Origin: an uncultured Candidatus Saccharimonas sp.
GTDB lineage: Bacteria; Patescibacteriota; Saccharimonadia; Saccharimonadales; AQU-01
Reading direction: 5' to 3'
DNA: 35,167 nt
NCBI GenBank assembly: GCA_943358095.1
Contig: CALRGT010000008.1
Location: 1 to 35,167 of the forward strand
Part shown: in pieces, positions 1 to 35,167 of the stretch
Position numbering within the stretch: position 1 is the stretch's first letter
Layout of the letters: the number at the start of each line of letters is the position of its first letter
The notes under the pieces: model-generated
The model's input: only the letters and a program-made list of their open reading frames with translations
The model's database searches: none
What the model was told of the DNA's origin: nothing
Program-made: the position numbers and the translations under genes

Positions 1-98
1 GAGTAACTCAAATTAGCTTTTTGGCACAGTTGTTGCTGAGTTAAGCCACGCGCTTTACGAGCCTCCTGAAGGTGATTCCCCAAACTTTTCTCATCCAT
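1..98 (-). CDS. XRE-family helix-turn-helix regulator, N-terminal fragment
   Basis: Not in the ORF track because it runs off the left edge. Reading the minus strand from the ATG at 98 gives MDEKSLGNHLQEARKARGL and then TQQQLCQKANLSY, the first helices of a Cro/C1-type DNA-binding domain (the LxxxRxxxGLTQxxLA-like pattern). About 32 residues are visible and the rest lies outside the window. A -10-like TACTAT ends 7 bases before the ATG, so the mRNA is probably leaderless. The promoter lies inside a large dyad (next entry), which suggests autoregulation. The HTH assignment is fairly secure. The target genes and any effector domain cannot be seen. Confidence 0.75.
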   Translation of the reverse strand, partial: MDEKSLGNHLQEARKARGLTQQQLCQKANLSY

Positions 99-106
99 AG
101 ACCTTA

Positions 107-149
107 TAGTACCAATTTTGTTAAATTTTTGCTAACAAAAATAGTACTA
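107..149 (-). promoter_or_regulatory. 17-bp-arm dyad overlapping the XRE gene promoter (putative operator)
   Basis: The arms TAGTACCAATTTTGTTA (107-123) and TAACAAAAATAGTACTA (133-149) are inverted copies that match at 15 of 17 positions, separated by 9 bases. On the minus strand a -10 TACTAT (111-106) and a -35-like TTAGCA (135-130, 18-base spacer) lie within the dyad, so a dimer bound here would block RNA polymerase. Self-repression by the adjacent XRE protein is inferred. The palindrome TAGTACTA recurs near 27396 before ssb. Confidence 0.6.
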
Positions 150-178
150 AATGGCTAGTTTAAATTAAGTTTTTCTAC

Positions 179-355
179 TTACTGAGGTAGTAATAAATGA
201 AGGAGTGACCAAGATACAAGAAACGTAATCAAACTAATAAAACCGGTAGATATGAGTGTTGTTTGCATATTACCACCAGTTCTACGAATAATTTTCTGAA
301 AAAGCCAAGTACCAATACCTAGTGCTGCGAGTGCTGCTATCCATACATCTGTCAT
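179..355 (-). CDS. Small two-helix membrane protein, 58 aa
   Basis: This gene is too short for the ORF track. It reads MTDVWIAALAALGIGTWLFQ, a basic turn KIIRRTGGN, then a second hydrophobic stretch MQTTLISTGFISLITFLVSW ending LLHLLLPQ. The two hydrophobic segments (about residues 4-19 and 32-56) around a positively charged loop suggest a hairpin membrane protein with the loop in the cytoplasm. Support for the start: an extended -10, TGGTAATAT, lies 7 bases upstream of the ATG, matching the leaderless pattern of neighbouring genes. It sits 34 bases downstream of the HIT gene on the same strand. No family was recognised. Being a small ORF, it could be spurious, but codon content and promoter argue otherwise. 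Confidence 0.6.
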   Translation of the reverse strand: MTDVWIAALAALGIGTWLFQKIIRRTGGNMQTTLISTGFISLITFLVSWSLLHLLLPQ

Positions 356-389
356 ACAATAAATATTACCATATTTCTATTTCAAGTAA

Positions 390-782
390 CTAAAACTTTA
401 GTTTCTCTGCAAAATTGGCGAGCGTTGCCTGGTCCGGCTCTATTGTGCTATTTTCGGATTGGCTGAACTCATCTAAATCATCAAAAGCGATAACATGAAC
501 ATGGGCATGAGGTACATCTAATCCAATAACCTTAAGGCCTACTCGTTTTGTGTTTAGTGTCTGCTTAAGTTTTTGTGAGGCTTTTTTTACGGTAAGCCAT
601 AAAGCGGCATAGTCGTCGTCGGGTAGTTCATAAAATTGATCCACTTGTAACTTTGGTATAACCAATAAATGGCCTTTGGCTACGGGGTGCAGGGGAACGA
701 TAACTATAGTTTTGTCATCTTCATAGACTTTATGACTAGGTAGCTGACCCTTAATTATTTTCGTAAATACACTGTCTTCCAT
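390..782 (-). CDS. HIT-family nucleotide-binding hydrolase
   Basis: The protein resembles the HINT/Hit branch of the histidine-triad superfamily, which hydrolyses nucleoside phosphoramidates or adenylylated compounds in the cytoplasm. The N-terminus reads EDSVFTKIIKGQLPSHKVYE, the classic HIT opening, and the catalytic histidine triad is HAHVHVI near the C-terminus. The ORF track begins at 797, but the second Met (782) is preferred. Family members start MEDS, and a -10-like TACAAT lies exactly 6 bases upstream, which predicts a leaderless start. Length (130 aa from this start) is normal for the family. The physiological substrate cannot be inferred. Confidence 0.9.
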   Translation of the reverse strand: MEDSVFTKIIKGQLPSHKVYEDDKTIVIVPLHPVAKGHLLVIPKLQVDQFYELPDDDYAALWLTVKKASQKLKQTLNTKRVGLKVIGLDVPHAHVHVIAFDDLDEFSQSENSTIEPDQATLANFAEKLKF

Positions 783-835
783 GACCTCATTGTACATTAC
801 ACACGAATTACAAATAATAAATTGTTGAATGATTT

Positions 836-864
836 TTGACTGTTGTCGCCAGACTATGTACTCT
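836..864 (+). promoter_or_regulatory. Promoter of the MmcQ/YjbR gene
   Basis: TTGACT (836-841) and TACTCT (859-864) are separated by 17 bases. The -10 ends 7 bases before the ATG at 872, so the transcript would start at or next to the start codon. Confidence 0.55.
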
Positions 865-871
865 TAATGGC

Positions 872-1198
872 ATGGATCACAAAAGTGTTGAAGAATATAT
901 TTTAAGTTTACCTGGTGCTAGGCTGGACTATCCTTTTGGAGAGAGCGTTGCAGTTTATAAAAATGGTTCAGCAGATGACTCCAAGATGTTTGCATTGATT
1001 AATGAAAAAACAGAGCCCCTACAACTAAGTCTAAAGTGCGACCCTGGGTTGTCTGAGATATTGCGCTCAAAATACGAGACAGTGATGCCGGGGTATCATT
1101 TAAATAAGAAGCACTGGAACACAATTCTTCTGACAGGACAGATACCAATACCAGAGATACAGGGTCTTATTCAGCACAGCTACAACTTAACTATCTGA
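872..1198 (+). CDS. MmcQ/YjbR (DUF419) family protein
   Basis: The sequence has the family pattern. An N-terminal region DHKSVEEYILSLPGARLDYPFGE is followed by FALI..., LSLKCDPGLSEILR, and the C-terminal MPGYHLNKKHWNTILLTGQIP. MmcQ/YjbR proteins adopt a CyaY-like or double-wing DNA-binding-like fold, and their biochemical role is unsettled. The track start at 836 would fall inside the promoter. The ATG at 872 (MDHKSVEEY) matches both the family N-terminus and the leaderless promoter spacing, giving 108 aa. It is divergent from the HIT gene with about 90 bases between starts. Confidence 0.85.
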   Translation: MDHKSVEEYILSLPGARLDYPFGESVAVYKNGSADDSKMFALINEKTEPLQLSLKCDPGLSEILRSKYETVMPGYHLNKKHWNTILLTGQIPIPEIQGLIQHSYNLTI

Positions 1199-1203
1199 TC
1201 ATT

Positions 1204-1854
1204 CTAAACAGCGGACTTGGTTGTCTGATTTTCAACTATTTTTAATATATTATTGCGCATATCGATGTAGATCTGCTTTTCTTTTGAGGCTGTTGTTATC
1301 TGTGCGGTGGCAGTGAGACTAGCTTGATATTGGATTAGAAGTTTTGTAAGTTCTGCCTCTAGAGTTGAGTCATATTGATTATTTTGTTCGGCAGAATTAA
1401 GTAGAGTATCGGTTTTTGGATTGTTTTTCTTTAAGATGGCAGTAGATGGGACTTTTGTCTTTTTCTTTACCAGAATTTCACTAGTCTTACTCAAGTCTGA
1501 TTTTGTTACCAAGAGTACGGTTGATGCAAAGTTTTTGGTGCTCACATTTCTTGATTTGGTTTCTGACATAGAGGCAATTCTAATTATTTCAGTTTGGAAG
1601 GCCTCGTTATCTATTAGATTGGAGCTGTTGTCATTGCTGTTTTTTGTCAGAGTTGAATAGGCTATTGCTCCGAACATAAAAATAACCAAAATGCCGATAA
1701 TCATTAGTATCATGCGATTTTTTTGTCCTCCAGCTCCGGAGGATTTGGGTGCTTTTTTTGTAGATTGTTCGCTTAGGATAAAATCATACACGCTTGGAGT
1801 TTGGTTGGCTGGTGGAGGAGTATTTGGATTGGGCATTTGCTGACTAGGTTGCAT
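1204..1854 (-). CDS. Single-pass membrane protein of unknown function
   Basis: The start is taken at the third codon of the ORF (MQPSQQMPNP). A -10-like TAAAAT (1867-1862) ends 7 bases upstream of it and only one base before the annotated Met. The N-terminal 45 residues are Pro/Gln/Asn-rich and cytoplasmic-looking. A transmembrane helix follows (MILMIIGILVIFMFGAIAYS, about residues 48-67), then a Ser/Thr/Lys-rich helical ectodomain of about 150 residues with no cysteine. The orientation (basic GGQKNR before the helix) suggests N-in/C-out. No enzyme motif is visible. It converges tail-to-tail with the MmcQ gene, with 5 bases between stops. It looks like a lineage-specific surface or envelope protein, but function is unknown. 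Confidence 0.75.
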   Translation of the reverse strand: MQPSQQMPNPNTPPPANQTPSVYDFILSEQSTKKAPKSSGAGGQKNRMILMIIGILVIFMFGAIAYSTLTKNSNDNSSNLIDNEAFQTEIIRIASMSETKSRNVSTKNFASTVLLVTKSDLSKTSEILVKKKTKVPSTAILKKNNPKTDTLLNSAEQNNQYDSTLEAELTKLLIQYQASLTATAQITTASKEKQIYIDMRNNILKIVENQTTKSAV

Positions 1855-1871
1855 AAGCATTATTTTACAAG

Positions 1872-1900
1872 TAGTAAGTAGTAGATAGCAAATAGTAAGT
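1872..1900. repeat. Direct repeat TAGTAAGT, 21-base period
   Basis: TAGTAAGT occurs at 1872-1879 and again at 1893-1900, exactly 21 bases apart, within an AGTAAGTAGTAGATAGC-like low-complexity stretch upstream of the membrane protein gene. The 127-base gap to dnaG contains a second repeat pair with the same period (see the dnaG promoter). Confidence 0.5.
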
Positions 1901-1945
1901 GTCTAATTATCCAGTTATCAGCTTTCGAGGTAGTTCGGCGCCCCT

Positions 1946-1987
1946 TATGCTTGATAGTTGTAGTCTTATACTTGATACTTAGAATCT
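1946..1987 (+). promoter_or_regulatory. dnaG promoter region with 21-base-period direct repeats
   Basis: TATGCTTGATAGTT (1946-1959) and TATACTTGATACTT (1967-1980) match at 12 of 14 positions and start 21 bases apart, about two helical turns. The second copy contains an extended -10 (TGATACTTA; hexamer 1976-1981) that ends 6 bases before the dnaG ATG. The arrangement could place a regulator on one DNA face, or simply be duplicated promoter DNA. Confidence 0.45.
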
Positions 1988-3784
1988 ATGGATGCTATGG
2001 AAGATATCAAGGGGAGATTAAATATCGAGGATGTAATTGCTCGATATGTCACTTTGAAACGTACCGGCCGCAACTTTAAGGGGTTAAGTCCTTTTGGCAA
2101 CGAGAAAACGCCAAGTTTTGTTGTTAGTCCAGAAAAACAAATTTGGCATGATTTTAGCTCTGGTAAGGGCGGAAATATGTTTAGTTTTGTCATGGAAATG
2201 GAGGGCTTGGACTTCAGAGGAGCTCTAGAATTGCTGGCTCGCCAAGCGGGAGTTGATCTTAGTCAGTACCGCAACGAACAGAGCGGGGCGCGTGGCCAAG
2301 AAAAAGAGCGAATATATGCAGCGCTTGAGTTGGCGACTAAATTTTATCAGGTACATTTTAGCAAGACTAAATCAGCCCTAGAATATATTTTAAAAAAGAG
2401 ACAATTCAGCAAGCAGACCGCATTACTATTTCGGATAGGCTACGCTCCAGAAGGTGACAAGGCTTTATTAACTTTTATGAAGTCCAAGGGTTTTAGCGAG
2501 AACGAACTAAAGGCTGCCGGTTTGGTTAGTAGTAGATATTCTGGTTTTAGCGATATGTTCCGTGGTCGAATTATGATTCCCTTAGCTGACGCGCAGGGCA
2601 GAATTATCGGTTTTACCTCAAGATTGCTTGTAGATAATCCTAATGCGCCTAAATACATAAATACTCCGCAAACTGCCGTCTATGACAAAAGTCGTCACGT
2701 GTTTGGCCTGCATTTAGCCAAAGAGGCGATACGAGTTAATAAGTACGTAGTAGTTGTTGAGGGTAATCTTGATGTGATTGCTAGCAACCAAGCTGGCGTA
2801 AAGCAGGTGGTGGCATCTGCAGGTACGGCCATGACAGAAATGCACTTGAAGGCGCTTGGTAGATTTACAAAAGATATTCGTTTAGCTTTTGATCAAGACG
2901 GTGCCGGTATCGCCGCAACAGAGCGAGCAATTCCTATTGCCGGGCGAGCCGATGTTTCGCTTAGTATTATTGATATTCCTGGCGGCAAAGACCCCGATGA
3001 ATTAATTAACACCAAGGGTGGACCAGAAATTTGGGCAAAATCTATCGAAAGTCACAAATACGCCCTAGACTGGTTGATCGAGCAATATCAGAAACGTCTC
3101 GACCTAACGAGTGCGCCAGGTAAGCGACAGTTTAGTGACGTATTGCTTAAAGTGGTTAGAACTTTAGAAGATAGCGTGGAGCAGGATCATTACATGAACA
3201 AAATCGCTGGCATAATTGGCGTAAGTGTTGAAGCATTAAAAACAAAACTTCAGCAAACTGTGTCCGACACTCGCCCAGTAGTACTGAAGAAGCCAGCTGT
3301 TCCGTTAGCCAAAATTGACCTGGTTTTAGCAGAGAGAATCAAGTCGCAGAACCAACTATTAGCGATTGCACTAGTTAATGCCGGTCTTCGTCCGATTCTC
3401 GATAAATTGCTTATTGATATGTTCCCGGAAGAACGAGGTCAAAAGTTGTTAGCCTTTATTCGTAAGCACCCAGAAATAGATATAAAAAAACAAAAAAGCC
3501 TATTAGCAAGTGACAATGGCGAATATGTCGATATTCTGGTATTATTGTACGAGGAACTCTATCAGGACCTCGAGGTTATAGAGCTTCGTTACGAAGCCGC
3601 TCGGTTGCAGGTACGATTGATAGAAAATTATGTAAAAATCAAAAAAGTTCCGCTGGCAGCAGCCATGCGGGAAGGTGATAGCGACAAATCGTCCGCATTA
3701 CTCATGCAAGTTAAAGAATTAGACAAATTGTTAAGAACTTATAAGGAGAATATTAATGACGAAAGCCAAAGCCAAGCCAATTAA
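1988..3784 (+). CDS. dnaG: DNA primase DnaG lacking zinc ligands
   Basis: DnaG makes RNA primers for the replisome. Domains in order: an N-terminal CHC2-like fold (about 1-95), the RNA polymerase core with TOPRIM (about 200-350; EGNLDVIAS and the acidic FDQDGAG), and a C-terminal helicase-interaction region. Residue 34 onward reads [11 protein letters not shown] where zinc primases have CPFHxEKTPSF, and residues 54-59 read HDFSSG where they have HCFGCG. All four Cys/His zinc ligands are therefore replaced (S34, G37, D55, S58), although the surrounding fold residues are kept. Length (598 aa) is normal. The ATG at 1988 fits the 6-base -10 spacing, and a second Met at codon 4 is possible. It overlaps rpoD by 29 bases, as in many bacterial dnaG-rpoD operons. 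Confidence 0.96.
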
Positions 3785-4916
3785 GGCGAGCAAGGTCACT
3801 AAGGCCACTAAAAAAGCCGTAGCCGACCCAGCACTCGTAAAAATCAAAGATAAATTATTTCTAAAAGCTAAAAAAGCCGGTCAAGTCGACCAGCGCGATA
3901 TCTTTACCGCTATTCCAGATGTGCCAGCCAATGTTGATTTGCTCGACAAGCTTTATACCGAACTAGCAGACGCTGGTATTGGTATAACGAGCGCTACCGA
4001 GCCAGACACAGACGCCTTCACAGACGAATGGGTTGCTGAAGACGAAGAAGAGATTAAACTAGACGAACAAGTCTACTTAGATGATATTGCTGACGACTCA
4101 GTTCGTTTATATTTGCGTGAAATTGGCAAAATCCCACTTCTAACTTCTGCCGAAGAACTTGCTTTAGCCCTACGCGTTGTCGCAGGCGAAAAATTAGCCA
4201 AGGACAAAATGGCTGAAGCTAATATGCGTTTAGTTGTGTCGATCGCGAAGCGTTATGTCGGTCGTGGCCTCGACCTGCTTGATCTTATTCAAGAAGGTAA
4301 CACTGGATTGCTCCGTGCTGTTGAGAAGTTCGACCCAGATAAAGGCTTTAAATTTAGTACCTACGCTACTTGGTGGATTCGCCAAGCTATCACCCGAGCA
4401 ATTGCTGATCAAGCTCGTACAATTCGAATTCCCGTTCACATGGTTGAAACTATCAACAAATTGCTTCGTACACAGCGTCGCTTAACTCAAGAACTAAACC
4501 GCGAGCCTACTAATGAAGAGATCGCCAAAGAAATGGAAATCGAAGTAGAAAAAGTTGAGCATATTATGAAAATCAAACAAGATATTTCATCGCTCGACGC
4601 TAGCGTTCGTGATGACGAAGAAGATTCAGTGCTAGGTGACTTTATCGAAGACGAGGATACAGTTAGTCCAGAAGAATCAGCCACCAGCCAGCTACTAAAA
4701 GAGCACGTTAAAGATATGCTTGGCGCCCTAACTGAGCGTGAGCAAAAAATATTGAAACTACGCTTTGGTTTAGAAGACGGCAAAAGCCATACACTAGAAG
4801 AAGTTGGTCAAGAGTTTAATGTTACCCGTGAGCGTATTCGTCAGATTGAGGCCAAGGCTCTCGCCAAGCTTCGCAAGCATCGTGACGCCAAAAAACTCCA
4901 CGATTACATCAGATAG
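3756..4916 (+). CDS. rpoD: Primary sigma factor (sigma-70, RpoD/SigA)
   Basis: This is the housekeeping promoter-recognition subunit of RNA polymerase. A Lys/Ala-rich N-terminus and a short acidic stretch replace a full region 1.1. Region 1.2 begins [18 protein letters not shown]. Region 2 is complete, with [18 protein letters not shown] and [17 protein letters not shown]. Region 3 ([19 protein letters not shown]) and region 4 ([20 protein letters not shown]) are intact. At 386 aa it is compact. It starts inside the end of dnaG with a good ribosome site (AAGGAG, 7 bases before the ATG), so translation is leadered here, unlike the first gene of the operon. The intact region 2.4/4.2 fits the TTGACA/TATAAT-like promoters seen in the window. 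Confidence 0.97.
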
Positions 4917-4943
4917 TCGCTCATCCTGTTTTAGTAAGATAAT

Positions 4944-4991
4944 CTTGTGAGTGATTTACTTCTGTAGTACTTCGCTCTCAAGGTGTTTTTT
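4944..4991 (+). terminator. Probable intrinsic terminator after dnaG-rpoD
   Basis: CTTGTGAG (4944-4951) pairs with CTCTCAAG (4975-4982) with one central mismatch, followed by GTGTTTTTT. The T-run directly abuts the extended -10 of the next gene. Confidence 0.5.
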
Positions 4992-4999
4992 GTTACAAT
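4991..4999 (+). promoter_or_regulatory. Extended -10 of the UPF0200-like kinase gene
   Basis: TGTTACAAT has the TGn extension followed by hexamer TACAAT (4994-4999), then 6 bases and the ATG at 5006. No convincing -35 is visible, as expected for an extended -10 promoter. Confidence 0.55.
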
Positions 5000-5005
5000 T
5001 GGTGG

Positions 5006-5572
5006 ATGAAACTTTTTGGACTATCAGGCACAAATGGCTCTGGCAAAGACACTGTTGGACAAATGTTGGCAGAGCGACATAATTATTTATTCGTATCCGG
5101 CTCTGATATTTTGCGTGCCGAAGCTAGTCGTAGAGGTTTACCGGTCGAAAGAGAAGTCTTGCGCACTATTAGTGCAGAGTGGCGCCGCGAATCAGGCCTA
5201 GGAGTGTTAATAGACAAGGCTGTGGCTGTTTTTAATGCCGAACCTGGTAAATACAGCGGACTGGTAGTTGCTAGTCTGCGTAATCCAGGTGAAGTTGTGC
5301 GAGTTCACGAACTGGGCGGTCATGTGATTTGGGTTGATGCCGATCCAAAAACTCGTTATGACCGAATATTTTCTCGCCAACGAACCGATGAAGATAAAAA
5401 GACATTTGAACAATTTTGCGAGGAAGAGGCAGCCGAGATGGCGCATTCTGGCGACGAAGCTACTCTAAACATGTCTGGCGTTAAAGATATCTCTGATATT
5501 TTTCTAGCAAATGAAGGTGACGATAAAGATGCTTTTATAACCGCATCAGACCAAGCCTTAAATCTGAACTAG
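5006..5572 (+). CDS. P-loop nucleotide kinase, UPF0200/dephospho-CoA kinase-like
   Basis: The Walker A motif is at the very N-terminus (FGLSGTNGSGKDT). It is followed by SGSDILRAEASRRGLPVEREVLR and a SLRNPGEV strand, then a basic lid-like region (YDRIFSRQR). This order resembles the UPF0200 and archaeal dephospho-CoA kinase-like proteins within the nucleoside monophosphate kinase fold. It is 188 aa, cytoplasmic, with an acidic C-terminus. The phosphate acceptor is not evident: dephospho-CoA, a nucleotide, or another small molecule are all possible. It is transcribed as its own unit downstream of rpoD with a predicted leaderless mRNA. Confidence 0.75.
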   Translation: MKLFGLSGTNGSGKDTVGQMLAERHNYLFVSGSDILRAEASRRGLPVEREVLRTISAEWRRESGLGVLIDKAVAVFNAEPGKYSGLVVASLRNPGEVVRVHELGGHVIWVDADPKTRYDRIFSRQRTDEDKKTFEQFCEEEAAEMAHSGDEATLNMSGVKDISDIFLANEGDDKDAFITASDQALNLN

Positions 5573-5588
5573 CTCATTGATAATGTTG

Positions 5589-5612
5589 CCGATATGAATA
5601 TATCGGTTGATT
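5589..5612 (+). terminator. 7-bp hairpin followed by T-run, abutting the next promoter
   Basis: CCGATAT (5589-5595), loop GAAT and ATATCGG (5600-5606) are followed by TTGATTTTT. It could terminate the kinase transcript. It is also directly adjacent to the next -35 (5607-5612), so an operator role is possible. Confidence 0.45.
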
Positions 5613-5635
5613 TTTAACCCAAAGAGACTTATAAA
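5607..5635 (+). promoter_or_regulatory. Promoter of the 180-aa unknown gene
   Basis: TTGATT (5607-5612), a 17-base spacer and TATAAA (5630-5635) are followed by 6 bases and the ATG at 5642. This is one of the clearest leaderless promoters in the window. Confidence 0.65.
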
Positions 5636-5641
5636 ACTAGT

Positions 5642-6184
5642 ATGTCTATTTACGAATCAGTTCATCCGTTAGGTCAAGAAGTCGAAACTATACACAATGC
5701 ATTGTTGTCTGGAATGCTAGACGATGAGTCGATTATGAAGGCTATCCCGCCACACTTAAAATTGAACTACCAGGATCCTATATCGTCTGGCGATGGAGTC
5801 GGGGTGTTGAGGATAGCAGACTGGGAGAGTGAGAATATGACGGGTATATTTTTTCCTGTTGCTGTCGCTAAGGAAGAGACTAACGACTGGGTACATAAAG
5901 TAGTAAATGACGATGTTCCAGAGCGCAAAGTGTCGCACCGACTTTTTACGAAGGACTTACTTGGACGAGGATTTCCTGTCCATACCGAGCTAGGCAAGCA
6001 ATGCTTAAGTGATTTTTTACGCTTTGATGTAGTGGAAGACGGCATTATTTTTATCGCTTCAGAAAAAGAAGAGCTACTGCCGATATACGGTAAATACGAA
6101 AGCGAAAACTACGACCTAATCACTAGAATAGCTCACAGCCAGTCGAGTGTTAAGGCAATATTAGACCTCGCCCAACGCTACTAA
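5642..6184 (+). CDS. Protein of unknown function, 180 aa
   Basis: I do not recognise this family. The protein is soluble and acidic, with no transmembrane segment, signal peptide or cysteine cluster. It mixes predicted helix (VETIHNALLSGMLDDESIMK at the N-terminus; SSVKAILDLAQRY at the end) with central beta-like segments (GVGVLRIADW, MTGIFFPVAVA, GIIFIASEKEE). The clean promoter and length argue that it is real. It lies between the kinase gene and polA, each with its own promoter, so context gives no functional hint. Confidence 0.8.
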   Translation: MSIYESVHPLGQEVETIHNALLSGMLDDESIMKAIPPHLKLNYQDPISSGDGVGVLRIADWESENMTGIFFPVAVAKEETNDWVHKVVNDDVPERKVSHRLFTKDLLGRGFPVHTELGKQCLSDFLRFDVVEDGIIFIASEKEELLPIYGKYESENYDLITRIAHSQSSVKAILDLAQRY

Positions 6185-6188
6185 ATTT

Positions 6189-6216
6189 TTGCCGATAAGA
6201 TGACACAGCGTATACT
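6189..6216 (+). promoter_or_regulatory. polA promoter
   Basis: TTGCCG (6189-6194), a 16-base spacer and TATACT (6211-6216) are followed by AGATAT and the ATG at 6223. The 6-base gap predicts a leaderless polA mRNA. Confidence 0.6.
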
Positions 6217-6222
6217 AGATAT

Positions 6223-8889
6223 ATGGCAGAACAGAGGAAAAAGCTAGCGATTATTGACGGTAAGAGTGTTTTTTATCGTGGATTTTATGCTATGTCGAAT
6301 TTAGCGACTAAAGATGGTACTCCAACTGGTGGCGTATACGGTTTTGCGGTCATGGCGTTAGAAGTTATTAAGCGGCTGCAGCCCGACTACGTATGTGTCG
6401 CCTGGGATAAACCTAAAACTAATATACGTAAAAGACTGGCAATATACCCAGCCTACAAGGCCGGTCGCAAGGCGCCACCACCAGAGTTTTATGCCCAAAT
6501 ACCAATTCTGCACGAATTATTAGATGCTTTTGGTTGGCCTTTATATGAACTAGACGACTACGAAGCCGACGATATTATGGGTGCTTTGGCGGTGCAGGCA
6601 ACCGATAAAAACATAGATACTATGCTAATCACATCTGATATGGACATGCTGCAACTAGTTAACGACCATGTTAAGGTATACGCTCTCAAAACTGGACTTT
6701 CCAACATAGAACTTTATAGTCCAAAAAGTTTCACGGCAAAATACGGCATCGAAGTTGAACAATTTTTAGATCTAAAGTCACTTAAAGGGGATAGCTCCGA
6801 TAATATTCCTGGAGTGCCGGGGATTGGCGAAAAAACAGCCCTAGAATTACTAAAACAGTACAAAACATTAGACGAAATTTACGAGAACACAGCTTTATTA
6901 AAAGACAGTGTGGCTAAAAAATTAGTAGCCGGCAAAGATTCGGCATATATGAGTCGTGAGTTGGCTAATATTTGGGTCGACGCGCCAATAAAGCTAGATT
7001 TAAAAGAGGTGGATGGCACAAAGTCTAAGCCCGAAGTCATCCTAGATATATTTAAAAAATTGGAATTTCGCACTCTAGTTCGTCAGTTGCCGGATGTTAT
7101 GCAGGTTCAGGAGCAACACGCTGAGCGTAATGTTTATGAGCATGGCACAACAGGCAAGAACATTGTAATCGATAGCAACGAAAAGCTGAGTGAACTTAAA
7201 CTTTCTAAGGCGAAAAGCCTAGTAATACACTCTCGTAGCGCCGGCAAGCACGGCCGCGACCCAAGAGTTTTAATATTGAGTCCCGACCCAAAAACTATCT
7301 ACACTCTAGATTTAACCAAGCTAAATCCTAAATCTCTATGCTCTCAACTTTCATCTATAGAATCAGTTATCGGCTACGACGTTAAATCTACGCTAAAAGT
7401 GTTTATTGAATTAGGCATACCTCTTCCAAAAGTCGAACACGATGTTCAGGTTGCCGCATTCTTACTTAACTCCCTAAGACGCGAAAGGTCATTGACCGAA
7501 CTTGCCGAGACCGACCTTGGTTATGACGGTTCACCGTTCGAAGATATTGACGATGAGGAATATAAGCACCGAGCGCCAGAGCTAATAGGAGTAATTCGCT
7601 CCTTAGGGGCAATGCAAAGCGAAGCCATGAGTGAGCTGACGGGCCTAATTAAGGTTGCGCAGGACATCGATATGCCAGTCATACCGGTCATTGCTCGCAT
7701 GGAATATGAAGGAATTGAGCTAAATACTGCATACCTAAATGAGATGTCTGATCGGGTCGGAGATATGGTTTCGGATTTTGAGCAACAAATTTATGGCTAT
7801 GCTGATCAAGAATTTAATATAGCTAGTCCAGCTCAACTCGCAGACATTTTATTTGATAAATTAAAGCTACCAACTCTTGGAATTAAGAAGGGAAAGACTA
7901 GTTATTCGACAGCGGCGAGCGAACTCGACAAGCTGCGTGACCAGCACCCAATTATTGATGTAATTAGCCAATTCCGTGAAGTTACTAAGTTAAAGAACAC
8001 ATATATAGACACTTTGCCCGAGCAGGTTGATGAAAATTCGCGTCTGCATACAACTTTTAATATGACAGTAGCTCAAACCGGCAGACTTAGTTCGTCTGAT
8101 CCAAATTTGCAGAATATTCCAGTTAAAACCGACTTAGGCAGAGAAATTCGGACCGCTTTTGTGGCAGCGCCTGAACGAGTATTTATCGGTGCCGACTATA
8201 GTCAGTTTGAGCTAAGACTAGCTGCTTATTTGTCTGGAGATACAGATTTAATGGATCAATTTAACAGAGATGTTGATGTTCATACTGCCACTGCAGCGCT
8301 TGTTTACGATCGGGCCCCAGAAGATGTCACCAAAAATATGCGCCGCGAAGCTAAGGCTGTAAATTTTGGCATTATGTATGGTCAGGGTCCTCACGGACTT
8401 GTTCAGACGACTGGGATGACCTATGCCGCCGCTAAAAGTTTTATAGATAAGTATTTTGAGGTACGGCCTAAATTACTTAAGTATATTGAGGCGGTTCGAG
8501 AACAAGCCAAAACTAAGGGTTATGTCGAGACGCTTTATGGTCGCCGCCGCCCAACACCAGACGCTCTTTCGGCTAATTTTGCTGTACGCGAGGCTGCCTA
8601 TAGAGCTGCTGTTAATATGCCTTTCCAAGGTACGGCAGCAGATATTATGAAAATGGCAATGATTTCAGTGCAACAAATGCTAGATAAACTGACCCTAGAA
8701 AAAGAGTACTCAAGCGAAAATCAACCAAAAATTCTTCTGCAAATCCATGACAGCATCCTAGTTGAATGTATCGAGTCACAAGCCGAAAAAGTTGCCAAAA
8801 TGATCAAAGAAACTATGGAAAACGTCGTTAAGTTGCCAATTAAATTAACCGCCGACACCGCCATCGGCAAGAACTGGGGTGAGCTTTAA
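6223..8889 (+). CDS. polA: DNA polymerase I
   Basis: It replaces RNA primers and fills repair gaps. The N-terminal 5' nuclease domain (about 1-295) has its acidic residues in DGKSVFYRG, WDKP, DDYEADDIMG, SDMDML and the helix-hairpin-helix GDSSDNIPGVPGIGEKT. The central 3'-5' exonuclease-like domain (about 310-470) has lost the catalytic acids: exo I reads SLVIHSRSAG instead of a DxE motif, and exo II reads GYDVKST. No proofreading is therefore expected, as in Taq-type enzymes. Polymerase motif A is DYSQFELRLAAYLSGD and motif B is RREAKAVNFGIMYGQG. Motif C is QIHDSILVE, with D843 kept but Ser844 where many Pol I enzymes have Glu. Length (888 aa) is typical. Its stop codon overlaps the next start by one base. 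Confidence 0.97.
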   Translation: MAEQRKKLAIIDGKSVFYRGFYAMSNLATKDGTPTGGVYGFAVMALEVIKRLQPDYVCVAWDKPKTNIRKRLAIYPAYKAGRKAPPPEFYAQIPILHELLDAFGWPLYELDDYEADDIMGALAVQATDKNIDTMLITSDMDMLQLVNDHVKVYALKTGLSNIELYSPKSFTAKYGIEVEQFLDLKSLKGDSSDNIPGVPGIGEKTALELLKQYKTLDEIYENTALLKDSVAKKLVAGKDSAYMSRELANIWVDAPIKLDLKEVDGTKSKPEVILDIFKKLEFRTLVRQLPDVMQVQEQHAERNVYEHGTTGKNIVIDSNEKLSELKLSKAKSLVIHSRSAGKHGRDPRVLILSPDPKTIYTLDLTKLNPKSLCSQLSSIESVIGYDVKSTLKVFIELGIPLPKVEHDVQVAAFLLNSLRRERSLTELAETDLGYDGSPFEDIDDEEYKHRAPELIGVIRSLGAMQSEAMSELTGLIKVAQDIDMPVIPVIARMEYEGIELNTAYLNEMSDRVGDMVSDFEQQIYGYADQEFNIASPAQLADILFDKLKLPTLGIKKGKTSYSTAASELDKLRDQHPIIDVISQFREVTKLKNTYIDTLPEQVDENSRLHTTFNMTVAQTGRLSSSDPNLQNIPVKTDLGREIRTAFVAAPERVFIGADYSQFELRLAAYLSGDTDLMDQFNRDVDVHTATAALVYDRAPEDVTKNMRREAKAVNFGIMYGQGPHGLVQTTGMTYAAAKSFIDKYFEVRPKLLKYIEAVREQAKTKGYVETLYGRRRPTPDALSANFAVREAAYRAAVNMPFQGTAADIMKMAMISVQQMLDKLTLEKEYSSENQPKILLQIHDSILVECIESQAEKVAKMIKETMENVVKLPIKLTADTAIGKNWGEL

Positions 8890-9707
8890 TGTCGATACCA
8901 AAGATTGAGATAGCTAAGGGAGTTAAGATTCCACAAGTGGGCCTTGGGCTGTGGTTGGTTAGAAAAGATGAAGACGTCGAGAGATCGGTAGGGGCGGCAT
9001 TAGAGGCCGGCTATCGTCATTTCGACACTGCTCAGATTTATGGAAACGAAGGCAAGCTGGCTAAGGCTCTAGAAGATCGTGGAATCAAGCGGGAGGATGT
9101 CTTTATAGCTACTAAAATATGGATAGTAAACTTTGCGCCGCTACTAACTATCCCTAGTTTTAATCGTTCGCTCAAGAGGTTAAAGACTGATTATGTCGAC
9201 CTATTGCTACTACATTTCCCGGTAACTCTGCTGCGGAACCACGCCTGGAAGGAGCTTGAGAAGATCCATCAAGATGGAGGCGCCAAGGCGATTGGAGTTA
9301 GTAATTTCACTGTTAAGCATTTGAAAGAATTGTTGGCTAATTGCGATGTAGTCCCAGCCGTAAACCAAGTGGAATTGCACGTGTATTTACAGCAACCAGA
9401 GCTTGTAGAGTACTGCCGCGAGCAGGGGATTGTACTTGAGGCCTACTCGCCGCTAGCGCATGGTTACGGTATGGATAACCCTGTTCTTCAGAAGCTTGCA
9501 GACAAGCACGGCAAGACTTCTGCTCAGATTATGCTTCGTTGGTGTGTCGAGCAGGGTGCGATAGTTCTACCGAAGTCAAAACAGGCCGACAGAGTGCTAT
9601 CTAACATTGATATATTCGACTTTAAGCTAGACGAGGCAGACATGGCTGAGCTAAAAGGGTTGGATAGCGACCACCGAACTTGCTGGGATCCTACACACGT
9701 AATATAG
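8889..9707 (+). CDS. Aldo/keto reductase (2,5-diketo-gluconate reductase-like)
   Basis: This is an NADPH-dependent carbonyl reductase with a TIM barrel, cytoplasmic, 272 aa. The catalytic tetrad is visible: Asp and Tyr in GYRHFDTAQIYGNE, Lys in FIATKIW and His in LLLLHFP. Also present are the signature segments GVSNFTVKHL, NQVELH, and the cofactor-phosphate site VLPKSK. It starts on the A of the polA stop codon (TAATG) with a GGGGTGAG ribosome site, so it is translationally coupled to polA. The substrate is not predictable. The pairing with polA probably reflects compact gene order rather than function. Confidence 0.93.
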   Translation: MSIPKIEIAKGVKIPQVGLGLWLVRKDEDVERSVGAALEAGYRHFDTAQIYGNEGKLAKALEDRGIKREDVFIATKIWIVNFAPLLTIPSFNRSLKRLKTDYVDLLLLHFPVTLLRNHAWKELEKIHQDGGAKAIGVSNFTVKHLKELLANCDVVPAVNQVELHVYLQQPELVEYCREQGIVLEAYSPLAHGYGMDNPVLQKLADKHGKTSAQIMLRWCVEQGAIVLPKSKQADRVLSNIDIFDFKLDEADMAELKGLDSDHRTCWDPTHVI

Positions 9708-9709
9708 TA

Positions 9710-9738
9710 TTGCTTTTATTTGCTTAATGTGGTATTAT
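9710..9738 (+). promoter_or_regulatory. Promoter of the exported protein gene
   Basis: TTGCTT (9710-9715), a 17-base spacer and TATTAT (9733-9738). Start of transcription would be near 9745, giving a short leader carrying GAGGAG 8 bases before the ATG at 9768. This is a leadered unit, in contrast with polA. Confidence 0.55.
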
Positions 9739-9767
9739 AAACCTGTTAAGTTGAGGAGAACTACATT

Positions 9768-10340
9768 ATGAAATATTATTTTGGAATCATTGCAGTCATC
9801 ATTATGCTATTTATTGGCGTTAAGTTGGCTTTTCCTGGTACCTCAAGCAAATCAACTACAAAAAGTCCTATTTCTGTAAAAAAAAGACTATCGGACTATT
9901 CGTCTACAAATGCTGAAGTAAGCGTGACTGTCGAAGGTCCAGTAGTAGGGCACGAGGTTCACAGCGCAATCCGTATTATTGTTGCCCGTGACGAAAGACG
10001 AGTTGAAATCATAAATGGCTACAACAACCTGATTGTTAAATCTAAGATTTACGACAACAACCAAACTGCTTTTGATGTATTTTTGCACGCTCTAGAGTAT
10101 GACTCTTATACGGCTGAAGTTAAGCCTAAGATTATCGACGACACAGGTGTTTGTGCTACTGGAACTAAGTATATTTACGAGCTTAAAAATACTGGAAATA
10201 AGGATACGGATAAAAGATTATGGTCAGTATCTTGTGGGGCAGGTATCGGTAATGCCGGCAGTAACGGTCCCTTAGTGCGTGATTTGTTCCAAAAGCAGAT
10301 CCCAGATTTTGGAACTGTTAGTCAGGGCTTGCAGTTCTAG
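9768..10340 (+). CDS. Membrane-anchored or exported protein of unknown function
   Basis: The N-terminus has a hydrophobic segment (YYFGIIAVIIMLFIGVKLAF, residues 3-22). A Ser/Thr/Lys linker and a beta-rich domain of about 150 residues follow, with strands such as EVSVTVEGPVVG and AIRIIVARDERRVEIING. Two cysteines (GVCATG and VSCGAG) could form a disulfide outside the cell. There is no lipobox, so the hydrophobic segment is either an uncleaved anchor or a signal peptide. The family was not recognised. Its TAG stop shares two bases (CTAG) with the stop of the convergent desaturase gene. Confidence 0.8.
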   Translation: MKYYFGIIAVIIMLFIGVKLAFPGTSSKSTTKSPISVKKRLSDYSSTNAEVSVTVEGPVVGHEVHSAIRIIVARDERRVEIINGYNNLIVKSKIYDNNQTAFDVFLHALEYDSYTAEVKPKIIDDTGVCATGTKYIYELKNTGNKDTDKRLWSVSCGAGIGNAGSNGPLVRDLFQKQIPDFGTVSQGLQF

Positions 10341-11251
10341 TTCGATAAGTCTTGTTGATGCTGTTCTCGCATTTCTAATTCTCTTGCAACGACTACGCCC
10401 AATGCTTTAATCCTTCGTTCTGTGCCGTCGCGCGCTTTTTCGGCCTCGGGCGATAAATTTGCTAAATCCCAGTAACCCCATTGATCTAGTTTCGGTTTAA
10501 TCACACCGTTAGTCAGTTCATTTGCGCCAAAAATTCCTTCTTTTGTGATGGCCATAGTGTGGTTGTTGAAGTTGTCTATGCCGGTGCCTGGCATACTAAA
10601 ATTCTTAACAACAGATGCAATGCTTACGACCATAAAACTAGGGTCTATTTCTATAGCGCTGACAGTTAAGTCAGTATAGAAGTCTTCATGAAGACTTTCG
10701 TCGCCTGCGACTCTTCCCATCACCTCTAGGCCTCCTCGTTCTTTGCCTAATTTGCGGCCTGTGTTCCTGTGGGCTATCTTAGTTGCGCTTTCTTGAATGG
10801 AGGCGTATGGACCAAGATCGTGTACGCCTTCAAACTTTGGGACTTTGCCATCAATAACTTGTTTCATGCGTCCGTCCTCTAGTCGCCTCGGATCAATAGC
10901 GCCAGTAGCATGTATCCACTCGCCAATCACTTTGCCGTGTCGACCTTCTTCCGCTGTCCATTGTCGACCCCATGAGTCGAGAGGGTGGTCGGGTTCTGCG
11001 GCATCTGCGATAGACTTGAAATAATGTGGTAAATTTTCTTCGGTTAACTGATTCACTAGTACTGCGCTTCGAATTCCTTCTTTTAGAGGATAGATATCTG
11101 GCGTCCATGGTTTCTTAGGGTCGTGGTTGCGCTCGGGTATTAATTCGTTAGGATACCAAATTCGCGTATTGTTCAGGTGTCGATTAATGAGTTGTTCGCT
11201 AGGTTCGCGGAGTTCGTGTAGTAGTCTATTCGCTTGTTCAGGATTTTGCAT
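10337..11251 (-). CDS. Acyl-ACP desaturase (plant/DesA type, diiron)
   Basis: This soluble ferritin-like enzyme family introduces a double bond into a carrier-bound fatty acyl chain, using O2, two electrons and a non-heme diiron centre. All ligand motifs are present in order: LTEENLPHYF, WTAEEGRHG, IQESATKIAHRN and DESLHEDFY. The core WTAEE-RHG and GDE--HE--Y match the stearoyl-ACP/mycobacterial DesA pattern, so it should be catalytically competent. The track start at 11461 is too long because it crosses the divergent HAD gene. The Met at 11251 (MQNPEQANRLLHEL) is preferred, giving 304 aa, with GAGG 11 bases upstream and a TATAAT further up. No ACP, ferredoxin or lipid gene is nearby. For a genome type with little lipid synthesis this gene is odd (see findings). 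Confidence 0.88.
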   Translation of the reverse strand: MQNPEQANRLLHELREPSEQLINRHLNNTRIWYPNELIPERNHDPKKPWTPDIYPLKEGIRSAVLVNQLTEENLPHYFKSIADAAEPDHPLDSWGRQWTAEEGRHGKVIGEWIHATGAIDPRRLEDGRMKQVIDGKVPKFEGVHDLGPYASIQESATKIAHRNTGRKLGKERGGLEVMGRVAGDESLHEDFYTDLTVSAIEIDPSFMVVSIASVVKNFSMPGTGIDNFNNHTMAITKEGIFGANELTNGVIKPKLDQWGYWDLANLSPEAEKARDGTERRIKALGVVVARELEMREQHQQDLSN

Positions 11252-11335
11252 TATTATAGTGACCTCATTTACACACATTATAATCATTTTTATATATTTG
11301 CAGATAACTTTTTTGCATAGTAAGCTGTGATTTGT

Positions 11336-11920
11336 ATGATAAAAGCTATTATTTTTGATTGTTTCGGTGTCTTGTCGACAGAAGGCTGGATTCCATATCG
11401 CTACCATTATTTTGGTAATAATAAGGAGTTGTTTGAGCGTAGTGGAGACTTGCAGAAGCAAGTAGATGCAGGGCTGATGTCGATTGATGATTTTATTAAA
11501 GATATATCGGCCATGTCTGGTGTTGATGAGCAGTCAACCAAAAATATGCTAGAAGGGGTGGCGCCGAATCGTCAACTTATCGACTTTATTCGTTCAGAAA
11601 TAGCTCCAAAATATTCAGTCGGTATGCTGTCAAATGCTGGCGATAATTGGTTGGATAAGATTTTTACCGCAAAGGATTTAGCCTTGTTTGACGAGATCGC
11701 TTTATCTTTTCAAAACGGATTCATAAAGCCAGACGCTAGCTCCTACGAATCTATCGCTTCAAGGATTGGTGTCGAAACGCAGGAGTGTGTTTTTGTTGAT
11801 GATCAAGAAAGATATTGCACGGGTGCGATTGACGTTGGGATGAAGGCTGTTTGGTATAAAGATTTTGATCAGATGCGTACAGACCTGTATAAAATTTTAG
11901 CTACCAATACGAAAAACTAG
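11336..11920 (+). CDS. HAD-superfamily hydrolase
   Basis: The protein is a haloacid dehalogenase-fold enzyme. Motif I is IIFDCFGVLS: the nucleophile Asp is present, but the second Asp of phosphatase-type DxD is replaced, as in several HAD-IA members. Motif II is GMLSNAG. The motif III Lys lies in FIKPDASSYESIASRIG and motif IV is CVFVDDQ. A cap domain of about 60 helical residues sits between motifs I and II. Start: the track uses GTG at 11327. The ATG at 11336 (MIKAIIFDCFG) fits the family, which usually begins right before motif I. A TAGTAA -10 candidate at 11318 would give a very short leader. It is divergent from the desaturase gene, and the substrate is unknown. Confidence 0.88.
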   Translation: MIKAIIFDCFGVLSTEGWIPYRYHYFGNNKELFERSGDLQKQVDAGLMSIDDFIKDISAMSGVDEQSTKNMLEGVAPNRQLIDFIRSEIAPKYSVGMLSNAGDNWLDKIFTAKDLALFDEIALSFQNGFIKPDASSYESIASRIGVETQECVFVDDQERYCTGAIDVGMKAVWYKDFDQMRTDLYKILATNTKN

Positions 11921-12136
11921 ACGTTTGTCGGTGTCGCACAGCTCACTAATAGTATTTGTGTGCATCCGTAGTGTGCCGGCAAGAGCAGCGCTTTTTGTGG
12001 TTATTGTTATCTGCTTTGCCTGAATGCTGACCTGTACTTCGCTTGCAAATGTTTCGCGAACAAATTCTTTAATAACCTGAACTTCAGGTGGTTCGTCGTA
12101 TTTTTTCTTAGAAATTATGTCGGCAATTGAACTCAT
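11897..12136 (-). CDS. DciA-like (DUF721) small protein
   Basis: This is a 79-aa protein. An N-terminal helix (SSIADIISKKKY) is followed by VIKEFVRETFASEVQVSIQ, then ITITTKSAALAGTLRMHTN, and ends RLVFRIGS. The strand-SAALAxxLR-helix-strand-FRIG order resembles the DUF721/DciA domain, a KH-like fold that helps load the replicative helicase. That link is an inference from a short sequence. The start is supported by -10 TATACT 7 bases upstream. Its 3' end overlaps the convergent HAD gene by 24 bases, and it is divergent from mutM with only 29 bases between starts. If DciA-like, it sits suitably beside replication and repair genes. Confidence 0.6.
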   Translation of the reverse strand: MSSIADIISKKKYDEPPEVQVIKEFVRETFASEVQVSIQAKQITITTKSAALAGTLRMHTNTISELCDTDKRLVFRIGS

Positions 12137-12143
12137 ATTACAG

Positions 12144-12158
12144 AGTATAGCTTATAAT
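12144..12158. promoter_or_regulatory. Back-to-back -10 elements of dciA-like gene and mutM
   Basis: Minus-strand TATACT (12149-12144) and plus-strand TATAAT (12153-12158) are only 3 bases apart. Each ends 7 bases before its ATG (12136 and 12166). Each -35 region would therefore lie inside the other gene; CTGGCA is a candidate for the minus promoter. Simultaneous use by two polymerases is sterically impossible. Confidence 0.6.
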
Positions 12159-12165
12159 TATTTGC

Positions 12166-13047
12166 ATGCCAGAGTTACCAGAGGTTGAAACAGTTCGTAC
12201 GGGTCTCACTAGTTTGATTGTCGGCAAGACAATTAAAGCGGTGGATTTTGATTGGCCAAAAAGTTTTCCTAACTCCCCAACAGATGTAAATGCGTTTATT
12301 ATTGGAGCCAAAGTCACGGCCGTTAAGCGTCGCGCTAAAGTTCTGATGATAGAACTCGACAGCAATTACACCCTGGTTACTCATTTAAAAATGACAGGTC
12401 AATTAGTTTATGTGGGTAAGGAGCGCTTTGGTGCAGGCCACCCCAACGATAGTTTAATCAACAGATTGCCAGACAAATCTACGCGTGTGACTTTTGAATT
12501 CGATGATGACTCAGAAAATCCAAAGCTATACTTTAATGATCAAAGAAAATTTGGTTGGATTAGACTAATTCCGACTTTAGAGGTTCCTAATATTGATTTC
12601 TTCAAAAAAGTTGGGCCAGAGCCACTAACAGATGAATTTACCGCAAAAGTTTTTATTAGCCGCGTAGAGAGGCGTGCTAACAGCACAATCAAGGCGGCTA
12701 TATTAGACCAAACCGTTTTGGCTGGTATCGGTAATATTTATGCTGACGAGTCGCTATGGGGTGCCAAAATTCACCCAGCCACTAGAGTACGTGATATACC
12801 AAAATTGAAACTCACTAAGCTGCACCATGAAATTAGGTATGTACTTAATTTATCGATAGAAAAAGGTGGCTCAACAGATAGAAATTATGTAAACGCGGAA
12901 GGTAAGCGGGGAAGTTATATTGATTTCGCACGGGTCTTTCGCCAAGAGGGCAAGCCTTGCCCTAGACATCCAGACACCTTGATTATCAAGACAAAGGTCG
13001 CGAGCAGAGGTACGCATTTGTGTCCAAGGTGTCAGATTCTCACTTAA
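12166..13047 (+). CDS. mutM: Formamidopyrimidine-DNA glycosylase (MutM/Fpg)
   Basis: This is a bifunctional base-excision glycosylase/AP lyase for oxidised purines. The N-terminus PELPEVETVR carries the catalytic Pro and Glu, after Met removal. KRRAKVLMIEL gives the conserved Lys; HLKMTGQL, NDQRKFG and the helix-two-turns-helix LDQTVLAGIGNIYADE follow. The C-terminal zinc finger reads CPRH...CPRC, so one of the four usual Cys ligands is His, which can still bind zinc. Length (293 aa) is slightly above the family norm because of an insertion near residue 105-120. The ATG is fixed by the need for PELPE at the N-terminus. The mRNA is predicted leaderless. Confidence 0.97.
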   Translation: MPELPEVETVRTGLTSLIVGKTIKAVDFDWPKSFPNSPTDVNAFIIGAKVTAVKRRAKVLMIELDSNYTLVTHLKMTGQLVYVGKERFGAGHPNDSLINRLPDKSTRVTFEFDDDSENPKLYFNDQRKFGWIRLIPTLEVPNIDFFKKVGPEPLTDEFTAKVFISRVERRANSTIKAAILDQTVLAGIGNIYADESLWGAKIHPATRVRDIPKLKLTKLHHEIRYVLNLSIEKGGSTDRNYVNAEGKRGSYIDFARVFRQEGKPCPRHPDTLIIKTKVASRGTHLCPRCQILT

Positions 13048-13090
13048 ATCTGCCATTCGCTAAGCTATTTAGGTTAAACTGTATATTACT

Positions 13091-14026
13091 ATGATAGTTG
13101 TTTTGACGGGTACCAATAATTTTTTGCTACGCAAGCAGTTGCGAGAGCAGGTTAATGCATTCGTAGATGAACATGGCGACCTCGCACTGGAGCGACTCGA
13201 CGGCGAAACCGTAGATTTTAACCGTGTTCATGAGGCTTTGTCTAGCGTGCCATTCTTATCGAGCAAAAAAATGGTGATACTAAGTGATGCAAGTTCAAAC
13301 AAGGCTTTGACTGAACACATTGATGAACTATTGGCTAGCGCCGACGAGACTACGGACTTCATTATTGTCGAGTCTAAATTAGACAAAAGAAGCGTTTACT
13401 ATAAATCGTTGAAGAAGCAAAAGAATTATAATGAATATGTGGAGCCAGATGACTACAGTCTAGTAAAGTGGCTGAATGAAGAGGCAAAGGCAAGGGGAGG
13501 AGATTTGAGTACGACTGATGCGCGAAGCATAGTTGACCGCGTTGGTTCAAATCAACAGCTTTTGTCTAATGAGCTGGAAAAGTTAATTCTTTATAGGCCA
13601 AAAATTGACAGTGAAGTGATTAGTCTATTAATAGAACCTTCGCCAAGAAGTACAGTATTCGACATGTTGGAGGCGGCTTTTAATGGTAGGACTAAGCGTG
13701 CGCTTGAACTTTATGGTGAACAGCGTCAGCTAAGAAAAGATCCTCAGGCAATGATTGCATTAATTGCTTGGCAAATTCATATACTAGCCTTGATTAAGGT
13801 GGCAGGGCAGCGTAGTCCTGGCGAAATAGCCAAGGAAGGTCGGGTTAACCCGTTTGTAGTAAATAAGAGCATTTCTATTGCGAAACGATTATCTACTCAG
13901 CAAATCAAAGACCTCGTCCACGAAACTTTATTACTAGATATTGCGCTAAAATCTCAGCCAATTGATGCCGATAGCGCTCTAAAGAATCTATTATTGAAGA
14001 TCTCAAAAATAGAAATAACCGCCTAA
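13091..14026 (+). CDS. holA: DNA polymerase III delta subunit
   Basis: HolA is the clamp-loader subunit that opens the beta clamp. The ORF is 311 aa with the family layout. An N-terminal degenerate AAA+-like region (VVLTGTNNFLLRKQLREQV) is followed by a middle domain with VPFLSSKKMVILSDAS, LVKWLNEEAKARGG and SNQQLLSNELEKLILY. A C-terminal collar domain has RKDPQAMIALIAWQIHILALIKV. The last helix (DADSALKNLLLKIS) matches the family's end. A -10-like TAAACT at 13075-13080 would give a leader of only a few bases. An AT-rich palindromic repeat directly follows the stop. Confidence 0.9.
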   Translation: MIVVLTGTNNFLLRKQLREQVNAFVDEHGDLALERLDGETVDFNRVHEALSSVPFLSSKKMVILSDASSNKALTEHIDELLASADETTDFIIVESKLDKRSVYYKSLKKQKNYNEYVEPDDYSLVKWLNEEAKARGGDLSTTDARSIVDRVGSNQQLLSNELEKLILYRPKIDSEVISLLIEPSPRSTVFDMLEAAFNGRTKRALELYGEQRQLRKDPQAMIALIAWQIHILALIKVAGQRSPGEIAKEGRVNPFVVNKSISIAKRLSTQQIKDLVHETLLLDIALKSQPIDADSALKNLLLKISKIEITA

Positions 14027-14032
14027 TAAATA

Positions 14033-14082
14033 ATTGATCATTTAACATTTGTCATTAATGTATCAATGCATCAATGATCAAT
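14033..14082. repeat. Palindromic intergenic repeat, copy 1
   Basis: ATTGATCATT (14033-14042) pairs perfectly with AATGATCAAT (14073-14082), enclosing AACATTTGTCATTAATG-type sequence. The 22 bases at 14057-14078 are identical to 26678-26699 in copy 2. It lies between the convergent genes holA and rpsT, so it may act as a bidirectional terminator. Confidence 0.75.
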
Positions 14083-14113
14083 CGCTCTTAACTCAATCTA
14101 CCGTCTACCTAGG

Positions 14114-14470
14114 TTATTTTTTCTTAGCAACAGTTTTCTTAGCAACAGGAGCTTTTTTGACTGCTGGTTTCTTTGCAGCTACTGGTTTTGCAGCTTTTAC
14201 TGTCTTAGTTGGCTTTACACCAGCTTTTTTAGCGGCAGCTGATAGCTGTCTTTGCTTACGAGCAGCTTTGTTCTTGTGAATTATGTTCTTCTTAACTGCT
14301 TTGTCGATTTCGCTTTGAGCTTTTTTGTGAGCATCGCTAGCTTTAGCTGTTCCGAGAGACTTAGTAAAAGTCTTAATAGACTCTTTTAGGCTTCTTTTCG
14401 TCTTTGCATTACGAATAGTAGCTTTTTTGGTAGTTTTTACTCTCTTGCGAGCTGACTTGATGATTGGCAT
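14114..14470 (-). CDS. rpsT: 30S ribosomal protein S20 with basic C-terminal tail
   Basis: The first about 85 residues are a standard S20 three-helix bundle that binds 16S rRNA (MPIIKSARKRVKTTKKA, LKESIKTFTKSLG, NIIHKNKAARKQRQLSA). An extra tail of about 33 residues is made of Lys, Ala, Pro and Val repeats (VAAKKPAVKKAPVAKK), giving 118 aa against the usual 85-90. The tail resembles histone H1-like basic tails and is probably disordered and RNA- or DNA-binding. The promoter is well defined (next entry), with a leader of about 36 bases. The ribosome site is weak (AGAAAG, 9 bases before the ATG). Confidence 0.93.
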   Translation of the reverse strand: MPIIKSARKRVKTTKKATIRNAKTKRSLKESIKTFTKSLGTAKASDAHKKAQSEIDKAVKKNIIHKNKAARKQRQLSAAAKKAGVKPTKTVKAAKPVAAKKPAVKKAPVAKKTVAKKK

Positions 14471-14512
14471 GAATCTACTTTCTAATTAATATTTATAAGA
14501 TTTATGAAGCCT

Positions 14513-14545
14513 ACTATACAGGGGTAATGACTTTTTGTAAAGTCA
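14513..14545 (-). promoter_or_regulatory. rpsT promoter with overlapping 7-bp palindrome
   Basis: On the minus strand, -35 TTTACA (14541-14536), a 17-base spacer and -10 TATAGT (14518-14513). TGACTTT (14528-14534) and AAAGTCA (14539-14545) form a perfect inverted repeat with loop TTGT across the -35, a possible operator. Confidence 0.6.
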
Positions 14546-14575
14546 GCCCACTCCAACGAAAAGGTGACTGAACGT

Positions 14576-14635
14576 ATTACATTAGTGTCTAACTTTCTGC
14601 CTTGGGGATTTATCAGCTAAGTTAGTGAGGGTAAT
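14576..14635. other. Possible folded element in the rpsT-DHH intergenic gap
   Basis: The gap from 14546 to 14737 has no credible ORF. Within it ATTAC (14576-14580) can pair with GTAAT (14631-14635), and CTAACTT (14589-14595) with AAGTTAG (14619-14625), enclosing a 23-base loop. Downstream there are only AT-rich promoter-like hexamers for the next gene. The fold is weak evidence for an RNA; it may be a regulatory site or chance. Confidence 0.3.
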
Positions 14636-14737
14636 GCATATTCATATTTGTAGTACATAAGATTGAAAAAGCATAGGCAATATGGTACTCTTGCATTAAA
14701 TGATTGCTAAAATAAATACACTAAAAGAAGAGTAAGC

Positions 14738-16342
14738 ATGAACCCCCAAGAGCCATTATCACTAGACCTATCTCATCCTGAACCGACAACTGTTCAGATA
14801 TCTACAGACCCAAGACAACAGGTGATTGATCGCCTTAAGGGTTCTGTGAATATTCTTATTACGGTTTCTCCCGACCCCTCTGTCGACCAATTAGCCGCCT
14901 CTATTGGCTTTACTTTGGCGTTAAACAAACTAAGTAAGCACAGTACTACAGTTTTTAGCGGCGCAACACCACCGGCAATAGATTTCTTGGAGCCTTCCAA
15001 GACTATTCAAAAAGACATAGATAGCCTTCGTGATTTTATTATTGCTCTAGACAAATCAAAGGCCGACAAACTCCGATATAAAGTAGAAGATCGCTTCGTT
15101 AAAATTTTTATCACTCCATATCACACAGATATTAGTGATAAGGATTTAGAGTTCAGTCAAGGCGACTACAACGTTGACGTAATAATCGCTCTTGGAGTTA
15201 CTCGACGAGAATATCTTGACCAGGCAATTACTGCACATGGTCGTATTTTGCACGACGCCACTGTCATTAGCATAAACAAAGATAAAAGTGACGACATAGG
15301 GGTTATTAATTGGCACGTACCAGGAGCTAGCAGTTACTGTGAGATATTAGTCGATCTGATTGAAAATCTAAAGACCGCTGAAACAGAATTGTTTGATGGG
15401 CAAATCGCAACTGCATTTTTGACAGGTATAGTCGCCGAAACTGAAAGATTTAGTAACGACAAGACTACTCCACAGACCATGAGTACCGCTGGAATATTAA
15501 TGAAAGCTGGTGCTAATCAGCAATTAATATCATCAAACTTAGAGTCTGCAGGTTCTGTGCCTAAAGCTCCAGCAACTAGTACATTATTATCGCCACCCCC
15601 AGCAGCTATTATAGAAGCTGTCCCTCCAGTGACTACGGAAACTCCAGTTACCGTTAGTGCAGCTCCTGCGATTGAAATTATTGCAGCACCTACACCAGAA
15701 ACTCCAGCCCCTCCAATAATCCAGCAATCAGTTCAGGCTATACCAGACAATACTTCGGTTAGTTCCGGTGGACCGCTTGGGGTTGGTGATGAAGAAGCGT
15801 CTCATATTTCTCTAGATATGCCAGAGTCGACAGAGCAGGCAACAGAACAGGCGCCGGAGCCCAAGATTGATAGTATAGACATAGACAGCGATGGTACTTT
15901 GCATAAATTTGGTGATCCAGATCCACTTGATGTAGTCGCTTCTTTGCCTGAGCCTAGTTTTGCGGACGCGAAACCTCCAGCAGTCGATCGTGTTGATCAA
16001 TCGCTTGAAGAGATAGAGAATGCAATTAACAGCCCACACCTAAAAGTTAACGGGGGCGAAACAGTGTTATCTCCAGAGCACGGCGGTCAACCAACTACAC
16101 CGATAGCAGCTCTCAATGCCATACCTATTGATCTGGATTTGGGCCATGACGGTCAGCCTGGACTTAAGTTACCAAATCCTTTTAAGCGACCTTTACCGAG
16201 CACTCCAGAACCAACTTCGGCACCGTTAATTAACCAGTTTAATCCCGCACCACCCCCTGTAATTACGCCGCCGGAGCCGATAATCACCACGCTACCGCCG
16301 CCGCCCGCCAGTCCACCACCAATGATTCCGCCAGTAGTATAG
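14738..16342 (+). CDS. DHH-fold phosphoesterase-like protein without the DHH motif, Pro-rich tail
   Basis: Residues about 25-280 follow the DHH/DHHA layout (RecJ, NrnA and c-di-AMP phosphodiesterase superfamily), but the metal ligands are replaced. Motif I reads VSPDPSVDQLAASIG where active enzymes have an HxxPDxDxxGS-like pattern. The DHH position reads VISINKDKSDD. The later segment FLTGIVAETERFSN...TPQTMSTAGILMKAGA is well kept. The fold is thus recognisable and catalysis doubtful. Residues about 285-534 are a low-complexity Pro/Ala/Glu/Thr tail ending in PPP runs, presumably disordered. An AAGAG ribosome site precedes the ATG. A role as a nucleotide-binding or scaffold protein is speculation. 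Confidence 0.75.
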   Translation: MNPQEPLSLDLSHPEPTTVQISTDPRQQVIDRLKGSVNILITVSPDPSVDQLAASIGFTLALNKLSKHSTTVFSGATPPAIDFLEPSKTIQKDIDSLRDFIIALDKSKADKLRYKVEDRFVKIFITPYHTDISDKDLEFSQGDYNVDVIIALGVTRREYLDQAITAHGRILHDATVISINKDKSDDIGVINWHVPGASSYCEILVDLIENLKTAETELFDGQIATAFLTGIVAETERFSNDKTTPQTMSTAGILMKAGANQQLISSNLESAGSVPKAPATSTLLSPPPAAIIEAVPPVTTETPVTVSAAPAIEIIAAPTPETPAPPIIQQSVQAIPDNTSVSSGGPLGVGDEEASHISLDMPESTEQATEQAPEPKIDSIDIDSDGTLHKFGDPDPLDVVASLPEPSFADAKPPAVDRVDQSLEEIENAINSPHLKVNGGETVLSPEHGGQPTTPIAALNAIPIDLDLGHDGQPGLKLPNPFKRPLPSTPEPTSAPLINQFNPAPPPVITPPEPIITTLPPPPASPPPMIPPVV

Positions 16343-16344
16343 TT

Positions 16345-16373
16345 TTGCTAAAATACTAAAAAAGTGATAAAAT
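16345..16373 (+). promoter_or_regulatory. ABC-F gene promoter
   Basis: TTGCTA (16345-16350), a 17-base spacer and extended -10 TGATAAAAT (hexamer 16368-16373). The -35 begins 3 bases after the upstream stop. The leader is about 23 bases. Confidence 0.55.
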
Positions 16374-16402
16374 ATCGCTACTGAAGAAGTAGGTTAATAA
16401 AA

Positions 16403-18076
16403 ATGATTGCCCAAATTATAGTAAATGATAAATCGTTCGGTGATAAAGTCCTGTATGAGGGGCTTGAGCTTAATATTGAAGAAGGTGAGAAGCTTGGTCT
16501 AATTGGCCGAAATGGCACAGGCAAGACCACTTTGCTCGGCATTGTTACAGGTGATGACAAGGATTTTGACGGCGAAGTGAACTTTAAAAAGGGAACAGTT
16601 GTTATTGCAAGTCGTCAGGAACACCACGGCCACGAAGATAAAACAGTTTTGGAATACATTGTCGGTGACTTACCGGAATTTGTTCGGCTCAAGCATATTC
16701 TTGATACTTATCCAGCGCATATGGGTGACAGCGACAAGAAGATGCAGATTTACCATGACGCCTTAGAGCGATTTAATTTTCTTGGTTATTTTGAAATCGA
16801 AGACGAACTAGCTCAAGCGCTACAAGCTTATCAGGTTGATCCGTCGAAGATAGAAGTGCCTCTTTCTAGCTTGAGTGGTGGTCAAAAAAGAATGGTTGAA
16901 CTTGTTAAGGTACAGCGTGCAAGAGTCGATTTGGCTCTAATTGATGAGCCTACCAACCACATGGATTACATTGCAAAAGACGCTTTTATTAAATGGTTTA
17001 AGGGGGCTCGTGAAGCCGTAGTTGTTATTACTCACGACCGTGATGTTTTGAAAACGGTTGATAAGATCGTAGAGATCCGCGACGGGCAGGCCTTCCCATA
17101 TAAGGGTAATTACGACGATTATCTACGCATCAATGCTATCAAAATTACGTCTGAAGTTAACGAATACACCGTAACTCAGCGGCGTATCGCCAATCTAAAG
17201 GTTGATATTGTTCGTTTCCGACGCCTAAAAGAGCGCGCCAACGACCCGGGCACTATCAAGCGATTTAAATCACAGGAGCAGAAAGCAACAACGGAACTAG
17301 CCTTATTACAGACAGCCGAGAAGCCAAGTTTCTGGATTGATAGAGAGTCAGCAGGTAACTTGAATACTAAAATGAGTGACGCCTACGAAGAGCATAAGGC
17401 TCGCAACATTAAAGTACGAACTCGAACCGCCGTTACTGGCTCTAGCCGACTGCTTATTGACGTTAATAAGTTGAGTCTTGGTTACGCGGCTCCACTTTTT
17501 GCTGATGTTAATTTCCAGCTTCATGAAGGTGATCGCTTGCGACTGCACGGCCGAAACGGGGCAGGTAAGACGACATTAATTCAGGCGATTATCGCCAAAA
17601 CTGCAGAAAAAGAAGCTTCGAGTAAAAAATTTGCAGGCACGATTGCCGTCGAGAAACAGATTAAGATAGGTGTCTATGAGCAAGAAATTGACCCAATGTA
17701 TTTGAACATGAGTCTAGCGGCTGCTATTGAACACGCTTTTATGGCTAAAGACGTACCGATAAGTGACCAAAAGATTAAACAGCTTCTCGGCGACTATCTA
17801 TTTAACTCAGCTACAGACGGCAAGTTTCCGGTTAGCCAGCTTAGTGGAGGTCAAAAAGCACGCTTCCAACTAATGAATATGCTGGCCGGTGATCCACAAA
17901 TTCTGATTCTAGACGAGCCAACCAACCACCTTGATCTGCCTAGTATTGAGGAGTTAGAAGACGCTCTCAAGCAGTATCACGGAGCGATTATATATATCTC
18001 GCATGACAGCTACTTTTCGAGCAACATCGGTGGCGAGACTTGTCTAATCCAGCCACCCCTTGTCATAACAGCGTAA
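16403..18076 (+). CDS. ABC-F family ATPase (ribosome-associated)
   Basis: Two ABC nucleotide-binding domains sit in one chain with no membrane segment, which defines ABC-F. Domain 1 has GRNGTGKTT, LSSLSGGQKRM, DEPTNHMD and ITHDRDV. Domain 2 has GRNGAGKTT, QLSGGQKAR, DEPTNHLD and ISHDSYF. The inter-domain linker (about 250-330) is charged and helical (RRIANLKVDIVRFRRLKER), as in the P-site tRNA interaction motif. ABC-F proteins act on the ribosome E site in translation quality control or antibiotic resistance, and the subtype cannot be assigned. The chain ends about 20 residues after the second switch His, somewhat short. The rpsO promoter overlaps its 3' end. Confidence 0.92.
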   Translation: MIAQIIVNDKSFGDKVLYEGLELNIEEGEKLGLIGRNGTGKTTLLGIVTGDDKDFDGEVNFKKGTVVIASRQEHHGHEDKTVLEYIVGDLPEFVRLKHILDTYPAHMGDSDKKMQIYHDALERFNFLGYFEIEDELAQALQAYQVDPSKIEVPLSSLSGGQKRMVELVKVQRARVDLALIDEPTNHMDYIAKDAFIKWFKGAREAVVVITHDRDVLKTVDKIVEIRDGQAFPYKGNYDDYLRINAIKITSEVNEYTVTQRRIANLKVDIVRFRRLKERANDPGTIKRFKSQEQKATTELALLQTAEKPSFWIDRESAGNLNTKMSDAYEEHKARNIKVRTRTAVTGSSRLLIDVNKLSLGYAAPLFADVNFQLHEGDRLRLHGRNGAGKTTLIQAIIAKTAEKEASSKKFAGTIAVEKQIKIGVYEQEIDPMYLNMSLAAAIEHAFMAKDVPISDQKIKQLLGDYLFNSATDGKFPVSQLSGGQKARFQLMNMLAGDPQILILDEPTNHLDLPSIEELEDALKQYHGAIIYISHDSYFSSNIGGETCLIQPPLVITA

Positions 18077-18088
18077 CTATAGTAAAAT
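18060..18088 (+). promoter_or_regulatory. rpsO promoter inside the end of the ABC-F gene
   Basis: TTGTCA (18060-18065), a 17-base spacer and TAAAAT (18083-18088). Transcription would start near 18095, giving a leader of about 40 bases before the S15 ATG at 18137. Confidence 0.55.
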
Positions 18089-18136
18089 GTGTTCAAGTCA
18101 TTATCAATCTCTAAGAGAAGTAAAGTTAAGGAAGCC

Positions 18137-18403
18137 ATGATTTCAACCGAGAAGAAGAATATTGCCATCAAAAGTAACCAGTCACACAAGACTGACACTG
18201 GCTCACCAGCTGTTCAAGCAGCTATTTTGACAGAACGCATCAAAGAACTAACTGATCACTTAAAGATAAGCAAAAAAGATTTTGCAGCTCGTCGTGGACT
18301 ATTGCAAATGGTTGGCCAACGCCGTCGTTTACTCCGTTACATCGCAGACAAAGACAGTCAGCAATACCTCGATCTAATCAAAAAACTCGGTATCCGCCGC
18401 TAA
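18137..18403 (+). CDS. rpsO: 30S ribosomal protein S15
   Basis: The protein binds the central domain of 16S rRNA. The sequence has the S15 pattern: [38 protein letters not shown] and [14 protein letters not shown]. The track start (18089) falls on the transcription start region. The ATG at 18137 (MISTEKKN) follows AAGGA and gives 88 aa, the normal S15 length. It is followed by pnp in the same direction, the classical rpsO-pnp order, with a 180-base structured gap. Confidence 0.96.
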
Positions 18404-18418
18404 TTTAGGCATTGGACA

Positions 18419-18470
18419 TTTGGGTGCCCACAACCGTTCTGGCATCCAAAATCTAGAATCTAAATTCTAG
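18419..18470 (+). terminator. Two tandem hairpins downstream of rpsO
   Basis: TTTGGGTGCC (18419-18428) pairs with GGCATCCAAA (18441-18450), 10 bp including one G-U. Then CTAGAAT (18453-18459), loop CTAA and ATTCTAG (18464-18470). Neither is followed by a T-run, so they may be processing or 3'-end-protecting structures rather than intrinsic terminators. Confidence 0.45.
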
Positions 18471-18495
18471 GGGACTCGCGAATAACACATTAATA

Positions 18496-18566
18496 GCAAG
18501 TGGTAGAGCACAGCTTCCTTTTTCGTTGGATAACGAGCAAAAGGGCAGTTGAACCTTATCACTTGC
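18496..18566 (+). promoter_or_regulatory. Structured leader of pnp
   Basis: GCAAGTG (18496-18502) pairs with CACTTGC (18560-18566). Inside, CCTTTT-TCGTT (18517-18527), loop GGAT, and AACGA plus AAAAGG (18532-18544, two-base bulge) form a second helix of 11 bp. The structure ends just before the AAAAGGAAAAAAT ribosome site of pnp. E. coli pnp is autoregulated through a double-stranded leader cut by RNase III; a similar role here is inference. Confidence 0.5.
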
Positions 18567-18583
18567 GGAAAAAAGGAAAAAAT

Positions 18584-20719
18584 ATGAGCACAGTGAACCC
18601 CTTCGGCAAAGAAATAATCAAGGTAGAGACTGATTTTTGCGGTCGTACTCTTAGTCTAGAAGTTGGCCGTGTTGGCTTTCGTTCTACTGCATCAGTAACC
18701 GCTAAATATGGTGACACGGTAATCTTGGCTACAGCCATGGTGAGCCATAATCCTATGAAGGGATTTGATTATTTCCCACTGAGTATCGATTATGAAGAAA
18801 AAATGTATGCTGCTGGTAAAATCAGCGGTAGCCGTTATGTTAAGCGCGAAGGTCGTCCAAGTGATGACGCAGTTTTGATTGGTCGTTTGATAGACCGACC
18901 TATTCGTCCATTGTGGCCAAAAGGCTACCGTCACGAAGTTCAAGGTGTTGCTACTGTATTGAGTCTCGACCCAAGCTTCCGACCCGATGCTATCGCTATG
19001 ATCGCCCTAAGTGCAGCATTTATGCTAACTGGCGCACCATTTGACGGTCCAGTCGCTGGTCTACGTGTTGGTATGGTTGACGGCAAACTTACTCCTTTCG
19101 CAAGTGCTGAAGAGCTATCAACTGGATTACTAGATCTATTCGTAGCTGGTACTAAAGAGGCCATCATGATGGTTGAGGCTGGTGCAAACGAAGTTACAGA
19201 AGAACAAGTTGTTGAGGCCCTAGATTTTGCTCAAAAAGCAATGCAGCCAGCTATAGCTTTGCAGGAAGAACTTATTAAAAAAGTTGGCGTCACTAAGCAA
19301 GAGTATGTACTTAGCTTGCCAAGCGAAGATATCCAGAAGCAAGTCGACGAATATTTGAAAGGTAAGTTAGGCGAAAAAGTACGTGTTGACTATCCAGTTC
19401 GTCACGAGCGCCTACATGTTATTCGCCAAGATACACTCAAGCATTTCGAAGAACTATTGGGTGATGACTACAAGGCTGTAGAGCGTGAATACGAAGATGC
19501 ATTTGCTAGCGCTATGAACAAAGATGTTCGTAATGGTATCCTAAACGATGATTTGCGTCCAGATGGTCGTAAATTTACCGAAATTCGTGTATTGTCGAGC
19601 GAAGTTGGTATCTTGCCACGAGCTCACGGCTCAAGCTTATTTACTCGAGGCATGACTCAGGGTATGAACATCGTAACTCTAGCACCACTTAGCTATGTTC
19701 AGATGATTGATACTATGGAAAGCGAAGGCGAGAAGCGCTTCTTCCATCACTATAACGCTCCAGGCTACACAGTTGGTGAAATTAAGCGTCTTGGTTCACC
19801 AGGCCGCCGCGAAATCGGTCACAGTGCCTTAGCTGAAAGAGCTTTACAAGCAGTTCTACCTAGCGAAGCCGAGTTCCCATACACAATTCGTTCTGTTACC
19901 GAAATCATGAGCCAACACGGCAGCACATCTATGGCAGCAACTTGTTCAAGCTGTTTGGCATTGATGGACGCCGGCGTGCCTCTAAAGCGACCAGTAAGTG
20001 GTATCGCTATGGGTCTTTTGATCGAAGGCGATAAGTTTGTAATTTTGAGCGATATCGCTGATGCGGAAGATTTTGCCGGCGACATGGACTTCAAGGTTAC
20101 AGGAACCGAAAAGGGTATAACCGCACTGCAAATGGATATGAAAGTTCATGGTCTACCTGTAGCAACCTTAGCTAAAGCAATTGAGCAGGGAAAGATTGGC
20201 CGAGCTTACATATTAAAGAGCATGCTTGAAACACTAGCGGCACCTCGTAAAGAAATCAGTGCTCATGCGCCACATGTTGAGGCTATCAAAATCAATCCAG
20301 AAATGATCCGTACTGTTATCGGTAAGGGTGGAGAGATGATTAATCGAATTATTGCTGAGACTGGTGCCGAAATCGACATCAAAGACGATGGCACAGTATT
20401 TATTGCAAGTCCTACTAAGGAATCGATTGATGCCGCTATCAAATGGGTACGCGACTTAACAGCGACTCCAGAAGTTGGCAAGATATACGAAAATTGTCGA
20501 GTAGTTACTGTTCTAGACTTTGGTGCTTTCGTAGAAATAATGCCCGGCAAAGAAGGCCTTGTTCATGTTAGTGAGATGAGCGAAGAGCGCGTAGCTAGCC
20601 CAGGTGACGTAGTTAAAGAGGGAGATAGTGTTACCGTTAAGTTAGTCGCTATCGATGACAGAGGCCGTTTACAATTGTCGATGAAGGCCGCTGCCCGCGA
20701 ACTTGGCGACAAAAAGTAA
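18584..20719 (+). CDS. pnp: Polynucleotide phosphorylase (PNPase)
   Basis: This is a phosphorolytic 3'-5' exoribonuclease, trimeric, acting in mRNA decay. It has two RNase PH domains (about 1-215 and 310-530), with TARYGDT-like TAKYGDTVILATAM, GSRYVKREGRPSDDAVLIGRLIDRPIRPL and the active-site region GSSLFTRGMTQ. MSQHGSTSMAATCSSCLALMDAGVP follows. A KH domain has IRTVIGKGGEMINRIIAETGAEIDI, and the S1 domain is VGKIYENCRVVTVLDFGAFVEIMPG. The track start at 18500 lies within the leader stem. The ATG at 18584 (MSTVNPFGKEI) fits the family, has a GGA-rich ribosome site, and gives 711 aa. Confidence 0.98.
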   Translation: MSTVNPFGKEIIKVETDFCGRTLSLEVGRVGFRSTASVTAKYGDTVILATAMVSHNPMKGFDYFPLSIDYEEKMYAAGKISGSRYVKREGRPSDDAVLIGRLIDRPIRPLWPKGYRHEVQGVATVLSLDPSFRPDAIAMIALSAAFMLTGAPFDGPVAGLRVGMVDGKLTPFASAEELSTGLLDLFVAGTKEAIMMVEAGANEVTEEQVVEALDFAQKAMQPAIALQEELIKKVGVTKQEYVLSLPSEDIQKQVDEYLKGKLGEKVRVDYPVRHERLHVIRQDTLKHFEELLGDDYKAVEREYEDAFASAMNKDVRNGILNDDLRPDGRKFTEIRVLSSEVGILPRAHGSSLFTRGMTQGMNIVTLAPLSYVQMIDTMESEGEKRFFHHYNAPGYTVGEIKRLGSPGRREIGHSALAERALQAVLPSEAEFPYTIRSVTEIMSQHGSTSMAATCSSCLALMDAGVPLKRPVSGIAMGLLIEGDKFVILSDIADAEDFAGDMDFKVTGTEKGITALQMDMKVHGLPVATLAKAIEQGKIGRAYILKSMLETLAAPRKEISAHAPHVEAIKINPEMIRTVIGKGGEMINRIIAETGAEIDIKDDGTVFIASPTKESIDAAIKWVRDLTATPEVGKIYENCRVVTVLDFGAFVEIMPGKEGLVHVSEMSEERVASPGDVVKEGDSVTVKLVAIDDRGRLQLSMKAAARELGDKK

Positions 20720-20732
20720 GGAATATCCGAAG

Positions 20733-20939
20733 ATGAATATAGATAAAATCGACCGCTGGCATCAAACCAAAAAGGGCCTAATTACTTATGGGCTGGTAGA
20801 GTTAGCGGTCGCATATCTATTAGCTAGCAAGGCTATAGATAGTGGCAGCTCGATAATTTATGTTTTGGCTTTAGTGGCCTTTATTGGTGGAGTTAAAAAC
20901 CTTTACAATTTATTCGATAAGCGAGTAGTAAAATCATGA
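20733..20939 (+). CDS. Small membrane protein, 68 aa
   Basis: The ATG at 20733 follows AAGGA after the pnp stop, whereas the track start (20703) overlaps pnp. The sequence begins MNIDKIDRWHQTKKGLITYG. It has two hydrophobic stretches (about residues 16-33 and 41-57) and a basic C-terminus (NLFDKRVVKS). It is likely a two-helix inner-membrane protein translated from the pnp mRNA. Its stop overlaps the next start (ATGA). No family was recognised. Confidence 0.7.
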   Translation: MNIDKIDRWHQTKKGLITYGLVELAVAYLLASKAIDSGSSIIYVLALVAFIGGVKNLYNLFDKRVVKS

Positions 20940-21226
20940 GTAAGCCAAAATCAGAAAAGTTGTTTGAGAAAAACTTAAAACCGGTTCAACCAGAACTTGC
21001 TCGAGTAAAAAAACAGTACATTTGGTATAGTTTCGTCTCTGTTGTTTTTCTACTCGGTGCTATCAGTAATTTTATAGACTACAATAACCGCAAGGTAATA
21101 TTTTTTATAGATGTTGCAGTTTTTCTATTAGCTATTAACGAGGCGAAACAAAGCCGTACTAGGCTAAAGTCAATTGAGCAGGCGACTAAAAACAAGGAAG
21201 TCAAAAAAGACAAAGATAATGAGTAG
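20936..21226 (+). CDS. Small membrane protein, 96 aa
   Basis: It starts within the stop of the preceding gene by a 4-base ATGA overlap, which implies translational coupling. A basic N-terminus (MSKPKSEKLFEKNLKP) is followed by two hydrophobic segments (about 29-47 and 53-69) and a very charged C-terminus rich in Lys, Asp and Glu. It has the same two-helix plan as its neighbour, so the two may interact. Its end overlaps the start of the uracil-DNA glycosylase gene by 8 bases. Function is unknown. Confidence 0.75.
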   Translation: MSKPKSEKLFEKNLKPVQPELARVKKQYIWYSFVSVVFLLGAISNFIDYNNRKVIFFIDVAVFLLAINEAKQSRTRLKSIEQATKNKEVKKDKDNE

Positions 21227-21791
21227 CCCGTCAAAACAGTCAATGCTTGACCAAATTAAAGCAGATATTTTAAGCAAAAATGTCTGCCCGGATCTGGCCA
21301 AACAAGCCACTCAGTTAGTTTTTGGGGTAGGTGATCCTAATGCCGAAATAGTATTTGTTGGCGAGGCACCTGGCAAAAGAGAAGACTTACAGGGCGAGCC
21401 GTTTATAGGAGCATCAGGTAAGTTTTTGAACGAATTGCTTGCTAGTATAGGGCTTAATCGCCAGAACATTTACATAACTAATATAGTAAAATATCGGCCG
21501 CCAAATAATCGCGATCCAAAAGCGAGCGAAAAGGCTGATTTTCTACCATATTTACTAAAACAAATCGATATTATCAAGCCAAAGTTAATTATCACTCTAG
21601 GACGTCATAGCATGGAAGCGCTATTACCACCTGGGGTGACAATCAGCCTCGCACACGGTCAGCTGCAGGAATATCAAGGACGAAATTATTTGCCTTTGTA
21701 TCATCCAGCGGCGGCTCTATATAACGGTAGTCTTCGCCAAACACTCATTAGTGACTTCCAGAAGATACCGTCAATTATCAAAATTAAATAA
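21219..21791 (+). CDS. Family 4-type uracil-DNA glycosylase lacking the Fe-S cysteines
   Basis: It removes uracil from DNA at the start of base-excision repair. The catalytic motif is FVGEAPGKREDLQGEPFIGASG, with the later segments ITNIVKYRPPNNRDP and YHPAAALYN, as in thermophile-type (family 4) UDGs. Those enzymes bind a [4Fe-4S] cluster through four Cys. Here the first pair region reads SKNVCPDLA with a single shifted Cys, the third position is Tyr92 (KYRPP instead of KCRPP) and the fourth is Phe108. The cluster is therefore almost certainly absent. The start at 21219 (MSSPSKQSM) avoids a long overlap; the next Met at 21243 is an alternative. It closes the pnp-membrane protein operon. Length is 190 aa, normal for the family. 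Confidence 0.92.
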   Translation: MSSPSKQSMLDQIKADILSKNVCPDLAKQATQLVFGVGDPNAEIVFVGEAPGKREDLQGEPFIGASGKFLNELLASIGLNRQNIYITNIVKYRPPNNRDPKASEKADFLPYLLKQIDIIKPKLIITLGRHSMEALLPPGVTISLAHGQLQEYQGRNYLPLYHPAAALYNGSLRQTLISDFQKIPSIIKIK

Positions 21792-21835
21792 GAAATTCAA
21801 AACATTAATTAAATCTCTAAAGAAAAGGAAAAAAT

Positions 21836-23962
21836 ATGAATGAATCAAATCAAGGACAGCCACAGGGCAGTCCAACACCGCAAAGTAGAAATAATAGACC
21901 ACCACAAAACGGTGGCCGCCCACAAGGTGGTAACAACAATAATCGCAACCGCGGACCATCGCAGAACGGCGGCAACTCCGGCGGCGGCAGTAGAGCATCA
22001 CGCGGCGCTGCAATTCGCGCCCAAAAGCGTACCCAAGAAGATGCCACTCGTCTAGTTAACCAGTACTCTGATGCCAGTGGTCAGACTGTCAGTATGGACC
22101 CTAAGCGCGCTAACTTCATCGACGACCAGCCAAGACTAAAGATTATCGGTCTTGGAGGAATGGACGGCGGTGGATCAAAGAACATGATAGTAGTTGAATA
22201 CATGAATGATGCAGTTATTATGGACTGTGGTAACGATCTAGGTGTCGACTTGCCAGGTATTAACTATGGTATTGCCGACACGACATACCTCGACAGCATC
22301 AAGCATAAAATCCGTGGCTATCTGATAACTCACGGTCACCTAGACCATATCGGTGGCTTGCCGCACATCGTGCCTAAGTATCCAGCACCAATTTATGGTT
22401 CTAAGTTCTCAATCGGTCGCGTCGAAGAAATATTTGGCAATTTTGGACTACCAATGCCAGATGGTTTTGAGCTGCGCACCGTTACTATGAACGAAAACAC
22501 TCACGAACGACTCAAGGTTGGCGTATTCTTCGTCGAGTTCGTCCGCATTACGCACTCTATCCCAGGAAGTACATGTATCGTTCTTGATACTCCAGTCGGT
22601 CGTATCATTAACACTGGCGACTTCCGTCTAGACCCGAACCCACTTGACCACGAGCGAAGCGACATCGAGCGCTTGACCGAACTTGGAAATGAAGGCGTTT
22701 TGGCGCTATTGTCTGAGAGCACAACTGTCGAAAGACAAGGTCGAACTCCGAGTGAGAGCACAATCGAACAAACATTTGTCGACATCATGGAGCGCGCTCC
22801 AGGTCGTACTTTCATGGCCATGTTCTCGACCAACATTAACCGAATCCAGATGATCATTAACGCGGCTGCACACCATAATAAAAAGATCGCCTTAGATGGA
22901 CGCAGTCTTGTTAGCACGCTAGAAATGGCCGTTAGACATGGTTTTGTCCGTATTCCAAAAGGCACCATCGTGCCAATTGCCAGCGTATCAACATTGCAAG
23001 ACAGTAGCGTAGTTATTGTTTGTACTGGTAGTCAGGGTGAGCCTAACTCAGCTCTTCAGCGTATGGCTGCAGGCGAGCACAAGCACATTAAGCTAAAAGA
23101 GCAGGACACAGTAGTATTGAGTTCAACTCCAATTCCTGAAAGCGGTAACGACTCCTTAATTGGTTCTATGGTAGACGATATGACTCGACGTGGCGTGCAT
23201 GTTTTCGAACATCGCAACCACGAATTAGACGGTATTGGGCCACTTCACGTATCCGGCCACGCTTCACAGGACGAATATGTCGACATGATCAACATGACCA
23301 AGCCGAAATTCTTTATTCCTATCTATGGAGCATATCGAGTTAAGCAACGTCATATCGAGTTAGCTATCGTAACGGGTATCCCTAGAGCTAGTACTGCAAA
23401 CGCCGAGAACGGTGACATTATTGCGCTAACACCAGACAAAATTGAAATTATCGGTAATGTTCCTCACGGTACAGTACTCGTCGACCAAACTGGCGCAATC
23501 GTAAGTAATATCGTCGTAAAAGACCGTGTAATGTTAGCAGAAGAAGGCCTAGTGGCTGTCATCCTTACTATCGACAAAAAGACGGGCAACCTATTGACCA
23601 GTCCAGACATAATCAGTCGTGGATTCATATATATGCGTGATAGCGAAGAGTTGATGAACGAGTTCCGAGCTGAACTGCGCCGTGCCGTTGCTCAACGTTT
23701 CAAGCGAGTAGAATTAGATAGATTTAAGGTAGAGCTGCGCGAACACGTCACACACTTCTTGTTCGAACAAACACAGCGTAGTCCAATCGTTATTCCAGTA
23801 GTTAATATTATTGGCGGTGGCAAGCCAGTCGGTGGTCCAGCAGGTGATGCTCAGTCAAAAACTGAGGTAGCTAAATCACCAGTCGAGCAAGCAGAAGATT
23901 TGCAGAAACGCTTCCAGCAGATGCGCGCCAAACTACTAAACCAAGACGCCCGCGTCGACTAG
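21836..23962 (+). CDS. rnj: Ribonuclease J with disordered N-terminal extension
   Basis: This is a metallo-beta-lactamase/beta-CASP nuclease with 5'-3' exo- and endoribonuclease activity, central to mRNA decay and rRNA maturation in bacteria lacking RNase E. The zinc motif is THGHLDHIGG. Also present are ITHSIPGS, NTGDFRLD, LLSEST, FSTNINRI, CTGSQGEP and SGHASQDE, the last carrying a beta-CASP His. The C-terminal dimerisation domain is present (to about residue 660). The first about 95 residues are Gln/Asn/Gly/Pro/Arg-rich (NGGRPQGGNNNNRNRG) and absent from typical RNase J; they look like a disordered RNA-binding or condensate-prone tail. The ribosome site is AAAAGGAAAAAAT, nearly identical to that of pnp. 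Confidence 0.96.
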   Translation: MNESNQGQPQGSPTPQSRNNRPPQNGGRPQGGNNNNRNRGPSQNGGNSGGGSRASRGAAIRAQKRTQEDATRLVNQYSDASGQTVSMDPKRANFIDDQPRLKIIGLGGMDGGGSKNMIVVEYMNDAVIMDCGNDLGVDLPGINYGIADTTYLDSIKHKIRGYLITHGHLDHIGGLPHIVPKYPAPIYGSKFSIGRVEEIFGNFGLPMPDGFELRTVTMNENTHERLKVGVFFVEFVRITHSIPGSTCIVLDTPVGRIINTGDFRLDPNPLDHERSDIERLTELGNEGVLALLSESTTVERQGRTPSESTIEQTFVDIMERAPGRTFMAMFSTNINRIQMIINAAAHHNKKIALDGRSLVSTLEMAVRHGFVRIPKGTIVPIASVSTLQDSSVVIVCTGSQGEPNSALQRMAAGEHKHIKLKEQDTVVLSSTPIPESGNDSLIGSMVDDMTRRGVHVFEHRNHELDGIGPLHVSGHASQDEYVDMINMTKPKFFIPIYGAYRVKQRHIELAIVTGIPRASTANAENGDIIALTPDKIEIIGNVPHGTVLVDQTGAIVSNIVVKDRVMLAEEGLVAVILTIDKKTGNLLTSPDIISRGFIYMRDSEELMNEFRAELRRAVAQRFKRVELDRFKVELREHVTHFLFEQTQRSPIVIPVVNIIGGGKPVGGPAGDAQSKTEVAKSPVEQAEDLQKRFQQMRAKLLNQDARVD

Positions 23963-23970
23963 CACTACCA

Positions 23971-24001
23971 AGAGTAATTAGATGCTCTGCGTAGTTACTC
24001 T
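23971..24001 (+). terminator. Hairpin after RNase J gene
   Basis: AGAGTAA (23971-23977) pairs perfectly with TTACTCT (23995-24001), 8 bases after the stop. There is no T-run, so termination is uncertain. Confidence 0.35.
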
Positions 24002-24028
24002 GCACGTATTAATCTAGCCTTAAGCGCT

Positions 24029-24057
24029 TTGACAAATGATGTAAAATTTGCTATAGT
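24029..24057 (+). promoter_or_regulatory. Near-consensus promoter upstream of the 87-aa gene and ftsK
   Basis: TTGACA (24029-24034), 17 bases, TATAGT (24052-24057). This is the best sigma-70 match in the window. Start of transcription would fall 2-3 bases before the ATG at 24067. Confidence 0.75.
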
Positions 24058-24066
24058 ATATGGGTT

Positions 24067-24330
24067 ATGGAAAAGGAAAATAAAAACATCAATCAAAATA
24101 ATCCAGAGCAGGAATTTCCTGATTGGATGTTAGTGGAGTCGGATAGTGATCCGATGCTACTTAATATGATTCAAATCAGAGAAGACATAATGACTCCTAT
24201 AGTAGAGAAGGGCGGTTTTCATGCCCTTGACCCAGGAGATGAAGAGTCAGCAAAGGCCAGTATGGAAATTGTCAAAACAGCTATATTAGATAGAAAAAGA
24301 GAACTTGGACTAGAGCCACCAGCAAAGTAA
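24067..24330 (+). CDS. Small acidic protein of unknown function, 87 aa
   Basis: The protein is soluble with no hydrophobic segment. The N-terminal 15 residues are Asn/Glu/Lys-rich, followed by FPDWMLVESDSDPMLLNMIQ and a helical, charged C-terminus (IVKTAILDRKRELG). Family was not recognised. It has the strongest promoter here and lies 23 bases upstream of ftsK, so it may be co-transcribed with it. Confidence 0.7.
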   Translation: MEKENKNINQNNPEQEFPDWMLVESDSDPMLLNMIQIREDIMTPIVEKGGFHALDPGDEESAKASMEIVKTAILDRKRELGLEPPAK

Positions 24331-24353
24331 AGTGGTATAATTTAAGAATATTT

Positions 24354-26570
24354 ATGGCAAAAAAGAAAAAACGAACACCAAAAAAAGCAATGAGAGCTAA
24401 AAAGCTCGAACCAAAAGAGAAGTCACCTCTATGGCCGATAATTGGTGGGGTTGTTTTAATTGTTGTAGCCATATTTATACTGATGGGTGCATTTAACAGC
24501 GGTGGTTTGTTGCCGAGTAAACTTTATGACGGGGCTTATTGGGCCCTAGGAGTCGGCGCGTATTTAATACCAGTTGCTCTTATTTATTTTGCTGTATTAA
24601 AGTTCAAGACCGAGGACAAAAAAGTTCCTCTCGGCAAATTTATCAGCATGATTTTGGCAGTGATTTTTAGCGCAGGCTGGTTGCAGTCAATGTTTGCCGT
24701 TAAAGCGACTGTTCCTGGTGGTTACAGCGGTGGACATGGTGGCGTTATTGGTAGGTTAATAGGCAACTCGGTGCTTATTATTCTTGATAAATGGCCAGCT
24801 AGTTTCGTATTTTTGATTTTTGGAGTATTGTCTTACTTCTTTGCATTTGGCGTTTCACCAAAGGCTATCATGAAGCTTGCTGGACTATTTAACGGTTCTA
24901 CTCGCGAAGGAGACACAGACTTAGCAGCTCTTAAACTCAGAGCAAGTGAACCTAGCTTTAAGTTGAACGAAGGCGTGCCTGTAGAGAATAGTAGACAATC
25001 GGCTCCAAGATTAAGCACGATGAAAAACACAGCCGAAAAGCTGACTATAAGAGAAAATCACCAGGCCTTGACGACGTCACGCGATCAGAACTGGCAATAC
25101 CCAGGAATAGATTTACTCAATCAGTCACAAGACAAAGCTAATGCTGGCGATGTCGAGGGTAACGCGCAAATTATTAAGAATACATTAGCTCAGTTTAATA
25201 TTGATGTAGATATGGAGGGTGCAAATGTTGGTCCTCGTGTGACCCAGTTCACTCTTAAGCCTCCAGCTGGCGTCAAACTAGGTAAGATTGCATCTTTAGA
25301 CACCAACTTGTCATTAGACTTGGCCGCCGAATCAATCCGTATCGAAGCGCCAATTCCTGGCAAGCGAGCTGTAGGTATAGAAGTTCCAAACTTGAAGTCA
25401 GCAACAGTTAGAATTGCTAGTATTTTGAGTTCAAAAGAGTGGCGAGAGCTAGATAGTCCATTATCATTTACGCTAGGACGAGATATAGCAGGCTTACCAG
25501 TCGTAGGCTCGCTAGATAAGATGCCTCACTTATTGATAGCCGGTCAGACCAACTCTGGTAAGTCAGTCATGGTAAATACATTGCTGACTAGTTTGCTATA
25601 TAAGAATAGTCCAAGCGACCTAAAGTTAATCCTAGTCGACCCTAAGCATGTCGAACTATCAACTTATAACGACATACCTCACTTATTAACAGAAGTAATT
25701 ACTGAGCCAGAGAAGTGTATTAGTGCGCTTAAATGGGCAGTCGCCGAGATGGAAAGACGATATCGAACTTTGGCTGAGTCCAAGCAGCGTAATATCACCG
25801 ATTATAATGCACTCAAAAAAGACGAAGGCATGCCTTATATCGTGATCGTAATCGATGAGTTGGCCGACTTGATGATGATGGCGGCACGCGATGTAGAGGC
25901 GCTGATTGTGCGGATTGCTCAAAAGGCACGTGCTGTTGGTATTCACCTAGTTCTAGCCACGCAGAGCCCCCGTGTAACTGTTATTACCGGTCTGATCAAG
26001 GCCAACATTCCGGCGCGTATCGCCTTTACTGTTGCTCAAGAAGTTGAATCACGTATTATTCTTGATCAAAGCGGTGCAGAGAAGTTGCTGGGTCAGGGTG
26101 ACATGCTTTATTCGACGGCAAGTATGCCAAAGCCAAAACGCGTACAAGGCGCACTTATTACTACAGAAGAAATTCAAAAAGTTACAGACTTCTTGCGAAT
26201 GCAACAGGCTCCACAATACGACGACGAAGTTGTTAGTCAGCCAGTACAGCTTAACGGTCGTGGCGGTGTAGTTACCGAGCTTGATACCAACGACGAGCCA
26301 TTGTTCCGGGACGCAGTAAGAGTTGTTATCGAGGCAGGCAAGGCCAGTACAAGTCTATTACAACGACGACTAAGAATCGGTTATGGCAAGGCTGCTCGTA
26401 TGATCGAAAATATGGAAGAGCAGGGAATTATTAGTGAGGCTGACGGGTCAAAACCACGACAAGTTCTAGCGGAATCACTTGAATCAGTGTTTGGTGGAAG
26501 CGGCAATATCGCGGTAGATGATGCTGGTGAGCCAGATATCTATGATGAAATGACGGACGACGAAGCCTAA
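24354..26570 (+). CDS. ftsK: DNA translocase FtsK/SpoIIIE
   Basis: This membrane-anchored hexameric motor clears chromosomal DNA from the closing division septum. After a basic N-terminus (MAKKKKRTPKKAMRAKK) come about four transmembrane helices (residues 25-175). A linker and the alpha/beta motor domains follow, with Walker A AGQTNSGKSVMV (about 395-405) and Walker B YIVIVIDELADLMM (about 495). LVLATQSPRV and IPARIAFTV are also conserved. The C-terminal winged-helix gamma domain (LFRDAVRVVIEAGKASTSLL...GYGKAARMIENME) would recognise KOPS-like polarity sequences. At 738 aa it is of SpoIIIE size. The -10-like TATAAT at 24336-24341 suggests an extra promoter. Confidence 0.97.
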   Translation: MAKKKKRTPKKAMRAKKLEPKEKSPLWPIIGGVVLIVVAIFILMGAFNSGGLLPSKLYDGAYWALGVGAYLIPVALIYFAVLKFKTEDKKVPLGKFISMILAVIFSAGWLQSMFAVKATVPGGYSGGHGGVIGRLIGNSVLIILDKWPASFVFLIFGVLSYFFAFGVSPKAIMKLAGLFNGSTREGDTDLAALKLRASEPSFKLNEGVPVENSRQSAPRLSTMKNTAEKLTIRENHQALTTSRDQNWQYPGIDLLNQSQDKANAGDVEGNAQIIKNTLAQFNIDVDMEGANVGPRVTQFTLKPPAGVKLGKIASLDTNLSLDLAAESIRIEAPIPGKRAVGIEVPNLKSATVRIASILSSKEWRELDSPLSFTLGRDIAGLPVVGSLDKMPHLLIAGQTNSGKSVMVNTLLTSLLYKNSPSDLKLILVDPKHVELSTYNDIPHLLTEVITEPEKCISALKWAVAEMERRYRTLAESKQRNITDYNALKKDEGMPYIVIVIDELADLMMMAARDVEALIVRIAQKARAVGIHLVLATQSPRVTVITGLIKANIPARIAFTVAQEVESRIILDQSGAEKLLGQGDMLYSTASMPKPKRVQGALITTEEIQKVTDFLRMQQAPQYDDEVVSQPVQLNGRGGVVTELDTNDEPLFRDAVRVVIEAGKASTSLLQRRLRIGYGKAARMIENMEEQGIISEADGSKPRQVLAESLESVFGGSGNIAVDDAGEPDIYDEMTDDEA

Positions 26571-26577
26571 CCAATAA

Positions 26578-26704
26578 AATTTATCATTTAACATTGACCA
26601 TTTGTCATTTATTTAGACATTTGGTCATTTAGTCATTGTAGCTTCAATGATAAATGCTAAATGACAAATTAATGATCAATGTATCAATGCATCAATGATA
26701 AATT
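26578..26704. repeat. Palindromic intergenic repeat, copy 2 (largest)
   Basis: Several inverted repeats share one axis. AATTTATCATT (26578-26588) pairs with AATGATAAATT (26694-26704), and ATTTGTCATTT (26600-26610) with AAATGACAAAT (26659-26669). CATTTAG (26626-26632) can pair with CTAAATG (26657-26663), and CATTG (26634-26638) with CAATG (26645-26649) around loop TAGCTT. Units like CATTTGTC recur throughout. It lies between ftsK and the rpsF promoter and shares 22 identical bases with copy 1. Confidence 0.8.
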
Positions 26705-26712
26705 GCCCTTAC

Positions 26713-26741
26713 TTTACAAACAGGGGTGAATAGGTTACAAT
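26713..26741 (+). promoter_or_regulatory. rpsF operon promoter
   Basis: TTTACA (26713-26718), a 17-base spacer and TACAAT (26736-26741). The -35 hexamer equals that of the rpsT promoter. The predicted leader is about 85 bases. Confidence 0.65.
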
Positions 26742-26761
26742 TACCTAGCAATAAAAACTTT

Positions 26762-26811
26762 AGCCTATGCCTCTAATGGCCATAGGCTGGCTTGGACAAT
26801 TACGACCAAGC
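26762..26811 (+). promoter_or_regulatory. Two-hairpin leader of rpsF
   Basis: AGCCTATG (26762-26769) pairs perfectly with CATAGGCT (26781-26788). GCTTGG (26790-26795) pairs with CCAAGC (26806-26811) around a 10-base loop ACAATTACGA. They lie between the transcription start and the GGAAGGA ribosome site, where S6:S18 feedback elements occur in other bacteria. I could not match the known S6:S18 consensus, so an autoregulatory role is only inferred. Confidence 0.5.
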
Positions 26812-26832
26812 TTAACCAAAGGAAGGATATCG

Positions 26833-27228
26833 ATGAATCAATACGAAATCGCTGTGTTGTATCACCCAGATCTTGAAACAGATCTCGAAAAAGCTACCGT
26901 AAAGGTAGAAAAAATCTTCACAGATAACGGCGGTAATGTCGTTGCTGCTGATAATTGGGGCAAGCGCAAGCTAGCTTACACTATCAAGAAGCAAGACTTT
27001 GCTATCTACGTGATTTACACCGTAGATGTACCAGCCGAGATGGTGCGCAAGATAGAAGGACTTCTAAATATTACTGACGAAGTTGTTCGATTCTTGATCA
27101 CTAAGCCAGATTTGAACGCTATCGCTAAAGCAAATACTGCTAAGGCTGAGAAAGCCAAAAAAGCGGCTGAGCGTGGCGATCGTGGCGACGACGACCGTGA
27201 AGATCGTTCTACTCCAGAAGAAGAGTAG
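26833..27228 (+). CDS. rpsF: 30S ribosomal protein S6
   Basis: S6 pairs with S18 on the small subunit platform. The sequence has the S6 pattern: NQYEIAVLYHPDLETDLEKA, the core NWGKRKLAYTIKKQDFAIYVIY and GLLNITDEVVRFLITKPD. The C-terminus is a charged tail of Lys/Ala, then Asp/Glu/Arg (GDRGDDDREDRSTPEEE). The track start at 26767 lies within the leader hairpin. The ATG at 26833 follows GGAAGGATATCG and gives 131 aa. First gene of rpsF-ssb-rpsR. Confidence 0.96.
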   Translation: MNQYEIAVLYHPDLETDLEKATVKVEKIFTDNGGNVVAADNWGKRKLAYTIKKQDFAIYVIYTVDVPAEMVRKIEGLLNITDEVVRFLITKPDLNAIAKANTAKAEKAKKAAERGDRGDDDREDRSTPEEE

Positions 27229-27235
27229 AGAAGAC

Positions 27236-27363
27236 CAATTTAACATTTAACATCGACCATTTGACATTTATTTGGGCATTGACCATTTTCCATTGAAGCA
27301 ACAATGACAAAATGACCAAATGGTAAATAAATGATCAATGACAAATGATAAATTATAAATTGT
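27236..27363. repeat. Palindromic intergenic repeat, copy 3
   Basis: CATTTATTT (27265-27273) pairs with AAATAAATG (27325-27333). CATTG (27291-27295) pairs with CAATG (27302-27306) around loop AAGCAA, and AATTTA with TAAATT at the outer ends. Vocabulary (CATTTGAC, AACATT, AATGAC) and the central CATTG-N6-CAATG hairpin match copy 2, but the bulk sequence differs. The rest of the 389-base rpsF-ssb gap holds an AT-rich stretch with TAGTACTA and the ssb leader below. Confidence 0.75.
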
Positions 27364-27471
27364 CTTACCCCGTACCTTAATAAAATATGAATAAGTAGTA
27401 CTAATACTTGACTGTGGCTTCGACCAGAGTTACGGTATAAGTACAATTCAATAAACGCAGAATTCATCTAG

Positions 27472-27573
27472 CTTGTGACAAGTTTTGGTGTGTGACGAGG
27501 AACGTAAGCGAGCTGTATTTTAAGACAATACAGTGAACGCGTACCGGAGTCATAAAGCCAAAAATTGTCCAAG
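27472..27573 (+). promoter_or_regulatory. Long stem-loop leader upstream of ssb
   Basis: CTTG (27472-27475), ACAA (27478-27481) and TTTTGG (27483-27488) pair with CAAG (27570-27573), TTGT (27565-27568) and CCAAAA (27558-27563). Further in, TGAC (27493-27496) pairs with GTCA (27549-27552) and GCG (27508-27510) with CGC (27538-27540). The tip is CTGTATT (27513-27519) with AATACAG (27527-27533). The fold ends 44 bases before ssb, whose ribosome site is AAGGAGG. Confidence 0.6.
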
Positions 27574-27617
27574 ATAATGGATTATGCAGGACATAGTTCC
27601 TATAAAGGAGGATTAAA

Positions 27618-28103
27618 ATGGCACGATCATTCAATCAAGTAATATTAATGGGTAATCTCACCCGTGACCCTGAAGTAAGACAAATCCCTAGCGGGCAAGC
27701 AGTCTGTAACTTCAGTCTCGCACTCAATCGTAGCTTTAAAGGCGCAGATGGCGAGTGGCAGGAAGCGACCGATTATATCGACGTCGTAGCCTGGGGTCCA
27801 CTAGGCGAGCGTATCGCACAATATTTGACCAAGGGTAGCCGTTGTTTGGTGCAGGGAAGACTACAAAGTCGAGCCTGGGAACAAGATGGTCAGAAACGAA
27901 GTAAAGTAGAAGTTAACGCTAACGACGTAACTTTCCTAGACAGTCGTAGTGCTGGCGGCGATAGCGAGGCAGGATCAAGCTATAGCCAGGCTCCAGCAGG
28001 CGGCAATGACAAACCAAAACCTAGCAAGAAACCAGCTGGTGGGGACGTTGTAGTAGAAGACATTGGCGATGAGCCTATAAATTTAGACGACATCCCATTT
28101 TAA
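27618..28103 (+). CDS. ssb: Single-stranded DNA-binding protein
   Basis: SSB coats ssDNA in replication and repair. The N-terminal OB fold (about 1-110) is clear: SFNQVILMGNLTRDPEVRQI, VCNFSLALNRSF, DYIDVVAWGPLGERIAQYL and CLVQGRLQSRAWEQDGQKRS. A Ser/Gly/Pro/Lys-rich linker leads to the acidic tip LDDIPF, the conserved partner-binding peptide. It is 161 aa, and the start is fixed by the strong AAGGAGG site. The rpsF-ssb-rpsR order is the common bacterial one, but with long structured spacers on both sides. Confidence 0.97.
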   Translation: MARSFNQVILMGNLTRDPEVRQIPSGQAVCNFSLALNRSFKGADGEWQEATDYIDVVAWGPLGERIAQYLTKGSRCLVQGRLQSRAWEQDGQKRSKVEVNANDVTFLDSRSAGGDSEAGSSYSQAPAGGNDKPKPSKKPAGGDVVVEDIGDEPINLDDIPF

Positions 28104-28108
28104 GTCAT

Positions 28109-28216
28109 TTGTGAGTGCACGCTCTGGGCGAAAGTTCGGTTGTCAAAAAGCCTCGGCGTACGCTGGGTACGCCTCAATTTTTTGAAACCGGCTTTCATCC
28201 CAGATCGCACTACTCA
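28109..28216 (+). ncRNA. Long near-continuous hairpin after ssb
   Basis: Nested pairs, outside in: TTG/CAA, AGTGC/GCACT, TCTGGG/CCCAGA, GAAAG/CTTTC, CGGTT/AACCG, TCAAAAA/TTTTTGA and GGCGTAC/GTACGCC with loop GCTGG. This totals about 38 base pairs over 108 bases with small internal loops. It is far larger than a terminator and lacks a T-tail. It could be an RNA-processing or stabilising element, or a palindromic mobile-type element. No ORF is present. Confidence 0.6.
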
Positions 28217-28247
28217 AAATGCCTTAAAGCATAATAGAAATGTAAAT

Positions 28248-28276
28248 TTTAGAATAATTAACAAACTAACTACAGT
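28248..28276 (+). promoter_or_regulatory. Possible internal promoter for rpsR
   Basis: TTTAGA (28248-28253), 17 bases, TACAGT (28271-28276). Each hexamer matches consensus at 4 of 6. Transcription would begin at the base of the folded rpsR leader. Confidence 0.35.
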
Positions 28277-28285
28277 AAAGTATCG

Positions 28286-28397
28286 ATTTTGAGCCAAGGG
28301 TAATTTGTCTTTGAGACGAGGCTTCCATTTCGGACACGTAATAATTTTACGACGAAGAAATATCCTCGGCCTCCGAGCAAATTACCACTCTCAAAAT
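28286..28397 (+). promoter_or_regulatory. Structured leader of rpsR (S18), possible autoregulatory RNA
   Basis: Four helices are visible. P1 is ATTTTGAG (28286-28293)/CTCAAAAT (28390-28397). P2 is GGTAATTTG (28299-28307)/CAAATTACC (28378-28386). P3 is GAGGC (28318-28322)/GCCTC (28369-28373). The apical stem has TTTCG (28328-28332)/CGAAG (28353-28357) and CGTAA (28337-28341)/TTACG (28347-28351) with loop TAATT. The alternative CGAGG/CCTCG pairing competes with P3. The fold ends 23 bases before the ATG, just upstream of AAAGGAG, a position suited to translational control. Confidence 0.65.
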
Positions 28398-28420
28398 TGG
28401 TACACAGATAAAGGAGCATT

Positions 28421-28624
28421 ATGGCAAAGATATTTAAGCACAGGACAGATGTAGCATTTTTTGACTACAAGGATTACAAAACCTTGCAGCGCTACGTAAA
28501 CATGTACGGACAGATAGAAACTCGCAAAAAGACTGGTATTACTGAGGCTCAACAGCGTCGTCTTTCGATCGCTATTAAGCGCGCTCGTCACATCGCTCTG
28601 CTGCCATACGTCGCAAATAACTAG
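28421..28624 (+). CDS. rpsR: 30S ribosomal protein S18
   Basis: The protein is 67 aa and binds S6 and the central domain of 16S rRNA. It has the S18 pattern: FFDYKDYKTLQRYVNMYGQI, TRKKTGITEAQQRRLSIAIKRARHIALLPYV. The N-terminal arm is shorter than in E. coli and has no cysteine, so this is not a zinc-binding variant. The ribosome site is AAAGGAG. It completes the S6-SSB-S18 cluster. Confidence 0.96.
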   Translation: MAKIFKHRTDVAFFDYKDYKTLQRYVNMYGQIETRKKTGITEAQQRRLSIAIKRARHIALLPYVANN

Positions 28625-28634
28625 CCAGCTATCC

Positions 28635-28659
28635 AAGGCACGGATATTTTTGGTGCCTT
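28635..28659 (+). terminator. Hairpin after rpsR
   Basis: AAGGCAC (28635-28641) and GTGCCTT (28653-28659) pair perfectly around an 11-base T-rich loop, 10 bases after the rpsR stop. No T-run follows; it may end the operon or protect its 3' end. Confidence 0.45.
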
Positions 28660-28748
28660 AGAAATGTAAGGGCAGGGGTTTATGGTATGCTAGATTTGTA
28701 AATAGTCGTCTAAAACACGATGTTAAATAGCAACAAAAGGAGCATATA

Positions 28749-29090
28749 ATGGACAATCCACACAGTTTTAACGACCCACAGTACAATCCGATTTTCGACA
28801 AAGTCACTTCTTTGCAATATAAGTTTCATGACATGACAAAAGGTGCCGCCGCTAGTCATCCGACTACTCGGGCTATGCAAAACGAAATTCACCAGCTTTT
28901 GCGTGATGTGACGGTGGAGCGTAGTCCTCATACCCTAAATAGTAGGATAGCTACAATACAAAGTGAGCTGAAGGATTCCCAGAACTCAGCAACACCAGTA
29001 ATAGATTTTGAAAGCCAAGCTGTGCTTAATCATGATTTTGACAGTCTGCATCATGACGTCGATAGCTTCCATCCGCGTGTTCAACAATAG
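28749..29090 (+). CDS. Helical protein of unknown function, 113 aa
   Basis: It is soluble and His/Asp/Gln-rich with predicted helices (QYNPIFDKVTSLQYKFHDMT; MQNEIHQLLRDV; LNSRIATIQSELKDS). The C-terminus has many His and Asp (NHDFDSLHHDVDSFHP), which might bind metal, although no known motif is formed. The ribosome site is AAAAGGAGC, 7 bases before the ATG. It lies 26 bases upstream of efp and may be co-transcribed. Family was not recognised. Confidence 0.7.
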   Translation: MDNPHSFNDPQYNPIFDKVTSLQYKFHDMTKGAAASHPTTRAMQNEIHQLLRDVTVERSPHTLNSRIATIQSELKDSQNSATPVIDFESQAVLNHDFDSLHHDVDSFHPRVQQ

Positions 29091-29116
29091 ATAATAATAT
29101 AGAAAGGTTCGCATTC

Positions 29117-29680
29117 ATGGCATTTGGTATTACTGACTTAAGAAAAGGCACAGTTTTTCAGTACGAGGGCGTGCCATATCGAGTTATTGAATACGCCCAA
29201 AAGGTTATGGGGCGAGGCGGATCTATAGTTAATGTTAAGATCAAAAGTTTGTTCGATGGCCGTGTACTAGAGAAGACCTTTAAGGGTAACGAACAGCTCG
29301 ACTATGCGGATGTCACTAATAAAAATGTTCAGTACCTCTACGCCGACGGCGATAAGTATCATTTTATGGACGAAGAGACCTACGAGCAATTTGAATTAGG
29401 TAGTGATGTTATCGTCGATCAGGCTGGCTATATGAAAGAGGGCGATGTCGTCCAGGCGCAATTTTTTGACGGCCAAGTTATAAACATCGAACTAGCCAAA
29501 AATGTTCCACTAGAAGTTACCTACACTGAGGCAGCTGTTAAGGGCGACACAAGTAGCAGCATCACCAAAGAAGCCACGCTAGAGACCGGAATTATCGTTA
29601 AGGTACCGGCATTTATTAAACAAGGCGACATTATTAGTGTTAGCACCGAAGACGGTAGCTATCGCTCGCGCGTTAAGTAG
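29117..29680 (+). CDS. efp: Translation elongation factor P
   Basis: EF-P rescues ribosomes stalled at polyproline stretches. The KOW-like domain I (GITDLRKGTVFQYEGVPYRVIEYAQKV) is followed by two OB domains ending in GSYRSRVK. The length is 187 aa, as usual. At the domain I loop, where a modified Lys or Arg contacts the P-site tRNA, the sequence is MGRGGS with Arg33 at the tip. Arg at this site is rhamnosylated by EarP in some bacteria; no EarP gene is in this window. Several proteins here have polyproline runs (the DHH-like tail, the final secreted protein) and would be natural EF-P clients. Start fixed by AAAGG, 9 bases upstream. Confidence 0.96.
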   Translation: MAFGITDLRKGTVFQYEGVPYRVIEYAQKVMGRGGSIVNVKIKSLFDGRVLEKTFKGNEQLDYADVTNKNVQYLYADGDKYHFMDEETYEQFELGSDVIVDQAGYMKEGDVVQAQFFDGQVINIELAKNVPLEVTYTEAAVKGDTSSSITKEATLETGIIVKVPAFIKQGDIISVSTEDGSYRSRVK

Positions 29681-29684
29681 CAAT

Positions 29685-30425
29685 ATGAAGTCACGGCTTG
29701 ACCAAGAACTAGCACGGCGCGGCTTAGTTACATCTCGTAGCCAGGCCGAATCTTATATTAAACTTGGAAAAGTTAAGGTTGATGGTGAGATTGCCAATAA
29801 GTCTGGCAGATTTGTTGATAGCCGCAACAAAATTGAACTAATTAGTGACGAGCAGTATGTTAGCAGGGCAGGACTAAAACTTTCCAGCGTTGCCAAGATC
29901 TTAAAACTAGATTTTAACGAAAAGGTAGTCCTGGACGTAGGGTCAAGCACTGGCGGCTTCACCGACTACGCCTTAAAACACGGCGCCAAAAAAGTAATTG
30001 CTGTTGATGTTGGGTCTAATCAGCTACATCCTAGCTTACGCGGTCACGCCTTAATCGAATTGCACGAACAAACCGACATTCGCCATTATGTTACTGCTAG
30101 TCTTTCGTCAGAGGGCGATAAGTCGAGTGTAGATATTATAGTTATAGATGTTAGTTTTATATCGCTTAGAGACATTCTGCCTCAATTATCTCAACTTATG
30201 AGCACTAACTCGCAAATTATAGCTATGGTTAAGCCTCAGTTTGAAGCTGGCAAAGAACAGGTCAACAAGGGCATTATCAAGAACGAACGTGTTCGCCGCG
30301 ATATTTTAAAAGATTTTGAAGATTGGGCGCGCAAATTATTCATAATTGTCGACAAAGCAGATAGTGAAGTTGCCGGAACCAAAGGCAACCGCGAGCGCTT
30401 CTACCTCCTAAGAAAAACAAAGTAG
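29685..30425 (+). CDS. tlyA: TlyA-family rRNA 2'-O-methyltransferase
   Basis: An N-terminal S4 RNA-binding domain (RLDQELARRGLVTSRSQAESYIKLGKVKVDG) is followed by an FtsJ-like methyltransferase. The SAM motif is VLDVGSSTGGFTDYALKHGA, then IAVDVGSNQL, the catalytic-type IVIDVSFISL and MVKPQFEAGKEQVNKG. TlyA methylates ribose in 16S and 23S rRNA in mycobacteria (capreomycin sensitivity). The older hemolysin label is not supported by the sequence. The track start (29637) lies inside efp. The ATG at 29685, 4 bases after the efp stop, gives 246 aa and begins directly at the S4 domain (MKSRLDQEL). Confidence 0.93.
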   Translation: MKSRLDQELARRGLVTSRSQAESYIKLGKVKVDGEIANKSGRFVDSRNKIELISDEQYVSRAGLKLSSVAKILKLDFNEKVVLDVGSSTGGFTDYALKHGAKKVIAVDVGSNQLHPSLRGHALIELHEQTDIRHYVTASLSSEGDKSSVDIIVIDVSFISLRDILPQLSQLMSTNSQIIAMVKPQFEAGKEQVNKGIIKNERVRRDILKDFEDWARKLFIIVDKADSEVAGTKGNRERFYLLRKTK

Positions 30426-30430
30426 GTCTT

Positions 30431-30447
30431 CCAAGGTCTCACCTTGG
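30431..30447. terminator. Hairpin between convergent tlyA and ychF
   Basis: CCAAGGT (30431-30437), loop CTC, ACCTTGG (30441-30447), a perfect 7-bp stem just after the tlyA stop. No T-run on either side, but its place between convergent stops suits a bidirectional 3'-end signal. Confidence 0.5.
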
Positions 30448-30469
30448 CAAGGGGTTTCTGAGGGGTATT

Positions 30470-31558
30470 TTAGACGTTGAAGCGGAATTCGACGACATCG
30501 TCGGGCTTCATGACATATGTTTTGCCGACGGTAGCAATTTTACCTGCTAGTTTTGCTGCTTGTTCGGAGCCTGCTGCCATCAGGTCGTTATAGTCTATGA
30601 TTTGGGCGGCAATAAAACCGCGTTCAAAATCGCCGTGGATAACGCCGGCGGCTTGTGGGGCGGTGTCTCCTTGATGAATAGTCCAGGCTCTAATTTCTTG
30701 TTCACCAGCCGTCAGGTAGCTTTGTAGTCCAAGTATTTCGTATGCCGCATGAATTAGTTGGACGAGGCCTGACTCGTGTTGGCCATAACTTTCGAGTAGT
30801 TCTACACGGTCAGCATCGTCTAGACCATTTAATTCGCTCTCTAATTTGGCGCAGATAAAAATGGCTCTAGCAGGGGCTACCAACTCTGTTAATTCGCTAC
30901 GTTTGGCCTGATCAATAAGAGTATCTTCGTCAACATTGAACACATATATTACGGATTTGGCGGTGATTAATTGTAAGTCAGACAAGAGTAGTCCATAGCT
31001 TGACAATAGATCAGGCTGAGAAGATATTAGTTGTCCGTCGTTTAGTGCTTTATTAATCTCAATGAGTGATTCGTAGGCTGGCTTTAATTTTGGATTTAGT
31101 CGCGCTTCCTTTTCTAGGCGGGGAAGTCGCTTTTCGACAGTTTGCAGGTCGGCCAGGATGAGCTCGGTATTAATAACGTCGATATCTTTCTTTGGGTCGT
31201 GTTGTTCGTCGACATGCAATACATTTGCGTCGCTAAAAGCTCGTACCACATGAACAATAGCGTTAGTGCTACGAATGTGGCTCAAGAACTGGTTACCAAG
31301 CCCTTCGCCGGTGGATGCCCCCGCAACTAGCCCGGCTATATCTACGAAAGTAACAGTTGCTGGTACTATTTTTTTGGCGTTATATAGCTTACATAATTCA
31401 GTCAATCTGTTGTCTGGAATAGGTACGATGCCGGTGTTTGGTTCGATTGTGGCAAAAGGATAATTAGCCGCTAAGACGTTATTGTTCGTCAATGCATTAA
31501 AAAGCGTGCTCTTGCCAACATTCGGCAAACCAACAATACCAATAGAAAGTGAACTCAT
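30470..31558 (-). CDS. ychF: Ribosome-binding ATPase/GTPase YchF (OLA1 family)
   Basis: This is an Obg-family P-loop NTPase that binds ribosomes. G1 is IGIVGLPNVGKSTLFNALT. The switch region has NYPFATIEPNTGIV, G3 is FVDIAGLVAGASTGEGLGNQFL, and the specificity position reads YVFNVDED, the NxxE variant expected for ATP preference. A coiled-coil insertion (LQTVEKRLPRLEKEARL) and the C-terminal TGS domain (RAWTIHQGDTAPQAAGVIHGDFERGFIAAQ) are complete. Length (362 aa) is normal. The promoter is an extended -10 (TGTTATAAT) ending 6 bases before the ATG, so the mRNA should be leaderless. Confidence 0.97.
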   Translation of the reverse strand: MSSLSIGIVGLPNVGKSTLFNALTNNNVLAANYPFATIEPNTGIVPIPDNRLTELCKLYNAKKIVPATVTFVDIAGLVAGASTGEGLGNQFLSHIRSTNAIVHVVRAFSDANVLHVDEQHDPKKDIDVINTELILADLQTVEKRLPRLEKEARLNPKLKPAYESLIEINKALNDGQLISSQPDLLSSYGLLLSDLQLITAKSVIYVFNVDEDTLIDQAKRSELTELVAPARAIFICAKLESELNGLDDADRVELLESYGQHESGLVQLIHAAYEILGLQSYLTAGEQEIRAWTIHQGDTAPQAAGVIHGDFERGFIAAQIIDYNDLMAAGSEQAAKLAGKIATVGKTYVMKPDDVVEFRFNV

Positions 31559-31564
31559 AGCACC

Positions 31565-31573
31565 ATTATAACA
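31565..31573 (-). promoter_or_regulatory. ychF extended -10
   Basis: On the minus strand TGTTATAAT spans 31573-31565 with a consensus hexamer at 31570-31565, then GGTGCT and the ATG at 31558. This is the strongest leaderless example here. Confidence 0.7.
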
Positions 31574-31584
31574 GGTTATGGCTA

Positions 31585-31613
31585 TTGTCAGAAATGCAAA
31601 AATGTGCTAATAT
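31585..31613 (+). promoter_or_regulatory. fic gene promoter
   Basis: TTGTCA (31585-31590), a 17-base spacer and TAATAT (31608-31613). It is divergent from ychF. The leader is about 32 bases of A-rich sequence with no recognisable ribosome site before the ATG at 31652. Confidence 0.55.
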
Positions 31614-31651
31614 AAAGCTAGTTAATAAAATAAAACAAAAACCTCAAAAAT

Positions 31652-32566
31652 ATGTCTGAAATTATCCAGCGCGCAATTGAAGCAGATCATTTTCCGGAAG
31701 TAGCAGCTGACGGTAATGGTACCAGACGGCTTGAATTATTGGGAATAAAAGAATCACTACGCGAACCGGATCAGCGTAGAGCTTTGTTTGCTTCAATGTC
31801 TAATGATGAATATAAAAAGTACATTGGCTACATCAACTCTATTACACGAGGCGAGAAGGTTAGTGATGATTATGCTGACGGTAAGCTGGGATTTATTGCC
31901 ACACCTTCCTTAGAAGACAAAGAAAAGTTGATGGATAAGAGCTTTGAGGCAGCTAGAGATATATTAAGCGATAAAGACAGCGATGATGAGATTGCCTTAC
32001 GACGAGCAGGGTTAACGATAGCCGGAGCAATTAATTATATTCATCCATACGAAAACGGCAATGGTCGTAGCGGAAGGGCAATGCATTATTTGGTAGAATT
32101 TGGTAATCAGAGGGGTGACGAAATTTTTGATCAAGAGATGAGTGCCACAATAGGGAAGTACCCAGTGTATGATGGTGAGTTAATGGCTATTTATGATTCG
32201 CCGCCGCCAGCTATGACTAGGGCATTAGACGAAAAAGTTGGCGCTGTAAATGTCGACCCAAGGCAAGCTGCTACCGCAAGAGTAGAATTATTTCTTGATA
32301 TGATGAGGGGCAAAAGTGAGATCGTGATCAATGAGCCTGTGCTAGTTCATCAGGCTGGTTCGACTAAATTTACTGCTGATAATTTTGTTGCGCAATCTCC
32401 AGGAACGACGAGTGGTCCTGAACTATACGAGCAAACTTATTTAGGTTTATCATCTACTCCGAACAGACCGATTAGCACTGATATGTCTGATGCTACTGCC
32501 GTCTTGCCATCAAGGCCTGTTGCTAATAACTTAGTTGATAAGGGTATTAAGTTAGATATTTTATAG
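31652..32566 (+). CDS. Fic-domain protein
   Basis: Fic enzymes usually transfer AMP or related groups from nucleotides to protein hydroxyls. The signature is INYIHPYENGNGRSGRAMHY (residues 128-146). The catalytic His131 and the GNGRxxR phosphate loop are present, and the acidic position after HPF/Y is Asn, with Glu just before it, as in some other Fic proteins. Helices before it (about 50-125) fit the Fic core, and the GFIATPSLEDKE segment could be the target-docking flap. I see no clear (S/T)xxxE(G/N) inhibitory motif. Residues about 205-304 are an unknown, less conserved tail. No antitoxin gene is adjacent. Target and role (toxin, housekeeping or host-directed) are open. Confidence 0.85.
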   Translation: MSEIIQRAIEADHFPEVAADGNGTRRLELLGIKESLREPDQRRALFASMSNDEYKKYIGYINSITRGEKVSDDYADGKLGFIATPSLEDKEKLMDKSFEAARDILSDKDSDDEIALRRAGLTIAGAINYIHPYENGNGRSGRAMHYLVEFGNQRGDEIFDQEMSATIGKYPVYDGELMAIYDSPPPAMTRALDEKVGAVNVDPRQAATARVELFLDMMRGKSEIVINEPVLVHQAGSTKFTADNFVAQSPGTTSGPELYEQTYLGLSSTPNRPISTDMSDATAVLPSRPVANNLVDKGIKLDIL

Positions 32567-32663
32567 ATATTTTGTTCTATTTTTGAGCGTTTATAAGAGA
32601 TAGTATAAAGATTATTGTTTCATTTTTCACAAAGAGGTATATAATCTAGACCATATTATTGAA

Positions 32664-32669
32664 TATAGT
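32664..32669 (+). promoter_or_regulatory. -10 of the double-anchored surface protein gene
   Basis: TATAGT (32664-32669) ends 6 bases before a GTG at 32676. The spacing matches other leaderless genes and supports the GTG rather than the ATG at 32694 as the start. Confidence 0.5.
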
Positions 32670-32675
32670 GCTAGT

Positions 32676-33581
32676 GTGAAAGAGCAAGACGCCATGAGTG
32701 GACCGGAATTAGATAATAGTAGAATCGAAGAAACTACCGAATTAAGGGAAAGAACTGGTATAAGCAGAGCGGGTAAACTCGGTATAGCCGTAGCTGCAGC
32801 TGCTGGTTTGATGGTTGGTTCAGCACTTTTAGTGAATGAAACCGCAGAGTCAGGCAAGAACGACACATCAGATGGTTGCCCTGTACATTATTTAAATTTT
32901 CCTAATCCATATGCGATTACAGTCATCAATACGTTGGGGCAGTTTACTTACGAAAGTGGTGAAATAATGTGTGTCTATTTGCCGCCACAAGACGCGATTG
33001 GTCTTTGGTATTCCACTTCAGTACCAGGACAGCCAACTGCTACAACAGTTCATAGACCAAAAACCCCAAAACCTATAGTTACTACTACGACTATCAATAA
33101 CGATGTCGATGGCGACGGCTTTTTGGCTAATACTGACAACCCTAACCTAAAAGATATAGATGACAATAGTGCTGGCGCTGGTATGGCAGGCGTTGCCGTG
33201 GCAGAGGCGATGGGTATTAATGTCGACCCTGCTACCGAACAGGGCAGTCTAGACATTCAGATAGCCTTGTCTACTGCTCAAGATAAGTGGGCAGAGATGA
33301 CTACTAACTTTGCTGCCTATGGAGTTGAAGTTATGACGCCAACCACTACAACCACTACTACTGAGCTACAATTAGTCACCACCGTTGAATCCGTGCAAAC
33401 TTCAGAACAAAGTACTACGTCGTCTAGCATTGAGCAGTCATCAACGAGCCTACTCCAAGGTCAGCCAGAGAATGGGCTGAAATCTTCAGACGATATCTTA
33501 ATAGGGGCGACTGGAGCAATTGCAGCTGGTAGTCTATTGGCTATTGGTTTAGCTCGCCGCCGCAAACAGTCAAAATCTTAG
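32676..33581 (+). CDS. Surface protein with two membrane segments and a DxDxDG motif
   Basis: The start is GTG (leaderless spacing), and the alternative ATG is at 32694. A charged N-terminus is followed by a helix (LGIAVAAAAGLMVGSALLV, about 35-53), then an ectodomain with two Cys (GCPVHYLNFP and IMCVYLPP). A Thr/Pro stretch (VTTTTINN) leads to a calcium-binding-type repeat NDVDGDGFLANTDNPN, like EF-hand or thrombospondin type 3 loops. A second TTTTTTT-rich, Ser/Thr-rich stalk leads to a C-terminal helix (ILIGATGAIAAGSLLAIGLA) and a basic RRRKQSK end. This end resembles a cell-wall-anchor tail, but no LPxTG is present. Function is unknown; adhesion or host contact is possible. Confidence 0.8.
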   Translation: MKEQDAMSGPELDNSRIEETTELRERTGISRAGKLGIAVAAAAGLMVGSALLVNETAESGKNDTSDGCPVHYLNFPNPYAITVINTLGQFTYESGEIMCVYLPPQDAIGLWYSTSVPGQPTATTVHRPKTPKPIVTTTTINNDVDGDGFLANTDNPNLKDIDDNSAGAGMAGVAVAEAMGINVDPATEQGSLDIQIALSTAQDKWAEMTTNFAAYGVEVMTPTTTTTTTELQLVTTVESVQTSEQSTTSSSIEQSSTSLLQGQPENGLKSSDDILIGATGAIAAGSLLAIGLARRRKQSKS

Positions 33582-33663
33582 CGTTACTTAGTAGTCGTTA
33601 TTCAACAAGCTTAATCTACTTAATATTTTTGTCAGTTCATAATCTCATATATACTAGTGCTTG

Positions 33664-34161
33664 ATGAGAAAGCATAAACGCTTAGTTTTTGGTGGTGCTG
33701 TAGTAGTTGTACTTGTTGTGAGCGCATTTATAGGAATTTTGGTTAGTCGTCGCTACCTAAAGTCGGCAGTCCATATGCCGCCCGGCAGTATTGTACACGG
33801 CAGCAATACGCCAAACAAATCCGCTGCCAAGGTGCCGGTTATTGAAACTCTCAAAAGCTTTAACGAGATTCAGCTCAGTATGACCAATAAACGTTGGGCA
33901 GAAGCCGTTAGTCAATCAATGGCCTATGGGGAATCTACGGATAACCCTTCAAATTATCGAATTACTGCTTATGCGTACTGTCAATTTTCTGCCAATGCTA
34001 TTAACGATTTGTTGAATGCGGCCAATTGCAACACTAAGGGTTTAGCATTAATAGATAGCTTGCCGAAAACCGAACAAGAACTAACCAAAAAAGCATACGA
34101 AGCTACTATTAAAGGTGAAAAATACATCTATCCAAGTAATTCTAAGGATGTCCATGGTTAA
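33664..34161 (+). CDS. Single-pass membrane protein, possibly paired with the next secreted protein
   Basis: The track begins at TTG 33661; the ATG one codon later is preferred. A -10-like TATACT (33650-33655) lies 8 bases upstream of it, leaving a near-leaderless mRNA. The basic N-terminus MRKHKR is followed by a helix (LVFGGAVVVVLVVSAFIGIL) and RRYLK. The extracytoplasmic domain of about 130 residues is helical (FNEIQLSMTNKRWAEAVSQS; AINDLLNAANCN; LTKKAYEATIKG) with two Cys. Its end overlaps the next start by 8 bases, implying coupled expression. Family was not recognised. Confidence 0.75.
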   Translation: MRKHKRLVFGGAVVVVLVVSAFIGILVSRRYLKSAVHMPPGSIVHGSNTPNKSAAKVPVIETLKSFNEIQLSMTNKRWAEAVSQSMAYGESTDNPSNYRITAYAYCQFSANAINDLLNAANCNTKGLALIDSLPKTEQELTKKAYEATIKGEKYIYPSNSKDVHG

Positions 34162-35167
34162 TTATAATAACCAACAGACAAAGCTGAGGTTGATTTTGTC
34201 TAGTCATTTAAGGGTTTTACTGGGGCTAGGATTATTGGTCTGGGTATTGTTTGGTTTAGCAAGACCTGTAGTTGTGTTTGCGAACACTGGAGGTGGAGGG
34301 CCTATAGTGGCTCCTCCACCACTTATTCCTCCTCCGACCAACAATCGATTCCTTAGGTTTCCGCCTGGTGCACCTAGCAATATATTCCCCAGCACCACTC
34401 CGTCACCCGATACTACGCCAACCTATATGGTTACAGAACTTTGCCCCTCTGCGACAGACTGTATGCCGTCACGAACTACTATTGCTGCTCTATATGTGCC
34501 ACGCTACCTGCAGGCGACTAGCCCAAATGGCATATACGACATAGTAATTATCAACGGCTGCGACAATAGTCCAATCGATAATGACCCAGGAAGCACGACC
34601 TTTTATTTTATTAATGGCCAAACTATTAACTCAAAAGATGCGCAATGTAATGGCGTTAATTTTGACATTCATGTCTCTTTAACGGCTAATCCAACGACTG
34701 AACAGCAGGGTGCTTATGATGTTTATGATTTTATTGCCATAATGTCGGGGCCTGCTGATGCCGATCCAGTTGGAGCAGTTATGTTTAATTTATTTAGACT
34801 GCAGGCCGTTAATACTGAGATGCGAATAGGTGTGTCAGCTAAGTCAGTTTTCTGTGATACTCATAATTACGTTGGAGTGGTAGCGTACGCTAATTCCTGC
34901 CCATCACTAACTGATATTGCCGGTAGTCCGCCGCCACCAGCTGGGATCACTTATTCATTCTCAAGTTTTGGCCAAGTAAAAGATGCGACTGCTAATGGTG
35001 GTAGCTATAGTCAGTATATAGAGATTCCGGCTCAAACTCTCAAATGCTATGGCGTGATTGATGTTTTTGATCTTGACGCAAATATTTACGGCCAAACTGG
35101 TATCACCGCTACCTTATACGACACCAATGTCGCTGCAAACTCAACTACTACAGTTTCAGCACCGGTT
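34154..35167 (+). CDS. Secreted protein with Pro-rich linker, C-terminus outside the window
   Basis: This ORF is missing from the track because it has no stop in the window. All 338 codons from the ATG at 34154 are open. The N-terminus MVNYNNQQTKLRLIL, a hydrophobic core (VLLGLGLLVWVLFGLA) and VVVFA-NT form a signal peptide with a likely cleavage after VFA. A Gly/Pro linker (GGGGPIVAPPPLIPPP) leads to a beta-rich, Thr/Asn/Asp-rich domain with about seven cysteines (ELCPSATDCMP, IINGCDNS, SVFCDTHN and others), suggesting disulfides outside the cell. Polyproline runs would need EF-P. No named domain was recognised. It is translationally coupled to the preceding membrane protein, so the pair may form one surface assembly. 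Confidence 0.85.
   Translation, partial: MVNYNNQQTKLRLILSSHLRVLLGLGLLVWVLFGLARPVVVFANTGGGGPIVAPPPLIPPPTNNRFLRFPPGAPSNIFPSTTPSPDTTPTYMVTELCPSATDCMPSRTTIAALYVPRYLQATSPNGIYDIVIINGCDNSPIDNDPGSTTFYFINGQTINSKDAQCNGVNFDIHVSLTANPTTEQQGAYDVYDFIAIMSGPADADPVGAVMFNLFRLQAVNTEMRIGVSAKSVFCDTHNYVGVVAYANSCPSLTDIAGSPPPPAGITYSFSSFGQVKDATANGGSYSQYIEIPAQTLKCYGVIDVFDLDANIYGQTGITATLYDTNVAANSTTTVSAPV

Follow-up and report, generated by a model that had tools for sequence, protein, structure and literature searches.

The S6:S18 leader (rpsF_leader; PMC4647458; Chlorobi variant PMC7247131) is a structured RNA of the rpsF-ssb-rpsR operon situated near a start codon. Known leaders of this type precede rpsF, and their cytosines contact S18 (PMC4647458). 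Among dispersed elements, the ERIC/IRU sequences of enterobacteria are intergenic, imperfect palindromes of 127 bp that are co-transcribed with their neighbours, whose orientation matters and for which effects on mRNA stability were reported (PMC2229807). REP/BIME elements are intergenic palindromes as well, often paired, and were proposed as mRNA stabilisers (PMC3733652); REPs measure 20-40 bp, carry GTAG or CGTC tags and go along with RAYT transposases.

Here, a hairpin upstream of rpsR was followed up in a stretch of 35,167 nt (the window) belonging to the 0.69-Mb genome bin G000 of a saccharibacterium, about half of which (353 kb) was read. The operon in the window is ordered rpsF (26833-27228, plus strand), ssb, encoding the single-strand binding protein (27618-28103, plus strand; Pfam SSB, 8.9e-37), and rpsR, encoding S18 (28421-28624, plus strand; Pfam Ribosomal_S18, 6.2e-18). 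The rpsR hairpin, termed E2, is real and evolutionarily maintained. As judged from the genes that its relatives precede, it is not an S18-specific switch or sensor.

Structure and stability of the hairpin upstream of rpsR

E2 is an imperfect hairpin of approximately 112 nt in the rpsR 5' region (28286-28397, plus strand; z = -7.7; nine-member family with compensatory changes), the outer stem of which reaches further, to 28280/28403. Between its 3' end and the rpsR ATG at 28421 there are 23 nt, as given in the first-pass annotation, and the helices of 8, 9 and 5 bp and the apical stem (CGTAA/TTACG in the window) described there were all recovered. The 5' arm of P1, ATTTTGAG (28286-28293, plus strand), pairs with CTCAAAAT (28390-28397), 94% of the cells being paired across the nine relatives, and is followed in the alignment by a conserved 3-nt bulge CCA (28294-28296, plus strand) of the GCCAAGGG motif. 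The 5' arm of P2, GGTAATTTG (28299-28307, plus strand), pairs with CAAATTACC (28378-28386); relatives have GGTCATTT/AAATGACC instead, a compensatory change. In case of P4, CGAGG (28317-28321, plus strand) pairs with CCTCG (28364-28368) in a conserved register, which is used by the minimum-energy fold of the window copy and by the relatives and is the weakest helix of the family (78% paired). GAGGC (28318-28322) and GCCTC (28369-28373) represent an alternative register, which is mutually exclusive with CGAGG/CCTCG and not kept in relatives. Thus the helix set proposed before is present in full, but its 5-bp member is without support in relatives, and the presumed switch between the two pairings falls away, CGAGG/CCTCG being the sole conserved register. 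Conserved sequence comprises UUUUGAGCCAAGGGU / ACCRCUCUCAAAA, and the near-invariant positions include GCCAAGGG and CC-R-CUC around the CCA bulge.

Folding of 28280-28405 yielded -48.7 kcal/mol compared to -23.1 +/- 3.3 kcal/mol for shuffled sequences (z = -7.69), and none of 200 shuffles was equally stable. Two hairpins nearby are similarly stable, one at 28095-28225 (z about -6.9), the other at 27450-27590 (z about -6.0). E2 ranks about 19th among the local hairpins in 353 kb of G000, and many of those that rank higher are tRNA/terminator palindromes. Since a few dozen intergenic hairpins in the examined half of G000 are comparably strong, stability alone is not diagnostic, but homology and covariation are. 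Exact or near-exact repeats of E2 were absent from this half of the genome. No U-run follows 28397 (E2) or 28226, the end of the hairpin E1 described below, so that an intrinsic terminator was rejected for both; a match of the terminator scan at 28155-28173 corresponds to the apical stem within E1. Phage carriage was likewise rejected, as the outer motif of E2 had no exact match in IMG/VR.

Several tRNA genes of G000, about 5 of 27 in the half examined, are followed by a terminator nested within an inverted copy of their own 3' half. The inverted copies comprise 11-19 exact nt, beginning at tRNA position 45-51 (41 for Gly). Cases were noted for 9798-9874 and 9235-9310 of L090 (G000:C3), 822-897 of L089 (G000:C2:20001-40000), and 15226-15302 and 15624-15699 of L098 (G000:C7). 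No convergent tRNA gene was called at the inverted copies for Gly, Phe, and Asp.

Relatives of E2 and the S18 leader question

The earlier suggestion of a separate rpsR leader class was compared with approximately 60 saccharibacterial rpsR loci. The hairpin was found at no other rpsR gene, the closest relatives by S18 sequence included; ssb and rpsR are mostly only 5-30 nt apart, which leaves no room for a leader. Short gaps and absence from the closest S18 relatives argue that E2 does not define an rpsR leader class. A blastn search in 393 genomes of the class revealed one full-length homologue (77%, E = 1e-15), which lies before ybaB-recR in another family. A covariance model of these two sequences (R1), which gives the other strong hairpins of G000 (353 kb covered) less than 12 bits, found a third copy before groES, and the three-sequence model (R3) found further ones. 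In total, nine copies are confident, located at rpsR (window), ybaB (L106), groES (L136), rplL (L206), tuf (L207), a KGG stress gene (L213), groEL (L209), khpA (L214), and in L208. Except for L208, where no same-strand gene follows the element, all copies (8 out of 9) share one orientation and stop 15-25 nt short of a start codon. This form occurs with one or two confident copies per genome and turns over within one genus, G065 having copies and its congener G362 none.

The helices covary in the relatives. In the nine-row alignment, 94.2% of cells are paired (78.7% shuffled), 22 of 38 pairs are doubly substituted (10.8 +/- 1.8 shuffled; 0 of 500 shuffles), and the covariation score amounts to 0.427 versus 0.151 shuffled and at most 0.119 when slid; these values come from rows fitted to the model, which favours structure. 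The first three sequences alone contain 12 doubly changed pairs, a number reached by 0 of 500 shuffles. Rfam 15 gave nothing above the gathering threshold at the elements in the window and 20 further E1/E2 loci, and the literature searched yielded no account of structured RNAs of this kind in Saccharibacteria. In seven control loci of other phyla no S6:S18 match was obtained either, and the negative result for S6:S18 may reflect the absence of that family from Rfam. Hence, of the undescribed ribosomal protein leader class, the structure, the absence from Rfam and the covarying helices hold, but not the specificity for S18: homologues precede ybaB, groES, groEL, rplL, tuf, khpA, and the KGG gene. 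Neither the position upstream of rpsF or the operon nor conservation there in relatives, as expected of an S6:S18 leader, was found for E2. Like that leader, E2 is a structured RNA near a start codon of the rpsF-ssb-rpsR operon, but only in the window genome is the gene that follows it rpsR; elsewhere it is found before other genes.

The canonical S6:S18 leader has a more suitable candidate in a hairpin with unpaired CC upstream of rpsF (26757-26795, plus strand), which is conserved and covarying in 12 Saccharibacteria. Its 8-bp helix is common to the window and 11 relatives (99% of cells paired; covariation 0.59 versus 0.35 shuffled), and the CC doublet is unpaired in most of the 12 hairpins. 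Rfam had no match here, as in the control loci.

Classical ribosomal protein leaders do exist in Saccharibacteria, as indicated by an Rfam L10 leader (RF00557) upstream of rplJ at 584-716 of L206. This leader is a separate family that shares a locus with an E2 copy, the latter being situated between rplJ and rplL.

The E1 family, its relation to E2, and dispersal

The first base of E1 (28104-28226, plus strand) directly follows the stop codon of ssb, and the element is a member of a dispersed family. It aligns with elements located after ssb in four other loci, and these five sequences already show 18 doubly changed pairs. The E1 model (R2) matches 54 of 393 genomes of the order Saccharimonadales at E <= 0.01, the E-values being rough owing to a short calibration and the related sequences not being independent. 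Up to at least nine copies occur per genome; nine candidates were scored in each, and copy counts are thus lower bounds. Among 230 genomes across the phylum, strong matches were restricted to the Saccharimonadales, and six weak ones outside (24-31 bits) are chance or distant members. In 69 copies, 89.8% of the cells are paired and 41 of 43 pairs doubly changed, with a covariation score of 0.61 versus 0.18 shuffled and at most 0.10 slid.

E1 usually begins 0-10 nt after the stop codon of a housekeeping gene. Of 72 copies, 53 have their 5' end between -20 and +12 nt relative to a stop codon on the same strand, whereas 3 have their 3' end equally close to a same-strand start; in 42 out of 50 cases the 5' end is nearer to the upstream stop than the 3' end to the next start (p = 1.2e-6). 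Hosts are ssb (11 copies) and genes for IF-1, IF-2, EF-Tu, EF-Ts, EF-P, an S1-type protein, S9, S15, S21, and a DEAD helicase, all contexts resting on simple ORF calls and best-scoring matches. SecA, a sigma factor, GreA, CTP synthase, and others were assigned by sequence reading. Genes of the kinds that host E1 or E2 are usually highly expressed, and this probably holds for the hosts here too. The copies measure approximately 91-126 nt, mostly 117-122 nt, and differ in their outer stems, and their consensus has no constant terminal tag of the GTAG/CGTC type. Outside the ends of the model, bases pair no more often than by chance, and a stem running outward through the stop codon was rejected on these grounds. 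In L147 (G341:C21) two copies are arranged in direct tandem, 4 nt apart (1501-1619 and 1624-1741).

A comparison of strands identifies E1 as the inverted homologue of E2. Several R3 matches coincide with R2 matches on the opposite strand; R3 scores the window E1 with 26.4 bits on the minus strand versus 14.5 on the plus strand, and R2 the window E2 with 16.2 versus 4.1 bits. As the wrong strand of a hairpin can score 30-40 bits with its own model, strand preference was read from between-strand comparisons only. A sequence-only E1 HMM built without the window matches E2 copies on the minus strand (8e-8, 2.6e-6, and 1e-5) and yields nothing better than 0.1 on their plus strand. Window E2 and L106 lack a significant match to this HMM and are joined via L136, L207, and L209. 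Since the orientation at stops is opposite to that at starts, the element turns the same end towards the gene in both settings, be it at the stop codon or the Shine-Dalgarno sequence. The window contains an inverted pair, ssb|E1> ... <E2|rpsR, and a similar pair is present in G079 (L145).

Further repeats and signals surround these genes. A long hairpin of approximately 120 nt in the ssb 5' region, E0 (27456-27582, plus strand; z = -6.0 for the fold of 27450-27590), matches the family models too weakly and ambiguously (9.2 and 4.7 bits) for it to be assigned to the family. In Saccharibacteria, the rpsF-ssb gap contains a conserved promoter-like TTGACG-N17/18-TAGGGT (TTGACT..TACGGT in the window, 27408-27436), and a conserved short hairpin GGACATAGTTCC / AAGACATATGTCTT is located directly 5' of the ssb Shine-Dalgarno sequence (27589-27600 in the window). 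In the window, E0 separates the promoter-like site from this short hairpin and the Shine-Dalgarno sequence. AT-rich inverted repeats with CATTTGACCATTTAAC-like units, a repeat type different from E1/E2, flank rpsF on both sides (26577-26690 and 27240-27360).

Three copies in G301 (L158, L192, and L193) share 98.3% identity over 118 nt but no relation in their flanks; hence the family moves or was recently duplicated. Multiple copies per genome at unrelated genes, together with near-identical copies in different flanks, are features of ERIC/REP-type elements, and a mobile-DNA origin like theirs is likely. Compared by description, E1/E2 resemble ERIC/IRU elements (PMC2229807) as dispersed intergenic imperfect palindromes of similar size, but are tightly pegged to stop and pre-start positions in opposite polarity, have conserved internal loops and extensive stem covariation, and occur in an unrelated phylum. 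With REP/BIME elements (PMC3733652) they share that they are intergenic palindromes, some of them paired, but at approximately 115 nt and untagged they differ from REPs. Y1 transposase (Y1_Tnp) genes are present in 5 of 12 carrier genomes, and no E1 element was found at 17 Y1 transposase loci. A REP/RAYT system was rejected in view of the missing linkage to a Y1 transposase, the length of approximately 91-126 nt and the missing GTAG/CGTC tag.

Possible functions at cistron boundaries

The family is dispersed, its pairing is under selection, and its placement at the boundaries of housekeeping cistrons is polar. We assign a probability of roughly 55% to the reading that an ERIC/REP-like palindrome family was co-opted here as cistron-boundary mRNA hairpins with a role in stability or processing. 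The elements, near-palindromic and approximately 110-120 nt in length, with the strong form seen only in Saccharimonadales here, are presumably transcribed with the operon once in place, and selection for pairing maintains them, as the covariation shows. In the E2 orientation they end just 5' of the Shine-Dalgarno sequence and start codon, and in the inverse E1 orientation they begin directly after stop codons. Most likely, such a hairpin shields or delimits the neighbouring coding segment at its ends in mRNA processing and decay, a role that we infer by analogy to that reported for ERIC (PMC2229807) and proposed for REP (PMC3733652). In the window, E1 would shield the ssb mRNA at its 3' end and E2 the rpsR mRNA at its 5' end, and the AT-rich linker of 59 nt between them is a likely cleavage or initiation region. 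Against this reading count the position of L208, which is not before a same-strand gene, and that no transposase is tied to the family. Moreover, a sequence-specific RNA function should not serve both orientations equally, and a role at the DNA level is possible.

Binding of S18 or the S6:S18 dimer to E2 with repression of rpsR translation would fit the location of E2 directly before the rpsR Shine-Dalgarno sequence and the conserved unpaired CC of its GCCAAGGG motif, a CC doublet being the S18 contact in rRNA and in the rpsF leader (PMC4647458). We regard it as highly improbable, with E2 missing at other rpsR loci and found upstream of groES, tuf, ybaB, and others, and with a conserved CC-bearing hairpin already situated before rpsF in the same operon. 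Rather doubtful is E2 as the cis-site of a dedicated trans-acting regulator, bound via the GCCAAGGG/CCRCUC internal loop, of a translation and chaperone regulon (rpsR, rplL, tuf, groES, groEL, khpA, ybaB, and KGG). The few copies per genome, the turnover between genes even among congeners such as G065 and G362 and the lack of a candidate binding protein stand against the uniform spacing before starts in one orientation, the coherent set of usually highly expressed genes, and the near-invariant unpaired and outer-stem sequence, which such a regulator would explain.

A purely selfish MITE/ERIC/REP-like element would have no host function, and its pairing would persist solely because the folded strand is what the mobilising machinery recognises. 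The near-identical, recent copies in unrelated places, the patchy presence among genomes and the imperfect palindromes, comparable in size to ERIC (elements of this kind are reviewed in PMC2229807), agree with this, but the close attachment to stop codons and to sites before starts in fixed polarity, the frequent housekeeping hosts and the lack of a linked Y1 transposase make it unlikely. Going beyond boundary hairpins as such, it is tempting to speculate that one mirror-oriented element acts as a general cistron-end marker, E2 before starts and E1 after stops, read by a dedicated factor or by E1-E2 RNA pairing and setting mRNA processing and stability genome-wide; we consider this possible, though less likely than not.

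As a caution for annotation, a lone hairpin before a ribosomal protein gene need not be an autoregulatory leader. Saccharibacterial genomes are tiny, yet some of them retain many intergenic hairpins of approximately 115 nt with maintained pairing. Placed at stop codons when they read one way and at translation starts when inverted, and hosted by translation and chaperone genes, these elements offer a testable handle on mRNA control in reduced bacteria.
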